64,000 bases of DNA from an uncultured Roseicyclus sp. (GTDB lineage Bacteria; Pseudomonadota; Alphaproteobacteria; Rhodobacterales; Rhodobacteraceae). A program made the position numbers and the translations under genes. Under the pieces are notes generated by a model. The model was not told the DNA's origin. It saw nothing but the letters and a program-made list of their open reading frames with translations, and did no database searches. The stretch lies in contig CANLLF010000002.1 in assembly GCA_947491935.1 (NCBI GenBank), positions 930,001 through 994,000 of the forward strand, in the 5' to 3' direction. Numbering within the stretch: the stretch's first letter is position 1; each line of letters opens with the position of its first letter. Shown one piece after another: positions 1-64,000 of this stretch.

Positions 1-752
1 GCCGACGCACCCACGAAGGTCATGAAACCCGCGGGATGGTATGGCGCGCCGCCAGGCATTTTGAAGCCCTTGGCGTCCCAGGGTTTGACGATATCGGCGG
101 GAGTGGCGTTCAGAACCCAATCTCTGGCAGCCTGCAATAGCTCGTCCGCCGGGACAACTTCATCGACCAGCTGTGCCGATTTGGCTTTTTTTGGGTCCAG
201 CATCTTGCCTTCGAGCAGGACCGGCGCCGCGGCCATGGCACCGACCATGCGCGAATAGCGCGTTGTGCCGCCAGCGCCGGGGAACAAACCGACGAGGATT
301 TCCGGCAGGCCCATCTTGGCCTTGGGATTGTCGGCCATGAACCTGCGGTGGCAGGACAGGGCAATTTCCGTGCCGATGCCTGCGCAGGTGCCGGGAATGG
401 CGCACGCAATGGGCTTGCCACCCTTGTTTGTCTTCGGCTCCATGCCTGCGCGTTCGATCTTCCGCAGGATGCGGTGGCCGTTCATGATGAAATCGAAGAG
501 GCCCTGAGCGGGATTGTCGCCACTTTCTTCGCGTATCGTGGCCAGCGTGTTGAGGTCCATGCCGCCCGCGAAATCTTTCTTGCCCGACGTGATCACGATA
601 CCTTTCACGTCGTCCCGCCCCAGCGCCTCGTCAATCAGATCCTCGCAGGTCTGAAAGGCTTCACGGCTGAGCACGTTCATCGATTTTCCAGGTACATCCC
701 AGGTCACGACGGCAACGCCATCGGCGTCTACGTTCATCGTAAAATCGGTCAT
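1..752 (-). CDS. fadB: FadB/FadJ-type 3-hydroxyacyl-CoA dehydrogenase / enoyl-CoA hydratase, N-terminal part
   Basis: This gene runs off the left edge of the window, so only about 250 N-terminal residues are visible. They form an enoyl-CoA hydratase (crotonase) domain. It begins MTDFTMNVDADGVAVVTWD and contains an oxyanion-hole-like stretch (KDFAGGMDLNTLA) and the segment GTCAGIGTEIALSC, then LPEILVGLFPGAGGTTR, which is typical of the multifunctional alpha subunit. In this family the domain hydrates trans-2-enoyl-CoA, and a C-terminal dehydrogenase domain oxidises the 3-hydroxyacyl-CoA. That second domain should lie outside the window. The ATG overlaps the TGA of the gene before it (ATGA), so the two are probably translationally coupled. 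Together with the thiolase and acyl-CoA dehydrogenase upstream it completes a fatty acid beta-oxidation set. Confidence 0.88.
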   Translation of the reverse strand, partial: MTDFTMNVDADGVAVVTWDVPGKSMNVLSREAFQTCEDLIDEALGRDDVKGIVITSGKKDFAGGMDLNTLATIREESGDNPAQGLFDFIMNGHRILRKIERAGMEPKTNKGGKPIACAIPGTCAGIGTEIALSCHRRFMADNPKAKMGLPEILVGLFPGAGGTTRYSRMVGAMAAAPVLLEGKMLDPKKAKSAQLVDEVVPADELLQAARDWVLNATPADIVKPWDAKGFKMPGGAPYHPAGFMTFVGAS

Positions 753-1714
753 TTCTGCATCCTTTTCTGTATCTCGCGCATCGTGGGTAATTGTCCGGAG
801 ACCTGGAATTCCGGGTCGCGCAGATCCTTGTCCAACAGCGCATTCGTGACGGAGCTGCATTTCCACCGGCCGTCCATCTGGCTCAGCATCATGCGGCTTT
901 TTACCGGGCCAAAAACGCACGTGTCGCCTTGGGCAATGATCGTGTCGTGGTAGCCAAACACCCGGTCATCCGACAGGAATTCGGCGAATTTGGCTTGGCG
1001 TATCATGCGCGCGCCGGGAAAGCTTGCGACCTGTTCGACCATCATCTCGAAGAAGGCCCGCACATCATCGGGCCCATTGGCGACGTGGTCGGTGGCGTCG
1101 TAGTGGATGTCATGCGGCATCGTGAAATGGTTACACCATCCCTCGAAATCGTTGGTGTTCACCGTTTGGGACAATGAATCCAGGAACACCTGGTAAATCG
1201 GTTCGGCGCGCGCGTGGGTGGCGCTGATATCGGCCATTGCACCCTTCCACGTCTCCTCGAAACTGCCGGGATGGGACCGCAAGAGCGTGACGGGAAAACG
1301 ATCGTTTGACAGCTCATGATCGGCCTCCGACACCTTCCACGCACCATCGATCCGACGCATGATCATCCGATTGCCGTAAGGCATCGTGACCGACATGGAA
1401 TGGCGCAGCACATAGGTGGTGTGCCATCCCTCGATCACGTCTTCTTCAAGATAGCGCGCCTTTTTCACCAACCTGACATAGTGGGTGACCATCTGCGCCC
1501 TGAGCGCGGCAACCACGTTGCGCACGTCATTGCGCAGGTCCTCCAGGCTCTCCAAAACAGTTTCCGCACCGCTGGTGCGCAGGATGAACGGCAATTGGAT
1601 CGCCTCCATGAAACCGTCTTCGTCCCCATCCATGAGGGCGGCAGACGTCCGGTCGAGCCACTCCTGATAGATGGTGTGGGGGTCCGGCATTATGGACGGC
1701 GTCTCAATCGGCAT
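749..1714 (-). CDS. Unknown cytosolic protein, probably two tandem SnoaL/NTF2-like domains
   Basis: A 321-residue protein with no signal peptide or membrane segment. The two halves look alike. Each starts with a helical stretch of the type IYQEWLDR (about residue 15) or IYQVFLDSLSQ (about residue 175) and ends in strands that include a W-K-V/W-K-C pair (DGAWKVSE near 125, DGRWKCSS near 285). This is the usual look of SnoaL or NTF2-like alpha+beta barrels. I do not recognise a catalytic function. The stop codon overlaps the start of the FadB-like gene by four bases, and the thiolase gene lies 130 bases upstream. It is therefore probably part of the beta-oxidation operon. A role in binding or processing a hydrophobic intermediate is only inference from context. 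Confidence 0.75.
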   Translation of the reverse strand: MPIETPSIMPDPHTIYQEWLDRTSAALMDGDEDGFMEAIQLPFILRTSGAETVLESLEDLRNDVRNVVAALRAQMVTHYVRLVKKARYLEEDVIEGWHTTYVLRHSMSVTMPYGNRMIMRRIDGAWKVSEADHELSNDRFPVTLLRSHPGSFEETWKGAMADISATHARAEPIYQVFLDSLSQTVNTNDFEGWCNHFTMPHDIHYDATDHVANGPDDVRAFFEMMVEQVASFPGARMIRQAKFAEFLSDDRVFGYHDTIIAQGDTCVFGPVKSRMMLSQMDGRWKCSSVTNALLDKDLRDPEFQVSGQLPTMREIQKRMQK

Positions 1715-1844
1715 GACACGCGCTCTGCGTTCGGGAAAGGTCGACGGGCCATTCGATATTCTGCGTCGCAGTCACGATCATGGTGGATGTCCCCACGCCG
1801 CCTTCTTGCCGCAGACCTATTGAGCTGACGCCGACCATCCTTGA

Positions 1845-3056
1845 TCAGACCCGTTCGAGGATCGTGGCCGATCCCATGCCCGCTGCAACACACAGCGTCG
1901 CAAGACCGATTTTTTTGTCGGTGCGTTCCATCTCATCCAGAAGCGTGCCAAGGATCATGGCGCCGGTGGCCCCCAACGGGTGGCCCATCGCTATGGCGCC
2001 ACCGTTCACGTTGACCTTGGCATGGTCGACATCGAAGGCCTGCATGAAGCGCAGGACAACGCTCGCGAACGCTTCGTTGACTTCGAAGAGGTCGATATCG
2101 CCGATCTCCATCCCGTTTTCGCGCAGGATCTTTTCTGTGACGGGCACGGGGCCGGTCAGGTTGATGGTGGGATCGGTGCCGATCTTGGTGTTGGCCCGGA
2201 TGCGCGCGCGGGGTGTCAGGCCCCACTTCTCGCCAAAGTCCTTGTTGCCAACCAGAACGGCCGCCGAGCCATCCACGATACCCGAGCTGTTGCCCGCATG
2301 GTGGATGTGGTTGATCGCCTCCAAATGCGGGTATTTCATCAGCGCCACGGTGTCGAAGCCGGGCATGACCTCCCCCATTTCCTTGAAGGCGGGCTTCAGG
2401 CTGCCGAGCGATTGCATATCGGTTTGCGGCCGCATGTATTCGTCGCGGTCCAGGATGGTCAGGCCATTCTGGTCCTTCACGGTGATCACCGACTTGCCGA
2501 ACCGGTTGTCGGCCCAGGCGGCGGCGGCGCGGTTCTGCGATTCCACGGCGTAGGCGTCGGCTTCGTCCCGGTTGAAACCGTATTCGGTGGCGATGATGTC
2601 GGCGCTGATCCCCTGCGGGACGAAATAGCTGCCCATGGCAAGCTGTGGATCGACCGCCATTGCGGCGCCGTCGGAGCCCATGGCAACACGGCCCATCATT
2701 TCTACGCCACCGGCAATATATCCATCGCCCGCGCCGCCCTTTATCTGGTTGGCTGCGAGGTTCACGGCCTCAAGGCCAGAGGCGCAGAAGCGGTTGATGG
2801 CGAGGCCAGGGATGGATTCATCCAGATCGGAGGCCAGAACGGCGGCGCGTGCAAGGCAGCCGCCCTGTTCCATCACCTGGGTCACGTTGCCCCAGATAAC
2901 ATCCTCCACAGCGTGGCCTTCGAGGTTGTTGCGTTCCTTGAGCGTGTTCAGCGTGAAGGCCGAGAGGCGGGCCGAGGTGACCTCGTGCAGCGCCCCGTCC
3001 TTGCGGCCCTTGCCGCGCGGCGTGCGGATCGCGTCGTAGATATAGGCATCGGTCAT
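1845..3056 (-). CDS. fadA: Acetyl-CoA acyltransferase (3-ketoacyl-CoA thiolase, FadA)
   Basis: A 403-residue thiolase. The nucleophilic cysteine lies in NRFCASGLEAVNLA (about residue 90), the histidine motif is GGAIAMGHPLGATGA (near 350), and the C-terminal active-site cysteine is in LCVAAGMGSA (near 390). This last motif differs from the common CxGGGQG form but keeps the cysteine and the final glycine pattern. The enzyme cleaves 3-ketoacyl-CoA with free CoA to acetyl-CoA and a shortened acyl-CoA. It lies in line with the FadB-like gene and the acyl-CoA dehydrogenase on the same strand, so the degradative role is more likely than the biosynthetic one. Length and start (MTDAYIYDAIRTPRGKG) fit the family. 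Confidence 0.93.
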   Translation of the reverse strand: MTDAYIYDAIRTPRGKGRKDGALHEVTSARLSAFTLNTLKERNNLEGHAVEDVIWGNVTQVMEQGGCLARAAVLASDLDESIPGLAINRFCASGLEAVNLAANQIKGGAGDGYIAGGVEMMGRVAMGSDGAAMAVDPQLAMGSYFVPQGISADIIATEYGFNRDEADAYAVESQNRAAAAWADNRFGKSVITVKDQNGLTILDRDEYMRPQTDMQSLGSLKPAFKEMGEVMPGFDTVALMKYPHLEAINHIHHAGNSSGIVDGSAAVLVGNKDFGEKWGLTPRARIRANTKIGTDPTINLTGPVPVTEKILRENGMEIGDIDLFEVNEAFASVVLRFMQAFDVDHAKVNVNGGAIAMGHPLGATGAMILGTLLDEMERTDKKIGLATLCVAAGMGSATILERV

Positions 3057-3285
3057 GGGGTCTCTCCAAGGCTTACTGCCTGCCTGGCGGGCAGGGATTG
3101 TATCTGATATGGGAAGGCGCAGGCGGCGCGTGCAACCAAGGGCGGCGCGGAGGGCGTCAATTGTCTGTGTTCTCGCTCAACTGCGAGTGCTGGTGCCATC
3201 GCCCGAACGCCATCCCGATGCGCGAACACCCGTGCTCGGCGACGCGAACGAGAGGCGGTGACGGGGGATATGGCTGCACCGCAGA

Positions 3286-3906
3286 TCATGCAACGAAGGC
3301 CCGCTGCATCAAGTCATAGGGGTGCTTCCAGCCGGGCGTTTCGCTGATCCGCGTGAGCCAGGCATCGATGGCCGGGTAGTCATCACGGGAGAAGGTGAAC
3401 GGCTCTTCATAGAAGAGATAGCCTGCGCAGCTGATATCGGCGCAGGTGAGGCCATCCCCCACCAGCCAGTCCCGGTTCGAAAGCTCCGCTTCCAAGATGT
3501 GCAGAGAGGCCTTCAGGCGACCGGCGAGGAATCCGATCACATCGGCATTTCGTTTGTCTTCCGGCAGGAAATTCATCAGGAACCGCAGGGTGCCCGCCAT
3601 GCCCGAGACTTTCTGGTTGTCGAAGATCGTCCAGCGCAGGACCTCCCGCCGGTCATCGCCGTGCAGCTTTCCCGTCGTCTCCATCACCCAATCCTGAATG
3701 ACGCCCGATTGCGTCAGGATCAGCTCGTCGGCGTCCAACACAGGCACTTCGCCCATCGGGTTGAGCGCGCGGAATTCCGGCGTGCGCGTCGCACCCTGGA
3801 AGAAGTCGACGTGATGCGGGGTCCATTCGATGCCCGACAATTCCAGCGCCAATGCGGCCTTGTAGGCGTTTCCACTTTCGCCGAAGCAGTAGAGTGTGTT
3901 GGTCAC
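3286..3906 (-). CDS. Glutathione S-transferase family protein
   Basis: A 206-residue protein with an N-terminal thioredoxin-like domain (TNTLYCFGESGNAYKAALAL) followed by an all-helical C-terminal domain. The segment NPMGEVPVLDADELILTQSG is the classic cis-proline and glutathione-binding region (MGEVPVL, then a serine near residue 62). I place the start at a GTG, because it overlaps the TGA of the preceding gene as GTGA and gives the normal GST length; the open frame itself extends further upstream with an unrelated leader. The gene is translationally coupled to a secreted protein. The substrate is unknown; conjugation or detoxification of reactive acyl or aldehyde species near the beta-oxidation genes is only a guess. 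Confidence 0.85.
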   Translation of the reverse strand: MTNTLYCFGESGNAYKAALALELSGIEWTPHHVDFFQGATRTPEFRALNPMGEVPVLDADELILTQSGVIQDWVMETTGKLHGDDRREVLRWTIFDNQKVSGMAGTLRFLMNFLPEDKRNADVIGFLAGRLKASLHILEAELSNRDWLVGDGLTCADISCAGYLFYEEPFTFSRDDYPAIDAWLTRISETPGWKHPYDLMQRAFVA

Positions 3907-4625
3907 GGTCGATCCCCTTCGATGTCGGTGATGTTCAAAGCCGTTTCGATGCTGATCTGGCCGCCGGAGAAGCTGTAGAGGATCACGACCGGGCACCATC
4001 TGTCGCCGCAGGGCCTGTCCCATTCCGCGACGTCCGACGGGGGCGGATTGCTCGCGAGGTTGGGGCGGGACGCGTGGACAAGCGCAAATTGCCACGGGGC
4101 CCAATGATTGAGCATATCCGCCATGGCGTGCTGCCGATCCTCGGGCACGTCAGGCCCCGGATGCCACTCGACACGGCAGGTCATGCCGGTCTCTTCCGGA
4201 CGAAGCCAGATGAACGGGTGGCCGTTGTCTTCGTCGGCGTCGATGGACCCGGTGAACGACAAAACCCTGTTCCCAGACCCGTAGTCCGGCTCGGCCAGAT
4301 CGCCGAAGGAAAAGGGCAGGGTGACATAAGGCGCGAAGCCGTCGGGGGTGACATCCGCCAAGGCGGCCCCCTGTTCGAGCCCAAGACACACGTTGCGGAA
4401 CATTCGCAGCACCATGAGCGCGCCCAATTCGGTCGGCACGGGCTGGCTGACGGTCCCGTATAGGTCGGGGAGCAAGTCATCGTACCCTTGGACCCCCGCA
4501 AAAACCTCAAGCGCGCGCGGTGCGTCGCGCAGGGCGGGGCTGCCGCCAAAGGTGAACCCTGCGGACTGGGCCAAGGCCGTGTGCGGAGCGGCGAGCACCA
4601 TAAGGAGGAGCCAGGCCGCCTTCAT
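3903..4625 (-). CDS. Secreted or periplasmic protein of unknown function
   Basis: A 240-residue protein with a clear signal peptide: MKAAWLLLMVLAAPHTALAQ, with likely cleavage after ALA. The mature part begins SAGFTFGGSPALRDAP. It contains a cysteine near residue 80 (RNVCLGLEQG), another in GMTCRVEW (near 150) and one in RPCGDRWCPVV (near 210), so disulfides in the periplasm are likely. I do not recognise a family. The start overlaps the stop of the RHH-like gene upstream (ATGA), and its own stop overlaps the GTG of the GST gene. The three genes form a tightly coupled trio. Confidence 0.75.
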   Translation of the reverse strand: MKAAWLLLMVLAAPHTALAQSAGFTFGGSPALRDAPRALEVFAGVQGYDDLLPDLYGTVSQPVPTELGALMVLRMFRNVCLGLEQGAALADVTPDGFAPYVTLPFSFGDLAEPDYGSGNRVLSFTGSIDADEDNGHPFIWLRPEETGMTCRVEWHPGPDVPEDRQHAMADMLNHWAPWQFALVHASRPNLASNPPPSDVAEWDRPCGDRWCPVVILYSFSGGQISIETALNITDIEGDRP

Positions 4626-4834
4626 CGTTTCCGCTCGTCGATTTCGGAGTTGAAGATCCGCATACGCGCGATGAACTTTTCCTCGTTGATCACGCTGCCC
4701 CAGCTTTCGAACAGGAAGGACAGGAACTCTCCTTCATCCAATCCGGCCTCACGGGCCAGGCCCCGCAGCTTGCGGAAGCCGTCCTCGCTCATGGCGATGT
4801 TCGGGCGGCGGGTCAGGCGAAGGCGTTTGGGCAT
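4622..4834 (-). CDS. Small ribbon-helix-helix-like protein
   Basis: A 70-residue basic protein: a lysine/arginine-rich strand (MPKRLRLTRRPNIAMSEDGF) followed by two predicted helices (RKLRGLAREAGLDEGEFLSF and a C-terminal one). This is the layout of a small DNA-binding ribbon-helix-helix protein, though I cannot name a family. I take the internal ATG as start, because GAGAG lies about 7 bases before it and the residues ahead of it look like untranslated leader. It overlaps the next gene by four bases. It could regulate the trio it heads. Confidence 0.6.
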   Translation of the reverse strand: MPKRLRLTRRPNIAMSEDGFRKLRGLAREAGLDEGEFLSFLFESWGSVINEEKFIARMRIFNSEIDERKR

Positions 4835-4925
4835 CAGATCTCTCTTGTCGTGGTGTCGTCCCCGATCATGACGCGAAACGGCGCGGCAACAAGGCAAGAA
4901 AGCCCGTTACCGCGCCGCGCCACAT

Positions 4926-6701
4926 TCAGAAATTTGCGGCGTCAAGCGCCATGACGGCCTCACCGCCGGCCTGGATGCGCGCCAGATGCATCGCGGTCAT
5001 CGGCAGGGTTCGGGTCATGTAGAACCGGCCGGTGGCCAGTTTCGTCTCATGAAAGACCGGATCATCGGTACCGTCAGCCAGGGCTGCAAGCGAGGCTTTG
5101 GCCATCATCGACCACATTAGGCCGAGGCACACATGCCCGAAGAGGTGCATGAAATCGTAGCTGCCCGACAATGCGTTGTTGGGGTTTTTCATGCCTTCCT
5201 GCATGAAGTACATGCCCGCCGCCTGCAGGTCCTTGGACGCGGCCTTGAGTGGGGTGATGAACTCTGCCATCCCTGCGATCTCGGCGTTGTCCTTGCAGAA
5301 GCCCTTGACCAGATCGAAGAACGCCATGACGTGCTTGCCGCCGTCCTGCGCCAGCTTACGCCCCACGAGGTCGAGCGCCTGAACGCCGTTGGCGCCCTCG
5401 TAGATCATGGCGATCCGGGCATCGCGGGTGAACTGGGACATGCCCCATTCTTCGATGTAACCGTGCCCGCCATAAACCTGCTGGGCCTGCACGGTCATGT
5501 CGTAGCCCTTGTCGGTCAGGAAGCCCTTGATGACAGGCGTAAGAAGCGACACGAGGCCATCGGCATCCGCATCTTCCGAACGGTGGGCACGGTCGATCAG
5601 GGTCGATCCCCACAGAAGGAAGGCGCGGCCGCCCTCAGCGAAGCTTTTCTGCTCCATCAGGTTGCGGCGAATATCGGGGTGCACGATGATCGGATCGGCC
5701 GGGCCGTCGGGGTTTTTCACGCCGGTCACGTCGCGGCCTTGCAGGCGATCTTTGGCGTAATCGAGCGCGTTTTGATACGCGACCTCGGCCTGCGCCAGAC
5801 CTTGCATGCCCACACCCAGACGCGCTTCGTTCATCATCGTGAACATCGCGCGCATGCCCTTGTGCTCTTCGCCGAGCAGGTAGCCGGTGGCCTCGTCGTA
5901 ATTCATCACGCAGGTCGAGTTGCCGTGGATGCCCATCTTCTCTTCGATCTTGCCACAGCTCACGCCATTGCGCGGGCCGAGCGAGCCGTCTTCGTTCACA
6001 AGGAACTTGGGCACGATGAAGAGGGACACGCCTTTGATCCCCTCGGGCCCGCCCACGATCTTGCCGAGAACAAGGTGGACAATGTTATCGGCCATGTCGT
6101 GTTCACCGGCCGAGATGAAGATCTTCTGCCCCGTGATCTTGTAGCTGCCGTCATCTTGCGGTTCGGCCTTGGTGCGCATCAGGCCCAGATCGGTGCCGCA
6201 ATGGGGCTCCGTCAGGTTCATCGTGCCGGTCCACTCGCAAGACACCATCTTGGGCAGATAGGTCGCCTTTTGCTCTTTCGTGCCGTGCACGAGGATCGCG
6301 GAGGCGGCACCATGGGTCAGGCCCTGATACATGGTGAACGCCTGGTTGGCGGAGGAGAACATCTCACCCACCGCGGTGTTCATCACGTAAGGTAGGCCCA
6401 TGCCGCCGAATTCCTCGGGCATGTCGATGCCCGGCCAGCCGCCTTCGGACATCTGGTCAAACGCCTCTTTGAAGCCGGTTGGTGTGCGGACCACCCCGTT
6501 TTCCATCACGCAGCCTTCGGTGTCACCGACGGTATTGAGCGGTGTCAGGACCTCGGATGCGATCTTGCCGGCTTCTTCGAAAATGGCGGACGTGAAGTCG
6601 CGCTCCAGATCGGCATAGCCAGGGATGTCGTGGTCCGCGATATTCAGAACATCATGCAAGATGAACTGCATGTCCTTCGTGGGGGCGGTGTAGCGGGGCA
6701 T
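4926..6701 (-). CDS. Acyl-CoA dehydrogenase, DmdC/long FadE type
   Basis: A 591-residue flavoprotein, much longer than the 380-residue short-chain dehydrogenases and matching the roughly 590-residue family that includes 3-methylmercaptopropionyl-CoA dehydrogenase (DmdC). It has the FAD/acyl-CoA signature [19 protein letters not shown] (about 160-180), [16 protein letters not shown] (near 425) and [16 protein letters not shown] (near 450), whose glutamate is the usual catalytic base. A C-terminal extension of about 110 residues is typical of this group. It oxidises an acyl-CoA to the 2-enoyl-CoA. Roseobacters carry several paralogues, so I do not claim MMPA-CoA as substrate. The neighbouring thiolase and hydratase point to general fatty acid oxidation. 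Confidence 0.88.
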
Positions 6702-6731
6702 TGATGATCCTCCCGGTCGTCGTGGTGTGGC

Positions 6732-7124
6732 TTATTGTGCTGCGGAATGGCGGCTCGACAGCATGTCGCCGACCAATTGCATCTGGTTGCGAAGCTCGTC
6801 GATGGCTTCGTTCAGTTCGGCGCGTTGGCGCTCCATGTCGTTCAGACGGTCCTGGGCGATGTCGAGCGTGCGGCTCAGCTGCGTTTCCTGTCTATCGCCG
6901 ACATAGTAGAGGTCCAGCAGTTGGCGGATCTCTTCGAGCGAGAAACCAAAGCGCTTACCGCGCAGGATCAGCTTGAGCCGGGCGCGATCGCGCCGGGTGA
7001 ACAGGCGGCGCTGGCCCTCACGGACCGGAAACAGAAGCTCCTTGGCTTCGTAAAAGCGTAGGGTGCGCGGTGTTACGTCGAACAAGTCGCACATCTGGCG
7101 GATGGTCATGGTTTCAGAGGTCAT
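6732..7124 (-). CDS. MerR-family transcriptional regulator of the beta-oxidation cluster
   Basis: A 130-residue regulator. The N-terminal winged helix-turn-helix is MTIRQMCDLFDVTPRTLRFY, followed by EAKELLFPVREGQRRLF and LILRGKRFGFSLEEIRQLLD, which is standard MerR. A coiled-coil dimerisation helix (about 75-125) follows. There is no metal-binding cysteine pattern, so it is of the acyl-CoA or drug-sensing kind rather than metal-sensing. The start is the ATG preceded by GAGGG; a longer frame exists but has no ribosome-binding site. It lies 30 bases ahead of the acyl-CoA dehydrogenase gene on the same strand, so it probably controls the fad genes. It closely resembles the second MerR gene at 7793-8158. 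Confidence 0.88.
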   Translation of the reverse strand: MTSETMTIRQMCDLFDVTPRTLRFYEAKELLFPVREGQRRLFTRRDRARLKLILRGKRFGFSLEEIRQLLDLYYVGDRQETQLSRTLDIAQDRLNDMERQRAELNEAIDELRNQMQLVGDMLSSRHSAAQ

Positions 7125-7201
7125 CTGACTACCCTCAATACAATCAAACATGTCGTGTCTGGACCTCATGTGCGAGTCGATACCCCAACCTACAAGAAAA
7201 G

Positions 7202-7232
7202 ATGACGTTGACGTAAACGGGACGTTGCGTCA
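7202..7232. promoter_or_regulatory. Possible MerR operator
   Basis: An imperfect dyad upstream of the MerR gene: ATGACG at the left and CGTCAT at the right, enclosing two ACGT cores (TTGACGTAAACG and GGACGTTG). MerR-type regulators of acyl-CoA catabolism bind ACG-rich dyads of this kind. It lies about 80 bases upstream of the regulator's start. Assignment is by eye only. Confidence 0.35.
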
Positions 7233-7308
7233 TTTGCGGCTTGACGAAAGGTCAGTAAAGGTGCCGTAGGGGAAGGCGAAATAATCCTGCTGTGCCGGAA
7301 GCCGATAT

Positions 7309-7796
7309 CTATCGCTGGTTCAGGCTTAGATTCGTGCCCAAGTGCCAATTTTGACCGTCGGGCGTCTCGAACAGCCAGCCGTTTTCGGACCACACGTAGC
7401 CTATGATCCAAGCGTAATGGGACGCCGTGTGTTGCATGTCCTCCGGCTGCATGATCGAGCGCAGGGGAACCGTCGCGATCAGATCTCCCGGGGCCCTGTA
7501 GAGCCGCAGAACGGTCGCGTCGGGGTTACCGTCCCAAGACAGCAGATTGGCACCAGGACTGGAGACGAGAACAAACTCGCCATCCGGCGATGGATGGATC
7601 GCGAATGACCGTGCCTAGAACGGCAGAATCCATGCAGGACTACTGGGCGGGGTAATCGTTGTTTGTTCGGTTTCGACGACGCTTTCCACAATCACGCTGC
7701 CGGAATGGGTACGCTCCAATCCTCAGCCGGCGGCAAAGGGGCATCAGCCAACGCAGGAGTGCAGATAACGACGGCCAGTAGAAGCCGCCGGATCAT
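7309..7796 (-). pseudogene. Decayed secreted-protein gene (frameshift plus in-frame stop)
   Basis: An ATG that overlaps the stop of the upstream MerR gene (ATGA) opens a signal peptide, MIRRLLLAVVICTPALADAP, followed by LPPAEDWSVPIP. The frame then closes at a TGA (7692-7694). In the adjacent frame a well-formed sequence continues (SVIVESVVETEQTTITPPSS), is interrupted by one TAG (7615-7617), and goes on through HPSPDGEFVLVS and LYRAPGDLIATVPLRSI to a proper end at 7309 (GTNLSLNQR). Two lesions therefore break what looks like a secreted protein of about 160 residues. Function unknown. The segment looks freshly broken, as the reading frame is otherwise intact. Confidence 0.72.
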
Positions 7797-8158
7797 CCCG
7801 CGGCGGTCTCGTCGCGCAAAGTTTTCAATTCGGCAATGATCTCGTCAAGCTCATCTCGGCGGGTCCGCAACTCGTCCAGTTGCTCATCGGCCTTGGCGAT
7901 CCAGATCTCGCGCTGCCCCTCCCATCCCTCACCGCGATCATAGATTTCCAGCCATTGCCGGATCTCTTCCAGCGAGAAGCCGAAGCGTCGCCCGCGCAGG
8001 ATCAGGGTCATCCGGGCCAGTTCTCTTGGGCCGTAGAACCGGGCGCGGCCTTCCCGCTCGGGCGCCAGTAATTCGATGTATTCGTAATGGCGTAACGTGC
8101 GCGGGGTTACATCGAACCGGGCACACATCGCTTTGAAATCCAGACGCTCCTCAGACAT
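7793..8158 (-). CDS. MerR-family transcriptional regulator (second copy)
   Basis: A 121-residue regulator with DFKAMCARFDVTPRTLRHYE as helix-turn-helix, then LLAPEREGRARFYGPRELAR and LILRGRRFGFSLEEIRQWLE. It is clearly paralogous to the MerR gene at 6732-7124. The coiled coil is rich in charged residues (about 80-115). I chose the ATG that begins MSEERLDF because the longer open frame adds a leader that runs into the divergent thioesterase gene. It is divergent from the thioesterases and overlaps the decayed secreted-protein gene downstream, so it may control either or both. The 140-base gap to the thioesterase gene contains a GTTA-AG-TAAC dyad (8217-8226) that could be an operator. Confidence 0.86.
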   Translation of the reverse strand: MSEERLDFKAMCARFDVTPRTLRHYEYIELLAPEREGRARFYGPRELARMTLILRGRRFGFSLEEIRQWLEIYDRGEGWEGQREIWIAKADEQLDELRTRRDELDEIIAELKTLRDETAAG

Positions 8159-8300
8159 GAGCTTTGCCGTCTCCCTCAGTCCGTCAGGGCTGATTATGCC
8201 GCGCAGGTGGCGGCTTGTTAAGTAACTTCCCCTTGCACCCGGCGATGGGCGGCGCGAAACCAAGAAACAGATGACGTGCAAGTTGGCAGGGGCAGGCAGA

Positions 8301-8753
8301 ATGGCAGACGAGACAGAAGACCGCGCGGCCGACAAGGCCCGCATCGCACGTCAATTCATCGAGGCGATCCCGTTTTCGAAGGCACTGGCGATGAGCCTAG
8401 ATGAGATTGGGGACGGTTTGGCCGTGATCTCGATGCCCTATTCCGACGATTTGGTGGGCGATCCCGGCACCGGTGTGATCCACGGCGGGGCGGTCTCGGC
8501 CCTGATGGACACATGCGGCGGCGCAGCGGTGATGAGCCATCCGGAGGCGCTTGCGGGCACGGCGACGATTGACCTGCGGATCGACTATATGCGCCCTGCG
8601 ACACCGGGCCAGACCATCACGGCCCGCGCGCAGTGTTATCATGTGACCCGCAGCGTGGCATTCATCCGCGCCGAGGCGTTCGACCACGATATGGACCGCC
8701 CCGTCGCCGCGGCGACCGGGGCCTTCACCGTCGAACGGAGAGCCAAATCATGA
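8301..8753 (+). CDS. PaaI-family hotdog thioesterase
   Basis: A 150-residue single-domain hotdog protein. The motif GVIHGGAVSALMDTCGG (about 60-76) holds the HGG oxyanion segment and the acidic residue on the central helix, and TIDLRIDYMRPATPGQTI (near 100) is the following strand pair. Such enzymes hydrolyse acyl-CoA or aryl-CoA esters. The ATG at MADETEDRAAD is preceded by a G-rich Shine-Dalgarno stretch; an upstream ATG at 8271 would add ten unremarkable residues. The gene overlaps the next thioesterase gene by four bases and is divergent from a MerR regulator. The tandem suggests two substrates or a mixed oligomer. Confidence 0.85.
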   Translation: MADETEDRAADKARIARQFIEAIPFSKALAMSLDEIGDGLAVISMPYSDDLVGDPGTGVIHGGAVSALMDTCGGAAVMSHPEALAGTATIDLRIDYMRPATPGQTITARAQCYHVTRSVAFIRAEAFDHDMDRPVAAATGAFTVERRAKS

Positions 8754-9256
8754 ACCGCACGCCGCCCGAACCCGTCCATATCGTCAAAGAGCGCCGCGAC
8801 AGGGCGCTGGCCGCCCTGGTGGAGCGGACGCCATATATCCGTACGCTCGGCATCAGCTTCGATCGCCGCGGCGACGAATTGACCGCGGTTTTGAACTACG
8901 ACGACAAGCTGATCGGGAATCCGTTCCTTCCCGCGCTTCATGGCGGTGCGATTGCCTCGTTCTTGGAAGTCGCCGCGATTATGGAATTGGGTTTCCACAT
9001 CCTGTGGGACGAGATCGAGAATGGCCGTGTGTCCGCCGATGAGTTGAGCCCCGAAACGCTGCCCCGCATGCCGAAAACCATTGATTTCACGGTTGATTAC
9101 CTGCGATCTGGTCTGCCTCGCGATGCCTATGCCCGGGCGCGCGTGAACCGGTCCGGCCGGCGCTATGCGTCGGTGCATGTGGAGGCGTGGCAGGACAATC
9201 GCCAACGCCTGTTCGCGCAGGCAACCGGTCATTTCCTGATGCCGACGCGAGGTTGA
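8750..9256 (+). CDS. PaaI-family hotdog thioesterase, second in tandem
   Basis: A 168-residue hotdog protein beginning MNRTPPEPVHIVKERRDRAL. The active-site region is PALHGGAIASFLEVAAIMEL, in which glutamate stands where the first paralogue has aspartate. TIDFTVDYLRSGLPRDAYAR is the second conserved strand pair. It has a short insertion (about 90-105, DEIENGRVSADELSPETL) that the first gene lacks. The ATGA overlap with the first gene implies coupled translation and possibly a hetero-oligomer. A MATE exporter follows only seven bases later. Confidence 0.85.
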   Translation: MNRTPPEPVHIVKERRDRALAALVERTPYIRTLGISFDRRGDELTAVLNYDDKLIGNPFLPALHGGAIASFLEVAAIMELGFHILWDEIENGRVSADELSPETLPRMPKTIDFTVDYLRSGLPRDAYARARVNRSGRRYASVHVEAWQDNRQRLFAQATGHFLMPTRG

Positions 9257-9263
9257 GCGGGGT

Positions 9264-10595
9264 ATGACCGCCCCCACTGCAACGGACCCTCCCAAACCGC
9301 TGACGCATCGCCGGGTTCTGAAAGTTGCTGTTCCGATCGTGCTGTCGAATGCGACGGTGCCGATTCTTGGGCTGGTCGATGTGGGCGTTGTGGGGCAGTT
9401 GGGCGAGGCCGCGCCGATTGGTGCGGTGGGGCTGGGTGCGATCATCCTGTCGACGGTGTTCTGGATTTTCGGCTTCCTGCGGATGGGCACGGTAGGCCTT
9501 GTGGGGCAGGCCGAAGGGGCAGGCGACATGGCCGAGGTTTCGGCGATCCTGACCCGGGCGCTGATCATTGCTGGCGTCGGGGGCGCCCTTCTGATCTGCG
9601 CCTATCCGCTGATCACGTTCGCCGCGTTTTCCTGGGACCCGACCAGTGAGGAGGTGGAGGCCCTGGCGCACCAATACCTGTTCATCCGGATCTGGACGGC
9701 ACCCTTCGCCATTTCCGTTTACGCATTGACGGGCTGGCTGATCGCTCAGGAGCGGACGGGGGCGGTCTTCTGGATTCAGCTTCTCATGAACAGCGTGAAC
9801 ATCGCGTTGAACTTCCTGTTTGTTCTAGGCTTCGATTGGGGTGTTCCGGGTGTTGCCGCCTCGACGGCCATTGCTGAAGTGGTGGGCGCGGGCCTTGGCC
9901 TGTGGTTTTGTCGCGCGGCATTCAAGCGGCCCGACTGGCGGGACTGGCCGCGCGTGTTCGAAAAGGCGCGCCTAATCAAGATGGCACTTCTGAACGCCGA
10001 TATCCTGATCCGGTCGGCGCTGCTCATGGCGATCTTCACCTCGTTCACCTTTCTCGGTGCGCAATTCGGCGATGTGACCTTGGCGGCCAACGAGGTGCTG
10101 ATTCAATTCCTCTATGTGACGGCTTACGCGATGGACGGGTTTGCCTTTGCGGCGGAGACCCTTGTCGCCCGGGCCTACGGGCGTAGCGATCCTGGACGGG
10201 TGCGCAGGGCGTCGATGATGACGGGGATCTGGGGCTTCGGCACCTGCGCGGCGCTGGGCATTGCGTTCTGGTTGGGTGGGCCGTGGCTCATCGACCTGCT
10301 GGCCAAGGATCCCGACGTGCAAGACTTGGCCCGCGTCTTCCTGCCGTGGATGGCACTTGCGCCTTTCATCGGGTGCGCGGCCTGGATGTTCGACGGGATT
10401 TTCATCGGGGCTGCGCGGGGGCGCGACATGCGGAATATGATGGTGCTGAGTGCCGTGGTCTACGTGGGTGCGGCCCTAATCCTGATCCCGAACTTCGGCA
10501 ATCACGGGGTCTGGGCCGCGTTGCTGATCAGTTTCGCGGCGCGGGGCGTGACGTTGGGGGCTCGATACCCGGCGTTGGAGCGTGGGGCGGGCTGA
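9264..10595 (+). CDS. MATE-family efflux transporter (DinF-like)
   Basis: A 443-residue integral membrane protein with about twelve hydrophobic segments in two homologous halves. Typical MATE features include VPIVLSNATVPILGLVDVGV near the start and AANEVLIQFLYVTAYAMDGF in the second half. MATE proteins export cationic drugs or metabolites by H+ or Na+ antiport. It is transcribed right behind two thioesterases, with seven bases between, so it may export an acid released by them; that link is inference. A second MATE gene at 59721 is only distantly similar. Confidence 0.9.
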   Translation: MTAPTATDPPKPLTHRRVLKVAVPIVLSNATVPILGLVDVGVVGQLGEAAPIGAVGLGAIILSTVFWIFGFLRMGTVGLVGQAEGAGDMAEVSAILTRALIIAGVGGALLICAYPLITFAAFSWDPTSEEVEALAHQYLFIRIWTAPFAISVYALTGWLIAQERTGAVFWIQLLMNSVNIALNFLFVLGFDWGVPGVAASTAIAEVVGAGLGLWFCRAAFKRPDWRDWPRVFEKARLIKMALLNADILIRSALLMAIFTSFTFLGAQFGDVTLAANEVLIQFLYVTAYAMDGFAFAAETLVARAYGRSDPGRVRRASMMTGIWGFGTCAALGIAFWLGGPWLIDLLAKDPDVQDLARVFLPWMALAPFIGCAAWMFDGIFIGAARGRDMRNMMVLSAVVYVGAALILIPNFGNHGVWAALLISFAARGVTLGARYPALERGAG

Positions 10596-10689
10596 GCCGC
10601 CTTTTTGAGTAACTTTGAAAAGATGAAGAGGGTGCGGCGCAAAACGGGAGGCGTGCCTGATGAGCGCGCGCGTCCGCCTTTGTCAACGA

Positions 10690-11031
10690 TTAGACGAGGG
10701 TGAGAACGGCCTCTGGCGGACGCCCGATTACGGCCCGGTCGCCGTTGAGAAGAACGGGGCGCTCGATCAGGATCGGATGCGTGGCCATTGCGATGATCAG
10801 GGCGGTATCGTCCGCATCGTTCAGGCCAAGATCGCGGTAGAGTTTTTCGCCGCGGCGGATCAGGTCGCGGGGGGTGATCTTGAGGCGGCCGATCACGTCG
10901 GCGAGCTCCGCCTCGGTTGGGGGTGTGGTAAGATAGAGGCGGACCCTGGGTGCATGGCCGCCATCCTCCAGCAGGGCCAGCGCCTGCCGGGATTTCGAGC
11001 AGCGGGGATTGTGCCACAACATCATGTCCAT
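10690..11031 (-). CDS. arsC: ArsC-family (arsenate reductase / Spx-like) protein
   Basis: A 113-residue thioredoxin-fold protein. The catalytic cysteine is in [20 protein letters not shown] (Cys near residue 11), followed by [20 protein letters not shown] and the substrate-binding tail motif [20 protein letters not shown]. This is the glutaredoxin-dependent ArsC family. Arsenate reductase activity is plausible, but no ars genes stand next to it. The start lies inside the end of pyrD: GGAG sits 7 bases before the ATG at 11031, and a second ATG at 11025 would give an ATGA overlap. It is the last gene of a DUF952-pyrD-arsC operon. Confidence 0.85.
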
Positions 11032-12080
11032 TCGCTTACTCCGGTTCCGACGGCCTGGGCGACAGTGTCAAACCCGTCGCGGGCAAGATGGGCGTCGAGG
11101 CCATTGGCGATCTCGGTCACCAGGCTGAGTCCTCCATACACCAGCGCCGTATAGAGCTGCACCGCCGATGCGCCAGCGCGGATCTTGGCATAGGCCTGAT
11201 CGGCATTGGACACGCCGCCGACCCCGATCAAGGGAATGGTGCCGCGGGTCAAAGTGTTGAGCCGGGCCAGAACACGCGTGGATTTCTCGAAGAGTGGCTG
11301 GCCGGACAGGCCGCCTTTTTCCATGGCGTGGGGGCTGACCAACTCGTCGCGGGACAGTGTGGTGTTGGTGGCGATGATCGCCTGAATCCGGCCCGGATGA
11401 TCGAGGATCACATCGACAATATCGGCCAGTTCCATCTCCGTCAGGTCGGGTGCAATTTTGACGAACAGGGCCACCGGCTCGGCCTCGATCAGTCGGACCG
11501 CGTCGATCTTCTCGATGATGGCGGCCAGCGCTTCTTTGCCCTGTAAGTCGCGCAGCCTTTCGGTGTTGGGGGAGGAGACGTTGATCGTGGCGAAATCAAT
11601 ATGCCGGAAACAGGTGCGATAAACGGATGCAAAATCCGCAACCCGGTCGTCGCTGTCTTTGTTCGCGCCGAGGTTCAGACCGATGGGAATTTCGCGGGGC
11701 AGGCCATCCAGACGTGCGGCAATGGCCTCAGCGCCGTCATTGTTGAACCCGAAGCGATTGATCGCGGCCTGGTCTTCGCTGAGGCGAAAGAGGCGTGGCT
11801 TCGGGTTACCGGGTTGCGGGCGTGGGGTGGCGGCCCCGACCTCGATAAAGCCGAAGCCCGCGCGTTGCAGCGGCCCCGCAGCCTCGGCGTTCTTGTCGAA
11901 GCCGGCTGCCAGACCGATGGGGTTGGGCATCTCGATCCCCGCAAGGGACGTGGCAAGGCGCGGGGTGGTGATGGGGCCCTGAAGCGGCCCAAGGCCGAGC
12001 TTGAGCGCCGTCAGCGCCATCCCATGGGCGCGCTCGGGATCGAAGGAGCGCAGAAGTTTCAGGCCGAGGGTTTCGAGCAC
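11022..12080 (-). CDS. pyrD: Dihydroorotate dehydrogenase (quinone), class 2
   Basis: A 352-residue enzyme that oxidises dihydroorotate to orotate with FMN and passes electrons to quinone at the membrane. The N-terminal amphipathic region ([20 protein letters not shown]) marks class 2. FMN and active-site segments are [39 protein letters not shown] (with the catalytic serine) and [21 protein letters not shown] take a GTG at 12080 as the start: it lies one base after the TGA of the DUF952 gene, GAGG is nine bases ahead, and the length is right. The frame upstream of it is the shadow of DUF952. Confidence 0.93.
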
Positions 12081-12081
12081 C

Positions 12082-12417
12082 TCAAAGATCCTCGGGGAAA
12101 ACGTGGGCGCCGTCCACCAATGGCAGCGGCGCGTGCCAAACCACATCGGCCAGTCGCAGCGGGGCATAGAGGTGCGGGAATTTTACACCGCTGCGCGAGA
12201 CTTCCCATTTTAGGGTCGAGCCAAGCGCATTGGCGTCCAGCGCTGCAAGGATCAGTCCGTCTTCACCGGCGAAATGCTTTGCCGCCGTTTCCCGTACCTG
12301 ATCGGCGGTGGAGAAATGCACGTAGCCGTCGGCCACATCGATCGGCGCGCCCTGGTTCACGCCTTTGGCTTGCAACTCGGCCCATTCCTCGGCCCGCAGG
12401 ATCTTGTAAATACGCAT
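12082..12417 (-). CDS. DUF952 family protein
   Basis: A 111-residue protein of the DUF952 family, beginning [19 protein letters not shown] and carrying the characteristic [20 protein letters not shown] and [19 protein letters not shown] stretches. The biochemical function of the family is unknown; the fold is thought to be related to ADP-ribosyltransferase-like or glutathione-transferase-associated proteins, which I cannot settle here. It is directly upstream of pyrD (one base between stop and GTG), so it is the first gene of the operon. Confidence 0.82.
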
Positions 12418-12541
12418 GGCGCCCGTTTCCCCCGCATGCTCCGTGGCGTCAAGTGTCACGGACGCGTCATCTAGCGGCTTTACTTGCCGGGGGCGTGCCG
12501 CCAATCTGATATCTGTCCAACGATAAAACCGGGAGAATTTC

Positions 12542-14140
12542 ATGCTTGCTCGTATTCTGGGGTCAACGGCAATGCTGGCGGGGCTGGCCGTTGCCGCACC
12601 CGTTGCTGCCGATACCACCCTGCATTTGCTGCATATCAACGACCTGCACAGCCGCATTCAGCCGATCAACCGCTTTGACAGCACATGCAACGCGGAAGAC
12701 GATGCCGCGGGCGAGTGCTTTGGTGGTGTGGCCCGGGTGGCCACCGCGATCAACACGCTGAGGGGCGAATTGGAGGCCGCGGGCGAGAACGTTCTGGTTC
12801 TCGACGCGGGTGATCAGTTCCAGGGCTCGCTCATGTACACGACCTACAAGGGTGATGTGGAAGCGGAGTTCATGGAGGCCATCGGCTTCGACGTCATGGC
12901 CGTCGGCAACCACGAATTCGACGACGGACCGGAGAATCTCGCACGTTTCGTCGACATGGTCAGCTTCCCGGTGATTTCCGGCAACCTCGACCTCAGCCAA
13001 TCCAATGTGCTGTCCGAGGAAATGGTGCCCGATCACGTGGTGCTTGATGTGAACGGCGTGCAGGTCGGCATCATCTCGGCACTTGCCACGGATACCGCAG
13101 AGACCTCATCACCCGGCCCCTCGATCATCTTCCAGGACGAAGTTGACGCGCTTCAGGCCGATGTCGATGCACTGACCGAGCAGGGTGTGAATATCATCAT
13201 CGCGCTCACCCATGTGGGCCTGCCAATGGACGTCCGCATCGCGGAAGCCGTAACCGGGATCGACGTGATCGTGGGCGGCCATTCGCACACCTACCTGTCA
13301 TCCTCTGACCCGGACCGTGCGGGCGCATACCCCACGGTCATCACCAACCCGGATGGGGCCTTCGTGCCGATTGTGCAGGCCTACGCCTATTCCAAGTATC
13401 TCGGGCATCTCGAAGTGACCTTCGATGATGACGGCAACGTGGTCTATGCGGGCGGCGACACGATGGTGCTTGATGCATCCGTCACGCCGGATGCCGACAT
13501 CGCTGCGCGCGTCGCCGAACTGGCAGGCCCCATCGAAGAGGCAATGGCCGAGGTGATTGGCGAGGCGACCGACGTCATCGAAGGCTCACGGGAGGTTTGC
13601 CGGGCGATGGAATGTGCCATGGGCAACCTTGTAGCTGACGCAATGCTGGAGCGGGTGGCCGATCAGGGTATCCAGGTCGCCATCCAGAACGGCGGTGGCC
13701 TGCGGGCCACTATCGACGGGGGCGAGATCACCATGGGTGAGGTCTTCACCGTGCTGCCCTTCCAGAACACGCTGGCCACGTTCGAACTTACCGGCGCGGG
13801 TATCGTGGAGGCGCTGGAGAATGGTGTGAGCGCCGTGGAAGAGGGCGCCGGGCGCTTCCCGCAGGTCTCGGGCATGTCCTACACCTTCGATCTGAACCAG
13901 GAGCCGGGAAGCCGGATTTCCGATGTCATGGTCGGCGGTGAACCCATCGATCCGGAGGCCACATATGGTGTTGTGTCCAACAACTACATGCGCGGGGGCG
14001 GAGACGGCTATTCCAGCTTCACGACGGCCGAAAACGCCTATGATTTCGGCCCGGGCCTGGAGCAGGTCGTGGCCGACTACATCGGCGAAAACAGCCCTTA
14101 CGCGCCGTACACGGACGGTCGGATTTCTCAGGCTGAGTAG
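12542..14140 (+). CDS. Periplasmic 5'-nucleotidase / 2',3'-cyclic phosphodiesterase (UshA family)
   Basis: A 532-residue secreted enzyme with signal peptide (MLARILGSTAMLAGLAVAAP, cleavage near VAA-DTT). The metallophosphatase domain shows all expected blocks: LLHINDLHSRIQ, LDAGDQFQGS, VGNHEFDDGPEN, IALTHVGLP and VGGHSHTYL, which supply the two-metal ligands. The C-terminal nucleotide-binding domain has AIQNGGGLRATIDGGEITMG and VLPFQNTL. It removes phosphate from nucleotides in the periplasm for uptake of phosphate and nucleosides. It is divergent from the DUF952-pyrD operon and followed by a strong terminator. Confidence 0.93.
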   Translation: MLARILGSTAMLAGLAVAAPVAADTTLHLLHINDLHSRIQPINRFDSTCNAEDDAAGECFGGVARVATAINTLRGELEAAGENVLVLDAGDQFQGSLMYTTYKGDVEAEFMEAIGFDVMAVGNHEFDDGPENLARFVDMVSFPVISGNLDLSQSNVLSEEMVPDHVVLDVNGVQVGIISALATDTAETSSPGPSIIFQDEVDALQADVDALTEQGVNIIIALTHVGLPMDVRIAEAVTGIDVIVGGHSHTYLSSSDPDRAGAYPTVITNPDGAFVPIVQAYAYSKYLGHLEVTFDDDGNVVYAGGDTMVLDASVTPDADIAARVAELAGPIEEAMAEVIGEATDVIEGSREVCRAMECAMGNLVADAMLERVADQGIQVAIQNGGGLRATIDGGEITMGEVFTVLPFQNTLATFELTGAGIVEALENGVSAVEEGAGRFPQVSGMSYTFDLNQEPGSRISDVMVGGEPIDPEATYGVVSNNYMRGGGDGYSSFTTAENAYDFGPGLEQVVADYIGENSPYAPYTDGRISQAE

Positions 14141-14171
14141 TTCTATAACCGCCTGAATTTTAGGCAAATTG

Positions 14172-14205
14172 GACCGGCCCGAGGCATCTTCGGGCCGGTC
14201 TTTTT
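14172..14205 (+). terminator. Rho-independent terminator after the 5'-nucleotidase gene
   Basis: An 11-bp perfect stem (GACCGGCCCGA / TCGGGCCGGTC) with a seven-base loop, followed directly by TTTTT. It is 31 bases after the stop codon. Confidence 0.93.
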
Positions 14206-14319
14206 GTGGCATGCACCCTGTGCAAGGCGGCTTTTCGAAATGGGGGAGTTGCGGCTTTCGTTAGCGCTCACATATTGGGGGCACGAGAGACGAACACGCC
14301 AACCAAAAGGAGCTGTACC

Positions 14320-14487
14320 ATGGCCTCGATCCTCAGCACGATCCGCACTGCCGCCCAAAAGCGTGCAGCCTACAATCGCACCGTCGCCGAGATTTCCGCG
14401 ATGCCGGTTGACCTGGCTGTCGAAGATTTGGGTATCTTCCCCGGCGATGCCCACCGCATCGCAATGCGCACCGTTTACGGGCGCTGA
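14320..14487 (+). CDS. DUF1127 (YjiS-like) small protein
   Basis: A 55-residue protein: MASILSTIRTAAQKRAAYNR, then a C-terminal VEDLGIFPGDAHRIAMRT block that matches the short DUF1127 motif (acidic-L/I-G-I followed by a basic/hydrophobic end). AGGAG lies seven bases before this ATG; a longer frame upstream has no support. Members of this family in alphaproteobacteria have been linked to RNA turnover and phosphate or stress responses; the role here is unknown. A second DUF1127 gene is at 55955. Confidence 0.75.
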   Translation: MASILSTIRTAAQKRAAYNRTVAEISAMPVDLAVEDLGIFPGDAHRIAMRTVYGR

Positions 14488-14695
14488 TCGGTCAGACCGA
14501 ATTCGCCCGTTTAAGGGCGCCTGATCATGAGCCACCGAAAGACCCCACGGCGCAGCTCTTCGATGCTGCGCCGTCAATCGGTCTTCCCGCCCCGCCCACG
14601 CACCGCGTCTACCGTAGAGCGTGGGCGTTGTTGTGTCTGGCGGACCGCTTCCGATGAATATGCAGGGCCAAGCCGATGCCTAAGGCCCGGCACAA
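14488..14695. other. Intergenic stretch with two hairpins between convergent genes
   Basis: No gene seen. There is a 10-bp stem at 14547-14574 (ACGGCGCAGC / GCTGCGCCGT, eight-base loop) and a 9-bp stem at 14593-14627 (CGCCCACGC / GCGTGGGCG) followed on the plus strand by TTGTTGTG. They may act as weak terminators for the DUF1127 gene or for the TRAP operon that ends at 14696. Confidence 0.4.
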
Positions 14696-16141
14696 CTACC
14701 CCCCATAAGCGACCGATGGCAGCCAGGTGACAAGCCAGGGGAACTCGAACACGATGAACAGCCCTGCAATCTGCAGAAGCACGAACGGGATGACACCCTT
14801 GTAGATATCCTTGATCGTCACCCCGGGAGGGCAGACGCCCTTGAGGTAGAACAGTGCAAAGCCCACCGGTGGCGTCAGGAACGACGTTTGTAGCGTGACC
14901 GCCACCAGTATCGCGAACCATGTCACAACGGGATTGGCCACCTGACCAAATCCGGGAACGTCCCCTTCCAGCCCGAGCCCCTGAATGATCGGCAACATCA
15001 GGGGCATAATGATGATGGTGATCTCGATCCAATCGAGCAGGAAGCCCAGCAGGAACACGATGAACAGAATGAAAAGGATGATCTTGTAGGGGTCATCGAA
15101 GACCGACAGGACCATGCCTTCGATGATCTCGTCACCTCCATATCGGCGCAGTATCAGCGCGAAGAAGTTTGCCGCCAGAAAGATGCCAACGATGTAACCG
15201 GCCGTGTTCAGGGTCGATCGGCTGACTTCCTTGAGGACCTTGATGTTGAGCCTGCCATTGGCCGCGGCCAGCATGGTGGCCCCAAGCGCCCCGAGGCCCG
15301 ACGCTTCTGTAGGTGTGGCAAAGCCCGCGAAGATGGAGCCAAGCACCAGCAGGATCAGGACCATCGGCGGGATCACGGCCAAAAGCACCTCCCGCACGAC
15401 GGGCCAGCCGACGTGCTCGGTCTTGGCCGGGGCCGGCATCGCATCGGGGCGGATGATCCCGTAGAGGATGATGAACACGATGTAGAGCCCGCCCAGGATG
15501 AGGCCGGGGAAGAGCGCGCCCATGAACAGATCGCCAAGCGAAATGGCCAGCTGATCCGACATGATGACCAGCATGATCGAGGGCGGGATCAGAATGCCGA
15601 GCGTCCCGGCGGACGCAATGGTACCGGTGGCAATGGGCTTCGAGTAATCTTGCTTCATCATAGCGGGGAGGGCCATCACGCCCAGAAGCGTGACCGATGC
15701 GCCGATCACGCCGGTGGAGGCAGCCAGGATGATCCCGATGATCAGGACAGTCAGCGACAGCCCCCCGCGCAAGCCGCCGAAGAGCTTCTGCATCGAATGC
15801 ATCATCCGCTGCGCCACGCCGGATTGATCCAGCATCAGACCCATGAAGATGAACATCGGCAGGGCTACGAGAACCGGGTTCTTGACGGTGGATCCGAAGA
15901 TCCGCCCCGACAGAACGTTCAAGCGCTGATAGTTGATGCCGGTGCGATCAAATTCGATGACGTCGCGAAAAAGGCTCCGGTTCGGGTCGAGAAACAGCTC
16001 GGCGATCAGGACGAAAACCAGGCTGACCCCAACAAGCGCCATAGCCACGGGGATGCCGCGAAAGAGCATCCAGATAAAGGTGCCGAACATGGCCAGCACG
16101 GCCAGTTCGTTGAGGGTGAAGAATTGTCCGATGAAACCCAT
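14696..16141 (-). CDS. dctM: TRAP transporter large permease (DctM)
   Basis: A 481-residue membrane protein with about twelve hydrophobic segments, belonging to the DctM family (ion transporter superfamily). Typical stretches are LAASTGVIGASVTLLGVMAL and GTIASAGTLGILIPPSIMLV (a conserved cation/substrate loop in each half) and LLDWIEITIIIMPLMLPIIQ. It couples Na+ or H+ entry to uptake of the ligand delivered by the binding protein at 17035. It starts six bases after the stop of dctQ and ends the operon. Confidence 0.93.
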   Translation of the reverse strand: MGFIGQFFTLNELAVLAMFGTFIWMLFRGIPVAMALVGVSLVFVLIAELFLDPNRSLFRDVIEFDRTGINYQRLNVLSGRIFGSTVKNPVLVALPMFIFMGLMLDQSGVAQRMMHSMQKLFGGLRGGLSLTVLIIGIILAASTGVIGASVTLLGVMALPAMMKQDYSKPIATGTIASAGTLGILIPPSIMLVIMSDQLAISLGDLFMGALFPGLILGGLYIVFIILYGIIRPDAMPAPAKTEHVGWPVVREVLLAVIPPMVLILLVLGSIFAGFATPTEASGLGALGATMLAAANGRLNIKVLKEVSRSTLNTAGYIVGIFLAANFFALILRRYGGDEIIEGMVLSVFDDPYKIILFILFIVFLLGFLLDWIEITIIIMPLMLPIIQGLGLEGDVPGFGQVANPVVTWFAILVAVTLQTSFLTPPVGFALFYLKGVCPPGVTIKDIYKGVIPFVLLQIAGLFIVFEFPWLVTWLPSVAYGG

Positions 16142-16147
16142 AACTGA

Positions 16148-16954
16148 TCACCCCTGACCGGCGTTGGAGGAGCGATCCATCAGGCGCAGGGCCAGGACCA
16201 ACACCATGGCAAGGGCAAGGCCGATGACAGTTGTATAGGTGAACTCGTAGTCGCCGATCGGTATCTCACCAAACGCGTCATGACGTGTGATCTCGCGGCT
16301 TGACGTTCCGGCAGGTGAGACGATCCAGATGACGATCCAAAGCCCGTAGTAGAGCATCAGGTTCAGCGTGAAGAATGTGGCGGGGAAGGCCGCCCACAGG
16401 ATGCGCCACCACCGAAATGGCGCGCGTTTGGATTGGATTCGTACAATGGCGGACCAGCAGGCCACGGCCACGAACAGGAACGAGAGGTTCATGAAGATCT
16501 TCAGCAGCCAGAGATTATGAAGGCCATTGGGGCTGTCTGAGCCTTCGTTGGAGGCCACGGATTGCTGTGCGTATCCAAACGTCACGTCCCAGGCGAGCAT
16601 GATGAAGGGAAGGAACAGCCAACCAAGCGCGAAAAGGTCCACACGGGCGCGTTTTTCGGCTTGGAAATTGTCATAGAAGATATCGACGCGCACATGGCTG
16701 TCCGTGGTGACGGCATAGCCCACACCGACCAAAACCGCTGCCCCATAAAGCCACCATTGGAGGTCGTCGAGCCAGGCCTGGTTCTGGCCGAAATTCCGCA
16801 TCAACACCTGCGCCGTGATCGCGATGACAAGAACGGGGAACAGCCAGGCCGCGATGTTCGAGACATGCACGACGAACCGGTCCCCCTTGTTGTGGTGTTC
16901 GCGTCCAATTTCGCCCGGGTCGGATACCGCGGCCACCTCGTCTTCGGTCTGCAT
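16148..16954 (-). CDS. dctQ: TRAP transporter small permease (DctQ), long form
   Basis: A 268-residue membrane protein. The core DctQ elements are WLDDLQWWLYGAAVLVGVGY and DSHVRVDIFYDNFQAEKRAR (the conserved HVRVD segment). It is longer than the usual 160-200 residues, as there is an extra hydrophobic pair and a soluble loop between about 140 and 235. Long DctQ proteins go with TakP-type binding proteins and large DctM partners, which fits the neighbours. It lies between dctM and dctP. Confidence 0.88.
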   Translation of the reverse strand: MQTEDEVAAVSDPGEIGREHHNKGDRFVVHVSNIAAWLFPVLVIAITAQVLMRNFGQNQAWLDDLQWWLYGAAVLVGVGYAVTTDSHVRVDIFYDNFQAEKRARVDLFALGWLFLPFIMLAWDVTFGYAQQSVASNEGSDSPNGLHNLWLLKIFMNLSFLFVAVACWSAIVRIQSKRAPFRWWRILWAAFPATFFTLNLMLYYGLWIVIWIVSPAGTSSREITRHDAFGEIPIGDYEFTYTTVIGLALAMVLVLALRLMDRSSNAGQG

Positions 16955-16983
16955 CGGGGTCTGCCTCGTTCAGATAGGATTGC

Positions 16984-17009
16984 GGGGGCGGTGCCGATGC
17001 ACCGCCCCC
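16984..17009 (-). terminator. Hairpin between dctP and dctQ (attenuator-like)
   Basis: An 11-bp perfect GC stem (GGGGGCGGTGC / GCACCGCCCCC) with a four-base loop and no U run. Such hairpins behind the binding-protein gene usually stabilise its mRNA or lower read-through, so that the binding protein is made in excess over the permease. Confidence 0.6.
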
Positions 17010-17034
17010 GTCGCTCATTGGTACAGGCGCAGGA

Positions 17035-18081
17035 TCAATTGCGCGGACGCGGCAGGTAGATGTTGTCCGACCAGACCTGGTAGCCCTCGCGGAAGTCCTG
17101 CAGATCGGCCCAGACTTCGGCAAAGAATTCGTCTTCTGCGGCCAATTCGGCGGCCACCTCGTTCCAGGCCGTCTCAAAGGCATCCAACATCTCATCGGGC
17201 CACTGGCTGATCGTCACACCATGTTCCTCGGTGTTTTGAATCATGGCCGCATAGTTGACCGCTTCCCCTTCGGCATAGTTCGACGTGATGTTGGCCATGC
17301 ACGCTGTTTCGATCTGACGATGCGAAATCTCATCGAGATCGTTCCAGACGTCGTTGTTGATCAGCAGCTCGAACATCGTTGCGGGCTGGTGCCAGCCGGG
17401 GAAGTAGTTGTAGGACGCGATGTTGTAGAAGCCGAGGCGTTGGTCGATCAGCGGCATTGAGAATTCGGTCGCGTCGATCGCGCCACGCTCAAGTGCGGGG
17501 AAGATGTCACCGGCGGCCAGTAGCGAGGTGGAGACACCAAGGCGCTGCATCACTTCGGCGCCGAGGCCGAAGAAGCGCATGTTGAGGCCTTCGAGGTCTT
17601 CCAGCGACGTAATCTCGGTCCGGAACCAGCCCGACGTTTCGGGCGCGATGATGCCACATGGGATGACATGCACGTCATAGTCGTTCTCGTCGTACATGCG
17701 CTGGAACAACTCCAACCCATCATCGTAGAACATCCACGCCAGGAACTCGCCCGCTTCCGGGCCAAAGGGCACCGCGGCGAAGAGTGAGGCGGCCGTGATT
17801 TTGCCCTGCCAATAGCCGGCGGTGGCGAAGGAGGCATCGACCGAACCATTGGACACGGCGTCAAGCGCTTCCAGCGTCGGCACAAGCTCGCCGGGATCGA
17901 AATGTTCAAATTCAACGGTTGTGGAAATGCCATTGATCGTTTCCACGAAGTTCACGGCCGCGGTGCCCAAGATCGGCAGGTTGCGTGAGAACGACGATGT
18001 CATTTCCAGGGTGTCCTGGCCGTAGCTGGCGGTGGCCGCCAGCGTTCCGCACAGCGCGGTTGCAATAAGTTTCTTGTTCAT
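17035..18081 (-). CDS. dctP: TRAP transporter substrate-binding protein (DctP; TakP-like)
   Basis: A 348-residue periplasmic protein with signal peptide MNKKLIATALCGTLAATASYG. It matches the TakP-like branch of DctP proteins, which bind 2-oxo acids: the segments GIIAPETSGWFRTEITSLED, LEGLNMRFFGLGAEVMQRL and ERGAIDATEFSMPLIDQRLG are typical, the arginine in NMRFFG being the usual carboxylate clamp. The ligand is therefore probably a mono- or dicarboxylate with a 2-oxo or hydroxy group. GGGAGA lies ahead of the ATG. The LeuB-like dehydrogenase gene is next upstream on the same strand, with 72 bases between. Confidence 0.88.
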   Translation of the reverse strand: MNKKLIATALCGTLAATASYGQDTLEMTSSFSRNLPILGTAAVNFVETINGISTTVEFEHFDPGELVPTLEALDAVSNGSVDASFATAGYWQGKITAASLFAAVPFGPEAGEFLAWMFYDDGLELFQRMYDENDYDVHVIPCGIIAPETSGWFRTEITSLEDLEGLNMRFFGLGAEVMQRLGVSTSLLAAGDIFPALERGAIDATEFSMPLIDQRLGFYNIASYNYFPGWHQPATMFELLINNDVWNDLDEISHRQIETACMANITSNYAEGEAVNYAAMIQNTEEHGVTISQWPDEMLDAFETAWNEVAAELAAEDEFFAEVWADLQDFREGYQVWSDNIYLPRPRN

Positions 18082-18153
18082 TTGGTCTTCTCCCTTTGGT
18101 CTTTTCTTATGGCGCGGCCCGTTGGAGCCGATTTCGCCGGGTTGGTATTGCGG

Positions 18154-19272
18154 TTATGCGGCCTGAAACTCCTCCTCCAAGGCCTTCAGGATGGCATCGG
18201 TGATCTCGATCGTGGTGGCGGCGCGCGCGGTGCCGTCACGCATGAGGTCGCGGGTGCGGTGCCCGCGCGCCAAGGCTGTCTGTACGGCGCGTTCAACGGT
18301 CTCGGCCGCGCGATCCTCGCGAAACGCGTATCGCAGCGCCATCGCAAGGCTCAGGATACAGGCAATCGGATTGGCCATTCCCTGACCGGCAATATCCGGG
18401 GCGGAGCCGTGGACCGGCTCAAACAAGCCGAACCATTTGCCGTTGGCGTCCCGTTTGCCGATGGAGGCCGAGGGCAACATGCCAAGCGATCCGGTCAGCA
18501 TCGCGGCTTCGTCACTCAGGATATCGCCAAACATGTTGTCGGTGACGATAACGTCGAATTGCTTGGGATCGCGCACCAGCTGCATGGCGCCGTTGTCGGC
18601 ATACATGTGGGTCAGCTCGATATCCGCGAACTCCTTGCGATGCAGCGCCTCAACCTCGGCCCGCCAGAGCGCCCCGGCCTCCATCACGTTCGCCTTCTCC
18701 ATCGAGCAGACCCTGCCGCGGCGGTTGCGTGCCAGCTCAAACGCGAAACGGGCGACGCGCTCGATCTCCTCGCTGGTATAGCGCTGCGTGTTCAGCCCCA
18801 CTTTGCGACCGGTTTCGCTTTCGAAGATTCCGCGCGGTTCACCGTAGTAGAGACCGCTCGTCAGCTCGCGCACGATGACGATATCAAGGCCCCGTACGAT
18901 CTCCGGCTTGAGCGTGGATTGATCGACCAACGCGTCGAAACAGATGGCCGGGCGCACGTTCGCGTAGAGATCGAACTCGGCCCGCAGGCGTAACAAGCCT
19001 TGTTCCGGCCGCAGGTCGAATGGAACGGCATCATAGGCAGGCCCGCCCACTGCGCCGACCAGAACGGCATGGGCACGCCGGGCGCGGTCCATCGTGTCGT
19101 CGGTCACGGGCACGCCATGGGCGTCGAGGGCGGCACCTCCAAGGTCGGCGATGTCATAGCTGATCGACAGGTCCATATGCGCATTGAGCCAGTCCAGCGT
19201 GCGCAAAGCCTGCGCTGTGACGTCCGGCCCGATTCCATCTCCGGGCAACACAAGAAGTTGGCGCAGTGGCAT
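18154..19272 (-). CDS. 3-isopropylmalate dehydrogenase-like enzyme (LeuB family)
   Basis: A 372-residue NAD-dependent beta-decarboxylating dehydrogenase. It has the N-terminal GDGIGPDV, the substrate loop [20 protein letters not shown] with the E-x-x-L-L spacing seen in true LeuB enzymes, [17 protein letters not shown], the metal aspartates in [17 protein letters not shown] and the NAD site [19 protein letters not shown]. By sequence it could be the biosynthetic enzyme, yet no leuC or leuD stands beside it. It lies between a LysR gene and a TRAP transporter, which suggests catabolism of an imported alkylmalate- or tartrate-like acid. I would not call it leuB without a genome-wide search for another copy. 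Confidence 0.85.
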
Positions 19273-19447
19273 GGCCTGCTTGTCCCCTCCGGCCGCATCC
19301 GGCGACCCCTCCGCTTACACTATCCGCATAGGAATTCGCATGGCGTGAGTCAGTTTTCCTGCTCAATTGTGCAGTTTTTCTGATGGTTGGGAAATCTGTT
19401 GAGTGGTCTGCAGGCTGCTTTCGGGATTATTCTCATCAGTAATTATT

Positions 19448-19470
19448 GGAAATTTCCGTAACGTATACGG
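19448..19470. promoter_or_regulatory. Possible LysR operator upstream of the LeuB-like gene
   Basis: Two touching dyads: the palindrome GGAAATTTCC (19448-19457) and CCGTA-ACGTA-TACGG (19456-19470). They lie in the 232-base gap between the LysR gene and the dehydrogenase gene. Evidence is only symmetry and position. Confidence 0.4.
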
Positions 19471-19504
19471 TGCCTTGGGCGCCATCACGCCAGTGGTGAT
19501 ATGG

Positions 19505-20395
19505 CTAAGTTGAGAATTCCTGACGTATTAGTTTGAGCATCTGCTCCGAATAGCCATGCCGCACGTATCCGCGTGCCGTGAGAATTCCGATGTAGCGAAA
19601 TGCGTGTTCTCCGCGGATCGCGACGGCGCGGCATTCTGAGGTATCGGCCATATCGAGCCCGATCTGTGGCACAATCGCGATGCCCAGTCCGTCGGCCGCC
19701 AGACGGAGGGCTGTGAACGTTGTCTGAATCTCGTAGGAAACGTTCAGGTCGACCCCTTCCGCGGTCAGAAGATCATCGATCAGCTTTCGCGTCGCGCTGG
19801 CCTGATCCAACAGGATAACGGGTTTGGTGGCGAGATCGGCGAAGCTCACGGTTTCGGCCCCGTCATCGAGATTGCGAGGTATCAACGCAAAAAGGCGGTC
19901 CTTCACCAGCGGCTCGAACTCGAAATCGGTCAGGTTTGGCAGTTCCGGCCCGATATAGAACTCCGCATCTTGATCCTGAAGCAATCGCAAGGCGGCCTCC
20001 GTCGAGACTTCGGTGATCGTCACCGTGCTTTCGGGGAACCGGCGGCGGTAGGTCGTCAGGATGCCTCCCATCCGGGTGGAGGCCAGCGTGGGCGCAAATG
20101 CGACCGAAACGGTGCCGCGCCGCTTGGCCGACATCTCCGTCAGGGTTTCGAGGCAGGCCTGTATTTCGGCCATCGATCCCTGGACCTGTTTGAACAGCAT
20201 CCGCCCCTCGACGGTCAGGGCGATTTTCTTTTGAGCGCGCACGAACAGACGAATGCCCAACTGCGCTTCAAGATCCCGAATCTGCATCGAAATCGCCGAG
20301 GGGGACCGTTTCAGGATCTCGCTGGCGCGCCGAAAACTTCCCTGATCGGCGGCGCAGACAAAGGTTTGCAGGAGTTTGAGGTTCACACCATGCAT
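19505..20395 (-). CDS. LysR-family transcriptional regulator
   Basis: A 296-residue regulator with N-terminal winged helix-turn-helix (LKLLQTFVCAADQGSFRRAS, then SPSAISMQIRDLEAQLGIRL and TVEGRML) and a C-terminal periplasmic-binding-protein-like effector domain (about 90-290). It lies upstream of the LeuB-like gene on the same strand, and divergent from the DapA-family gene. It could act on either, but the operon layout favours the dehydrogenase-TRAP set, whose imported acid or its product would be the co-inducer. Confidence 0.9.
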   Translation of the reverse strand: MHGVNLKLLQTFVCAADQGSFRRASEILKRSPSAISMQIRDLEAQLGIRLFVRAQKKIALTVEGRMLFKQVQGSMAEIQACLETLTEMSAKRRGTVSVAFAPTLASTRMGGILTTYRRRFPESTVTITEVSTEAALRLLQDQDAEFYIGPELPNLTDFEFEPLVKDRLFALIPRNLDDGAETVSFADLATKPVILLDQASATRKLIDDLLTAEGVDLNVSYEIQTTFTALRLAADGLGIAIVPQIGLDMADTSECRAVAIRGEHAFRYIGILTARGYVRHGYSEQMLKLIRQEFST

Positions 20396-20488
20396 CTCGG
20401 GCGCGCCTTGTCACTGGATCGGGCGGCGTCACGCTAGCGGCAATCATCGGGCGGCGGAAGAGCAGGGCATTGCGCATCGCCCCCAATC

Positions 20489-20517
20489 ATTGTCAATTGT
20501 CGACGAAGATGGACAAT
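20489..20517. promoter_or_regulatory. Three ATTGTC half-sites between LysR and DapA-family genes
   Basis: Direct repeats ATTGTC at 20489-20494 and 20496-20501 and an inverted copy GACAAT at 20512-20517, ending 16 bases before the start of the DapA-family gene. The arrangement looks like an operator overlapping the promoter or leader of that gene. The factor that binds it is not known. Confidence 0.45.
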
Positions 20518-20533
20518 CGAGGGAAAGCAGCCG

Positions 20534-21400
20534 ATGGACGGGATTATAGCAGCAGTGCCAACACCGGTGGACCGCACGGGCGCGCCGGTGCGCGATGTGT
20601 TCGTGGAGCAGTGCCAATGGGCTCTGACCCATGGGTGCGACGGGCTAAATATCCTCGGCTCAACCGGTGAGGCCAATTCGTTTGACACCGAAACGCGCCG
20701 GGCGGTGATGGGATGGGCGGCGGAGGCTTGCCCGAAAGGGCGTCTGATGGTGGGCACCGGCACGCCATCCTTGGCCGAAACGATTGCCCTGACCATGACG
20801 GCCGATGACCTCGGATACGGCGTCGCGCTGGTTTTGCCGCCCTATTATTACAAGCCCGCCAGCGATGCGGGGTTGATCGCCTGGTACTTGGCGCTGCACC
20901 AGGCCTTGGGGGATCGGGCCATTCAGGTTTATTTCTACAACTTCCCGCAAATGACGGGGCTGACGATTCCCGTCGCTGTGATCGCCGAACTGGCGCGGCT
21001 ACATCCGGCACGGTTCACAGGCATCAAGGACAGCTCCGGCGATCTGGATTACGCGCGCGCGATTGTGGCGGCTAACGGGGCGTTGCGCGTGTTCCCGAGT
21101 TCGGAAACCGTCCTGGACCATGCACGGGCGGATGGGTTTGCGGGCTGTATCTCCGCCACGGTGAACGTCACCGCACCGCTATGCGCCGACGTCTGGGCGA
21201 GCGAGGCCGCAGCGGCCGGCGCAATGGACGAGATCGCACGCCAGCGGGGCGCGCTGGCAGGGCCCAACCTGATCCCGGGCGTCAAGCACATGGTGGGTGT
21301 GCGTAGCGGTGACACGACCTGGCGCAATGTTCTTCTGCCCTTCCTTCCATTGAAAGACGAAAACGCCGCCGCGCTGGAGGCCACGCTGGCGCAGCCCTGA
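20534..21400 (+). CDS. DapA-family (dihydrodipicolinate synthase / N-acetylneuraminate lyase) aldolase
   Basis: A 288-residue class I aldolase. It has the GSTGEANSF loop (about 42-50), VLPPYYYKPA, the tyrosine-containing YFYNFPQMTG and the Schiff-base lysine in FTGIKDSSGDLDYA (near 160). The family condenses or cleaves pyruvate with an aldehyde. The true biosynthetic DapA has an arginine lower in the barrel and is usually about this length, but the location by sugar or polyol transport genes suggests a catabolic lyase. The gene converges on the permease operon (38 bases between stops). The substrate cannot be read from the sequence. Confidence 0.8.
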   Translation: MDGIIAAVPTPVDRTGAPVRDVFVEQCQWALTHGCDGLNILGSTGEANSFDTETRRAVMGWAAEACPKGRLMVGTGTPSLAETIALTMTADDLGYGVALVLPPYYYKPASDAGLIAWYLALHQALGDRAIQVYFYNFPQMTGLTIPVAVIAELARLHPARFTGIKDSSGDLDYARAIVAANGALRVFPSSETVLDHARADGFAGCISATVNVTAPLCADVWASEAAAAGAMDEIARQRGALAGPNLIPGVKHMVGVRSGDTTWRNVLLPFLPLKDENAAALEATLAQP

Positions 21401-21438
21401 TACCCCTTCCCGAGCGGATGAGCGACGCATCGCCTGGT

Positions 21439-22239
21439 TCAGGATCTGACCACGAAGCCTTTCGCGATGTGGTTTCGGACGAAGTAGATCATCGCCAGCC
21501 CCGGCAGGAGCGAGAACACCGTCATTGCCATCACAAGGCCGACATCGGTTTGAAAGCCAAACAGGTTGCTGATCGCCATGGTGATCGGCTTGCCGTCCGT
21601 CACCGTCAAGGTCCGGGCGAACACCACCTCGACCCATGAGAAGACGAAGCAGAAAAAGGCGGCCACACCGATGCCCGGGGCGATGACCGGGATCAGGAAC
21701 TTCACGAAAAAGCCAACTGTGGAATAGCCATCCAGCGTGGCGGCCTCGTCATATTCCCGCGGGACAGCGGAAATGAAGCTTTCCAGTATCCAGATCGCGA
21801 TGGGTACGTTGAAGACACAATGCACCAGCGCGATGCCAACGGGCGTATTGATCAGGTTCAACTGCGAAAACAGGATGAACACCGGCAGCGAAAGGACAAC
21901 CGGCGGCGTTACGCGAAACGCCAGAAGCGTTATGAAAAACGCCCTGCGACCCCGGAAGGCATGCCGTGAAAAGGCGTACGCCGCGGGCAGGGCGACCAGC
22001 AGGGTCAGGGCCACGTTCAAGGTAACGTAGGTGACCGAGTTGATCAGCGACGCGGTCAAGGCCGGGCTGGCAAAGATGTTGCGGTAATTCATCAGGGTGA
22101 AGCTGCCAAGCGGCGCCTCATCGGTGCCGAGGGTCGACATGATGCTGAGCTGAGCGACTTGAAAGAACGGCAGCAGGATGAACAGGGCCAGAGCGACAAA
22201 CCCGAGAACAGCGGCGATCCGTCGGACGGTCAGGGCCAT
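21439..22239 (-). CDS. ABC transporter permease, GlpQ paralogue (MalG type)
   Basis: A 266-residue permease with six hydrophobic segments and the EAA-type loop EYDEAATLDGYSTVGFFVKF (near 165-185), the coupling-helix site for the ATPase. It is strikingly like the GlpQ at 27417: both share VALPAAYAFSR, HC(V/L)FNVP, GIGV(A/T)AFFCF and end in IYFVRN(H/Y)IAKGF. It is the last gene of a glpR-permease-permease operon that lacks its own binding protein and ATPases. Confidence 0.88.
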   Translation of the reverse strand: MALTVRRIAAVLGFVALALFILLPFFQVAQLSIMSTLGTDEAPLGSFTLMNYRNIFASPALTASLINSVTYVTLNVALTLLVALPAAYAFSRHAFRGRRAFFITLLAFRVTPPVVLSLPVFILFSQLNLINTPVGIALVHCVFNVPIAIWILESFISAVPREYDEAATLDGYSTVGFFVKFLIPVIAPGIGVAAFFCFVFSWVEVVFARTLTVTDGKPITMAISNLFGFQTDVGLVMAMTVFSLLPGLAMIYFVRNHIAKGFVVRS

Positions 22240-22257
22240 GATGGTGCCTCGCCTCCG

Positions 22258-23130
22258 CTACTCATGGCGCTGTTGTGCCGCCCAGCTGCGCAGGAACACC
22301 CACACCACGAACAGCGTCATTGCGAAATAAATCATGGAGCGCGCCGCGGCGGGCCCATAGTCGAACCCGCGCATCTCTTCGCCAAGGTCCAGGGTCAGGA
22401 ACGTTGTTGCCGCAGCGGGCCCACCTGCATTGATGCCGAAGGCCTCCGTATAGATCATCAGGCTATCCATGAAGCGCAGAAGCAGCGCCATCAGCAGCAC
22501 GTTGCGCATGGCCGGAAACTGGATCCAGCGGAAGACCTGCCACCGCGACGCCTGGTCGATCGATGCCGCCTGATAGTGGCTGGGCGAGATGCTGGCGACG
22601 CCGGAATAGGAAAGGATCGCGACAAGGCCGATCCAGTGCCACGTATCCATCGCAACGATCAGAGCCCACGTATGTAATGCGTTGAATTTGTAGTCGAAAG
22701 CGAGGTTCCTGCGGTCCAACGCGATGCCGATCACGCCGGTATCGGTGTCGACAAGGCTTAGCCAGATGATCGGGATCATGTTCCAGGGCACCACCAGCGG
22801 AAGGGCCAAAAGGATCAGGGTTGTGGTCCTGAATGGACCTTCTCGGGGGATCATCAAGGCGATGCAGATACCGAGCGGAAACTGGATGCCAAGGACGACC
22901 AGCGAGAAGGTGAGGCTCCGCAGAAAGCTCTCGTAGAACCGTGCGGATGTCAGCAGATCGACATACCACTGGCCGCCAACCCAGACCCGCGAGTCGAGTG
23001 TGAAGATGTCGTAGAACGAGTATTCGAACACGATGAACAGCGGGATCACGCCCACCAACACCATGGTGAGGATCGCGGGCAAGAGCAGCAGCCAGAGGCG
23101 GGTGGCCGGGATCGGGGTTGGCCTATGCAT
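22258..23130 (-). CDS. ABC transporter permease, GlpP paralogue (MalF type)
   Basis: A 290-residue permease, the same length as GlpP at 26544. Common segments include the coupling loop HYQAASIDQASRWQVFRWIQ (GlpP has YYQAAKIDQASRWKVFRYIE) and LLLRFMDSLMIYTEAF. I choose the ATG at 23130 (MHRPTPIPATRLW) because it gives exactly the GlpP length; a GTG at 23160 would add ten residues. It lies 70 bases after glpR and 18 before its partner permease. No binding protein or ATPase is in the same operon, so it probably works with shared subunits. Confidence 0.87.
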   Translation of the reverse strand: MHRPTPIPATRLWLLLLPAILTMVLVGVIPLFIVFEYSFYDIFTLDSRVWVGGQWYVDLLTSARFYESFLRSLTFSLVVLGIQFPLGICIALMIPREGPFRTTTLILLALPLVVPWNMIPIIWLSLVDTDTGVIGIALDRRNLAFDYKFNALHTWALIVAMDTWHWIGLVAILSYSGVASISPSHYQAASIDQASRWQVFRWIQFPAMRNVLLMALLLRFMDSLMIYTEAFGINAGGPAAATTFLTLDLGEEMRGFDYGPAAARSMIYFAMTLFVVWVFLRSWAAQQRHE

Positions 23131-23200
23131 GGCCCAACCCGTTTGAATGGCTTGATTCACGTGATTGATCGCTGGTCGGTCCGATCAGCCGTGACATGGG

Positions 23201-23962
23201 CTATTCGCTGAAATGGACATCGACATCCCAGGCGGCACATTGCGCGGCGAGGGATTTGTCGAGTTTCCGGTCGGTGAAAAAGCCGTCCACATCCTCCAGC
23301 GAGCAAATGCGCGCAGGCGCGGTGCGTTCGAATTTGGTATGATCCGCCACCAGATAGGTTGTGCGCGACCGCGCCACGATGGCCTGGCTGACGCCCACCT
23401 CCTGCACGTCGAAATCAAGCACGTCGCCGTCCAGGTCGAGGGCCGAACACCCGATGACGGCGTAGTCGAATTTGAAGTTCTTGATCGTGTCAACGGCCAA
23501 GGGGCCGACCAGGCCGCCATCGGTCCGGCGCAACGTGCCACCGGTCACGAAAATCTCGATCCCGGCGCTTTTCGACAGGATGTTTGCGACGTTGAGGTTG
23601 TTGGTAATCACCAAGAGGTTCTCATGCTGCCTAAGCCGCTCGGCCACGGCCTCGGTGCTGGTGCCGATATTCAGGAAAACGGAGCAATCGTTCGGGATCG
23701 CGGCGGCGCAAGCGCGGGCGATCCGGTCTTTCGCCTCGGTCTGCAGCGCGCGGCGATCCTCATAGGCAAAGTTGTTTGTTCCCGAGGCAGGCATTGCGCC
23801 GCCGTGGACGCGGTTTAAAAGACCTGCCTGATCGAGTTCGGACAGGTCACGCCGGATGGTTTGAAGCGTAACGCCAAAATGCGTGGCCAGCCCCTCGACA
23901 GTCACTTTCCCATCGCGATCCGCGATGTCCAGTATCTCGGTTTGCCGAAATCCCAGCGGCAC
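23201..23962 (-). CDS. glpR: DeoR-family repressor, probably GlpR
   Basis: A 253-residue regulator. The N-terminal DeoR helix-turn-helix is RQTEILDIADRDGKVTVEGL followed by FGVTLQTIRRDLSELDQAGL and a VHGG turn. The C-terminal sugar-phosphate isomerase-like domain contains FLNIGTSTEAVAERL and TNNLNVANIL, typical of GlpR, with the phosphate-binding glycine-threonine motif. GlpR proteins repress glycerol genes and let go on binding glycerol 3-phosphate. It is divergent from the glpSTPQUV operon across a 397-base region with several dyads. Confidence 0.82.
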   Translation of the reverse strand: MPLGFRQTEILDIADRDGKVTVEGLATHFGVTLQTIRRDLSELDQAGLLNRVHGGAMPASGTNNFAYEDRRALQTEAKDRIARACAAAIPNDCSVFLNIGTSTEAVAERLRQHENLLVITNNLNVANILSKSAGIEIFVTGGTLRRTDGGLVGPLAVDTIKNFKFDYAVIGCSALDLDGDVLDFDVQEVGVSQAIVARSRTTYLVADHTKFERTAPARICSLEDVDGFFTDRKLDKSLAAQCAAWDVDVHFSE

Positions 23963-24039
23963 AAAACACCCTCAATCAGGCCGCACAGTGCGGCACGTTT
24001 GCCTACTTCTATACGCATCGGTTGGGATTTGTGAATGGA

Positions 24040-24182
24040 AAACGAACATTCGTTTCTGTTCAAAACAGAACAAATGATCGCACCAGAGGCACGAGTTTGG
24101 AATTTTTATGTCCATAAAGCAGATAGTTAAACGGAAAACCAAAAAGGAAAGCGAACATTTGGTTAGAAACGCCTTTCCTTTT
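24040..24182. promoter_or_regulatory. Divergent glpR/glpS control region with several dyads
   Basis: Three inverted repeats lie in the 397-base gap: AAACGA-ACAT-TCGTTT (24040-24055), TTCTGTT-CAA-AACAGAA (24054-24070), and AAAAGGAAAG / CTTTCCTTTT with 21 bases between (24142-24182). The motif GAACATT recurs at 24045 and 24153, and further TTCG/TTGTTC half-sites follow at 24181-24197. The region is AT-rich against its surroundings. DeoR/GlpR proteins bind such repeated TTCG-containing half-sites, so I read it as the GlpR operator cluster. The remaining part, 24200-24359, shows nothing further. Confidence 0.5.
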
Positions 24183-24359
24183 CGTTCGGTTTGTTCAACC
24201 ATCTGCGCCGGGAGGACGGCAAGTGCGCATGCAAGCGGCAACAGGTGATATCGAAAGCCACCATAGCATGCGCGGCGCGCAGTATGGTGAGAATTCGCCC
24301 GAACGGATCGCTGCCTATTGCGGGCGCTGGTGTCTCACGACCCATGCGGAGGGTGCCAA

Positions 24360-25448
24360 ATGAGCCTGATCCTGGACAACGTCACCAAGGTGGTTGGGGC
24401 CGAGACCCACATCCATGAAACGCATCTGGAGCTTGAGAAGGGCACCATGAACGTCCTGCTTGGGCCAACGCTGGCGGGAAAGACGTCGCTAATGCGGCTG
24501 ATGGCGGGGCTGGACGTGCCCAATACCGGCCGCATCATCTGGAACGGCGATGACGTCACCGGGATGCGGGTGCAAGACCGTCGGGTCGCGATGGTCTACC
24601 AGCAATTCATCAACTACCCGTCGATGAGCGTGTACGAAAACATCGCATCGCCGCTGCGCCTGATGGGCATGTCCCGCAAGGAAATCGACGAGGCGGTTCA
24701 CAAGACCGCCGATCTGATGCAGCTCACCCCCATGTTGCAGCGCAAGCCGTTAGAGCTTTCGGGCGGGCAGCAGCAGCGCTGCGCTTTGGCGCGGGCGCTT
24801 GTTAAGGATGCCGGACTGGTTCTCTTGGACGAACCGTTGGCAAACCTCGACTACAAGCTTCGCGAGGAACTGCGTGCAGAGATCCCGCGGATTTTCGAAG
24901 AATCGGGTGCCATCTTCGTCTACGCAACAACCGAGCCGGAGGAGGCGCTCCTTCTGGGTGGCAATACGGCCACGATGTGGGAGGGACGAGTGACGCAGTT
25001 CGACGCGACGCCGTCGGTCTACCGATCCCCGGTCGATGCAACGACAGCGCGTGTTTTCTCGGACCCGCCGATGAATTTCCTCAAGATCAGGAAGGCCGGA
25101 TCCCTACTTCACTTTGGCGACGGGCAGGCGGCTCTTGCCACGAACAGCCACGTCGATCTGCCGGACGGCACGTATCTGGCCGGGTTTCGCCCCAACCATC
25201 TGGAGCTTGAGAAACATACGACCGATGCGCTGGAATTCTCGACCAAACTGATGGTGACCGAGATCACCGGATCAGAGACGTTCATACATCTCGATCATCA
25301 CGGCGATCGCTGGGTTGGTTTGATCCACGGCATCCGCGATCTGGAATTGGGCGCACAGCTAACTGCGTATCTCGATCCCACCCATGTCTATATTTTCGCG
25401 GAAGACGGCGGCCTCGTTGCGCCGGCGTCTTATGCGTCCGCGGCCTGA
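24360..25448 (+). CDS. glpS: Glycerol ABC transporter ATP-binding subunit GlpS
   Basis: A 362-residue ATPase with Walker A LLGPTLAGKTSLM (35-43), signature LELSGGQQQR (133-137) and Walker B LVLLDEPLANLD (153-158). The switch histidine is missing: the segment reads FVYATTEPEEALLLGG, with threonine at about 191 instead of His. The C-terminal regulatory domain (about 240-360) is of the MalK kind. GGAGG lies seven bases before the ATG. The gene order S-T-P-Q-U-V matches the glycerol uptake operon known from Rhizobium leguminosarum. The subunit should pair with GlpT; see the finding on asymmetric ATP sites. Confidence 0.9.
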   Translation: MSLILDNVTKVVGAETHIHETHLELEKGTMNVLLGPTLAGKTSLMRLMAGLDVPNTGRIIWNGDDVTGMRVQDRRVAMVYQQFINYPSMSVYENIASPLRLMGMSRKEIDEAVHKTADLMQLTPMLQRKPLELSGGQQQRCALARALVKDAGLVLLDEPLANLDYKLREELRAEIPRIFEESGAIFVYATTEPEEALLLGGNTATMWEGRVTQFDATPSVYRSPVDATTARVFSDPPMNFLKIRKAGSLLHFGDGQAALATNSHVDLPDGTYLAGFRPNHLELEKHTTDALEFSTKLMVTEITGSETFIHLDHHGDRWVGLIHGIRDLELGAQLTAYLDPTHVYIFAEDGGLVAPASYASAA

Positions 25449-25458
25449 GGGGACGGAG

Positions 25459-26547
25459 ATGGCAAAGATCACGCTCAGCAATCTGGCGCATTCCTACTTC
25501 CCCAACCCGAGCGGCGACGAGGACTATGCACTCAAGGAGCTGAACCACGATTGGGTGGACGGAGAGGCTTACGCGCTGCTGGGGGCATCGGGGTGCGGCA
25601 AGTCCACGCTTCTCAACATCATCTCCGGCCTGCTGGTGCCCTCGCGCGGGCGAATCCTCTTTGACGACAAAGACGTAACGGAGGCCCCCACGGCCGAACG
25701 CAATATTGCGCAGGTGTTTCAGTTCCCTGTGGTCTACGACACCATGACCGTCCGCGACAACTTGGCCTTTCCCCTGCGCAATCGCGGCGCGGACGCAACC
25801 TACGTACAGCAACGCGTGCAGGAGATCGCGCGGATGATCGGCATGGAGGAGCAACTCAACCGCAAGGCGCGTGGGCTTACGGCCGATGCGAAACAGAAGA
25901 TATCGCTGGGGCGTGGCATGGTGCGCGAAGACGTCAACGCGCTCTTGTTCGATGAGCCGCTCACGGTGATCGACCCGCATATGAAGTGGGAACTTCGGAC
26001 CCAGTTGAAGGCGCTCCACCACGAGTTTGGCCACACGATGATCTACGTGACCCATGACCAGACTGAGGCGCTTACCTTCGCCGACAAGGTTGTGGTGATG
26101 TATGATGGCCGTGTCGTTCAGATGGGCACTGCACAGGAATTGTTCGAACAGCCCGAGCATACATTCGTGGGCTACTTCATCGGATCCCCCGGCATGAACG
26201 TGCTGGACGCCAGCGTAGACGGAACAACAGCAATCGTGGCGGGCCGCGACGTTCCGCTGGGCAAGCCCTATGCGAAGCTGGCCGGCAAGGTAGAACTCGG
26301 AGTGCGTCCGGAATTCGTGCAATTGACGTCCGATGAAGGGGGGATTCCTGCGAAGATCCGCCGCGTCGAGGATGTGGGCCGCCACAAGATCGTTCGGCTG
26401 GATATGTCCGGTCAGTCGGTTGATGCGATCATCGCCGAGGCCGAACCGGTCCCGTCGGGAAGCACCTTCGTGTCTTTCGATCAGGCGGGCATCAACATCT
26501 ACGCCGAGGATTGGCGCGTGGATCCGATCCGGGAGAGCGCGGCATGA
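25459..26547 (+). CDS. glpT: Glycerol ABC transporter ATP-binding subunit GlpT
   Basis: A 362-residue ATPase, the same length as GlpS. Walker A is LLGASGCGKSTLL (42-50), Walker B ALLFDEPLTVID (161-166) and the switch histidine is present in IYVTHDQTEALTF (His199). The ABC signature is lost: where LSGGQ is expected the sequence reads ARGLTADAKQKISLGRG. A GAGGGG stretch precedes the ATG, ten bases after the glpS stop. It forms the other half of the nucleotide-binding dimer, and its stop overlaps glpP by four bases. Confidence 0.9.
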   Translation: MAKITLSNLAHSYFPNPSGDEDYALKELNHDWVDGEAYALLGASGCGKSTLLNIISGLLVPSRGRILFDDKDVTEAPTAERNIAQVFQFPVVYDTMTVRDNLAFPLRNRGADATYVQQRVQEIARMIGMEEQLNRKARGLTADAKQKISLGRGMVREDVNALLFDEPLTVIDPHMKWELRTQLKALHHEFGHTMIYVTHDQTEALTFADKVVVMYDGRVVQMGTAQELFEQPEHTFVGYFIGSPGMNVLDASVDGTTAIVAGRDVPLGKPYAKLAGKVELGVRPEFVQLTSDEGGIPAKIRRVEDVGRHKIVRLDMSGQSVDAIIAEAEPVPSGSTFVSFDQAGINIYAEDWRVDPIRESAA

Positions 26548-27416
26548 ACAAGACCGTCAACCAAAAGGCGTGGTTCCTGATCCTGCCGGTCCTGCTGCTG
26601 GTCGGATTCTCCGCTGTCGTGCCGCTTATGACGGTGGTGAATTATTCGGTTCAGGACACGTTCGGGAACAACGTCTTCTTCCCTGCAGGCCTCGATTGGT
26701 TCCGCACCAATCTGCAATCCGATCGGATGTGGGACAGCCTGCAACGACAGTTGATTTTCTCGGCCATCATCCTGCTGATCCAGATCCCCCTCGGCATCCT
26801 GATTGCGCTGAATATGCCCAAGCGCGGTTTCTGGGCCTCGGTTTGTCTGGTGTTGATGTCGCTGCCCCTGCTGATCCCGTGGAACGTGGTCGGTACGATC
26901 TGGCAAATCTTTGGCCGGGCCGACATTGGCCTGCTTGGCTACACGCTGTCCGAGATGGGGATCGACTATAACTATACCCAAGATTGGGTGGACGCCTGGA
27001 TCACGCTGGTTGTGATGGATGTTTGGCATTGGACATCGCTGGTTGCGCTTCTGGCCTATGCCGGGCTGCAATCGATCCCCGATGCCTATTATCAGGCGGC
27101 CAAGATCGATCAGGCGAGCCGCTGGAAAGTGTTCCGCTACATCGAGTTGCCGAAGATGCAGGGCGTCTTGATGATCGCGATTTTGCTGCGGTTTATGGAC
27201 AGCTTCATGATCTATACCGAGCCCTTCGTTGTCACCGGCGGTGGTCCCGGCAGCTCCACCAATTTCCTGTCCATCGATCTTGTGAACATGGCGCTGAACC
27301 AGATGGATCTGGGCCCCGCGGCCTCCTACTCGATCATGTATTACCTGGTGATCCTGCTGATTTCCTATGTGTTTTACACGATCATGGTGAATCTCGACAA
27401 ACGGGATGGCGTGTAA
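26544..27416 (+). CDS. glpP: Glycerol ABC transporter permease GlpP
   Basis: A 290-residue MalF-type permease with six hydrophobic segments. The ATPase-contact loop is YYQAAKIDQASRWKVFRYIE, and LLRFMDSFMIYTEPFVVTGG follows. The ATG overlaps the glpT stop (ATGA) and the stop directly abuts glpQ. It forms the membrane channel with GlpQ. Confidence 0.9.
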   Translation: MNKTVNQKAWFLILPVLLLVGFSAVVPLMTVVNYSVQDTFGNNVFFPAGLDWFRTNLQSDRMWDSLQRQLIFSAIILLIQIPLGILIALNMPKRGFWASVCLVLMSLPLLIPWNVVGTIWQIFGRADIGLLGYTLSEMGIDYNYTQDWVDAWITLVVMDVWHWTSLVALLAYAGLQSIPDAYYQAAKIDQASRWKVFRYIELPKMQGVLMIAILLRFMDSFMIYTEPFVVTGGGPGSSTNFLSIDLVNMALNQMDLGPAASYSIMYYLVILLISYVFYTIMVNLDKRDGV

Positions 27417-28274
27417 ATGACAACCACCGCTGACATCCCGAAAGTTGCCCACACGCCGCGCAAGGCGCGCGTCAAGATCGGCACGAAACCGTTCGTGATG
27501 GGCCTCTACCTCTTGTTCCTGATGCTGCCGATCTACTGGCTGCTTATCATGAGCCTGAAGACCAACGCCGAGATCGTCGGCGGCATCACGCTGTGGCCGG
27601 AAACGCTGACCTTCGACAACTACCGCACGATCCTGACGGACCGCAGCTGGTATATTGGCTATGTCAATTCGATCATCTACGTGACGCTGAACACGGTGAT
27701 TTCCATCGCCGTGGCCCTGCCCGCCGCCTATGCGTTCAGCCGCTACAATTTCATGGGCGACAAGCACCTGTTCTTCTGGCTGTTGACCAACCGGATGTCG
27801 CCGCCGGCCGTCTTCGCGCTGCCGTTCTTCCAGCTCTACAGTTCAGTGGAATTGTTCGATACGCATATCGCCGTGGCGCTGGCCCATTGCCTGTTCAATG
27901 TACCGCTCGCGGTCTGGATCCTGGAAGGCTTCATGCGCGGTGTGCCCAAGGAAATCGACGAGACCGCCTATATCGATGGCTACAGCTTCGGGCGCTTCTT
28001 TACCCGCATCTTCATGCCGCTGATCGCATCGGGGATCGGGGTGACGGCGTTCTTCTGCTTCATGTTCTCATGGGTGGAACTGCTTTTGTCACGCACCCTG
28101 ACGGCGACGGAGGCCAAGCCGATTGCCGCGATCATGACCCGCACGGTTGGCGCGGCGGGAGTGGATTGGGGCGTGCTGGCCGCCGCCGGTATCCTGACGA
28201 TCATTCCCGGCGCGCTCGTCATCTACTTCGTCCGCAACTACATCGCCAAGGGCTTTGCCCTGGGTCGCGTGTGA
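27417..28274 (+). CDS. glpQ: Glycerol ABC transporter permease GlpQ
   Basis: A 285-residue MalG-type permease. The hydrophobic core starts at KPFVMGLYLLFLMLPIYWLL; the EAA-like loop is EIDETAYIDGYSFGRFFTRI and the C-terminus reads IYFVRNYIAKGFALGRV. The start codon follows the glpP stop without a gap, so translation is coupled. A second version of this gene is at 21439. Confidence 0.9.
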   Translation: MTTTADIPKVAHTPRKARVKIGTKPFVMGLYLLFLMLPIYWLLIMSLKTNAEIVGGITLWPETLTFDNYRTILTDRSWYIGYVNSIIYVTLNTVISIAVALPAAYAFSRYNFMGDKHLFFWLLTNRMSPPAVFALPFFQLYSSVELFDTHIAVALAHCLFNVPLAVWILEGFMRGVPKEIDETAYIDGYSFGRFFTRIFMPLIASGIGVTAFFCFMFSWVELLLSRTLTATEAKPIAAIMTRTVGAAGVDWGVLAAAGILTIIPGALVIYFVRNYIAKGFALGRV

Positions 28275-28298
28275 ACCGGCTGGAAGGGGGAACCTGAT

Positions 28299-28571
28299 AT
28301 GTCTTGGATGGCCTGGACGACAGAAACCGCAATCTTCTTTGCCGTGATTGCCGCCATTCTTGCGGTCATGACCTTTCTGGCAATCAGATACCCGGAGACG
28401 CCGCGCGTCGGCATTCTCCGCATTGAAACGACACGTGGTGATCGCCTGTTCATCACGCTTCTTGGCTCCGCCTTCATCAATCTGGCCTGGCTGGGATGGG
28501 AGGTGGGCCCGCAGCCCTACGCGCTGCTGGTCTGCCTGGTCTATGGCGCGGCGGTGTTCCGCTGGGTCTGA
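28299..28571 (+). CDS. glpU: Small membrane protein GlpU (DUF2160)
   Basis: A 90-residue protein with three hydrophobic segments (about 8-28, 48-66 and 70-88) and a short loop PETPRVGILRIETTRGDR. It matches the DUF2160 family, which occurs only within glycerol ABC operons between the second permease and the binding protein. GGAAGGGGG precedes the ATG. The molecular role is not known; it may aid assembly of the permease. Confidence 0.82.
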   Translation: MSWMAWTTETAIFFAVIAAILAVMTFLAIRYPETPRVGILRIETTRGDRLFITLLGSAFINLAWLGWEVGPQPYALLVCLVYGAAVFRWV

Positions 28572-28669
28572 CGACGCAGGATTACATGAGAGGGGTGGAC
28601 GCGTTGGACCAATGCCCATCGGGTCGCCCGCCAAAGATACAAGTTCCTAATCAAGCTAGGGAGGAAAGC

Positions 28670-30379
28670 ATGAACTTGACCCTGAGAACCACCTCGGCCC
28701 TTGCAGTTGCCGTTGGACTGATGTCCACGCCGGCAATCGCGGATATGGCCGCCGCAATCGCATTTCTCGATGAACATATCGAGCATTCGGCCCTGACCCG
28801 CGAGGAGCAAGAAGCCGAGATGCAATGGTTTGTCGATGCCTCTGCGCCCTATCAGGGCATGGAGATCCGTGTTGTGTCCGAGACCATCGCCACCCATGAA
28901 TACGAGGCCAACGTGCTGGCCCCGATCTTCGAGGCAATCACCGGGATCAGCGTTACGCACGATCTGATCGGTGAGGGTGATGTTGTCGAGCGTCTGCAGA
29001 CACAAATGCAGACCGGCGAGAACATCTATGATGCCTATGTCAACGATTCCGACCTGATCGGCACCCACTGGCGCTATCAGCAGGCGCGCAACCTGACCGA
29101 CTGGATGGCGGGCGAAGGTGCCGACGTCACCAACCCGAACCTGAACCTTGACGATTTCATCGGCCTGTCTTTCACGACCGGACCTGATGGGCTCCTCTAC
29201 CAATTGCCGGACCAGCAATTCGCGAACCTCTACTGGTTCCGCTACGATTGGTTCACCGATCCCGACATCATGGCCGCCTTCGAGGAAGAATATGGCTACC
29301 CGCTGGGTGTGCCGGTGAACTGGTCCGCCTATGAGGACATCGCAGAGTTCTTCACAGGCCGTGAGATCGATGGTCAGACCGTCTATGGTCATATGGATTA
29401 CGGTCGCCGGGATCCGTCGCTCGGCTGGCGCTTTACGGATGCGTGGATGTCCATGGCCGGCATGGGTGACGTGGGTGAGCCGAACGGTCTGCCCGTCGAC
29501 GAATGGGGTATTCGTGTCAACGAGGATAGCCGCCCCGTGGGCTCATGCGTTGCGCGTGGCGGTGCCACCAACAGCCCCGCCGCGGTTTATGCCATCGAAA
29601 GCTACACCAACTGGCTGAACAACTACGCGCCGCCAGAGGCAGCTGGCATGAACTTCTCCGAAGCCGGTCCGCTGCCGTCGCAGGGTGTGATCGCACAGCA
29701 GATGTTCTGGTACACCGCATTCACCGCATCGATGGTGGGTGAGGGCGCCGAGGCCGTGCTGAACGATGATGGGTCGCCGCGCTGGCGTATGGCCCCCAGC
29801 CCGCATGGCGTTTATTGGCGGGAAGGTCAGAAGATCGGCTATCAGGATGCCGGTTCGTGGACATTGCTTCAATCCACGCCCGTGGACCGCGCGCAGGCCG
29901 CATGGCTCTACGCTCAGTTCGTTACGTCGATGACGGTGGATGTGGAGAAGTCCCACGAGGGCCTGACCTTCATCCGCGAATCCACGATCCAGCACGAGAG
30001 CTTCACGGAACGCGCGCCGCTTCTGGGGGGGCTTATCGAGTTCTACCGCTCGCCCGCCCGCACCCAGTGGTCGCCGACCGGCACCAACGTGCCTGACTAC
30101 CCGCGTCTGGCTCCGTTGTGGTGGCAGAACATCGGCGATGCGTCGTCCGGTGCCCTGACCCCGCAGGAAGCGCTCGACAACCTCTGCGCGCAGCAAGAGG
30201 CCGTTCTGGCCCGTCTTGAACGTGCAGGCGTGCAAGGGGATCTCGGCCCGCTTCTCAACGAGGAAAGCGATCCGGAATTCTGGTTGTCTCAAGAAGGTGC
30301 GCCGCAGGCCGCCCTCGAGAACGAGGACGAAGAGCCAATCACGATCAGCTATGATGAGCTGATCCAATCCTGGCAGTAA
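28670..30379 (+). CDS. glpV: Glycerol ABC transporter substrate-binding protein GlpV
   Basis: A 569-residue periplasmic binding protein with signal peptide (MNLTLRTTSALAVAVGLMST, cleavage near AIA-DM). It is much longer than ordinary sugar-binding proteins, as is typical for GlpV. A helical N-terminal extension (AIAFLDEHIEHSALTREEQE) is followed by the binding fold (VVSETIATHEYEANVLAPIF and YAYVNDSDLIG-like stretches, aromatic-rich PDQQFANLYWFRYDWFTD). The ATG is chosen because GGAGG lies six bases before it; the longer frame upstream runs through untranslated leader. It is the last gene of the operon, before a strong terminator. Confidence 0.9.
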   Translation: MNLTLRTTSALAVAVGLMSTPAIADMAAAIAFLDEHIEHSALTREEQEAEMQWFVDASAPYQGMEIRVVSETIATHEYEANVLAPIFEAITGISVTHDLIGEGDVVERLQTQMQTGENIYDAYVNDSDLIGTHWRYQQARNLTDWMAGEGADVTNPNLNLDDFIGLSFTTGPDGLLYQLPDQQFANLYWFRYDWFTDPDIMAAFEEEYGYPLGVPVNWSAYEDIAEFFTGREIDGQTVYGHMDYGRRDPSLGWRFTDAWMSMAGMGDVGEPNGLPVDEWGIRVNEDSRPVGSCVARGGATNSPAAVYAIESYTNWLNNYAPPEAAGMNFSEAGPLPSQGVIAQQMFWYTAFTASMVGEGAEAVLNDDGSPRWRMAPSPHGVYWREGQKIGYQDAGSWTLLQSTPVDRAQAAWLYAQFVTSMTVDVEKSHEGLTFIRESTIQHESFTERAPLLGGLIEFYRSPARTQWSPTGTNVPDYPRLAPLWWQNIGDASSGALTPQEALDNLCAQQEAVLARLERAGVQGDLGPLLNEESDPEFWLSQEGAPQAALENEDEEPITISYDELIQSWQ

Positions 30380-30432
30380 GGTCAGGTATCTCGTGACGCG
30401 TTCGAGGCCTTTTTCGGCCTCGGATCGACCCT

Positions 30433-30470
30433 AATCCGGGGCCTCAGCGGGGGCCCCGGATTTCTTTTTT
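30433..30470 (+). terminator. Rho-independent terminator after glpV
   Basis: An 11-bp perfect stem (AATCCGGGGCC / GGCCCCGGATT) with an eight-base loop, followed by TCTTTTTT. Confidence 0.93.
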
Positions 30471-30525
30471 CCGAGGGGCGGTGCCACACCACGTGGTTGA
30501 CCGGTCTCGATCAAGGACAAGCACC

Positions 30526-31692
30526 ATGACGGCATTCTCCATTCTTCAACCCAACGACGTCAGCTTCGGGCGCGGATGCGCTGCGCATGCGGCCCCCAAG
30601 GTGCTTGGGTTTGGACGGCGCGTCTTACTGGTCCGCGGCCGGTCCGTGCGCTGGTGCGATGACTTCCACACCGATTTGGTTACTGCCGGGGCAAAGGTGA
30701 CGGTGGTGTCCTGTTCGCGTGAACCGCACCTGTCCGACGTAGTTGCGGCCACGGATGCCGCGCGTGCGGCGCAGGTGGATGTGGTCGTTGCCGTCGGCGG
30801 CGGGTCGGTAATCGACCTCGCCAAGGCCACCGCGGCCTTGATCAACGCAAGGCATCCCGTGATCGACTATCTCGAGGGGGTTGGGTCGGGACGCGCTCTT
30901 GATACTGTGCCGACTCCGTTCATTGCCGTCCCCACAACCGCGGGCACCGGTGCGGAGGTGACGCGAAATGCAGTCATCGTGGTTCCGGAGTATCGGAAAA
31001 AGGTCAGCTTGCGCGCCACGTCGATGATGGCGGATGTGGTCTTCGTCGATCCGGCATTGACTGATCATTCGCCGGCAGCAGTTACGTTCGGGTCCGGCTT
31101 TGATGCCTTGGTGCAGGTGATCGAGCCGTACCTCTCCTCCCGCGCAACGCCATATACGGACGCCTTGTGCCGCGACGCGATCCCTCGCGGGCTGCGCGCG
31201 TTGCTTCAATTGGCAGACGGGGAGAACCCATCTGCGCGCGATGATCTGGCCCTGGTTAGTCTTTTTGGCGGGCTGGCCCTGACCAATGCAGGTCTCGGAG
31301 CGGCCCACGGATTGGCGGGCGTGATAGGGGGGCGGAGCGACTTACCACATGGTGCGCTGTGCGGGCGTCTGATCTGCGCGACGCTGCAAGTGAATTGGGA
31401 GGCGTGCCAACGAAGTGGCATTGACGCCAGCCGGTTTGAGGACGTGTTTCGGTGGATCGACGCCGCGATAGGCGGATCGGACCACCCCGTTCTGAAACTG
31501 GCCGGATTGGTTGAGAGATGCAGCGTGCCAGTCCTGCCGATCCTGTCGGAGATGACACCAAAGGAGAGGGAGGAGGTGGCCACGGCGGCGCTGAGCTCGT
31601 CGTCCATGTCCGCCAACATCACGCAACTTTCTCACGTCGACGTTCTCAAGATCCTGGATATGTCGCGGGACTTCCAAAGGCGTTTGGTGTGA
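30526..31692 (+). CDS. Iron-containing alcohol dehydrogenase
   Basis: A 388-residue group III alcohol dehydrogenase. The NAD-binding block is VVVAVGGGSVIDLAKATAAL, the substrate block PTTAGTGAEVTRNAVIV. Metal ligands: Asp and the next position in GFDALVQVIEPYLS, where Gln replaces the His of the FucO type (DALTHAIE), then His in AAHGLAGVIGG and His in DLPHGALCG. The Gln form occurs in a known subfamily with DALTQ, so it is not a defect. Substrates may be a primary alcohol, glycerol or an aldehyde. It lies just after the glycerol transporter but behind its terminator, so it is a separate transcription unit. Confidence 0.87.
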   Translation: MTAFSILQPNDVSFGRGCAAHAAPKVLGFGRRVLLVRGRSVRWCDDFHTDLVTAGAKVTVVSCSREPHLSDVVAATDAARAAQVDVVVAVGGGSVIDLAKATAALINARHPVIDYLEGVGSGRALDTVPTPFIAVPTTAGTGAEVTRNAVIVVPEYRKKVSLRATSMMADVVFVDPALTDHSPAAVTFGSGFDALVQVIEPYLSSRATPYTDALCRDAIPRGLRALLQLADGENPSARDDLALVSLFGGLALTNAGLGAAHGLAGVIGGRSDLPHGALCGRLICATLQVNWEACQRSGIDASRFEDVFRWIDAAIGGSDHPVLKLAGLVERCSVPVLPILSEMTPKEREEVATAALSSSSMSANITQLSHVDVLKILDMSRDFQRRLV

Positions 31693-32073
31693 CTACTGCG
31701 TCTTTCCCGAGCGTGTCCGTGGGCAATTCGCTCAGGAAACGAACCGCGTCCGTGACGAAAACCTACCCATGATCATTCATCGGCAAGATCGCTGGGGCAT
31801 GTCGCCTGCGTGGCGTCGGGGGGCTGCCGGTGTTCCAGCATCACAACAAAATCGCGCTGACCTCCAGGTGGACGAAACTGGATCCGGTTGCGTATTGCGG
31901 GCAGTCGAGATCGGAATGGATCATCCGGCTTTCAAGTCCGCCTCCGCACCCGGACGACGTTTCAGCCTTGCCGTGCGGCCCGCCCGGCGGATACCCAAAG
32001 GCGGACGGCGCAATTGCACAACGGAGTGCCAGTTGGGTATTACACAATCCGCCTGCCGCTTTGGAGGCCACGC
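31693..32073. other. 380-base stretch without a convincing gene
   Basis: Frames of up to about 100 codons exist, but none has a ribosome-binding site, a family match or a protein-like composition. No EcfG-type promoter or clear terminator is visible. GGAGG at the right end (32063-32067) belongs to the next gene. Confidence 0.5.
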
Positions 32074-32736
32074 ATGACGCTCACCCGTCGTTTGACGGCC
32101 GAATGGCTTGGCACGTTCTCGTTGCTCGCCACCGTCGTCGGATCGGGCATCATGGCCGAGCGGCTGGCGGGCGGGAATGTGGCCATTGCCCTGTTGGGCA
32201 ATACGATCCCCACGGGGGCCATCCTTGTTGTCCTGATAATGGTGTTCGGGCCGATCTCTGGCGCGCATTTCAATCCGGCGGTCACGTTGTCCTTTGCGCT
32301 TCGCGGGAATATCGCGCCCCGCATCGCGATCCTCTATGTTCTGGCGCAGATCGTGGGTGGTATCGTCGGCGTGTTCGGTGCCCATGTGATGTTCGAACAT
32401 CCGCTTTTCGACCCCTCGACAACCGAGCGGACCGGGCCGGGCCAATGGGTAGCGGAGTTTGTGGCGACATTCGGCCTTGTCGGCACGATCCTAGGCTGCC
32501 TCAAGGCGCGACCAGCGGCCGTGCCCATGGCGGTCGGCCTCTACATCACGGCCGCGTATTGGTTCACGTCGTCCACGTCCTTCGCGAACCCCGCCGTCAC
32601 GATTGCACGGGCGTTTTCCAATACGTTTGCCGGAATCGCGCCTGCGGATGTTGTGGCCTTCGTTTCGGTTCAGCTGCTTGCCGCGGTTCTGGCGACATGG
32701 TTCTTTGGCTGGCTCTTGGCAGAAGGCGATGTTTGA
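32074..32736 (+). CDS. MIP-family channel (aquaporin / glycerol facilitator)
   Basis: A 220-residue channel with six membrane segments and both pore motifs: SGAHFNPAVTLSFAL and SSTSFANPAVTIARAFSNTF, the latter with the selectivity-filter arginine. It begins MTLTRRLTAEWLGTFSLLAT, with GGAGG six bases before the ATG. Whether it carries water, glycerol or metalloid hydroxides cannot be decided here. The position behind the glycerol transporter and a dehydrogenase suggests polyols; AqpS-type arsenite channels look similar. Confidence 0.88.
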   Translation: MTLTRRLTAEWLGTFSLLATVVGSGIMAERLAGGNVAIALLGNTIPTGAILVVLIMVFGPISGAHFNPAVTLSFALRGNIAPRIAILYVLAQIVGGIVGVFGAHVMFEHPLFDPSTTERTGPGQWVAEFVATFGLVGTILGCLKARPAAVPMAVGLYITAAYWFTSSTSFANPAVTIARAFSNTFAGIAPADVVAFVSVQLLAAVLATWFFGWLLAEGDV

Positions 32737-32818
32737 GCTTGCGTGGCGCGGGGGGGGCGCGATGGCAGATCAGCGTCTTGAAAGGGCGGGGCGTATGCGT
32801 CACAGGGCCGACGTGTTG

Positions 32819-32843
32819 GGAACCAATGTGTGATCGGTGCGTT
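32819..32843 (+). promoter_or_regulatory. EcfG-type promoter of the AI-2E-family gene
   Basis: GGAAC (32819-32823), 16 bases, CGTT (32840-32843): an exact match to the alphaproteobacterial general stress promoter. Only eight bases separate the -10 box from the ATG at 32852, so the mRNA may be leaderless. Confidence 0.75.
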
Positions 32844-32851
32844 ACGTCGTG

Positions 32852-33895
32852 ATGGATCCTAATGCATTAACGCACCGACTGGTGCTCATCGCGACCGCTA
32901 CGATTGCCATTATCTTGATCGTCGTCGCGCTGGACAGCGCCCAGGGGTTGCTGGCACCAGTGCTTGCCGCCGTCGTTCTGGGCGTGGTTCTCGCCCCGTT
33001 TGCGGACGGACTGGAGCGGCTGAAAATCCCGAGCGCCGTGTCGGCCCTGCTGATCATGGCGACCTTTCTGGCCATCGCTTGCATGATCTTCATCATCATT
33101 GAACCGACGATCTCCGAGGCGATCCGAAATGCGCCGGTGATCTGGCAGGAATTGCGAACGCTGTTCGACACTGTGCGCGGGGCAGTGGATGGCGTGCAGG
33201 AAATCCAGGAAACGGTGACCGAGGCGTTGGGCGACGGGGACGAGACGGCAGGAGAAGCCGCCGCCGTGCCGATCCCTAACGTGATGGACGCGCTGTCCTA
33301 CGGGCCATCGGTTCTGGGCGGTATCCTGATTTTTGTTGGCACCCTCTATTTCTTTCTGGCGACGCGCCATGACGTCTACGCGCGTTTGTCACGCTTCGTG
33401 CCGATCCTCACAGAGCCATTGCTGCGCCAGGCGGAGGCGCGAGTGTCGCGCTATTTCCTGGCCATTTCCATCGTGAACGCGTGCTTTGGGGCTATTGTGA
33501 TGGTCGCCATGTCGATCTTGGGGATGCCGCAGCCCGTCATGTGGGGCATGGCCGCATTCCTCCTGAATTTCCTGCTATATCTTGGCCCGGCGATGGTTGC
33601 ATCATCGCTGTTGCTGGTCGGCGTCATCGTCTTTGACGGTGCGATGTCCGTGGTGCCCATGGCTATCTATATCTTGTTTAACATGATCGAAGCGCAGTTT
33701 GTGACACCCACCTTCGTGGGGCGGCATATGGCGTTGAACCCCTTGATGGTGTTCCTGTCACTGGTATTCTGGCTGTGGCTTTGGGGGCCCATTGGCGGGC
33801 TGGTTGCGATCCCTTTGCTTGTTTGGGCGCGCTTCATCCTGTCCAAGGGCAATGACACCGACGTGCCTGAGCCAACACCCCATGATGACGCCTAG
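32852..33895 (+). CDS. AI-2E family transporter (PerM/YdiK-like permease)
   Basis: A 347-residue membrane protein. Two pairs of hydrophobic segments at the N-terminus (IATATIAIILIVVALDSAQG, then VLAAVVLGVVLAPFADGLER), a soluble part of about 100 residues, then about four more segments ending in the conserved FVTPTFVGRHMALNPLMVFL and LWGPIGGLVAIPLLVW. Members export autoinducer-like molecules or act in ion homeostasis; the name is historical. The ATG at 32852 is preferred, since a GTG at 32837 would lie inside the promoter. The gene ends with a four-base overlap on the convergent YihY gene. Confidence 0.88.
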   Translation: MDPNALTHRLVLIATATIAIILIVVALDSAQGLLAPVLAAVVLGVVLAPFADGLERLKIPSAVSALLIMATFLAIACMIFIIIEPTISEAIRNAPVIWQELRTLFDTVRGAVDGVQEIQETVTEALGDGDETAGEAAAVPIPNVMDALSYGPSVLGGILIFVGTLYFFLATRHDVYARLSRFVPILTEPLLRQAEARVSRYFLAISIVNACFGAIVMVAMSILGMPQPVMWGMAAFLLNFLLYLGPAMVASSLLLVGVIVFDGAMSVVPMAIYILFNMIEAQFVTPTFVGRHMALNPLMVFLSLVFWLWLWGPIGGLVAIPLLVWARFILSKGNDTDVPEPTPHDDA

Positions 33896-34872
33896 GCGGG
33901 CTCTTTGGAGCCGGCAATGCAGGTATCCGCCTTGGTCGCGCCGCGCTGGCCAAGCGGGCGATCTTCACCGACCGTGCTGTCGCGGCCCGTTTGCGCCTCC
34001 ATCTCGGCGTCCAGCGTGGCTCCGAGCAAGATCGAGAAGGCCGACAGCCACAGCCACAATAGAAGAATGACAACACCCCCAAGCGCGCCGAAGGTTTCAT
34101 TGTAGGTCCCGAAGGCCTGCACATACCACGCGAACCCAAAAGTGGCCGCCGTCCAGATCACCACGGAAACAGCGCCACCGGGTGCAATCCAGCGCCACTT
34201 GGCCTGCCGCCGGGAAGGGCCGAAGCGGTATATGACGGTGAACGCAAGCGACGTTATGCCAAGCAAAAGGGGCCAGCGCAGGACCAGGGCCAGATCCGTC
34301 AGCGTATCCGAGCGCAAGACGGTGTGAACGGCGAACGGGATGGCAGCCAAGATGCCCAATGCAAGAAGGCCGGTCAGGAGCGCGAACAATGTAAGGGCGA
34401 GAACCCAGACCTGAAGCATCACAAACCCACGGCCTTCGCGTTCTTCATATGCGATGTTGAGGCCGGCGATCAGGTTCGCCATTCCCCTGCTGGAGGAAAA
34501 TATAGCCAAGGCCAGCGCAATCAGCGCGGCAATTCCCAGACTGTCGTCATCCGCGCCTGACAGTTCGACGAGCTGGCCTTGGACGATGTCCCGAGCGGCG
34601 TCGGGAAGTGCGGCCAGATAGGCTTCAGCCTCGGTCACGATTTGCACGGGATCTGCAACCATACCCCCCAGCGCGACAAGGGCGGCCAGTGCCGGGAACA
34701 ATGCCAGCATTCCAAAGAAGGCGACGCCCGCGGCAACCAACCCTAGCTGATCACGAGAGATGCGCTTGGCGACGCGTATGACGATTTCCAGATATCCGCG
34801 CGCGGGGATTTCCACGGGGCGATCGGCGGTCTGGCCGCGATGTTGCGGTTCTTGATCAGGGGTGGTCATCAC
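33892..34872 (-). CDS. YihY/BrkB-family inner membrane protein
   Basis: A 326-residue protein with six hydrophobic segments. Typical features of the YihY/virulence factor BrkB family are SRDQLGLVAAGVAFFGMLAL at the first segment, SSSRGMANLIAGLNIAYEER and FGTYNETFGALGGVVILLLW near the sixth. Despite its old label of RNase BN, the family is membrane-embedded and of unknown function. Tails are charged and disordered. No EcfG-like promoter is visible ahead of it. It converges on the AI-2E-type gene. Confidence 0.9.
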   Translation of the reverse strand: MMTTPDQEPQHRGQTADRPVEIPARGYLEIVIRVAKRISRDQLGLVAAGVAFFGMLALFPALAALVALGGMVADPVQIVTEAEAYLAALPDAARDIVQGQLVELSGADDDSLGIAALIALALAIFSSSRGMANLIAGLNIAYEEREGRGFVMLQVWVLALTLFALLTGLLALGILAAIPFAVHTVLRSDTLTDLALVLRWPLLLGITSLAFTVIYRFGPSRRQAKWRWIAPGGAVSVVIWTAATFGFAWYVQAFGTYNETFGALGGVVILLLWLWLSAFSILLGATLDAEMEAQTGRDSTVGEDRPLGQRGATKADTCIAGSKEPA

Positions 34873-34895
34873 GTCGAGATCCCGTCGTATGATCG

Positions 34896-34927
34896 AAAAG
34901 GCCCCCGTCCGGTGCAGGACGGGGGCC
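34896..34927 (-). terminator. Rho-independent terminator after the DUF3618 gene
   Basis: On the minus strand an 11-bp perfect stem GGCCCCCGTCC / GGACGGGGGCC with a six-base loop is followed by TTTT. It ends the YqjD-YqjE-DUF3618 operon. Confidence 0.88.
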
Positions 34928-34960
34928 GTTATGAGGTAGGTGAGTTACCGACGGCCCGCG

Positions 34961-35902
34961 TTATTGCGTGGCGCTCTTGCGGTTTTGTTTTGCCTTGGAC
35001 GTTCCGGCATTGGACGCCACAGATGCCTCGATCGGCGGCGTCTCATCGCTGTCACCGGTCAGGGCGTCGCGCACCCGTTCCTGGCCCTTCGCAACGGCTG
35101 TCTCGGCAGCAACTTGCAGCTTGGCTTTTTCCTCGCGGAATACACGGTCGGCTTCGTCAAACAGACGGTCGCGGTGGCTGCCGATGGTGCGATCCTCGAC
35201 TTGCGTACGCGGCAACATGGCTGCCAGTGCGGCGCCTGCGGCAAGGGCAAGGGCGCCAACCAGCAGCGGATTGTCATGCGCGGTGTTGCGGGCGGCCTGT
35301 GCGGCGCGGCTGGCTTCCGCCTCCGCGCGGGCATGCACGGAAATTGCTGCCTCGCGAGCCTGGCGAATGCGTGCCTTGGCGCTATCGGGGAGGCCGTCGA
35401 GGCCATCTTCGATGCGTGCGCGCAGGGTTTCGGCGGTTTCGTAAAAACGCTCTTTGGCGTGGCTCAGTCGGGTGTCGGTTTGGGTGGTCTCGGTCATGGA
35501 ATATTCTCCTTCTCGAATGTCGTTCACTTCGTCGGCCTTCATCGCCCGATCCGCAGCCGCCACGCGGGCATCGAACCCGTCCATCGGTGGCTCCGGCTGG
35601 CTCAGGCCGCCAGCGGTGGGGTGAATTGTGTTGTCATACGACGCTTGGGGTGCCGAGCTACGTGTGACGGCTTTGATTGCCAGCCATGCAAGGCCCGCGC
35701 CGGTCACGGCCAGTGGGCCGGGGTTTTGGCGCGCGGTGGTCAGGGCCGTGTGGCAGAGGCCTCGACCCGCTTGACCGAGCAGATCACTCGCCTTGCCAAC
35801 CAGTTCGGAGGGGGCCAATTGCGCCTCCAATGCGGTCAGTTGAGAGCGAAGGACATCGCGTTCGGCGGCAAGTTCGGCTTCGATGCGTTTTGCGCTAGGC
35901 AT
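34961..35902 (-). CDS. DUF3618-domain membrane protein
   Basis: A 313-residue protein. The N-terminus IEAELAAERDVLRSQLTALE is a DUF3618-type helix (conserved acidic and R-L-x-x-x-L pattern), followed by one hydrophobic helix (GPLAVTGAGLAWLAIKAV) at about 62-80. A long charged coiled-coil follows (about 145-225), then a second hydrophobic stretch NPLLVGALALAAGAALAAML. This duplicated soluble-helix/TM plan looks like two YqjD-type units fused. The gene overlaps the end of the YqjE-like gene, with GGAG ahead of its ATG. Likely a membrane-associated stress protein. Confidence 0.78.
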   Translation of the reverse strand: MPSAKRIEAELAAERDVLRSQLTALEAQLAPSELVGKASDLLGQAGRGLCHTALTTARQNPGPLAVTGAGLAWLAIKAVTRSSAPQASYDNTIHPTAGGLSQPEPPMDGFDARVAAADRAMKADEVNDIREGEYSMTETTQTDTRLSHAKERFYETAETLRARIEDGLDGLPDSAKARIRQAREAAISVHARAEAEASRAAQAARNTAHDNPLLVGALALAAGAALAAMLPRTQVEDRTIGSHRDRLFDEADRVFREEKAKLQVAAETAVAKGQERVRDALTGDSDETPPIEASVASNAGTSKAKQNRKSATQ

Positions 35903-36296
35903 TGATACGCTCCTTCATAACTTGCACATCGCGTTTCACGTTCTCGATGCTGCGGGTCGGAGCCAGACGCTCCGGCTTGAGGTCGTGAATGCCCTTTGCT
36001 GCGAGGAGGGCTGCCACGAGTGCTACGCCCCCGCCAACGATCAGCGCAGCCCAATGGAGAGCCCAGCCAGCAGCGACAAGCGCCGCGATGCCTGCTCCGG
36101 CCAGCGAGATCAGAGCCACGAGGGCCAGAACAACCGCACCAACCAGAAGGCCGATGGCCACGCTGGCGCGCGACAGGTTTTCACCAATCTCCGCGCGGGC
36201 AAGCGCTGCCTCCTTGCGCAAGATACGACCAATCTGGCTGACGATATCCGTCAGCAGGCTAGCCGACCCGCGAAGATCTGTTTGGCCGGGTTGCAT
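35895..36296 (-). CDS. YqjE/phage-holin-3-6-family small membrane protein
   Basis: A 133-residue protein. The N-terminal helix RGSASLLTDIVSQIGRILRK runs into KEAALARAEIGENLSRA, followed by two hydrophobic helices (SVAIGLLVGAVVLALVALIS and AALIVGGGVALVAALLAA). This is the layout of the YqjE / putative Actinobacteriophage holin group, which is chromosomal and not a sign of a prophage. The start is the ATG in TGATG that overlaps the YqjD-like stop by one base. Confidence 0.8.
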   Translation of the reverse strand: MQPGQTDLRGSASLLTDIVSQIGRILRKEAALARAEIGENLSRASVAIGLLVGAVVLALVALISLAGAGIAALVAAGWALHWAALIVGGGVALVAALLAAKGIHDLKPERLAPTRSIENVKRDVQVMKERINA

Positions 36297-36772
36297 CAGG
36301 AATACCCCCACCGGCGTGCGTTTTGATCGGAATACGCGGTCTGATTTTCCGGCACGCCCGGGTAATTGTGGCGATCAGGTTGCGTGGCCTGCACGCCTGC
36401 ACGCTCGGACGCTTTGAGGGCGCGAGCGGCAAGGAACCCAAGCGCGGCAGCGCCACCAAAAAACACCAGCGGGTTGCGGCGGGCAAACTGGGTCATGTCG
36501 TGTTGGATGTTCGACAGGTCCATTTCGCGCACGGCCGACGCGGCTTGGGCAAGATTGTCACCAAGATATTGCACAGCATTCGATGCCAAGGCGTTGTCTT
36601 CAAAGGCCGAGCTGGCGGCGCGGAAGCTTTCGGCTTCGTCCGCAACACGGTCAGCAATCTGCGCCTTGGCGGTCTCTGCCTTGACGGTGGCTTTGGACTT
36701 GGCCGTCTCGGCCAGGTCCTCAACGGCATCTTTGGCGGTGTCGGCAAGTTTGGAATTGGTCGAGCTTGTCAT
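36296..36772 (-). CDS. YqjD/ElaB (DUF883)-like protein
   Basis: A 158-residue protein. The first half is a long amphipathic helix rich in Ala, Lys and Glu (KLADTAKDAVEDLAETAKSK onward) followed by one hydrophobic helix FARRNPLVFFGGAAALGFLA near 115-130, with a charged tail. This is the YqjD/ElaB pattern: membrane-anchored, and in Escherichia coli linked to ribosome binding in stationary phase. GGAG precedes the ATG. It heads a three-gene operon with an EcfG-type promoter about 120 bases upstream. Confidence 0.75.
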   Translation of the reverse strand: MTSSTNSKLADTAKDAVEDLAETAKSKATVKAETAKAQIADRVADEAESFRAASSAFEDNALASNAVQYLGDNLAQAASAVREMDLSNIQHDMTQFARRNPLVFFGGAAALGFLAARALKASERAGVQATQPDRHNYPGVPENQTAYSDQNARRWGYS

Positions 36773-36894
36773 AGTCTGACTCCTCTCAAGAATATCGGCA
36801 GACTGCGTAGGTTTTGGGCAAAAAGCCCTCCTGACCGGCCCGGATGGTCCGGAGACCGTGTCACGTCTCATCTGCGTTTCGTCGATTACGGATA

Positions 36895-36923
36895 GGGAAC
36901 GGCTCAGGGCCGGTTTGGTTCCC
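36895..36923. promoter_or_regulatory. Dyad-symmetric EcfG-type promoter of the YqjD operon
   Basis: GGGAAC (36895-36900) and GTTCCC (36918-36923) form a 29-bp dyad. On the minus strand it reads GGAAC-N16-CGTT towards the YqjD-like gene. On the plus strand it reads GGAAC-N16-GGTT towards the 3' end of the DUF2383 gene, in antisense direction. Confidence 0.7.
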
Positions 36924-36924
36924 G

Positions 36925-37368
36925 TCAGTTTTTCAAAGCCGCGATCTGGGCCCGCACCGCAGCACGCTGGTCTTCCAGCACGCGATTGAGGGCCGATCCG
37001 GGGTCGGTGGCGTCGATGGCGTTGGTGTAGCTGTCCACGATCATTCTCTCACCGTCGAGAATCTGTGGCAGAGCCGATTGATCCAGCGCGCCAACCCAAT
37101 CGCGGACCGTTGCGACGGTGGAATGCACCAGCCCCATCGCCGAACCGGCGTCCGACCGATTGAGACCCATGGCCTCGAGGTGCGGTGTCAAGATGTTGGA
37201 GTGGGCGACATGCATCGTGTGCAGGCGCTCGATCATTGGTTTGAGGTCATCTTCGGCGCGGTTGAGCATCGTGTCATAACCGCGGATGACATCGGCCACA
37301 TCTGTGGCCACCTGTTGGACGGCGTCTTTCGCCGTCTGAGTATGGTCGCTTGTGGCGTCGATGATCAT
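36925..37368 (-). CDS. DUF2383 (PA2169-type) four-helix-bundle protein
   Basis: A 147-residue soluble, all-helical protein. VADVIRGYDTMLNRAEDDLK and LHTMHVAHSNILTPHLEAMG show the paired E/H residues of a ferritin-like bundle typical of DUF2383. GGAGG lies seven bases ahead of the ATG (MIIDATSDHTQTAKDAV), and an EcfG-type promoter sits 30 bases upstream. Function unknown; stress-induced by context. Confidence 0.78.
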   Translation of the reverse strand: MIIDATSDHTQTAKDAVQQVATDVADVIRGYDTMLNRAEDDLKPMIERLHTMHVAHSNILTPHLEAMGLNRSDAGSAMGLVHSTVATVRDWVGALDQSALPQILDGERMIVDSYTNAIDATDPGSALNRVLEDQRAAVRAQIAALKN

Positions 37369-37398
37369 TGTCGATCCTCCTGATGGGTTCGACAGCTC

Positions 37399-37423
37399 AA
37401 CGCAGTCTTGGCACAAGAGTTCC
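37399..37423 (-). promoter_or_regulatory. EcfG-type promoter of the DUF2383 gene
   Basis: On the minus strand GGAAC (37423-37419), 16 bases, CGTT (37402-37399), an exact match. The expected start of transcription is about 22 bases before the ATG. Confidence 0.78.
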
Positions 37424-37461
37424 CGAGCGGGTGATGTGGAGCGGGGGACCGAAGGCCCTGA

Positions 37462-38961
37462 CTACACCATCTCATCCGGAACGAAGGGCAGGGGAGATGC
37501 CAGTTTCGCCTGTGCTTCGGGGTCAAAAGGTAACAGGAAATGGCGCCGCTTTCTCGGGGCGAGATCCGCATTTTCGGCCATGCTTGCGTTGATCTGAGCC
37601 ACAACTGAAACGGCATCACCGAACGGATCGGGGGCGTCGTCCCCCAGCCAATGACGCAGGGCGCGTGGCCAAAGCGGGTCGATCCGGGCGCGCTCGGTCA
37701 GGTGCAATCCGGCCTCCGTATCCCAGCGCAGGCTGCGACCGTTGAGGTTGGCGGAAGACAAGATCGCCTCATCCCGGCCGAAAAGGGACAATTTGGAATG
37801 CACGTAGATCAAGGGCGCGCCATGCAGCAGGGCGGCGTCCGGTACGTCTTGCGGATCGACGGGTTGTGCCGGAGCGGCAAGGGCCAGCCGATCGCCAAAA
37901 CCGTCCGACAAGATGTCTAGCGCCTCCATCTGCTTTTGTGCGCCCAATTGCGCGTCTTCCGCTTCATTGCCCTCAAAAGCGACATCTTCCGGTGCCGCAG
38001 GGATGATCAGGATGCACCCAAGGTCATCGTTCCGCGCGGCCGCTTGCGCCAAGGCGTCTGCGAGCGGTTTGTGGCGGAAAAACTGTGTTTCGAGATAGAT
38101 CAGCCCCTTGGCCCGCTCGACAGCATCCAGATGCGCTTGCTCAATCTCATTGATGAGTGGCCGCGGTGCAATGCTGGCAAGGTCCAGAGCGCGTTTGGTG
38201 GAGAGGGTGCGGAGAAACCCGGGCGCCTGGGGCGGCGCCTCGGCCGCACCGTCGGTGATCGCTTCGAACGTGGCCAGATGCTCTTTCGCAGCGGCCACGA
38301 CGGGACCGCGCGCAATGGCCTGAATATCTTGCCACGTCTGATCGGCCGCCTGATCGTGATGGGCGGTGTCATAGCGCCGGTCGTTTAGATCGAGCCCCCC
38401 GATGTAGAGCGCCTCCCCGTCCACGACGGCGAGTTTCTGGTGGTGGGTCGCGGGCACCAGCGGCAGGTCATCGCCCGGCTCCAGGCTCTGAAGGCCCGGT
38501 GTCAGCGGGTCGATGTCGCGTTTGGATAACTCACCTTCAATCTTGCCGCGTAACGCCCGACGGGGCAGGAATCCCACACGGGCGGGGTGCATCGCGATCG
38601 AAAAAGTCATCCGCCCACCGGACGACAATTCGTCCAAGGCCGCAAACTGCCGCGCCGTGGCCCAGGAACGTCGATGATCCTTCGTGGCGATGATCGGATC
38701 GAAATCCGTGATGACCATATGCACGGTCACGCCGCGGTTCAGCACGTGCAGGAGCAGATCAAACCACGTCTCCCCGATCGCCCGGCCTTCCGAACTGTGC
38801 AGGCGTGTCGTCGGATCGAAGACCCGAAAGCCGCCGATGATCTGGCTTTTTGCCGACAGGCACAGACGCTCGAACGCAGGAAAGGCTTCACTTGCCGTGA
38901 AGAACACGTCCAGATCCGTGATGGGATGCGGGTCGTCTGCCATTGACTGTATGTCGGCCAT
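37462..38961 (-). CDS. Phospholipase D-like protein in the stress operon
   Basis: A 499-residue cytosolic PLD-superfamily protein. First catalytic motif: HHQKLAVVDGEALYIGGLDL, a complete HxKx4D. Second motif: YVHSKLSLFGRDEAILSSAN, which keeps His and Lys, but Gly occupies the usual Asp place with an Asp two residues later. The phosphodiester enzyme may thus still work, as the two histidines and lysines form the active site. No signal peptide. It starts directly after the stop of the histidine kinase gene, so it is co-transcribed with nepR-ecfG-kinase. Its link to the stress system is unexplained; a cardiolipin-synthase or lipid-remodelling role is possible. Confidence 0.85.
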   Translation of the reverse strand: MADIQSMADDPHPITDLDVFFTASEAFPAFERLCLSAKSQIIGGFRVFDPTTRLHSSEGRAIGETWFDLLLHVLNRGVTVHMVITDFDPIIATKDHRRSWATARQFAALDELSSGGRMTFSIAMHPARVGFLPRRALRGKIEGELSKRDIDPLTPGLQSLEPGDDLPLVPATHHQKLAVVDGEALYIGGLDLNDRRYDTAHHDQAADQTWQDIQAIARGPVVAAAKEHLATFEAITDGAAEAPPQAPGFLRTLSTKRALDLASIAPRPLINEIEQAHLDAVERAKGLIYLETQFFRHKPLADALAQAAARNDDLGCILIIPAAPEDVAFEGNEAEDAQLGAQKQMEALDILSDGFGDRLALAAPAQPVDPQDVPDAALLHGAPLIYVHSKLSLFGRDEAILSSANLNGRSLRWDTEAGLHLTERARIDPLWPRALRHWLGDDAPDPFGDAVSVVAQINASMAENADLAPRKRRHFLLPFDPEAQAKLASPLPFVPDEMV

Positions 38962-40776
38962 CTATCCGGCGCGGGCAAGGGGAGAGGTGTCGCGCGACGT
39001 CTGGTTCAAGCTATCTGCGCCGTCGTCGTCATCCGTATACTCGCCGTCCTGTTCCTCAGCTTCTAGCGCGAATGCTGTGAACTGGGTGCGGAATTTGTAC
39101 GTGCCGTTCTCTTCAATCACGTCGAACGTGCCGCCGAGCTGCGACACAAAGGCCTCCACCAAACGTCCGCCCAACCCGGTCCCGTCGCTGGCCAGCGCAT
39201 CTTGAATGGCCGTCCCCATCGTGTTTTCGATCTCAAGCGTCACCTCGCGGCCGACACCCGCGATCAGTCGCACCGACAGCGTGGGTGGGCCGCTATCCGG
39301 CCTGCCCAGATACTTAACCGCGTTGGTCACAGTCTCATTGGCCAGCAGGGCCAACGGGACGGCCTGATCGGGATCCAGATCGAGGGGATCGAGATCAAGC
39401 GACGTCTCCACGCCCTTGCCCTGAGGAATGCCGACCGAGAAGGCGCCTTGCAGCACTTCCGCCAATAACTTGTCGGCCCGAACCGTCGACATAGTCGTTC
39501 CTGAATAGAGCGCCTTGTGGATCGCCGACAGGCTCATCACCCGGTCCTGCACCCGGCGCAGAACGCGCTTTGCCTCGCCGTCGGGCACGCTGCGCATCTG
39601 CATGTTCAGGATCGATGCGATCAACTGCAGATTGTTTTTCACACGGTGATGCACTTCGCGCAGCAGAAGTTCCTTTTCTTCCAAGCTGTCGGCCAGCTCT
39701 GCACGGTTCGCCAGCATGCGGTCGATCATCCTATTGTAGGTTTCGGCGATGTCGCGAAACTCGGCGGGTGGGTCCTCCAGATTGGCAAAGCCGTTGCTGG
39801 GGTCATCAAACGAAAACGAGGCCATGCGGTGGCGAAGCTCCCGCAAATGGCGGAGCACCAGACGATCGAGCGCGAGGAACCCGACCACGAAGGCCACACC
39901 CCACATCAAAATGGGAAAGAGCGGTGTGAAGGCTCCCAGGATCGACACCGCATAGTTCTGAACCGATCCATTCCAAAGGCCCAATACGAAAACGCGATCT
40001 TCGATCAATGGCACAAGCGCGGCGAGTTGGTCGGTGCCGTCCTCTCGCTGAACCGAAAAAATGATGCCGCGCTGTGTGACGCCCAAGGCATCGGGTGACA
40101 CGCTAAGCGTTTCGAACTCCTCGATATTCGTGATGCCAGTGCTGGCCGAAAGGACACGTCCGGCCTCGTCTATCAGGGCCAGGTCAACCTGTTCGACCTG
40201 TGCCGCCAGAAGCGTATCTGTCAGGCTGTGGGGCAGTGCAACTGAGGCGGCACCAAGAAGCGTTTGGCTGCTGCCGTCGAAGATGGGCACCGTGGCGACG
40301 AGCACCGATTGATCGATTGTCCCACCCGTCAGGTTGACCGAAACGTTCGGCTGGGGTTGTTCGATGAAACTCTGCCAGTCCTCGTCCCCGCTCAGGTCCA
40401 TGCGCTCGCCGTCTGACGAACATTCCACGATGCCGTCAGCCGTTGCGAAGCTTGCGTAGACGTAGGCCTGCGCGTTGTCGATAAAGCGACGCATGACCCG
40501 TTCGCAGGCCTCGCTCGATACGCCAACTTCCACCGCACTAGACCCCAAGGCGACGGCGGAACCATAGGCACGGCGCAGCAATGCCCGCTCCGTTCCGGCG
40601 GCCTGGGCAGTTCGGGCAAGGATGTCTTGCTGTTCCAGTGATTGCGCGTCGCGGACCACGGCAGCCGTCTGCATCACCGCGATGATGCCCAAGGGCAGGA
40701 TGGCAAGGCTCAGGAACAGGGCCAGCCGCGCCTTGAGCGACTTGGCATAGGCCCAGGCGCGGCCAAGCTGGCTCAT
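38962..40776 (-). CDS. Sensor histidine kinase, HisKA_2 type, of the PhyR pathway
   Basis: A 604-residue membrane kinase. TM1 at about 17-35, a periplasmic sensor part of some 240 residues (contains GIVECSSDGERMD and SLTDTLLAAQVEQVDLALID), TM2 AVSILGAFTPLFPILMWGVA, a HAMP-like linker, then the phosphoacceptor block LREVHHRVKNNLQLIASILN (HisKA_2). The ATPase domain has ALLANETVTNAVKYLGRP (N box) and GTGLGGRLVEAFVSQLGG (G box). Such kinases phosphorylate PhyR. It overlaps the ecfG stop by four bases. A C-terminal acidic tail (about 575-604) follows the ATPase domain. Confidence 0.92.
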   Translation of the reverse strand: MSQLGRAWAYAKSLKARLALFLSLAILPLGIIAVMQTAAVVRDAQSLEQQDILARTAQAAGTERALLRRAYGSAVALGSSAVEVGVSSEACERVMRRFIDNAQAYVYASFATADGIVECSSDGERMDLSGDEDWQSFIEQPQPNVSVNLTGGTIDQSVLVATVPIFDGSSQTLLGAASVALPHSLTDTLLAAQVEQVDLALIDEAGRVLSASTGITNIEEFETLSVSPDALGVTQRGIIFSVQREDGTDQLAALVPLIEDRVFVLGLWNGSVQNYAVSILGAFTPLFPILMWGVAFVVGFLALDRLVLRHLRELRHRMASFSFDDPSNGFANLEDPPAEFRDIAETYNRMIDRMLANRAELADSLEEKELLLREVHHRVKNNLQLIASILNMQMRSVPDGEAKRVLRRVQDRVMSLSAIHKALYSGTTMSTVRADKLLAEVLQGAFSVGIPQGKGVETSLDLDPLDLDPDQAVPLALLANETVTNAVKYLGRPDSGPPTLSVRLIAGVGREVTLEIENTMGTAIQDALASDGTGLGGRLVEAFVSQLGGTFDVIEENGTYKFRTQFTAFALEAEEQDGEYTDDDDGADSLNQTSRDTSPLARAG

Positions 40777-41321
40777 GCGGCAGGCGGGCCGGACACGACC
40801 GCAACGGTGGCGGCGTCCGTCATCTCAAGGGCGTCGTCTTCGTCCAGTTCCATCAGTTCGGCGAGCCGCTTGCGCGCACGATTTACACGGCTTTTGATCG
40901 TGCCAACGGCGCAATCACACATATCGGCGGCTTCCTCATAGGAAAAGCCCGATGCACCGATCAAAAGCAGGGCTTCACGCTGCTCATCGGGCAATTCGGC
41001 AAACGCATCAGCAAAGTCCTTCAGCGCCAGTCGCCCGTCATGGGCCGGCTTCTCCGATAGGCGCGCGGCCATCTCGCCATCCACGTCCGCCACTTCGCGT
41101 TTCTGCTTGCGGCGGGCGGAATAGAAAGTGTTGCGCAGGATCGTGAAGAGCCATGCACGCATGTTTGTGCCCGCTTGGAACTTGTCAATATTCGACCACG
41201 CCTTCACGACCGTATCCTGCACCAAGTCATCCGCCGACGCGGCGTTGCGGGTCAGCGACCGGGCAAATGCGCGCAACGATGCAAGATGGTCCACAATCTC
41301 GTCGCGCGGATCATTCTCCAT
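40773..41321 (-). CDS. ecfG: General stress ECF sigma factor EcfG
   Basis: A 182-residue sigma factor. Region 2 covers HLASLRAFARSLTRNAASAD, DDLVQDTVVKAWSNIDKF and MRAWLFTILRNTFYSARRKQ. Region 4 covers FAELPDEQREALLLIGASGF and YEEAADMCDCAVGTIKSRVN. These are the EcfG (ECF15) hallmarks. It directs transcription from GGAAC-N16/17-CGTT promoters when NepR is taken away by phosphorylated PhyR. The gene overlaps nepR by 11 bases and the kinase by four. Many such promoters lie around it. Confidence 0.95.
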   Translation of the reverse strand: MENDPRDEIVDHLASLRAFARSLTRNAASADDLVQDTVVKAWSNIDKFQAGTNMRAWLFTILRNTFYSARRKQKREVADVDGEMAARLSEKPAHDGRLALKDFADAFAELPDEQREALLLIGASGFSYEEAADMCDCAVGTIKSRVNRARKRLAELMELDEDDALEMTDAATVAVVSGPPAA

Positions 41322-41469
41322 CTTTGCCGGTCCCTTCTTTCGCCTTCAACTGAGCAATTAGGTCCATGAAGCGGTCGGGCAATTCGTCTTTCATCGCGTC
41401 GTCGTAAACGCGCTTGAGGTTCTCATCGATCTGCTGCTCGACGCTGGATTTTTTTCTGTCTGAAGCCAT
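41311..41469 (-). CDS. nepR: NepR anti-sigma factor
   Basis: A 52-residue protein: MASDRKKSSVEQQIDENLKR, then VYDDAMKDELPDRFMDLIAQ and a short basic-acidic tail ending in KDGE. It contains the NepR core (ENLKRVYDD and E-L-P-D-R-F), which forms the two helices that clasp EcfG. In unstressed cells it holds EcfG; phosphorylated PhyR takes it away. It overlaps ecfG by 11 bases and is divergent from phyR, with 91 bases between start codons. It is easily missed by gene finders because of its length. Confidence 0.93.
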   Translation of the reverse strand: MASDRKKSSVEQQIDENLKRVYDDAMKDELPDRFMDLIAQLKAKEGTGKDGE

Positions 41470-41503
41470 GTGTCACCGGTATCAAAATAAATGTCGTCAC
41501 AAC

Positions 41504-41532
41504 GGGAACCATCGAGGCCGTAAATGGTTCCC
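41504..41532. promoter_or_regulatory. Dyad-symmetric EcfG promoter shared by nepR-ecfG and phyR
   Basis: The 9-bp arms GGGAACCAT (41504-41512) and ATGGTTCCC (41524-41532) form a perfect 29-bp dyad with 11 bases between. Each strand reads GGAAC-N16-GGTT. One promoter points to phyR (start at 41561), the other to nepR (start at 41469), both with leaders of roughly 25-30 bases. Confidence 0.8.
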
Positions 41533-41560
41533 AATAAAATATGCTTGAGGAGAAGTTAGC

Positions 41561-42388
41561 ATGGGATCTACGCAAGACACGCGGGATTTGAGCACCGAAC
41601 TGGTGTCGGATCTGCCTTTTCTACGCCGTTATGCGCGTGCTTTGACGGGCGCGCAAGATACCGGGGATCGCTACGCAATGGCGACGCTTGAGGCGATTGT
41701 CGCCGATCCCACGACTGTGGCGGATGATCCGTCGGCCAAGATAGGGCTGTTCCGTATCTTCCACGGTATCTGGTCAAGCTCGGGCGCCCCGATGGCGGAC
41801 GAGGGCGAAAATACCGATCTTCTTGAGGTCCGCGCCCAGTGGCGTCTGGCGCACTTGACGGCCAACACGCGCGAGGCGCTGCTGCTCCATTCAGTGGAAG
41901 GCTTCGGGTTTGAGGCCATCGGGCGGATCATGGACCTCAGCCAGTCCGAAGCGGAAGAGCTCGTGTCACGTGCGATGACGGAAATGGGCGACATGGTTAC
42001 GGGCGATATCCTGATCATCGAAGATGAAGGGATCATCGCGATGGATCTGAAGTCCATTGTATCCGATATGGGCCATAACGTGACCGATATTGCGAGAACC
42101 CGCGATGACGCAATTGCCAAGGGTAAGGCGAAGGTCCCGGACCTTATTCTTGCCGACATCCAGCTGGCCGATAAATCCTCAGGCATTGATGCCGTGACCG
42201 CGTTGTTGGAAGAGCTTGGCGATCGTCCGGTGATTTTCATCACGGCGTTCCCCGAGCGGCTGTTGACGGGGGACCGGCCTGAGCCTGCCTTCCTGATAAC
42301 GAAGCCCTATTCCGAGGATCAGGTGCGCGCGGCGGTGAGCCAGGCCATGTTCTTCGCCACAACAGAACGGATGGGCGTAGCGGTCTGA
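41561..42388 (+). CDS. phyR: PhyR, anti-anti-sigma response regulator
   Basis: A 275-residue protein with a sigma-like N-terminal domain (1-145: SDLPFLRRYARALTGAQDTG, NTREALLLHSVEGFGFEAIG and LSQSEAEELVSRAM) and a C-terminal receiver (148-270). The receiver has IIEDEGIIAMDLKSIVSDMG with the acidic pocket, the phosphoacceptor Asp199 in LILADIQLADKSSG and the conserved K in ITKPYSEDQ. After phosphorylation the sigma-like domain mimics EcfG and takes NepR. GAGGAG lies ahead of the ATG. It is divergent from nepR-ecfG and followed by a bidirectional terminator. Confidence 0.95.
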   Translation: MGSTQDTRDLSTELVSDLPFLRRYARALTGAQDTGDRYAMATLEAIVADPTTVADDPSAKIGLFRIFHGIWSSSGAPMADEGENTDLLEVRAQWRLAHLTANTREALLLHSVEGFGFEAIGRIMDLSQSEAEELVSRAMTEMGDMVTGDILIIEDEGIIAMDLKSIVSDMGHNVTDIARTRDDAIAKGKAKVPDLILADIQLADKSSGIDAVTALLEELGDRPVIFITAFPERLLTGDRPEPAFLITKPYSEDQVRAAVSQAMFFATTERMGVAV

Positions 42389-42406
42389 TCCCATGCGCCA
42401 AACGTA

Positions 42407-42436
42407 AAAAGCCCCGGTCAATCGACCGGGGCTTTT
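42407..42436. terminator. Bidirectional terminator between phyR and dps
   Basis: A 13-bp perfect stem AAAAGCCCCGGTC / GACCGGGGCTTTT with a four-base loop (AATC). It ends with TTTT in both directions, between two convergent stops. Confidence 0.93.
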
Positions 42437-42453
42437 GCTTGTGTGATGCAGAA

Positions 42454-42951
42454 TTAATCCGCGACGATGGCTCGGAGCATCCAGGCAGCTTCTTCGTGAA
42501 ACGCGCTGCGCTCGGTGGCGAGGTCCTCCGTCACCGGGTCCTTGTTCTCGCCGGAAAGCTCGATCAGGGCGTGGAGGCGATGAGCGAGGTTTTCGTGATC
42601 CTTAGCCAGATCCTCCATCATTTCCCGGGCAGAGGGCATGTCGGTCAGATCCTCGACCCGCGACCGACCCATGATATCCGCCATCCGCATGGGAGCAAGT
42701 TGACCCAATGCGCGAATACGCTCCGCCAGTTCATCGGCGGCGGCAAACATGTTCTCGTAATGGTCATCGGTCAGCTTGTGGATCGAGTAAAAGGCCGGGC
42801 CGGTGACGTTCCAGTGGTAGGCGTGTGTCTTGAACGTCATGCGATAGGTGTCTGCCAGCACGTCCGCCAACCCTTCGGCGACCGCAGCCGGGTTCCGCAC
42901 GCCTGTCGTCACACTATCTGCGGAGGGGACAATTTTCAGTGTATCAGTCAT
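42454..42951 (-). CDS. dps: Dps-family DNA-binding ferritin
   Basis: A 165-residue ferritin-like protein. The ferroxidase residues lie in YRMTFKTHAYHWNVTGPAFY (H) and IHKLTDDHYENMFAAADELA (D, E), the standard Dps site between subunits. It stores iron with hydrogen peroxide and protects DNA. The ATG has AAAAGGAG ahead of it and an exact EcfG-type promoter further upstream, so it is probably a direct target of the general stress sigma factor. Confidence 0.93.
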   Translation of the reverse strand: MTDTLKIVPSADSVTTGVRNPAAVAEGLADVLADTYRMTFKTHAYHWNVTGPAFYSIHKLTDDHYENMFAAADELAERIRALGQLAPMRMADIMGRSRVEDLTDMPSAREMMEDLAKDHENLAHRLHALIELSGENKDPVTEDLATERSAFHEEAAWMLRAIVAD

Positions 42952-42977
42952 TAGGATCTCCTTTTATTCCCCCACAC

Positions 42978-43002
42978 AACGGTTGCGGCGCCGGGATGTT
43001 CC
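42978..43002 (-). promoter_or_regulatory. EcfG-type promoter of dps
   Basis: On the minus strand GGAAC (43002-42998), 16 bases, CGTT (42981-42978). The expected leader is about 20 bases. Confidence 0.8.
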
Positions 43003-43015
43003 ACAAATTCCGTTT

Positions 43016-43041
43016 GGAACCGTCAGGGCGCCCGGCGCGTT
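43016..43041 (+). promoter_or_regulatory. EcfG-type promoter of the FNT-family gene
   Basis: GGAAC (43016-43020), 17 bases, CGTT (43038-43041). It is back to back with the dps promoter, 13 bases apart. Confidence 0.72.
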
Positions 43042-43069
43042 ACCTGTTGAATGCGGAAAGGATACCAAG

Positions 43070-43870
43070 ATGCGCGAAGAGATGGCGATCAGAGAGGCAA
43101 CACGCCTCAGCTCCAAACTGATCTACGAGGTCATCCGCCGTGACGGTGAAGAGGAATTGGAGCGCCCTACGCGATCACTGGTGTGGTCGGGCGTGGCGGC
43201 CGGCATCCTGATTTCGTTCTCCGTGCTGGGCGAGGCGATCTTCCGGACGTATCTGCCCGACGCGCCATGGCGATTTCTCGTTGAAAATCTTGGCTACAGC
43301 TTCGGCTTTCTGCTGGTCATCCTCGGGCGGATGCAGCTTTTCACCGAAAACACCATCACCACGATCCTGCCTCTTGTGGCTGAACGCTCGGCCCGATGCC
43401 TCGCGGCCGTGGTCCGGCTCTGGAGTATCGTGCTTGCCGCCAACATTGTCGGCGCATTCGTTGCAGCGGCATTCATGACGCAAACATCGGGGGTCGCACC
43501 CGATTTGCTGACTACTATCAACGGGCTTTCGGCCCACGCCACTGGGTTCTCCGCCACCGAAGGTTTTGTCAGGGCAATCCCGGCGGGCATTCTTGTGGCG
43601 TCAATTGTGTGGATGATGCCGAGCCAGAACGGCGGCGAGGTAACTTTGATCTTGATCTTCACATGGCTGATCGCCGCTGGCGACTTCACCCATATCATCG
43701 CCGGATCCGTGGAGATGTGGGTGCTGATCCTGCAAGGTGAGCTTGGGGCTTATCCCGCAATGTTCGGTTTTTTCGTGCCTGTATTGGCCGGCAACATCGT
43801 GGGCGGCACGGTGGTCTTTGCATTGCTGGCCTGGGGGCAGGTCAAGGACGAGGTGGAGGTAGAGGATTAG
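43070..43870 (+). CDS. Formate/nitrite transporter (FNT)-family protein, YfdC-like
   Basis: A 266-residue membrane protein with about six hydrophobic segments of the FNT fold (WSGVAAGILISFSVLGEAIF, FLLVILGRMQLFTENTITTI, WSIVLAANIVGAFVAAAFM, GNIVGGTVVFALLAWGQVKD). The LFTENTITTILP region is the central pore segment. It begins with a charged cytosolic helix (MREEMAIREATRLSSKLIYE). The YfdC-like subgroup is often found with stress genes; the ion it carries is unknown. GGA lies ahead of the ATG, and an EcfG-type promoter precedes it. Confidence 0.85.
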   Translation: MREEMAIREATRLSSKLIYEVIRRDGEEELERPTRSLVWSGVAAGILISFSVLGEAIFRTYLPDAPWRFLVENLGYSFGFLLVILGRMQLFTENTITTILPLVAERSARCLAAVVRLWSIVLAANIVGAFVAAAFMTQTSGVAPDLLTTINGLSAHATGFSATEGFVRAIPAGILVASIVWMMPSQNGGEVTLILIFTWLIAAGDFTHIIAGSVEMWVLILQGELGAYPAMFGFFVPVLAGNIVGGTVVFALLAWGQVKDEVEVED

Positions 43871-43891
43871 CGGCCGGGGCAGGATGCCAAT

Positions 43892-43917
43892 GGAACCTGC
43901 TGCTCGCCCGATGCGTT
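43892..43917 (+). promoter_or_regulatory. EcfG-type promoter of the 59-residue membrane protein gene
   Basis: GGAAC (43892-43896), 17 bases, CGTT (43914-43917), with the ATG 32 bases further on. Confidence 0.72.
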
Positions 43918-43948
43918 GACGTAGGGAATACAACGAGGAGATCTCCCC

Positions 43949-44128
43949 ATGTCTGCGCCAGACACCAATGTTGAACGTCAAGCCAGGCGGCATAAACCGT
44001 CGCTGTGGGGCATAGGTATTGCCATCGCCGTGGCAGCAATCGTAGCTGTCGTCGCGCTTCTAAGCAGCGGTGTACCCGCTGACGACCAAGCTGCGGGTGT
44101 TCCCGCTGAAACATCCGCATCGCAGTAA
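43949..44128 (+). CDS. Small single-pass membrane protein (59 residues)
   Basis: The gene starts MSAPDTNVERQARRHKPSLW, followed by one hydrophobic helix GIGIAIAVAAIVAVVALLSS and a short polar tail ending in ETSASQ. GAGGAG precedes the ATG. The basic N-terminus indicates N-in, C-out topology. I do not recognise a family. It is driven by an EcfG-type promoter and followed by a long terminator, so it is a gene of its own. It resembles the 78-residue protein at 45782 in its membrane helix (AIVAVV). Confidence 0.8.
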   Translation: MSAPDTNVERQARRHKPSLWGIGIAIAVAAIVAVVALLSSGVPADDQAAGVPAETSASQ

Positions 44129-44134
44129 CGTTGG

Positions 44135-44182
44135 CGACACGAAAAAACCCCGGTCAAGATTGACCGGGGTTTTTTCGTGTCG
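44135..44182. terminator. Long bidirectional terminator
   Basis: A 48-base perfect palindrome with 23-bp arms (44135-44157 and 44160-44182). The arms contain AAAAAACCCCGGTCAA and its complement, giving TTTTTT runs on both strands. It separates the 59-residue protein gene from the convergent Crp/Fnr gene. Confidence 0.95.
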
Positions 44183-44200
44183 CCTTGCCATATGATGCTG

Positions 44201-44929
44201 TCAGATCAGGGGCCGCCTGGCGGGACGTTCAATTTCGATCAGAGCGATTTCTTCCATCTGTTCCATGTCCCGCAGGCTGAGAATGCCATCTTCGAGCGAC
44301 AAGATCTGCTTTTCACGCAGCTTCATGAGGGTCTTGTTGGTGTGAACCAGTGACAGCCCCAGCGCGTCGGCAAGGTCTTGTTGCCGGTAGGGAAACGGGC
44401 AGCGGTCTCCGTCGGCAAGTCCGATATCAACGCACCGGGTATAGAACCGCAGAAGGCCCCAACACATCCGTTGCATGGCACTCATCTGTCCAATCGACGT
44501 CAGCGCCTCCCCAAGGAAGTGCTCTTCCATGGCGGCAAGCCACGTCAGATCGAAGGCGCGCTCGGGCTCAGATTTATACAGGTTCCACAATTCGGAGCGA
44601 TCGAAGACACACAGAACCATGGGCGTGGTTGCCTCAACCGAATGCTTCATCTCGCCCATCACGCCGGCCTGAAGGCCCAAAAAACTGCCGGGGAGTACGA
44701 AGTTCACAACCTGTCGCCGACCGTTGGGCAACAATTTGTAACGTAACCCCATACCTTTAAGTGCAGTGAACAATTGCGGGCTATTCGAGCCCTCCATGAG
44801 AAGCGGCGTACCGGGATCGACCTTCAATTCGCCGACCTTGAAACGGCGCATGAACGTCAGTTCATCGCCGGACAAAGTTTCGTATGCATCTTGTTTTCGA
44901 AGTGGGCAGTTTGCGCAGTCTGTAACCAT
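44201..44929 (-). CDS. Crp/Fnr-family transcriptional regulator
   Basis: A 242-residue regulator. The N-terminus has DCANCPLRKQDAY, two cysteines with CxxC spacing, but not the four-cysteine cluster of Fnr. The cyclic-nucleotide-like beta roll spans about 30-130 (FVLPGSFLGLQAGVMG), and the helix-turn-helix is YRQQDLADALGLSLVHTNKT. The effector is unknown; oxygen or redox is possible given the cysteines. It is divergent, 66 bases away, from a degenerate receiver gene. No EcfG-type promoter fits it (a GGAAC at 44985 has no -10 partner). Confidence 0.88.
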   Translation of the reverse strand: MVTDCANCPLRKQDAYETLSGDELTFMRRFKVGELKVDPGTPLLMEGSNSPQLFTALKGMGLRYKLLPNGRRQVVNFVLPGSFLGLQAGVMGEMKHSVEATTPMVLCVFDRSELWNLYKSEPERAFDLTWLAAMEEHFLGEALTSIGQMSAMQRMCWGLLRFYTRCVDIGLADGDRCPFPYRQQDLADALGLSLVHTNKTLMKLREKQILSLEDGILSLRDMEQMEEIALIEIERPARRPLI

Positions 44930-44995
44930 GGCTCTTTTTACTGTTGCTATGTCGTAGTTTAATGCATGGGCCGCAAAATAGTTCCAAAAGGCGCC

Positions 44996-45385
44996 ATGAC
45001 ATTGTCCCCTGACACTGCCCCCTCGCGGCCTGCACTGTCCGATGTTGCATCACGTGCGCCGTGCCTCATCATCCATTCCAACGTGTTGGTCGCCGAAGAT
45101 CTGAGCGACATTTTGAAGGGCGAGGGCGCGACAGATGTCCTGACAGGTACAGACCTGGCACAGGCCCCGCTTAGCCCCGTTCGGATCGTGTTCGTGTCCG
45201 GTTCGGCGCAGCCGATACTTGAATCGCAACAGGCCGCCCTCTGGGCAGAGCACGGCACGCCTGTGGTTTTGCTGAATAGCATCGGGGATCCGGAGCTGGC
45301 CCGGCGCGCCGGATTCCATGTATTGGAAGAGCCGTTTCGCACCGAGGATGTGACCGCGCTCCTGGGCAGTCTTCGGATTTTCTGA
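44996..45385 (+). CDS. Degenerate receiver-domain protein
   Basis: A 129-residue protein. After a 30-residue leader rich in Ser and Pro, the domain reads CLIIHSNVLVAEDLSDILKG, comparable to the first strand and helix of a receiver (as in PhyR, IIEDEGIIAMDLKSIVSD). Where the phosphoacceptor Asp belongs the sequence is VRIVFVSGSAQ, with no acidic residue, and the terminal part HVLEEPFRTEDVTALL keeps the fold. It is therefore a pseudo-receiver. I start at the ATG with AAGG ahead of it (an ATG at 44966 would add ten residues). Function is unknown; in the stress island it may act by protein binding. Confidence 0.65.
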   Translation: MTLSPDTAPSRPALSDVASRAPCLIIHSNVLVAEDLSDILKGEGATDVLTGTDLAQAPLSPVRIVFVSGSAQPILESQQAALWAEHGTPVVLLNSIGDPELARRAGFHVLEEPFRTEDVTALLGSLRIF

Positions 45386-45394
45386 ACCGATCTT

Positions 45395-45420
45395 GGAACC
45401 GAATGGTGCGACGTTGTGTT
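45395..45420 (+). promoter_or_regulatory. Probable EcfG-type promoter of the DUF1328 gene
   Basis: GGAAC (45395-45399), 17 bases, TGTT (45417-45420), one mismatch in the -10 box. It lies 31 bases before the ATG, at the same distance as the other promoters here. Confidence 0.55.
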
Positions 45421-45451
45421 GGCGATGTGTAACTGAAAAGGAGACATCACC

Positions 45452-45622
45452 ATGCTTCGCTGGGCCGTCACATTCCTCGTCATCGCCTTGATCGCCGCCT
45501 TGTTCGGCTTCGGTGGCATCGCTGGCGCATCCGCCGGGATCGCACAAATCCTGTTCTTCGTCTTTATCGCACTGTTCGTCATCTCGCTGGTGGCCCGTGC
45601 GGTGGGCGGACGGTCTTCTTAG
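45452..45622 (+). CDS. DUF1328 (YtjA-like) membrane protein
   Basis: A 56-residue protein with two hydrophobic helices, [20 protein letters not shown] and [20 protein letters not shown], joined by [10 protein letters not shown], and a short basic end. This is the entire DUF1328 family pattern. AAAAGGAG lies nine bases ahead of the ATG. Members are induced by stress in many proteobacteria; function unknown. An EcfG-like promoter and a strong terminator flank it. Confidence 0.9.
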
Positions 45623-45643
45623 GCACCGCGCCCAAGACGACGG

Positions 45644-45689
45644 AAAAGGGGTGATTGGTCTGACCTCGTGGCCAATCACCCCTTTTTTT
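45644..45689 (+). terminator. Rho-independent terminator after the DUF1328 gene
   Basis: A 15-bp perfect stem AAAAGGGGTGATTGG / CCAATCACCCCTTTT with a 13-base loop, then TTT. Confidence 0.93.
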
Positions 45690-45728
45690 GTGCGCTGTGC
45701 GGTGGATGAAAGAAAATCCCACTTTTTC

Positions 45729-45753
45729 GGAACTTCCGCCGCGCCGCGCCGTT
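45729..45753 (+). promoter_or_regulatory. EcfG-type promoter of the small membrane protein/csbD operon
   Basis: GGAAC (45729-45733), 16 bases, CGTT (45750-45753), an exact match, 28 bases ahead of the ATG at 45782. Confidence 0.8.
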
Positions 45754-45781
45754 GAGTGGCCAGATGAGAAGGAGATTAATG

Positions 45782-46018
45782 ATGAAAACCGGAACCATCC
45801 TCGCAATTGCAATCGCAGCCATTGTTGCTGTTGTCGGTGTGTACATGATCGACATCGATCAAACCGAAGAAGCCGCTTTGCCGGAAGTCAGCGTCGAGGG
45901 CGGTAACATGCCAGAATTTGACGCCGAAGTTGGCGAAGTGGAGATCACCGAAGAGACGGTCACCGTCCCCGGGATCGAGATCACGCCGCCCGAAGGTGAA
46001 GACGTCGCATCCAATTGA
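45782..46018 (+). CDS. Single-pass membrane protein with acidic tail (78 residues)
   Basis: One N-terminal hydrophobic helix (MKTGTILAIAIAAIVAVVGV), then a strongly acidic domain (TEEAALPEVSVEGGNMPEFD onward) with repeats of the kind V-E-V-E-I-T. Net charge is very negative. AAGGAG precedes two adjacent ATG codons at 45779 and 45782; I take the second by spacing. No family known to me. It is co-transcribed with csbD (39 bases between) under an EcfG-type promoter. Confidence 0.78.
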   Translation: MKTGTILAIAIAAIVAVVGVYMIDIDQTEEAALPEVSVEGGNMPEFDAEVGEVEITEETVTVPGIEITPPEGEDVASN

Positions 46019-46057
46019 TGTGATCCGCCAGACCGACACTCAAAAAGGAGACATATT

Positions 46058-46255
46058 ATGAACCGCGACCAAATCGAAGGCAAATGGACCGAGATCAAAG
46101 GCAAGCTGCGCGAAAGCTATGGTGAGCTGACCGATGACGATCTCGAAGCCGCCAAAGGCGACCGCGAGCAAATGGAGGGCGTCCTCCAGCAGAAGCTCGG
46201 CAAGTCCAAGGAAGAAGTTCGCGACACCGTGGACAAGATCCTCGCCAAAATCTGA
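46058..46255 (+). CDS. CsbD-family stress protein
   Basis: A 65-residue hydrophilic protein: MNRDQIEGKWTEIKGKLRES, YGELTDDDLEAAKGDREQME, then LQQKLGKSKEEVRDTVDKIL. This matches the CsbD family throughout (the N-x-x-x-I-x-G-x-W-x-x-x-K-G-K start). Function unknown; induced by general stress in Bacillus and proteobacteria. AAAAGGAG is ahead of the ATG. It is the last gene of the stress island. Confidence 0.92.
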   Translation: MNRDQIEGKWTEIKGKLRESYGELTDDDLEAAKGDREQMEGVLQQKLGKSKEEVRDTVDKILAKI

Positions 46256-46280
46256 GGCCGCCTGGCGACGAACTCAAGCA

Positions 46281-46311
46281 AAGCAGCTCCCGGACAGGGG
46301 GCTGCTTTTTT
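46281..46311 (+). terminator. Rho-independent terminator after csbD
   Basis: An 11-bp stem AAGCAGCTCCC / GGGGGCTGCTT with one G-T pair and a five-base loop, followed by TTTT. Confidence 0.88.
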
Positions 46312-46534
46312 GTGAGCGGTGGATGATTGACGGTCGATCCACAATAGAGACCTCGCAGACAGTTATGCTGTGTTTTCCCTGAAGGTTTGTAGCGTGAGCA
46401 ACTCTTGATTCTGCCAAGGCACCAATGGTGCCGAATATCGGGCACCACGAGCCATGGGATTTGGGAAAATGCCTCTTTAACAGCAGGATAAAACCATCCC
46501 TTAAGCCGGTTGACGATATCCTTAAGCTAAAGTA

Positions 46535-46549
46535 GAACAAATAGGGAAC
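46535..46549. promoter_or_regulatory. LexA (SOS) box of the imuA-imuB-dnaE2 operon
   Basis: GAAC-N7-GAAC (GAACAAATAGGGAAC), the direct-repeat LexA site of alphaproteobacteria, 23 bases before the imuA start. The rest of the 317-base gap (46256-46572) holds the csbD terminator and a GTGGAT / ATCCAC repeat near 46318-46341. Confidence 0.88.
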
Positions 46550-46572
46550 ATTAGCTAGGTTCGGTATGTTTT

Positions 46573-47250
46573 ATGGAGCCATCTCAGGTTCGGAAACGTC
46601 TGACCGGTCAGGTATATCAATCTGCTCTGGTGACACGGACTTTGTCAGAAGTTTTTCCCGCAACGGCCAGTGATGCCGCAGCAACCGGCTTCGCCCTGGC
46701 CCGGGTGTCGCGTGTGCAGGGCCCCATCCTTTGGGTCCAGGACCGGGTGTCGCGCAGGGAAACGGGGCGGCCCTGTCTTGCCGGCATTGGCACGGCCCTG
46801 CCGATCATCATGGTCTCTCTGTCCCGCGCGGCAGATGTGCTTTGGGCAATGGAGGATGGATTGCGATGCAAGGCGTTGGGCGCTGTGATCGGAGAGGTCT
46901 GGGGCGATCCACCCGCCCTCGATTTCACGGCAACCAAGCGGCTTGCCATGCGGTCCGAGGCGGCGGATGTGCCGTGTTGGCTCATTCGGCGAGCGGCGGC
47001 CCCGAACCTGAGCGCAGCGCGCGACCGTTGGCGCGTGGGCTCTCTGCCCGCCGCACCGCATCCCCACGATGCACAAGCCCCCGGGTTGCCACGCTGGTCG
47101 CTCGATCTTTTCCGTTCACGCGGATCCAAACCCGGACAATGGGTGGCCACCTATGACCGAGCGGCGGATCGTCTCGATCTCGCTGCCCCAGTTCGCGATG
47201 GAGCGCTGGCAGCGGGTGATGGAGCGGCAAGGCAACGCGCCGCCGGATGA
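46573..47250 (+). CDS. imuA: ImuA, RecA-like mutagenesis protein
   Basis: A 225-residue protein of the ImuA/SulA-like group, related to RecA but without a complete Walker A. Segments include AARVSRVQGPILWVQDRVSR-like sheets (ALARVSRVQGPILWVQ), ADVLWAMEDGLRCKALGAVI and DPPALDFTATKRLAMRSEAA. The C-terminus contains RWSLDLFRSRGSKPGQW and then overlaps imuB by nearly 100 bases in another frame. It takes part in SOS mutagenesis with ImuB and DnaE2. A LexA box lies directly upstream. Confidence 0.85.
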   Translation: MEPSQVRKRLTGQVYQSALVTRTLSEVFPATASDAAATGFALARVSRVQGPILWVQDRVSRRETGRPCLAGIGTALPIIMVSLSRAADVLWAMEDGLRCKALGAVIGEVWGDPPALDFTATKRLAMRSEAADVPCWLIRRAAAPNLSAARDRWRVGSLPAAPHPHDAQAPGLPRWSLDLFRSRGSKPGQWVATYDRAADRLDLAAPVRDGALAAGDGAARQRAAG

Positions 47251-48685
47251 TATCCCGATCGTGCTGGCGCGCGAGGGGCACCATGGGCCGGTGATCCATG
47301 CTGCCAACCGCATCGCGCGGATGAACGGCATCCACCCCGGATCACGCGTTGTGGATATGCGCGCGATCTGCCCGGAATTGCAGGTGGAATATGCCGATCT
47401 GGCCGGAAACCGGACGGCGCTGGACCGGCTGGTCCTCTGGGCGCGACGTTGGTGCCCCTGGAGTGTGCGGGACGGCGAGGATGGGTTGATCCTTGACACG
47501 ACCGGGTCAGACCACCTGTTGGGGGGAGAGGCCGCGATGTTGGTCGAAATGGAAACGCAGCTGTCTTTGCTGGGTCTCAGCGCGCAACTGGCCGTTGCCC
47601 CCACATGGGGTGCGGCCTGGGCGCTGGCGCGGTTCGGGCCGGTGCGGTCTGTGTGTGGACCGGGTGAAGTGGAGGTCAAGCTGGGGGCGCTGCCTGTCAC
47701 CGGGTTGCGGCTCAACACCGAAACCGTGCAACTCCTGCGCCGCCTGGGGCTAAAAACCATCGGCTCTGTGATGGATGTGCCGCGCCTGTCCCTGACGCGG
47801 CGTTTTGTGAAGGCGGGGATGGAGGCCAACCCGCTGATGCGTCTCGATCAGGCTTTGGGCAAACTGGCGGAACCGGTGGCGAGCGTTGAGGCCAAACCAC
47901 GCATTCGGGTGCAAAGCCGCCTGGCCGAGCCGATTTTCGACCCCACCCCCTATCTGCCTGAATTGTGTGAAACCCTCTGCAAGGTGCTGAAACAAGCGGG
48001 CCAAAGCTGTCGTCGCCTGTATCTGACAATCTACCGCACCGATGGGGAGGTGAGCCATGTGGAGGTGGCGACCTCTGCGGCAACCCGAGATCCCAATCAC
48101 CTGCATGGGCTGTTCCGGGACAAGGTCGAGCGGATCAATCCCGGTTTCGGGTTTGATCTGATCACGCTTGAGGCGGGCGGCGTGGAAGACATGCAGGAAA
48201 GCCAGAACAGGCTTGATGGCGGATCAGATAATGATTTGCACCTGACCCGGCTGGTTGACCGGCTGAGCGCAAAGTTCGGCCCCCGTGCCGTGACCCGGCC
48301 GGTCTTGCGCGAAAGCCATATCCCGGAACGGGCCGAAGGGGAGGTTACGGCCCTCACAGCCATGGCCGATACGGCGGAGGCGACAGCGAAAGAGCGCCCC
48401 TTGCGCCTGTTCGATCATCCCGAGGAGGTGAGGGTGCTTTATGCGGTGCCCGAAGGCCCGCCCGGCCAGTTCGTCTGGCGGCGGCAGACCCATCGTGTGA
48501 CGCGCTATGCCGGGCCGGAACGGATTGCGCCGGAGTGGTGGAAGGATCGACCCGGCACGCGGTTGCGAGATTATTTCAAGGTCGAAGATCAATCCGGGCA
48601 ACGCTTCTGGCTCTATCGTGAAGGGTTGCACGAAGACGGACGGGGAGGGGACCCACGCTGGTTCGTCCATGGGTGCTTCGCGTGA
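47153..48685 (+). CDS. imuB: ImuB, Y-family polymerase-like protein without catalysis
   Basis: A 510-residue protein of the Y-family polymerase fold. It starts MTERRIVSISLPQFAMERWQ, where active polymerases have a D-x-D-x-F-F pattern, so the first catalytic aspartate is absent, as in ImuB. Further blocks are MRAICPELQVEYADLAGNR, WSVRDGEDGLILDTTGSDHL and LGLKTIGSVMDVPRLSLTRR. It links DnaE2 to the beta clamp. The start at 47153 lies within imuA; coupled translation is likely. Confidence 0.9.
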   Translation: MTERRIVSISLPQFAMERWQRVMERQGNAPPDDIPIVLAREGHHGPVIHAANRIARMNGIHPGSRVVDMRAICPELQVEYADLAGNRTALDRLVLWARRWCPWSVRDGEDGLILDTTGSDHLLGGEAAMLVEMETQLSLLGLSAQLAVAPTWGAAWALARFGPVRSVCGPGEVEVKLGALPVTGLRLNTETVQLLRRLGLKTIGSVMDVPRLSLTRRFVKAGMEANPLMRLDQALGKLAEPVASVEAKPRIRVQSRLAEPIFDPTPYLPELCETLCKVLKQAGQSCRRLYLTIYRTDGEVSHVEVATSAATRDPNHLHGLFRDKVERINPGFGFDLITLEAGGVEDMQESQNRLDGGSDNDLHLTRLVDRLSAKFGPRAVTRPVLRESHIPERAEGEVTALTAMADTAEATAKERPLRLFDHPEEVRVLYAVPEGPPGQFVWRRQTHRVTRYAGPERIAPEWWKDRPGTRLRDYFKVEDQSGQRFWLYREGLHEDGRGGDPRWFVHGCFA

Positions 48686-48730
48686 TGAGATTGCAAAAGA
48701 TGCTGAGGGCAGGGCTGTGGGGTAGGTGCC

Positions 48731-51700
48731 ATGCCTGAAATGGACAACCAGCGCCCACGGCGTACGATTGAGGAGGAGGGGTTTCGCCGAAATCCCCGCG
48801 CCGATTACGTCGAGCTTGGGCTGACCACCTGTTTTTCCTTCCTGCGCGGGGCGTCGGATGCAGTGGACCTTGCCATAACGGCCAATGCTTTGGGCTATGA
48901 CAAGATCGGTTGCGCAGACCTCAACACCATGGCCGGGGTTGTGCGGTTGCATGCGGAGGCCATGAAGGCGGAGATCACCCCGGTGATCGGGTGCCGCCTG
49001 CAACTGATCACCGGCGAAGAATTCCTCGCCTATCCCAGGGATCGCGCGGCCTATGGGCGGCTGTGCACGCTGCTCTCCAAGGGTAAGATGCAAGATCCCG
49101 ACGGCGAATGGCAGGCCAAGGGGTTTTGCGACATCACGTTGGATGATTTGGCGCGGCATGGCGACGGCGTGCAGCTGATTGCGCTGCCCGGTCCGCAACT
49201 CGACCACTTTGAGGCCGGCTTTCGCCGCCTGACCCGCGCACTTCCAACGCTGAAATATATCGCAGCGAGTTATCTCTACCAAGGTGATGACCGGGCACGG
49301 ATCAACCGGCTGGACAAGCTTGCCAAGGCCTGTGGTCTTTCCATTCTGGCCACCAATGATGTGCGTTACCACGCGCCCGACCGACGGCCATTGCACGATG
49401 TGATGACCTGCATCCTGCACAAGACAACGATCCATCAGGCGGGCTTCCTGCTCAATGCCAACGCCGAGCGGCACCTGAAATCTCCTACCCAGATGGTGCA
49501 GCTCTTCGCGGAATGGCCCCATGCGATCCGCGCGACCCGCAAGGTCGCAGATGTCTGTACTTTCGACCTGGGAGAACTGGCTTACGAATACCCCAAGGAG
49601 ACGGTGCCAGAAGGACGAACGCCACAAGATTATCTGGAGGAGCTCACTTGGAACGGGGCTGCGTGGCGCTATCCGGATGGCGTCCCCGAGACACTGAAAG
49701 AGACCTTGCGCAAGGAGCTCGCGCTCATCGGCAAACTGGAAATCGCCCAATATTTCCTGACAATCCAAAGGATCGTGAATTACGCGCGTTACGAATGTAA
49801 ACCGCCGATCCTGTGTCAGGGCAGGGGGTCGGCGGCGAATTCGGCCGTTTGTTTCGTGTTGGGCATCACGGCGGTGGACCCGGCCCAGAACGACCTGCTG
49901 TTCGAACGATTCATCAGCGAGGAACGCAAGGAACCGCCCGATATCGACGTCGATTTCGAACATGAAAGGCGCGAGGAGGTGATCCAGCATATCTATGAAG
50001 AATATGGGCGCGACCGTGCCGCGCTTTGCGCCACCGTGATCCATTACCGCCCCCGCATGGCCGTACGCGAGGTGGGCAAGGTGATGGGCCTCAGCGAGGA
50101 TATCACCAGCGCCTTGGCCAAAACCATCTGGGGGTCATGGGGCCGTGAGGTGGGCGCGCGCGAAGCAGAAGAAGCAGGGATTGATCTGAACGATCCACTG
50201 ATGGCGCGCACGATCAAGCTGGCAGATCAGATGATCGGGATGCCCCGGCATTTGGGCCAGCATGTGGGTGGCTTCATCCTGACCGAGAAGAAACTGATCG
50301 AAACGGTGCCGGTGGGCAACGGTGCTATGCCTGACCGGACATTCATAGAATGGGACAAGGACGATATCGACGAATTGCGTATCTTGAAAGTGGATGTGCT
50401 GGCGTTGGGGATGCTGACCTGCATCCGCAAGGCGTTCGACCTGATCGAAGCGCATTATGGGGAAAAACTGACCCTCGCCAGCATCGAAGAGGGTGATGAA
50501 GCCACTTATGACATGCTGTGCAAAGGCGACAGCCTGGGCGTCTTTCAGGTGGAAAGCAGGGCGCAGATGAACATGCTGCCACGACTGAAACCCAAGACGT
50601 TCTATGACTTGGTCATTCAGGTCGCCATTGTCCGGCCCGGCCCGATCCAGGGTGATATGGTGCATCCTTACCTGCGCAGGCGGGCGGGGAAGGAGCCCGA
50701 GGATTATCCATCACCCGCCCCACCCCATGATCCGAATGAGCTGCGCAAGGTGCTGTCGCGGACCAAAGGTGTTCCGATCTTTCAGGAACAGGCCATGAAA
50801 CTGGCGATGGTCGCGGCAGAGTTTTCCCCCGATGAGGCAAACCAGTTGCGCAAGGCCATGGCGACGTTCCGCTCCAAAGGCACCATCGGGAAACTAGAGG
50901 ACAAGATGGTCAGCCGGATGATTAATCGCGGCTATGATCCGGAATTCGCCCATCGCTGTTTCAACCAGATCAAGGGCTTTGGCGATTACGGCTTCCCAGA
51001 AAGCCACGCGGCCAGCTTTGCGCATCTGGTCTATGTCTCAAGCTGGATCAAATGCCATTACCCGGATGTGTTCTGTGCGGCTTTGCTGAATTCCCAGCCC
51101 ATGGGGTTTTATGCTCCGGCCCAGATTGTCCGCGACGCCCGCGAACATGGGAAAATCGTGCATCCAGCGGATGTGAATTATTCCGATTGGGATAATACGC
51201 TTGAGCCCATCTCTCCCGGTGTCTTTGCGGTTCGTCTGGGGCTGCGGCAAGTGGATGGGATGCGCAAAGAGGTGGCTGAGCGCCTTGTCAAAACCCGCCA
51301 TGCCCCCTTCACCGACCTTGCGGATCTCAAGAAACGCGCGCGGGTGGATGCAGGGACAATCCGCAGGCTGGCGGCAGCGGATGCGATGCGCTCCATGGGG
51401 CTGGACCGGCGGCAGGCGCTGTGGGATGCGCGGGCGCTTCACGATGCGCCGAACCTGCCATTATTTGCGGAGAACCGCGATGAAGGGGAGGAGATCCGCT
51501 TTGACCTGCCCCAAATGCCGATCTGCGAACATGTCGTTGCGGATTATCAGACCATGCGGCTGTCCCTGAAGGCGCACCCGATGTCTTTCCTGCGAAAAAG
51601 CATGACGAAACAGGGATATGTGACAACGAAAGCCCTGGAGCAGATGCGGAATGGGCAATCGATGAAGCTCTCGGGCATCGTGCTGATCCGGCAACGCCCC

Positions 51701-52033
51701 GGCAGTGCGAAGGGGGTCTGTTTCATCACGATCGAGGATGAAATGGGTGTCGCCAATCTGGTGGTCTGGCCCAAGGTTATGGAGACGTTTCGCAAGGTCA
51801 TCATGCGCGCCAAGATCATTGACGTGCGCGGTGTGGTGCAGCGCAGTGATGATGTGATTCATGTGGTCGCACATCGCCTGATAGACCGCAGCGATGCGCT
51901 GGAGCGGCTCTCGAACGACCCGATGGACCCCCCTCTGGCGCGCGTCGATGAAGTCAAACGCGCGTTGCCGAACTCTTCCCATGGGCACCCGCGCAATGTG
52001 CGGGTGATCCCGAAATCAAGAGATTTCCATTAA
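48731..52033 (+). CDS. dnaE2: Error-prone DNA polymerase III alpha subunit DnaE2
   Basis: A 1100-residue polymerase. The PHP domain is at the start (YVELGLTTCFSFLRGASDAV). Catalytic blocks are LCQGRGSAANSAVCFVLGIT, EPPDIDVDFEHERREEVIQH (with the aspartates) and VGNGAMPDRTFIEWDKDD. The helix-hairpin-helix and OB regions follow (KGVCFITIEDEMGVANLVVW). Length and the lack of a long C-terminal clamp/tau tail fit DnaE2 rather than DnaE1. It does translesion synthesis with ImuA and ImuB. It starts 45 bases after imuB, under the same LexA control. Confidence 0.94.
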   Translation: MPEMDNQRPRRTIEEEGFRRNPRADYVELGLTTCFSFLRGASDAVDLAITANALGYDKIGCADLNTMAGVVRLHAEAMKAEITPVIGCRLQLITGEEFLAYPRDRAAYGRLCTLLSKGKMQDPDGEWQAKGFCDITLDDLARHGDGVQLIALPGPQLDHFEAGFRRLTRALPTLKYIAASYLYQGDDRARINRLDKLAKACGLSILATNDVRYHAPDRRPLHDVMTCILHKTTIHQAGFLLNANAERHLKSPTQMVQLFAEWPHAIRATRKVADVCTFDLGELAYEYPKETVPEGRTPQDYLEELTWNGAAWRYPDGVPETLKETLRKELALIGKLEIAQYFLTIQRIVNYARYECKPPILCQGRGSAANSAVCFVLGITAVDPAQNDLLFERFISEERKEPPDIDVDFEHERREEVIQHIYEEYGRDRAALCATVIHYRPRMAVREVGKVMGLSEDITSALAKTIWGSWGREVGAREAEEAGIDLNDPLMARTIKLADQMIGMPRHLGQHVGGFILTEKKLIETVPVGNGAMPDRTFIEWDKDDIDELRILKVDVLALGMLTCIRKAFDLIEAHYGEKLTLASIEEGDEATYDMLCKGDSLGVFQVESRAQMNMLPRLKPKTFYDLVIQVAIVRPGPIQGDMVHPYLRRRAGKEPEDYPSPAPPHDPNELRKVLSRTKGVPIFQEQAMKLAMVAAEFSPDEANQLRKAMATFRSKGTIGKLEDKMVSRMINRGYDPEFAHRCFNQIKGFGDYGFPESHAASFAHLVYVSSWIKCHYPDVFCAALLNSQPMGFYAPAQIVRDAREHGKIVHPADVNYSDWDNTLEPISPGVFAVRLGLRQVDGMRKEVAERLVKTRHAPFTDLADLKKRARVDAGTIRRLAAADAMRSMGLDRRQALWDARALHDAPNLPLFAENRDEGEEIRFDLPQMPICEHVVADYQTMRLSLKAHPMSFLRKSMTKQGYVTTKALEQMRNGQSMKLSGIVLIRQRPGSAKGVCFITIEDEMGVANLVVWPKVMETFRKVIMRAKIIDVRGVVQRSDDVIHVVAHRLIDRSDALERLSNDPMDPPLARVDEVKRALPNSSHGHPRNVRVIPKSRDFH

Positions 52034-52162
52034 TGCCGTCGCGCTGATGGACCAGGGGCCGGTCATGCAATAACGATCAAACCCGACACCTCAAGCGGGG
52101 CCGATCAGATAGCGCGCTCCCTCTTTCATTGCCTCAGAGAATTACCGGATCTTAGGTCCAAT

Positions 52163-53221
52163 ATGCGCCAAACCATTCCCATAGGAGCTGCGGCCACGCT
52201 GGCTTATGGCAGCGTCCTGATCAATACCATGCCGATCTGGTTGGGCGCACTTATCGACAAAGCGGACGCAAACGAAGCCTTGCCCGGTCTGTTGGCCAGC
52301 ATTCTGTTGCTTGCAGCGGCCATCGGATGCGGATCGGCTGTACCGCGCCGGGGCCACAGCCTATTCCGCATCTGTTCAATAGGCGTCGTCGGCGGCCTGC
52401 CGATCATCGGCGCAATGGTGGACACAATCGCAAACGCTCCGTTGCTGATTGCGGGCGGCATCTTTGGCATCTCACTAGGGCTGCACTTGCGTCATGCGCT
52501 GCACGCCTTGATTGCAACACAAGATCCGTCGCGCTTGATCGGGTACACATTGGCGATTGGTGTTATCGCGTCGCTTGTGGTCCTGCTGGCGGTGTCCGTC
52601 TATCCAGACGCGATCCTGGCTATCCTGTCGGTGCTCAGCCTGATCCCGGCGGCGGCGGCACTCCTCCGCGCCGCGCCTTCAACCACAGACCGACTTAACC
52701 TTGAGGTGATGAGACCGGGCTGGAGCAGTCTTGGATTTCTCCCGTTTTTCATAGCGATGGGGGCGTATTGGGTATTTCTTGAAATCTACACATCCATTCA
52801 GGGCCTTGCGACGATTAGCGGGTGGCTCCTTGCAGGGCTGTTGGCCTCCGCTATTGGATCAACGCTGGCAGCACGGCTGCGGCCGACCATTCGAAAACCC
52901 GTTCTACTCCTCTCGATGATTGCCGCTGCTATCATGGGGGCAGCCACGTATCTGACGTCGATACATTGGATGATCGGCGCGACGATCCTCGCCAACGGGT
53001 TCTTTTTGTTTTTGTTCTTCTCCCTCTATCTCGGGGCAGTCGCAACCGCGGAAGCGGGGCGCCGGATGGCTGTTTACCTTGCAGGATTCGCGCTTGGGGG
53101 TGCTGTCGGATCGATAACGATCACCATGGGCGGGTACGTTGCGATGGCGTTTTTCATTTTCCTGTCCGGATGTATCGCCGTGCCCGCGGCTATGTCGTCA
53201 CGGCCCGGTCCGCAGGCATGA
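52163..53221 (+). CDS. MFS-like membrane protein
   Basis: A 352-residue protein with about ten hydrophobic segments, e.g. LASILLLAAAIGCGSAVPRR, LIGYTLAIGVIASLVVLLAV and MAVYLAGFALGGAVGSITIT. The fold looks like a shortened major facilitator, but I see no clear family motif. It overlaps the 3' end of the convergent regulator gene by 32 bases. Substrate unknown. Confidence 0.7.
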   Translation: MRQTIPIGAAATLAYGSVLINTMPIWLGALIDKADANEALPGLLASILLLAAAIGCGSAVPRRGHSLFRICSIGVVGGLPIIGAMVDTIANAPLLIAGGIFGISLGLHLRHALHALIATQDPSRLIGYTLAIGVIASLVVLLAVSVYPDAILAILSVLSLIPAAAALLRAAPSTTDRLNLEVMRPGWSSLGFLPFFIAMGAYWVFLEIYTSIQGLATISGWLLAGLLASAIGSTLAARLRPTIRKPVLLLSMIAAAIMGAATYLTSIHWMIGATILANGFFLFLFFSLYLGAVATAEAGRRMAVYLAGFALGGAVGSITITMGGYVAMAFFIFLSGCIAVPAAMSSRPGPQA

Positions 53222-54773
53222 TCTCAAGCCCCGATTTTCCCCAAGCGAGGAGCGCGCGATCTCTGAGGTCGTTATAACAGGCGAGATCGAGTTCGACATG
53301 GGCGGTTTTCTCAAACGACGGGTAGAGGGCGCGCATTGAGGCGACTTCTTTCCTTGCGGTCGCCAGATCGCCCAATTCAGCGTGAAACCACGCAAGATGG
53401 GCGTGGAACCAAAAGAAGCCCGGCATCGGGAAGCGGGTGATCTCCACCAGGGCGGCCTCCATTTCATGCGCCCTGGCAAGGCGCCAGCAATGCACGAAGT
53501 GGTACCAACCCGGATGCACGGGGCTGATCGCCATGGCCCGGTCCAGAAGTGCGATCGCCCGCGCTTCGTCTCCGATGAAGGCGAAGCAGTGACCGATCTC
53601 GGCAAGAACGTCGGCATGGCCGTCGTTAAGGCTCAGGGCGCGTTCGGCTGCGTCGCGAAATCCCGCCAAATCCCGGCGATAATACTGCGTCAACGCAAGC
53701 ACCATCTGAGCGAACGCATCCTGCGGATCGGCGCGAACCGCGCTGCGGGCCGCCTCGTGGGCGAGGGCCAGCGCATCCACGCCCTCACGGGCATTCATGT
53801 GAAAGCGATGCTCCTCGATCAGGATCATTGCATAGGCCGACCAGCCCTGCGCCGCGCCGGGATCCTGCTCCAGCGCCTTGGGAAGGTCTTCGCGGAGGGC
53901 CGCGTGCATTTCGGGCTCATAACCAACGTAATAGTCGTGGAACCGCGCGAGCAGGTGATACATTTCCCAGGTTCGCGTGCTTCCCGAGCCTCGCGCCTGC
54001 CCGATGTGATCGGCAACTGCCCCGTACCGGCTGGCCACGCGGCCGGCCGTCAGAGCCGCCAGTTCATCCTGGATATCGATCAATCCGCTGACGCTGTCGT
54101 CACGCTCGAATTGTTCCGTGACCAAGATTTCCCCTGTCGCGGTTGCGCTTACCTGAATCGTGACGCGCAGGCGCGGTGAGGCCCGACGGATGGAGCCCTC
54201 CAGCAGGTAATCGACACCGGGATCGCGGTGGAGATCGGCGGGTCGGGCGCCGTCTTCCGCCATTTGGACGGAAGTGCGACGGGAAAATACAAAGAGTTCG
54301 CGAAAGCGAGACAGGTTGAAGATCGTCTGTTCGGTCAGGCCATCGGCAATGAAGCTGTCCTCGGGATCACCTCCCAACATCCGGAACGGCAGGACGGCGA
54401 TGGAGGGGCGTCTGTCACCGGTGACGGAGGGCCGTCCTTTGCGGGTTCCGAAGCTCGCCTCGGTATCGGATTGCACTTCGGCGACAAAGCGAAAGCCGTG
54501 GCCATGATGCGTCTTGATTGTATGCTGCGTGCGGCCATCGTCGCCGACCGCATGACGTGTCTCCTTGATCGCCGTCGACAGGCTGGCATCGGAGATAATC
54601 CGATCGCCCCACACTTTTGAGATCAGTTCGTCCTTGCCCACAACGCGGTGGCGATAGCGGATCAGGTGATCAAGCACGCGCAGAGTTTGCGGGGTCAACG
54701 GGCGCGTCTCCCCCCCTTGGTGGATCTGGGCCAGATCGCTGTCGATCTCGCAATCCCGAAACTGAACCTTCAT
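53190..54773 (-). CDS. Winged-helix (OmpR/CadC-type) regulator with TPR domain
   Basis: A 527-residue cytosolic protein. The N-terminal winged helix contains RPLTPQTLRVLDHLIRYRHR, KDELISKVWGDRIISDASLS and IKTHHGHGFRFVAEVQ, the Trans_Reg_C pattern. A middle domain (PSIAVLPFRMLGGDPEDSFI and DYLLEGSIRRASPRLRVTIQ) is of the adenylate-cyclase-like TolB-related type often found with it. The C-terminal half holds TPR-like helices (AERALSLNDGHADVLAEIGH, ALLDRAMAISPVHPGWYHF). No membrane segment, unlike CadC. I prefer the ATG at 54773 (GGTGG ahead); 54812 is an alternative. Targets unknown; it is divergent from the homocysteine S-methyltransferase. Confidence 0.83.
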   Translation of the reverse strand: MKVQFRDCEIDSDLAQIHQGGETRPLTPQTLRVLDHLIRYRHRVVGKDELISKVWGDRIISDASLSTAIKETRHAVGDDGRTQHTIKTHHGHGFRFVAEVQSDTEASFGTRKGRPSVTGDRRPSIAVLPFRMLGGDPEDSFIADGLTEQTIFNLSRFRELFVFSRRTSVQMAEDGARPADLHRDPGVDYLLEGSIRRASPRLRVTIQVSATATGEILVTEQFERDDSVSGLIDIQDELAALTAGRVASRYGAVADHIGQARGSGSTRTWEMYHLLARFHDYYVGYEPEMHAALREDLPKALEQDPGAAQGWSAYAMILIEEHRFHMNAREGVDALALAHEAARSAVRADPQDAFAQMVLALTQYYRRDLAGFRDAAERALSLNDGHADVLAEIGHCFAFIGDEARAIALLDRAMAISPVHPGWYHFVHCWRLARAHEMEAALVEITRFPMPGFFWFHAHLAWFHAELGDLATARKEVASMRALYPSFEKTAHVELDLACYNDLRDRALLAWGKSGLEIMPADRAVTT

Positions 54774-54951
54774 CACGTCGCCACCCGCGTCGTCGCCCGG
54801 TTCTAATACCATGAGCGAGCGCTTTGACAATTGTTCGGCATTCCTCAGGAAAATCTCAGGTCACGCTCAAGCGCGTCTGTGCGGCCGCCTCTATCCGTCT
54901 CTCATCGCCGGTTGGCCCAGATGGGGGCAGGGCACAAGACAGGATAGACCA

Positions 54952-55893
54952 ATGAAGTACCGAAACGCGCTGCCGCAGCTCAACGGCAAGAACATGTTGA
55001 CCGAGGCCGGTCTGGAGACGGTTCTGGTGTTCCAGGAAGGCATCGACCTGCCGCTCTTTGCAGCCTTCAAGGCGCTGGAGACGGATGCCGGTGTGGCCGC
55101 GGTCAACCGTTACATGCAACAGCTGGCCGAGCTGGCCGTCAGAACCGGACGCGGCTTCATCATGGATACGCCGACATGGCGCGCAAGTTCGAAATGGGGC
55201 TTGGAACTCGGCCTCGACACTGCGGACATGAAGGAAATTCACCGCGAGGCGATTGCCACCCTGCTTGCGCTTCGGCAGAAATTCGAAACGCCCGAAGCGC
55301 CGTTTGTCATCAACGGCGTTGTTGGCCCACACGGCGACGGCTACGCGCCCGCAACTCAACTTACCGCGGCCGAAGCGCACGAGTACTATGCCGAGCAGGC
55401 GGGGTGGTTCGCGGAGCTGGGCGCAGACATGGTGTCTGGTCTCACCCTCACCTCGATATCCGAGGCGACGGGTCTGGTTCTGGCAGCCCGCGACAGCAGT
55501 ATCCCGGCGGTCGTCTCATTCACGCTTGAAACCGACGGGCGGCTGCCCTCGGGCGAAGGTTTGGCTGATGCGATCGAGGCCGTCGATGCAGCTACGGACG
55601 GTTCCGCGGCCTACTTCATGATCAATTGCGCCCATCCCGATCATTTTCGGGATGTCCTTGCCAAGGGCGGCGATTGGATCAGCCGGATCGGTGGCGTCAG
55701 GCCGAATGCCTCTCGTTTGTCCCATGCCGAATTGGATGTGGCCGAGGAACTCGATGACGGCGATCCCGTCGAACTCGGTCACCTCTACCGCGCGCTGTCG
55801 GATCAGTTGCCGAACCTGACAGTCGTTGGCGGCTGTTGCGGGACGGATCACCGACATCTCGACCAGATCTGCCAAGCACTCGACGCAGCCTGA
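54952..55893 (+). CDS. Homocysteine S-methyltransferase family protein
   Basis: A 313-residue barrel enzyme. Zinc-binding cysteines lie in FMINCAHPDHF and VGGCCGTDHRHL (the GGCCG motif), plus the N-terminal LTEAGLETVLVFQEGIDL. Family members transfer methyl groups from S-methylmethionine or related donors to homocysteine; roseobacters have a group that may act on betaines or DMSP. AGGATAGACC precedes the ATG. It is divergent from the winged-helix/TPR regulator. Confidence 0.88.
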   Translation: MKYRNALPQLNGKNMLTEAGLETVLVFQEGIDLPLFAAFKALETDAGVAAVNRYMQQLAELAVRTGRGFIMDTPTWRASSKWGLELGLDTADMKEIHREAIATLLALRQKFETPEAPFVINGVVGPHGDGYAPATQLTAAEAHEYYAEQAGWFAELGADMVSGLTLTSISEATGLVLAARDSSIPAVVSFTLETDGRLPSGEGLADAIEAVDAATDGSAAYFMINCAHPDHFRDVLAKGGDWISRIGGVRPNASRLSHAELDVAEELDDGDPVELGHLYRALSDQLPNLTVVGGCCGTDHRHLDQICQALDAA

Positions 55894-55954
55894 CCTCTCG
55901 CAAATGCGCCACCGCACGTCAGTGGCGTATCTACCATCGAAGCAATGTGGAATT

Positions 55955-56167
55955 ATGAAAATGACATACCCCAACATCTTGGGTCGACTGGTGATGTCGA
56001 TCGCGCAACGCCGCGTTGCCACCAAAAATCGCAATCCATCCCGGGATCTTGATCGGTTATCCGATCAAATCCTGCAGGATATCGGGTTGACGCGCGGAGA
56101 TGGCCCAACCGCCCGCAACCGCAACGCCGCTCACCACAGCACAAACCAAATTCTGAAACGGATCTGA
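55955..56167 (+). CDS. DUF1127 (YjiS-like) small protein
   Basis: A 70-residue basic protein, MKMTYPNILGRLVMSIAQRR at its start. The family block is RDLDRLSDQILQDIGLTRGD, an exact fit to the DUF1127 core (L-x-D-I-G-L-x-R). Three bases separate it from the peroxidase gene, so they are probably co-transcribed. Role unknown. Confidence 0.82.
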   Translation: MKMTYPNILGRLVMSIAQRRVATKNRNPSRDLDRLSDQILQDIGLTRGDGPTARNRNAAHHSTNQILKRI

Positions 56168-56170
56168 TCG

Positions 56171-57700
56171 ATGTCGGACCATGACTCACAATCGATCGCG
56201 GTCTGGGGGCCGAGATATGCGCCATTGTTTTGTGCGCTGAGCATCGGCCTCGCGGCGGGTGCGACGATGCTGGTTCCGATGGTGGCCCATGGAACCAGTG
56301 ATCGCGACTTGGCCTTGCCTGATCCGCTGGCGGATACTGACTTCTTGCATGATGGCGCGCCGGATCAGGCTCTGGTCGAACTGGGCCGTGCGTTGTTTTT
56401 TGATCCGATCCTTTCGGGAAATCGCAACATATCGTGCGGCACCTGTCATGATCCGGCCCGCGGTACTGGCGACGACCTTTCCTTGTCGATTGGCGAAGGC
56501 GGCATCGGCGCCGGGGCTGACCGGCGCACAGAAGACGGCGTAACCGGTCGGATCCCCAGAAACGCGCAGCCGCTGTGGAATATCGGCGCACGCGAATACG
56601 TCGCCATGTTCCACGATGGGCGGTTGGAGCCCGATGCGGATCAAACCTTCCCGAGCGGGTTCTGGAGCCCCGCGCGCGAGGATCTGCCCGAAGGTCTTGA
56701 TAGCCTTCTGGCGGCCCAGGCGATGTTTCCGGTCCTATCCCATTCCGAAATGGCCGGACAGAAGGGCGAAAACGCGGTTGCGACCGCTGTCGCGGAAGAT
56801 CGTTTGCAGGACGCGTGGGATTTGCTTGCGGCCCGACTGGCTGAAAATGCCACCTATGTCGGGATGTTCCACAATGCCTTTCCCGATGTGTCAGATGGGC
56901 CCGTCACGTTCGTGAACGCAGCCCGCGCACTCGCCGCGTTCCAGACGACCGCGTTCCGCTCCGACGACAGCCCGTTTGATCGCTTTCTTGCCGGGGACAC
57001 TGACGCGTTGGAGCCCGAAGCGCAGCGTGGCATGGAGCTCTTTTATGGCGAGGCGGGCTGCGCCGATTGCCATTCAGGGCCATTACTCACCGATCACGGC
57101 TTCCACGCGATCGCGATGCCCCAGATCGGGCCGGGCATCGGGCACGGTCAGGATACCGGGTATTGGCGAGCCGCCGGGTTCATGACCCGGCTGGAGGACG
57201 AAGGACGCTACCGCGTGACCTTCGATCCATCGGACCTCTTTGCCTTCCGAACCCCCTCGTTGCGCAATGTCGCGCTAACGGGCCCGTGGGGGCATGACGG
57301 CGCATTTGACGTCCTTGAGGATGTGATCCGCCATCACGTGGATCCGCTTGGCTCGCTCGAACGCTATGACGTGGCATCCGCCGCCCTGCCGCCGCTTGAC
57401 GATGTCATCGAGGGGACGGGGCTTGGATCGGCATTGATTTTCCGCCCGCTCAATCCCGCCCGCCGGGAGGCGTTCGATTTGCGGGACGTCTGGGTTCAGC
57501 AAAGCGACGAGCTTCGCGGCCGCATTGCGGCGGAAAACGATCTGCCACCGCAGGCCCGCAGCGACGCGGATATCGCGGCACTGGTCGCCTTTCTTGAAAG
57601 CCTGACCGATCCAAGTGCTATCGACCGCAGCGCCCTGATCCCGCCGCACGTGCCCTCGGGTCTCCCACCCCAGCCGGCGCCCGTCGGCACCGCGGAATGA
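56171..57700 (+). CDS. Di-haem cytochrome c peroxidase (MauG/CcpA family)
   Basis: A 509-residue periplasmic protein with a signal-anchor (LFCALSIGLAAGATMLVPMV). Two haem c sites are present: ISCGTCHDPARGTGDDLSLS (about 95) and GCADCHSGPLLTDHGFHAIA (about 300). The segment LRNVALTGPWGHDGAFDVLE (near 365) is typical, with the distal methionine/histidine region. MauG-type enzymes use peroxide to oxidise a partner protein; CcpA types detoxify H2O2. It precedes an unknown secreted protein that could be its substrate. It follows the DUF1127 gene by three bases. Confidence 0.88.
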   Translation: MSDHDSQSIAVWGPRYAPLFCALSIGLAAGATMLVPMVAHGTSDRDLALPDPLADTDFLHDGAPDQALVELGRALFFDPILSGNRNISCGTCHDPARGTGDDLSLSIGEGGIGAGADRRTEDGVTGRIPRNAQPLWNIGAREYVAMFHDGRLEPDADQTFPSGFWSPAREDLPEGLDSLLAAQAMFPVLSHSEMAGQKGENAVATAVAEDRLQDAWDLLAARLAENATYVGMFHNAFPDVSDGPVTFVNAARALAAFQTTAFRSDDSPFDRFLAGDTDALEPEAQRGMELFYGEAGCADCHSGPLLTDHGFHAIAMPQIGPGIGHGQDTGYWRAAGFMTRLEDEGRYRVTFDPSDLFAFRTPSLRNVALTGPWGHDGAFDVLEDVIRHHVDPLGSLERYDVASAALPPLDDVIEGTGLGSALIFRPLNPARREAFDLRDVWVQQSDELRGRIAAENDLPPQARSDADIAALVAFLESLTDPSAIDRSALIPPHVPSGLPPQPAPVGTAE

Positions 57701-57876
57701 GGGAGGCAGGCCGGACCACATACCAAACGCGTCCTTCATTGCGCGGCGCCGCCTGCAGGTTGGCACCCTAAACCGACCTGCCGGTTCGCCCGCACACCAT
57801 CCGCCGTTGCCGCATATCGGGCCCGGCACTCTCAATACGACCTTTGCAAACATCACGACAAAAGAAAGTCTCTAAA

Positions 57877-58629
57877 ATGAAACACCTCCTCGCATCCTCT
57901 GCACTTGTTCTCCTGACCCAGGCCGGGATTGCCCTGGCCGATGGTGGCGCATCCGTCGGCGCCGCAAATTCGGCCGAGCCAACCCGCGTGGTCTACGACC
58001 CCGTCGAACAGATGACGTTGACCTTTGTCTTTCACATCGACGAAGGGATGGCCGAACAGGACGTTTTCTATGAAATGGTACCCGGCTCCGGTGAAGTGTT
58101 CCGCCCCACCGCCGCAACCAGAGACATGGATGCGCCGCTCTATGCCCCCGCCATCGAGGTTCCGCACAACTTCCTCGATACGTCCGATACCGGCCCCTAT
58201 CCAATAGGCCGCCCGCTCGGACTGACCCTGGGAGACTGGTTCGCAGCGGAAGGAAGCGGGACCTACACTTGCGAAGATGGCACCGGCACGCTGGACCTGG
58301 ACTTCGCCAACCTGGTGCCCAACGGCGTCTATACGATTTGGCACGATTTCATGGTCTGGCCGCCGACCGAGCCCTTCATCGGCACCTATGATCTTCCCTT
58401 CGGCGCGCGCGACGGATCGGAAAACATGTTTGTTGCCGATGAAGCTGGGTCAGCCCATTTCGTGCGCACGGTCTCGCCCTGCCTGCAATTGTCGGGCGAA
58501 CATCTCCTCGCGGATCTGGGCCTCGCCTGGCATTCGGACGGCGAAACTTACGGGCCGCTGCCCGGTGAATTTTCGACCGTAACCCACGTGCAGATGTACG
58601 TAACGTTGCCGCCGCGAACCGGCCTGTAA
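57877..58629 (+). CDS. Secreted protein of unknown function beside the di-haem peroxidase
   Basis: A 250-residue protein with signal peptide (MKHLLASSALVLLTQAGIAL, cleavage near ALA-DG). The mature part is acidic and rich in aromatic residues (FVFHIDEGMAEQDVFYEMVP, IWHDFMVWPPTEPFIGTYDL). Two cysteines (TYTCEDG, VSPCLQLSG) may form a disulfide. The ATG at 57877 is chosen since it opens the signal peptide. Nothing identifiable is found. The gap to the peroxidase gene, 176 bases, shows no clear signal. Confidence 0.75.
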   Translation: MKHLLASSALVLLTQAGIALADGGASVGAANSAEPTRVVYDPVEQMTLTFVFHIDEGMAEQDVFYEMVPGSGEVFRPTAATRDMDAPLYAPAIEVPHNFLDTSDTGPYPIGRPLGLTLGDWFAAEGSGTYTCEDGTGTLDLDFANLVPNGVYTIWHDFMVWPPTEPFIGTYDLPFGARDGSENMFVADEAGSAHFVRTVSPCLQLSGEHLLADLGLAWHSDGETYGPLPGEFSTVTHVQMYVTLPPRTGL

Positions 58630-58634
58630 ACTCC

Positions 58635-58706
58635 AGCGCCCGGGGCAAAGGCCCCGCCTGGCCCCCGGGCGCTCTCCCCTCAAACAACCAACCCGACTTT
58701 CGGGTT
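58635..58706 (+). terminator. Two hairpins after the secreted-protein gene
   Basis: An 11-bp stem AGCGCCCGGGG / CCCCGGGCGCT (58635-58645 and 58663-58673), with an inner GGGG-CCCC pair, then a 7-bp stem AACCCGA / TCGGGTT (58690-58706). No U run, so termination is likely but not certain. Confidence 0.45.
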
Positions 58707-58762
58707 GCACCTGCCCCCTTCCGGCGGCCAGCCGGTCATCAACGCATAGATCAGAGCCTGCC

Positions 58763-59503
58763 ATGAAACGCCTTATCCTCACCTACGCCATCGGCTGTTA
58801 CACGCTGTTCGGAATCGTCTTCGTTTGGCTGGCGGCCTTTTTGCAGAACGTCGGTGATCTTCGTGGACCGGTGGAGGATTCATTGGCGGTCTCGATTGCG
58901 ATAAATCTGGCCACGATTGTTTTGTTTGGCACCGCCCACAGCGTTATGGCGCGGCCGGCTTTCAAGCGCCTCTGGACAGGCATCATCCCCCCGGCGGCCG
59001 AACGGGCAACCTATGTGCTCCAATCCTCGCTGCTTCTGGCGCTGATTTTCTGGCAGTGGCGGCCAATTCCAACGGTGATCTGGCAGGTCGACGGTGTCCT
59101 TGCCTGGATGATCTACGGTGTCTTCGCGCTTGGTGCGGCAGTCGTCTTGCTTTCAACATTCTTGCTTGGCCATTTAGAGTTCGTGGGCTTGTCCCAGGCT
59201 TGGCAAAATCTGAAAGGTGCATCGCAGAGGCAGCCGGAATTCTGTACACCGATGCTCTACCGCGTCGTGCGCCATCCCCTTCAACTTGGCTTGATCATCA
59301 TGATGGTGGCGACGCCGCTGATGACTGCCGGGCATCTGCTCTTTCTGGTGGCGATGGTTGTCTACATCAGGGTCGGCCTGCACTTCGAGGAAAGGGTGCT
59401 CCTGCGCGAGTTCGGGCCAGCCTATGCGGAATATCGCCGCCAAGTCCCGATGTTGATCCCGAACCCGTTCCGCCGGGTTTACCGAGGAGCCGCCGCAGAA
59501 TGA
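58763..59503 (+). CDS. mddA: Probable methanethiol S-methyltransferase MddA (NnrU/PEMT-like)
   Basis: A 246-residue membrane protein with about five or six hydrophobic segments. It matches remembered MddA sequences in several blocks: HSVMARPAFKRLWTGIIPPA, ERATYVLQSSLLLALIFWQW, RVVRHPLQLGLIIMMVATPL and HFEERVLLREFGPAYAEYRR, ending QVPMLIPNP. The RHP and EE/Y-x-x-Y residues are the common SAM site of isoprenylcysteine/phospholipid methyltransferases. MddA turns methanethiol into dimethyl sulfide with SAM. NnrU or another thiol methyltransferase is the alternative. Confidence 0.72.
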   Translation: MKRLILTYAIGCYTLFGIVFVWLAAFLQNVGDLRGPVEDSLAVSIAINLATIVLFGTAHSVMARPAFKRLWTGIIPPAAERATYVLQSSLLLALIFWQWRPIPTVIWQVDGVLAWMIYGVFALGAAVVLLSTFLLGHLEFVGLSQAWQNLKGASQRQPEFCTPMLYRVVRHPLQLGLIIMMVATPLMTAGHLLFLVAMVVYIRVGLHFEERVLLREFGPAYAEYRRQVPMLIPNPFRRVYRGAAAE

Positions 59504-59720
59504 GTGTCATTCGGCGGGTGCGGCAGATGTTCAACTGAACCCCACTTCCGCCCGACCATTTGTGAGCAGACCGGATATGCCGGTCATCCAAAAGCCAGAT
59601 CGATCGGCGCAGTCCCTGCATGCCCACGCCTCTATCGGGGCGCCATGTGCCCATCCCTAATTTGCACTGTTTTTCATTACGTCGACCCGCGTCGAAGATA
59701 ACGCCTCAGGACATAATCCA

Positions 59721-61088
59721 ATGACCACCATTGATATTTCAAACAACTGGCCGCGTGTTCTCAAGCGTCTAGCCCGGACCGTATCCAGGGCCGAGGGATG
59801 GGCGCTTATTCGTCTCGCTGCGCCCCTGACCGGCCTTGCCCTGGTGAACATGGCGATGAGTGTGACCGATACGCTGATGACGGCGTCCTTCGGCGCCGAA
59901 GCGCTGGCTGCGGTGGCCGTGGGCAGCGACTTCTACTCCATTATCTTTTATCTTGCCGTCGGATGCATCGGCGGCCTCGCCCCACTCTACGCGGCAGCAC
60001 ACGCGGCGGGCGATATGGAGAAGCTGGCAAGGCTCAGAACTGCTGGTGCGTTGGTTTGCGCCATATTGGCTCTGCCGCTCTGTGTGATCCTGTGGAACAC
60101 GCCGATGGTTCTGCGCGGTTTCGGCATCGACCCAACTCTGGTCGATGCCGGCACAGGGTATGTTCGGGCAATGGCGATGACGTTAATTCCCATGCTGGCG
60201 GTCGGTGTGCTTCGCACGCGATTGACCGCCATCGAACGCCCGGGTGTGATGTTGCGGATCACCCTGTGTGCCGTGCCGTTGAATGCCGTTTTCAACTACG
60301 CGTTGATGTACGGGGCATTCGGCCTTCCGGCACTGGGCGTGACCGGTGCCGGCGTCTCGTCCCTTGTTGTGGGGCTCCTGACGCTGGCGGCGCTGACCCG
60401 CGAGGCCAGGCGGGCTGGGGACGGGGGTTTGGGGCGCGTCGCCATAAGCGATGTCTTCGAGATTTTCCGAATTGGTATTCCCATCGGCATCGCCACCTTG
60501 GCCGAGGTCGGGCTGTATCTTGGGGCCACGATTTATGCCGCATCCCTGTCCGTAACCGATGCCGCCGTCCATTCGGTTGTGATCAGATTGGCCGGTGTCG
60601 GCTATGCGTTCTATTTCGGCGTGCAGCAAGCCGCGATGACCCGAATGGCGCGCACCGATCCACTGCCCGACCGCAGGCGTGAAGTGATGGGTACGTCGAT
60701 GGCACTGGGTGTTGCCGTCGCTGTCTGGCTTTGCCTGTCAATCATCGCAATCGCATCACCCTTGGCAAACTTCATGCTGGGTACGTCGACTCCCTCGGCG
60801 GTGAGCATGGCCACGTTCGCTATTGCAACCTTGGCTGTGACCGAGCTTTTCGGCCCTGCGGGCGCAAGCGCGGCAGGGTTGCTTCGCGGCCTCAAGGTGA
60901 CTCGGCCGATCATGGCATATTCGCTGTTTGGAAACTGGATCGTTTCGGCCCCTCTTGTAGTGCTCATGACTAAGGCCTTTGAATGGGGTGTCATTGGGAT
61001 CTGGATCGCGATGGCGACCGGCACAATCGTTTATTCGGCCTTGTGCATTCTGACCCTTTGGCAGCATGCCCGCGCGGACCCGGGTTGA
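59721..61088 (+). CDS. MATE-family efflux transporter (NorM-like)
   Basis: A 455-residue membrane protein with about twelve hydrophobic segments. PLTGLALVNMAMSVTDTLMT (first helix) and LAGVGYAFYFGVQQAAMTRM (second half) are typical of the MATE family. It is longer at the N-terminus than the MATE protein at 9264. The drug or metabolite exported is unknown. The 217-base gap before it (59504-59720) shows one short GACCGG / CCGGTC hairpin at 59569 and no gene. Confidence 0.88.
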   Translation: MTTIDISNNWPRVLKRLARTVSRAEGWALIRLAAPLTGLALVNMAMSVTDTLMTASFGAEALAAVAVGSDFYSIIFYLAVGCIGGLAPLYAAAHAAGDMEKLARLRTAGALVCAILALPLCVILWNTPMVLRGFGIDPTLVDAGTGYVRAMAMTLIPMLAVGVLRTRLTAIERPGVMLRITLCAVPLNAVFNYALMYGAFGLPALGVTGAGVSSLVVGLLTLAALTREARRAGDGGLGRVAISDVFEIFRIGIPIGIATLAEVGLYLGATIYAASLSVTDAAVHSVVIRLAGVGYAFYFGVQQAAMTRMARTDPLPDRRREVMGTSMALGVAVAVWLCLSIIAIASPLANFMLGTSTPSAVSMATFAIATLAVTELFGPAGASAAGLLRGLKVTRPIMAYSLFGNWIVSAPLVVLMTKAFEWGVIGIWIAMATGTIVYSALCILTLWQHARADPG

Positions 61089-61203
61089 TTTCGTGGTTAG
61101 CTATTCGATTGGTTTGGCTACGGCAAACACGGTCCAATGCCACCCTTCAGCATGCGCTGACCTTGACGGTGGAGAAGCGTGGACATACACCAGCCAATGT
61201 TGA

Positions 61204-61277
61204 GCGGGCGTTGTGTAATGGTAAGACCCTTGCCTTCCAAGCAAGAGATGCGGGTTCGATTCCCGCCGCCCGCTCCA
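61204..61277 (+). tRNA. tRNA-Gly (anticodon TCC), CCA encoded
   Basis: Acceptor arms GCGGGCG / CGCCCGC pair fully and are followed by T and CCA. The anticodon loop CTTCCAA holds TCC, and the T arm GCGGGTTCGATTCCCGC is standard. No integrated element lies behind the 3' end. Confidence 0.96.
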
Positions 61278-61457
61278 AACCTCTGCCGATTGGCGCCGTG
61301 TGAGGCTGCGACGTCGGGTCAAAGACGATCTGATGGCTCATATTTTTGCATCTATTTCAACCGTATAGGATGAGATGTGGCGGTCTGTGGACGTTGTGCC
61401 ACTCTTGCGGGGGGCGTCCCGCTTGGGTATCCATCATCAACCTTTGATTGAGTGACT

Positions 61458-63293
61458 ATGGCCGCCAACGAACCCCTACCGCCAAGTGCCGCAAGCGTGC
61501 CGCCGAAGCCGGCCCCCGGCGCGTCGGACGAGCGTGAGGCATCCAAGCGGATCAGGAGCCTTGCGGACCTGCTGCCGTTCCTGTTGCCCTATCGGTTGAT
61601 GCTCCTTGGCGCGGGCGCGGCGTTGATCCTGACGGCGATGGTGTCACTTGCACTGCCGCTGGCCGTTCGACGTGTGGTGGACGGGTTCGAAACTGAGAGC
61701 GCCGAACTGCTTGACCAGTACTTCCTGGCAGCGCTTGGCATCGCCTGCCTTTTGGCTGTGGGCACGGGCCTGCGCTACTATCTCGTGACCCGGTTGGGCG
61801 AACGGGTGGTCGCGGATATCCGCAAAGCCGTATTCGATCGCATGATCGGGTTGAGCCCGGCCTTCTATGAGCGGATCATGACAGGCGAGGTGCTCAGCCG
61901 GATCACCACCGACACCACACTTCTGTTAAGTGTCATATCCTCCAGTGTTTCGGTCGCCCTGCGCAACCTTCTGATCTTGATGGGGGGTATCGCCCTCATG
62001 CTCTGGACGTCACCGAAGCTGACCGGTGCGGTCCTGCTGATCGTGCCCCTGGTGATTGTTCCCATTGTGGTTCTGGGCCGCCGCCTGCGGGTGCTGAGCC
62101 GTGAAAACCAGGACTGGATCGCGGAAAGCTCCGGCAATGCGTCCGAAGCATTGCTGGCGGCCCAGACGGTGCAGGCCTTTACCCACGAACGCCCGTCTGC
62201 CACGCGGTTTGCCGATGTCACGGAACTCTCGTTTGACAGCGCCCGCAAGCGTATCGCGACGCGGGCCGTGATGACCGTGATCGTGATCACCCTCGTCTTC
62301 GCGGGGATTGTCGGCGTCCTTTGGGTCGGGGCGCGGGATGTGCGCGCCGAAGCGATGTCCATCGGCGCCCTCATCCAGTTCCTGATCTATGCGATTATGG
62401 TGGCCGGGTCGGTCGGTGCCTTGTCCGAGATCTGGGGCGAGCTTCAGCGCGCATCGGGGGCGACGGAACGGCTGATCGAGCTTCTGGGCGCCGACGATAA
62501 TGTGGCAGATCCTGATATTGGCGAGGCTCTGCCCAATGGCGGGCGCGGCGAGATTACCTTTGATACGGTGCGCTTCCATTACCCGACCCGGCCTGAAATT
62601 GCGGCGCTGGATGGGGCGAGCTTTACGGTCAAGCCCGGTGAAACCGTGGCTCTTGTCGGGCCATCCGGTGCCGGCAAGACAACCGTTTTGCAACTGCTGC
62701 TCCGGTTCTACGATCCCGATAGCGGGCAGATTTCGCTCGACGGCGTTCCGTTGACCGATATGGCGCGCGATACGTTCCGGCGTGCCATTGCGCTGGTTCC
62801 CCAGGATCCGGTGATTTTTGCAGCTTCGGCGCGGGAAAACATCCGTTTCGGGCGTCCGGAGGCGTCGGATGCCGAGGTTGAATTGGCCGCCAAGGCCGCC
62901 GCCGCCCATGACTTCCTGGAAAAGCTGCCACAAGGATACGACACCTATGTGGGCGAACGCGGCCTGATGCTGTCGGGCGGGCAGAAGCAACGTATCGCCA
63001 TCGCCCGCGCGATCCTGCGCGACGCGCCGATCCTGCTTCTGGACGAGGCGACAAGTGCGCTGGATGCAGAAAGCGAGCGCGCGGTTCAGGAGGCGGTGGG
63101 GGAGCTTTCGAAATCCCGCACCACGCTGATCGTGGCGCACCGCCTTGCGACGGTGAAACAAGCCGACCGCATCCTTGTGTTCGAGGACGGCAAGATCGTG
63201 GCCGAGGGCACCCATGAGGCACTCGTGGCCGAAGACGGGCTCTATGCCCGGCTGGCGCGCCTGCAATTCACCGCCGGTCTCGCCGCCGAGTAG
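61458..63293 (+). CDS. ABC exporter, fused transmembrane and ATPase domains (MsbA/LmrA type)
   Basis: A 611-residue half-transporter that works as a homodimer. Six membrane segments (first LPFLLPYRLMLLGAGAALIL) occupy residues 40-330. The ATPase has Walker A ALVGPSGAGKTTVLQLLL, the Q loop IALVPQDPVIFAASARENIR, signature LSGGQKQRIAIARAIL, Walker B LLLDEATSALDAES and the H loop LIVAHRLATV. Family members export lipids or drugs. The ATG at 61458 is preferred over a GTG six bases earlier. The stretch from the tRNA to here (61278-61457) holds no gene. Confidence 0.92.
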   Translation: MAANEPLPPSAASVPPKPAPGASDEREASKRIRSLADLLPFLLPYRLMLLGAGAALILTAMVSLALPLAVRRVVDGFETESAELLDQYFLAALGIACLLAVGTGLRYYLVTRLGERVVADIRKAVFDRMIGLSPAFYERIMTGEVLSRITTDTTLLLSVISSSVSVALRNLLILMGGIALMLWTSPKLTGAVLLIVPLVIVPIVVLGRRLRVLSRENQDWIAESSGNASEALLAAQTVQAFTHERPSATRFADVTELSFDSARKRIATRAVMTVIVITLVFAGIVGVLWVGARDVRAEAMSIGALIQFLIYAIMVAGSVGALSEIWGELQRASGATERLIELLGADDNVADPDIGEALPNGGRGEITFDTVRFHYPTRPEIAALDGASFTVKPGETVALVGPSGAGKTTVLQLLLRFYDPDSGQISLDGVPLTDMARDTFRRAIALVPQDPVIFAASARENIRFGRPEASDAEVELAAKAAAAHDFLEKLPQGYDTYVGERGLMLSGGQKQRIAIARAILRDAPILLLDEATSALDAESERAVQEAVGELSKSRTTLIVAHRLATVKQADRILVFEDGKIVAEGTHEALVAEDGLYARLARLQFTAGLAAE

Positions 63294-63398
63294 TACCAAA
63301 CGTCGCGTAAATGTTGCACCTGTGATCCGTTTCCCCGATGCTCTATCCAGTTGAGGTGCCGCGATAAGGCGCCCATGGGAGAGATAGGGGAGGGGGCC

Positions 63399-64000
63399 AT
63401 GGCACGTTTTGCCACGCTCGAAGATGTCAAGACAATCGAACGCGATATGCCATGGCCGGATTGCCAGCCCGCAGTCACGTTGTACGAGCAACTGACGAAA
63501 ACCAGAGACGCGTTTGGCACCCTGAATGCCGTGTCATTTCAACTTCAATCGGGCCCCACGGATGCGGCCGAGACGTTGAATTGGAGCGAATTGCATGGCC
63601 GTGTCAGTCAGGCTGCAAACCTCTTTCGGTCGCTTGGTGTCGGGCCGACCGATACCGTCGCCTATATCCTTCCGAACTGTAACGAGGCTGTCGTCAGCCT
63701 TCTGGGCGGCGCGATTGCCGGCATCGCAAACCCGATCAATCCGCTGTTGGAGCCGGAGCAAATCGGATCCATTCTGCGCGAAACCGGCGCAAAGGTTGTG
63801 GTCACGCTCAAGTCCTTCCCCAAAACAGATGTCGCACAGAAAGTGAACGAGGCCGTGGCCTTGGCCCCAGGTGTCGAGGTAGTGCTTGAGGTTGATCTGC
63901 TGCGGTATCTGACAGGAATCAAGAAGCTGATCGTGCCGCTCCTGCGCCCCAAAAACCCGGCGCAGCACACGGCCCGCGTCCTTGATTTCAATGCGGAATG
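63399..64000 (+). CDS. Acyl-CoA synthetase (AMP-binding enzyme), N-terminal part
   Basis: The gene runs off the right edge; about 200 residues are visible. It begins MARFATLEDVKTIERDMPWP and has the ANL-superfamily start: LNWSELHGRVSQAANLFRSL, then VAYILPNCNEAVVSLLGGAI and ANPINPLLEPEQIGSILRET. The AMP-binding core would follow beyond the window. It activates a carboxylic acid to its CoA ester; chain length cannot be read from this part. AGGGGG lies ahead of the ATG. Confidence 0.85.
   Translation, partial: MARFATLEDVKTIERDMPWPDCQPAVTLYEQLTKTRDAFGTLNAVSFQLQSGPTDAAETLNWSELHGRVSQAANLFRSLGVGPTDTVAYILPNCNEAVVSLLGGAIAGIANPINPLLEPEQIGSILRETGAKVVVTLKSFPKTDVAQKVNEAVALAPGVEVVLEVDLLRYLTGIKKLIVPLLRPKNPAQHTARVLDFNAE

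Follow-up and report, generated by a model that had tools for sequence, protein, structure and literature searches.

A palindromic element between nepR-ecfG and phyR as a probable two-way EcfG promoter in Roseicyclus and its relatives in the Rhodobacteraceae

An inverted repeat in the gap between the divergent genes nepR and phyR of an uncultured Roseicyclus is, with high confidence, a single bidirectional EcfG promoter, which would be read rightwards into phyR and leftwards into nepR-ecfG and probably into the adjoining kinase gene. It was found in a window of 64,000 nucleotides, a term used here for the whole stretch of DNA that was analysed. The initial annotation had proposed that one element supplies the EcfG promoters of both transcription units and, at the level of sequence, this proposal is upheld by conservation, by comparison of the registers in which the two promoters overlap and by loci in which the genes have become separated. 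The features concerned are as follows.

41504-41532, no strand: inverted repeat with perfect 9-bp arms and an 11-nt centre, putative two-way EcfG promoter (from the sequence and the boxes invariant in the genus)
41505-41509, plus strand: -35 box GGAAC of the predicted phyR promoter, of which 41507-41509 double as the -10 core of the nepR promoter
41526-41529, plus strand: -10 box GGTT of the predicted phyR promoter, of which 41527-41529 double as part of the nepR -35 box
41527-41531, minus strand: -35 box GGAAC of the predicted nepR-ecfG promoter (motif match)
41507-41510, minus strand: -10 box GGTT of the predicted nepR-ecfG promoter (motif match)
41470-41560, no strand: gap of 91 nt from the nepR start codon to the phyR start codon (read from the sequence)
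41561-42388, plus strand: phyR, response regulator and anti-anti-sigma factor, 275 aa (PhyR_sigma2, Response_reg; PRK09191 above cut-off)
41311-41469, minus strand: nepR, anti-sigma factor, 52 aa (Pfam NepR, 56.7 bits against a cut-off of 25.7)
40773-41321, minus strand: ecfG, ECF sigma factor, 182 aa (PRK12546 above cut-off)
38962-40776, minus strand: PhyK-like HisKA_2/HWE histidine kinase, 604 aa (HisKinPhyk, 216 bits, below the cut-off of 750)

The locus has the composition of an alphaproteobacterial general stress locus, with nepR-ecfG divergent from phyR and a HisKA_2/HWE kinase nearby. The ecfG gene overlaps the end of nepR by 11 nt and the kinase gene overlaps the end of ecfG by 4 nt, and from these overlapping reading frames the three genes probably form one operon. 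A search with PhyR returned 16 named loci, and three of the closest (97, 91 and 88% identity) were deposited as uncultured Roseicyclus.

The arms of the dyad, GGGAACCAT (41504-41512) and ATGGTTCCC (41524-41532), are separated by 11 nt and a sequence check gave 100% complementarity, so that the perfect 9-bp arms reported earlier are confirmed. The EcfG consensus is given as GGAAC-N16-CGTT in the available text of PMC3892343 and as GAAC-N16,17-C/GGTT in that of PMC4814048. On both strands the dyad carries the GGAAC and C/GGTT boxes separated by 16-17 nt that define an EcfG (ECF15) promoter; the earlier reading of GGAAC-N16-GGTT on either strand agrees with the pattern search, which placed the matches at 41505-41529 (plus) and 41507-41531 (minus). 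A point against the assignment is that both -10 boxes are GGTT, CGTT being the commoner form. The symmetrical boxes, legible on both strands and situated between divergent genes, are those by which a bidirectional promoter is recognised from sequence. The shared symmetrical sigma-70 -10 element of the E. coli type is absent from the dyad, in which the -10 cores consist of separate bases 17 bp from each other and each falls within the opposing -35 box; the dyad would work like a prokaryotic bidirectional promoter but not one of the sigma-70 type. A scan of the 91-nt gap region found neither a sigma-70-like site nor a terminator within the dyad. A housekeeping promoter in the dyad was considered and rejected, the sole weak sigma-70-like site (41476-41448, minus strand) lying outside it, across the nepR start.

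Within the genus phyR was found in 12 of 13 genomes, the thirteenth being 83% complete, and GGAAC-N17/18-GTTCC stands in the phyR gap of all 12, always in the +2 register seen in the window, a count that comes from related and hence non-independent sequences. Absence of the dyad from close relatives with the same gene order had been named beforehand as grounds for abandoning the idea, and the comparison returned the opposite. All 10 box positions are invariant in the genus alignment, compared with a majority base held on average by 0.67 of the sequences in the spacer and by 0.72 and 0.77 in the two flanks. The expectation that relatives would conserve the dyad therefore stands for the two 5-bp boxes, GGAAC and GTTCC, and fails for the remaining bases of the 9-bp arms, which drift, so that the conserved unit is the two promoters rather than a long palindrome.

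The wider survey covered 198 Rhodobacteraceae genomes, one per genus, with PhyR detected at E <= 1e-30 in 90. The other 108 gave no match at that threshold, and the general stress switch seems to be absent or very diverged in about half of the sampled genera. Leaving aside the genome of the window and four others in which the hits were partial, promoters were scored at 89 loci from 85 genomes; the omitted matches were the partial phyR matches in G114, G022, G142 and G031 and a weak second match in G171, and among the named loci L019 (partial, 48% identity) and L004, L005, L007, L008 and L009 (repeats of unnamed loci). Dyad scoring left out about 59 of the 102 family genomes matched in one family search. 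Divergent ecfG lies upstream of phyR at 85 of the 89 loci, the exceptions being L037, L048, L052 and L108, and a head-on overlapping pair of EcfG promoter motifs occurs at 79 of these 85 (67 strict, 12 with one mismatch) and is absent from six; here, too, the sequences are related and the counts not independent. Three automatic labels of the +2 register with one mismatch were set aside by eye, two as chance (L037 and L013) and one as a nested pair (L067, counted among the 12 with one mismatch). Divergent ecfG was also present at all of 17 further family loci, which yielded 13 strict pairs (nine nested, four superimposed), three pairs with one mismatch and one locus with none. The dyads of L006 and L012 recur at L193 and L194, so the latter two are probably not new genomes.

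The manner in which the two promoters overlap is not the same throughout the family. Every one of the 67 strict pairs has a nested reading at an offset of 6, 7 or 8, GGAAC-nn-AACG...CGTT-nn-GTTCC, in which each -10 box falls immediately inward of the opposing -35 box and does not coincide with it, and none has the superimposed (+2) register as its sole reading. That register is found in the 12 genus members and at L006 (deposited as Maritalea mobilis), L012 (Jannaschia pagri) and L018 (Silicimonas algicola), and at L041, the locus of G058, as a second reading beside the nested one. The initial description of the -35 box of one promoter lying over the -10 box of the other is accordingly accurate for the window and its genus and cannot be extended to the family, where it is the minority form. 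A quick EcfG tree was built from 113 rows; 50 of its 110 inner branches have support under 80, and L130 is the only one of the 17 further loci in it. On this tree 14 of 15 superimposed rows fall on one branch (SH-aLRT 95), with L018 apart. The early-branching L099, L104 and L105 are nested, which makes the superimposed register probably the derived one; L100 and L107, also nested, fall unresolved among the outgroup rows. L194 (superimposed) and L199 (nested) share the genus code g524, so that the register can differ within a genus, and the difference hints at a recent shift. Two registers at once are carried by L041, L146 and L220, which are possible intermediates between promoter arrangements.

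Spacing within the pairs is informative as to what the boxes are. A set of 85 strict pairs (84 loci, L041 counting twice) supplies 170 half-sites, of which 168 have GGAAC and GTT spaced 17 or 18 nt apart and two have a spacing of 16, a constancy that is in part by construction as the search was limited to 16-18; the outer box-to-box gap of the same pairs, which was left free within the offset window, ranges from 17 to 23. Of 138 nested half-sites, 105 have C directly before GTT, and GGAAC is followed by C in 112 and by G in one. The superimposed register makes the base before GTT and the base after the opposing GGAAC a single base pair, and there C precedes GTT in none of 32 half-sites (G in 25, A in six, T in one). 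C would put G after the opposing GGAAC, which explains why it never occurs in the superimposed form. These counts, which come from related and hence non-independent rows, fit a -35 preference that would override the -10 preference in superimposed dyads, with both -35 boxes in use.

It is necessary to ask how readily such an element would arise by chance. Over the window the bare GGAAC-N16-GGTT motif is a weak signal, with three matches against 0.93 expected and a count of three reached in eight of 100 shuffles. When the 91-nt gap was subjected to mononucleotide shuffling, GGAAC-N16..18-GTT appeared on the plus and minus strands together, at any position, in 31 of 200,000 shuffles, and the comparative data are a stronger argument against chance than the shuffles. 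Palindromes of the +2 form are not enriched in the window's own genome (10 sites against 36 for the reversed control) nor, with C/G required beside the boxes, across the genus (15 sites, seven of them at phyR, against 38), and from the latter figures the superimposed form is too short for a uniqueness scan. No enrichment of GGAAC-N16/17-CGTT was found in the 4.65-Mb genome of the window either (83 matches, the reversed control giving 142), from which it follows that the EcfG regulon is unreadable from motif counts. The nested form, GGAACNNAACN{10,14}GTTNNGTTCC, occurs at one site each in 44 of the 198 genomes, all 44 of them among the 90 PhyR-positive genomes, and the reversed control at one site in one genome. 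On positions compared by eye, 43 of the 44 sites are no more than about 250 bp from the phyR match; the remaining one, in G114, is on another contig, the phyR of that genome being a fragment at a contig end. A chance palindrome was rejected on the gap shuffles, on the 79 of 85 family loci and on the position of the nested form beside phyR.

Loci in which the arrangement is broken provide natural controls. In G173 and G062, two of the genomes that supplied the four exceptions and in which nepR-ecfG lies away from phyR, all four promoters have strict one-way EcfG motifs and there is no dyad, from which it follows that the dyad represents two interlocked promoters and not a repressor site. Of the additional EcfG-like genes in G062, one is preceded by a one-way motif and another has none. 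At L052 the phyR promoter is kept and the second half is degenerate (the genome is 64% complete and ecfG was not found there), the five Paracoccus loci L013-L017 have the nepR-ecfG half only, and L108, the second phyR-like locus of its genome, has neither half.

Two alternatives dispute that both halves are promoters. A perfect dyad with arm centres 20 bp, or about two helical turns, apart has the look of an operator for a dimeric transcription factor, be it repressor or activator, to which the EcfG likeness would be incidental. Such an operator would be expected to keep its half-site spacing constant among relatives, and the outer spacing of 17-23 nt, against 16-18 from GGAAC to GTT in the same pairs, shows the reverse, for which the dimer operator is rejected: the outer spacing varies and the promoter spacing hardly does. 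The half-sites, moreover, occur singly beside the gene each would serve, the boxes fit the sigma factor consensus and the arm bases outside them drift, so that this explanation is scarcely credible. Very improbable, too, is a genuine promoter in one direction only, with the other reading due to chance symmetry. Chance +2 palindromes do exist, since eight of the 15 genus sites are away from phyR and a palindromic site at 36896-36922 of the window sits between genes of one strand, but both halves are strict in all 12 genus members and at 67 of 85 family loci, and each half occurs singly beside its own gene elsewhere.

Beyond the family 60 alphaproteobacterial loci were examined, weaker matches being left out. 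Divergent ecfG was present at 33 of them, and both strands carry strict motifs at 19 of the 33, which represent 10 families; at the remaining 14 a strict motif is missing from one or both strands. Back-to-back promoters at offsets of -31 to -33 account for 10 of the 19 loci and six of the 10 families. Five loci, from two of these families, have the +2 offset, four from one genus (f37) and L146, which has both arrangements; L163 stands at -7 and the other four loci at -53 to -297. Read directly, the back-to-back sites have their -35 boxes 6-10 bp apart, mostly 8, with L145 and L220 included (divergent ecfG undetected). At L132, L137, L142, L143, L146, L149, L151, L168, L178 and L217 this gap is 6-8 bp, being 8 in eight of the 10. 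A close arrangement of the predicted promoters is present in several other families, and the head-on interlock is usual only in the Rhodobacteraceae sample. The f37 loci (L150, at about 1402, L154, L177 and L216) have a superimposed +2 dyad upstream of phyR, which at L150 lies between phyR and a nepR-like reading frame, and three of the four have an extra EcfG-type motif near the ecfG start; this dyad is apparently an independent case.

The ease with which the element can be built lies in the motif itself. GGAAC ends in AAC, whose reverse complement is the -10 core GTT, so that the EcfG promoter is partly self-complementary and two facing GGAAC boxes 17 bp apart form two complete promoters; for some sigma factors, those whose -35 box has a complement that includes the -10 core, two-way promoters could be easy to evolve. 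EcfG holoenzyme would bind the element in one of two orientations, and transcription is predicted to start a few bases beyond each -10 box, just outside the ends of the dyad, giving short phyR and nepR leaders. Two holoenzymes would be prevented from occupying the dyad at the same time, and this mutual exclusion is very likely, steric exclusion of two polymerases being stated for E. coli bidirectional promoters in the available text of PMC12825309. The overlap might then couple production of the inhibitor and the sigma factor with production of the activator, and cap positive feedback at high EcfG activity, which is the least certain step in the scheme; a balance between inhibitor and activator exerted through the overlap, as suggested by the initial annotation, is plausible and perhaps absent.

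The consequences of the overlap were considered in a steady-state model of the switch with 1500 parameter sets in which the promoters differed tenfold in strength. With a shared site the promoter-driven PhyR:NepR ratio stayed constant, compared with a drift of 1.06-fold in the median and 5.4-fold at the 95th percentile for independent sites, and free EcfG in the median set was the same with either. Only at occupancies above 0.5, in about a third of the sets, did the shared site roughly halve free EcfG (median 0.54), and more than one steady state occurred in 22 sets with the shared site and 49 with independent sites. With equal promoter strengths the output ratio was constant with or without overlap, and more than one steady state was found in five of 1500 sets either way. 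The element in the window is symmetrical and nearer to the equal-strength case, so that a cap at high activity is the effect to look for first.

It may be the case that the overlap is a selected part which fixes the ratio of NepR to PhyR synthesis at every EcfG level and caps feedback, a reading that we put forward tentatively. Each bound EcfG-polymerase would then choose between sigma factor plus inhibitor and activator, in a divergent-gene counterpart of the single operon of the sigma-B switch, and the promoters would have passed through discrete registers (back-to-back, nested and superimposed) with the coupling kept as the registers shifted. Accessible passages of PMC4814048 state that co-regulation probably maintains the stoichiometry of the PhyR system (PhyR:NepR:EcfG). 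According to those of PMC5830050, the nepR-ecfG start in R. sphaeroides, a member of the family, is placed upstream of a NepR-like gene, and the phyR and ecfG mRNAs differ in their stress responses, which counts against a shared two-way promoter. The alternative, which we regard as evenly balanced between being right and wrong, is a two-way EcfG promoter whose overlap has no regulatory role, each direction acting independently and the overlap persisting through the self-complementary motif, the short gap and common descent. In the part of PMC12825309 that is available, polymerase competition was negligible at basal activity, all five E. coli bidirectional promoters tested being without it, and was seen once activity rose. 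The equal free EcfG in the median set of the model, the variation of register within the family and the close yet non-overlapping promoters of six of the 10 other families likewise favour a neutral overlap. Against it, the overlap is kept at 79 of the 85 sampled family loci even though the strict pairs stand at distances upstream of the aligned phyR start that range between about 46 and 130 nt and the spacer varies, from which it follows that separating the two promoters was possible, and the +2 register forgoes the preferred -10 base.

The known systems nearest to this element each resemble it in part. The bidirectional promoters of E. coli and other prokaryotes (Warman et al. 2026, PMC12825309), so far as the available text describes them, are likewise pseudo-symmetrical elements with two mutually exclusive polymerase orientations, and 24% of those in E. 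coli are located between divergent genes. They share, however, a symmetrical sigma-70 -10 element and their starts are typically 10-23 bp apart, whereas the present dyad would be used by an ECF sigma factor, its -35 box overlaps or lies just outside the opposing -10 box, its predicted starts are outside the dyad and the genes are those of the sigma factor's own inhibitor and activator. The EcfG-autoregulated phyR/nepR-ecfG locus is alike in its genes, in their divergent order and in having EcfG promoters for both: in the available text nepR-ecfG and phyR are described as commonly divergent and both EcfG-dependent (PMC4814048, PMC8103513), as also for R. etli (PMC3892343), but promoter overlap is absent from these descriptions as far as the three texts were available. 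The sigma-B partner switch of Bacillus subtilis also combines an autoregulated sigma factor with an anti-sigma and an anti-anti-sigma factor, and modelling reported in the accessible part of PMC5207722 indicates that network behaviour and the shape of the response depend on how much sigma-B, RsbW and RsbV are made relative to one another. There one operon sets the ratio, whereas here there would be two divergent units and one promoter element; the likeness is functional only and no homology is claimed.

The open-access literature yielded no account of phyR/nepR promoters that overlap or form a palindrome, in a search that did not extend to the founding EcfG papers, nor did the available portions of PMC7083833, PMC3616915, PMC6599016, PMC3073932 and PMC5830050. 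Bidirectional promoters and EcfG autoregulation are both known; that no account of the head-on EcfG form was found does not prove it new. A real coupling would mean that a single DNA element of 27-29 bp encodes the stoichiometry of a partner switch, and its two directions would be separable by changing two bases outside those that are shared. The family itself offers natural variants (superimposed, nested, inhibitor half only and genes apart) and other families the back-to-back form, which makes the stoichiometry suggestion in the available text of PMC4814048 directly testable.

Other EcfG-type motifs were noted in the window. A second divergent pair, at 42978-43041, is back-to-back, 13 bp apart and with both -10 boxes CGTT, and separates a Dps/ferritin-like gene (minus strand) from a formate/nitrite transporter gene (plus strand). 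The GGAAC-N17-GTTCC palindrome at 36896-36922, between same-strand genes, gives a canonical EcfG-type motif when read on the minus strand, and the plus reading would enter a DUF2383 gene antisense. Seven of the genome's 83 GGAAC-N16/17-CGTT matches fall within the 13 kb around phyR (32819-45753), which suggests that this region is an island of EcfG-driven genes.
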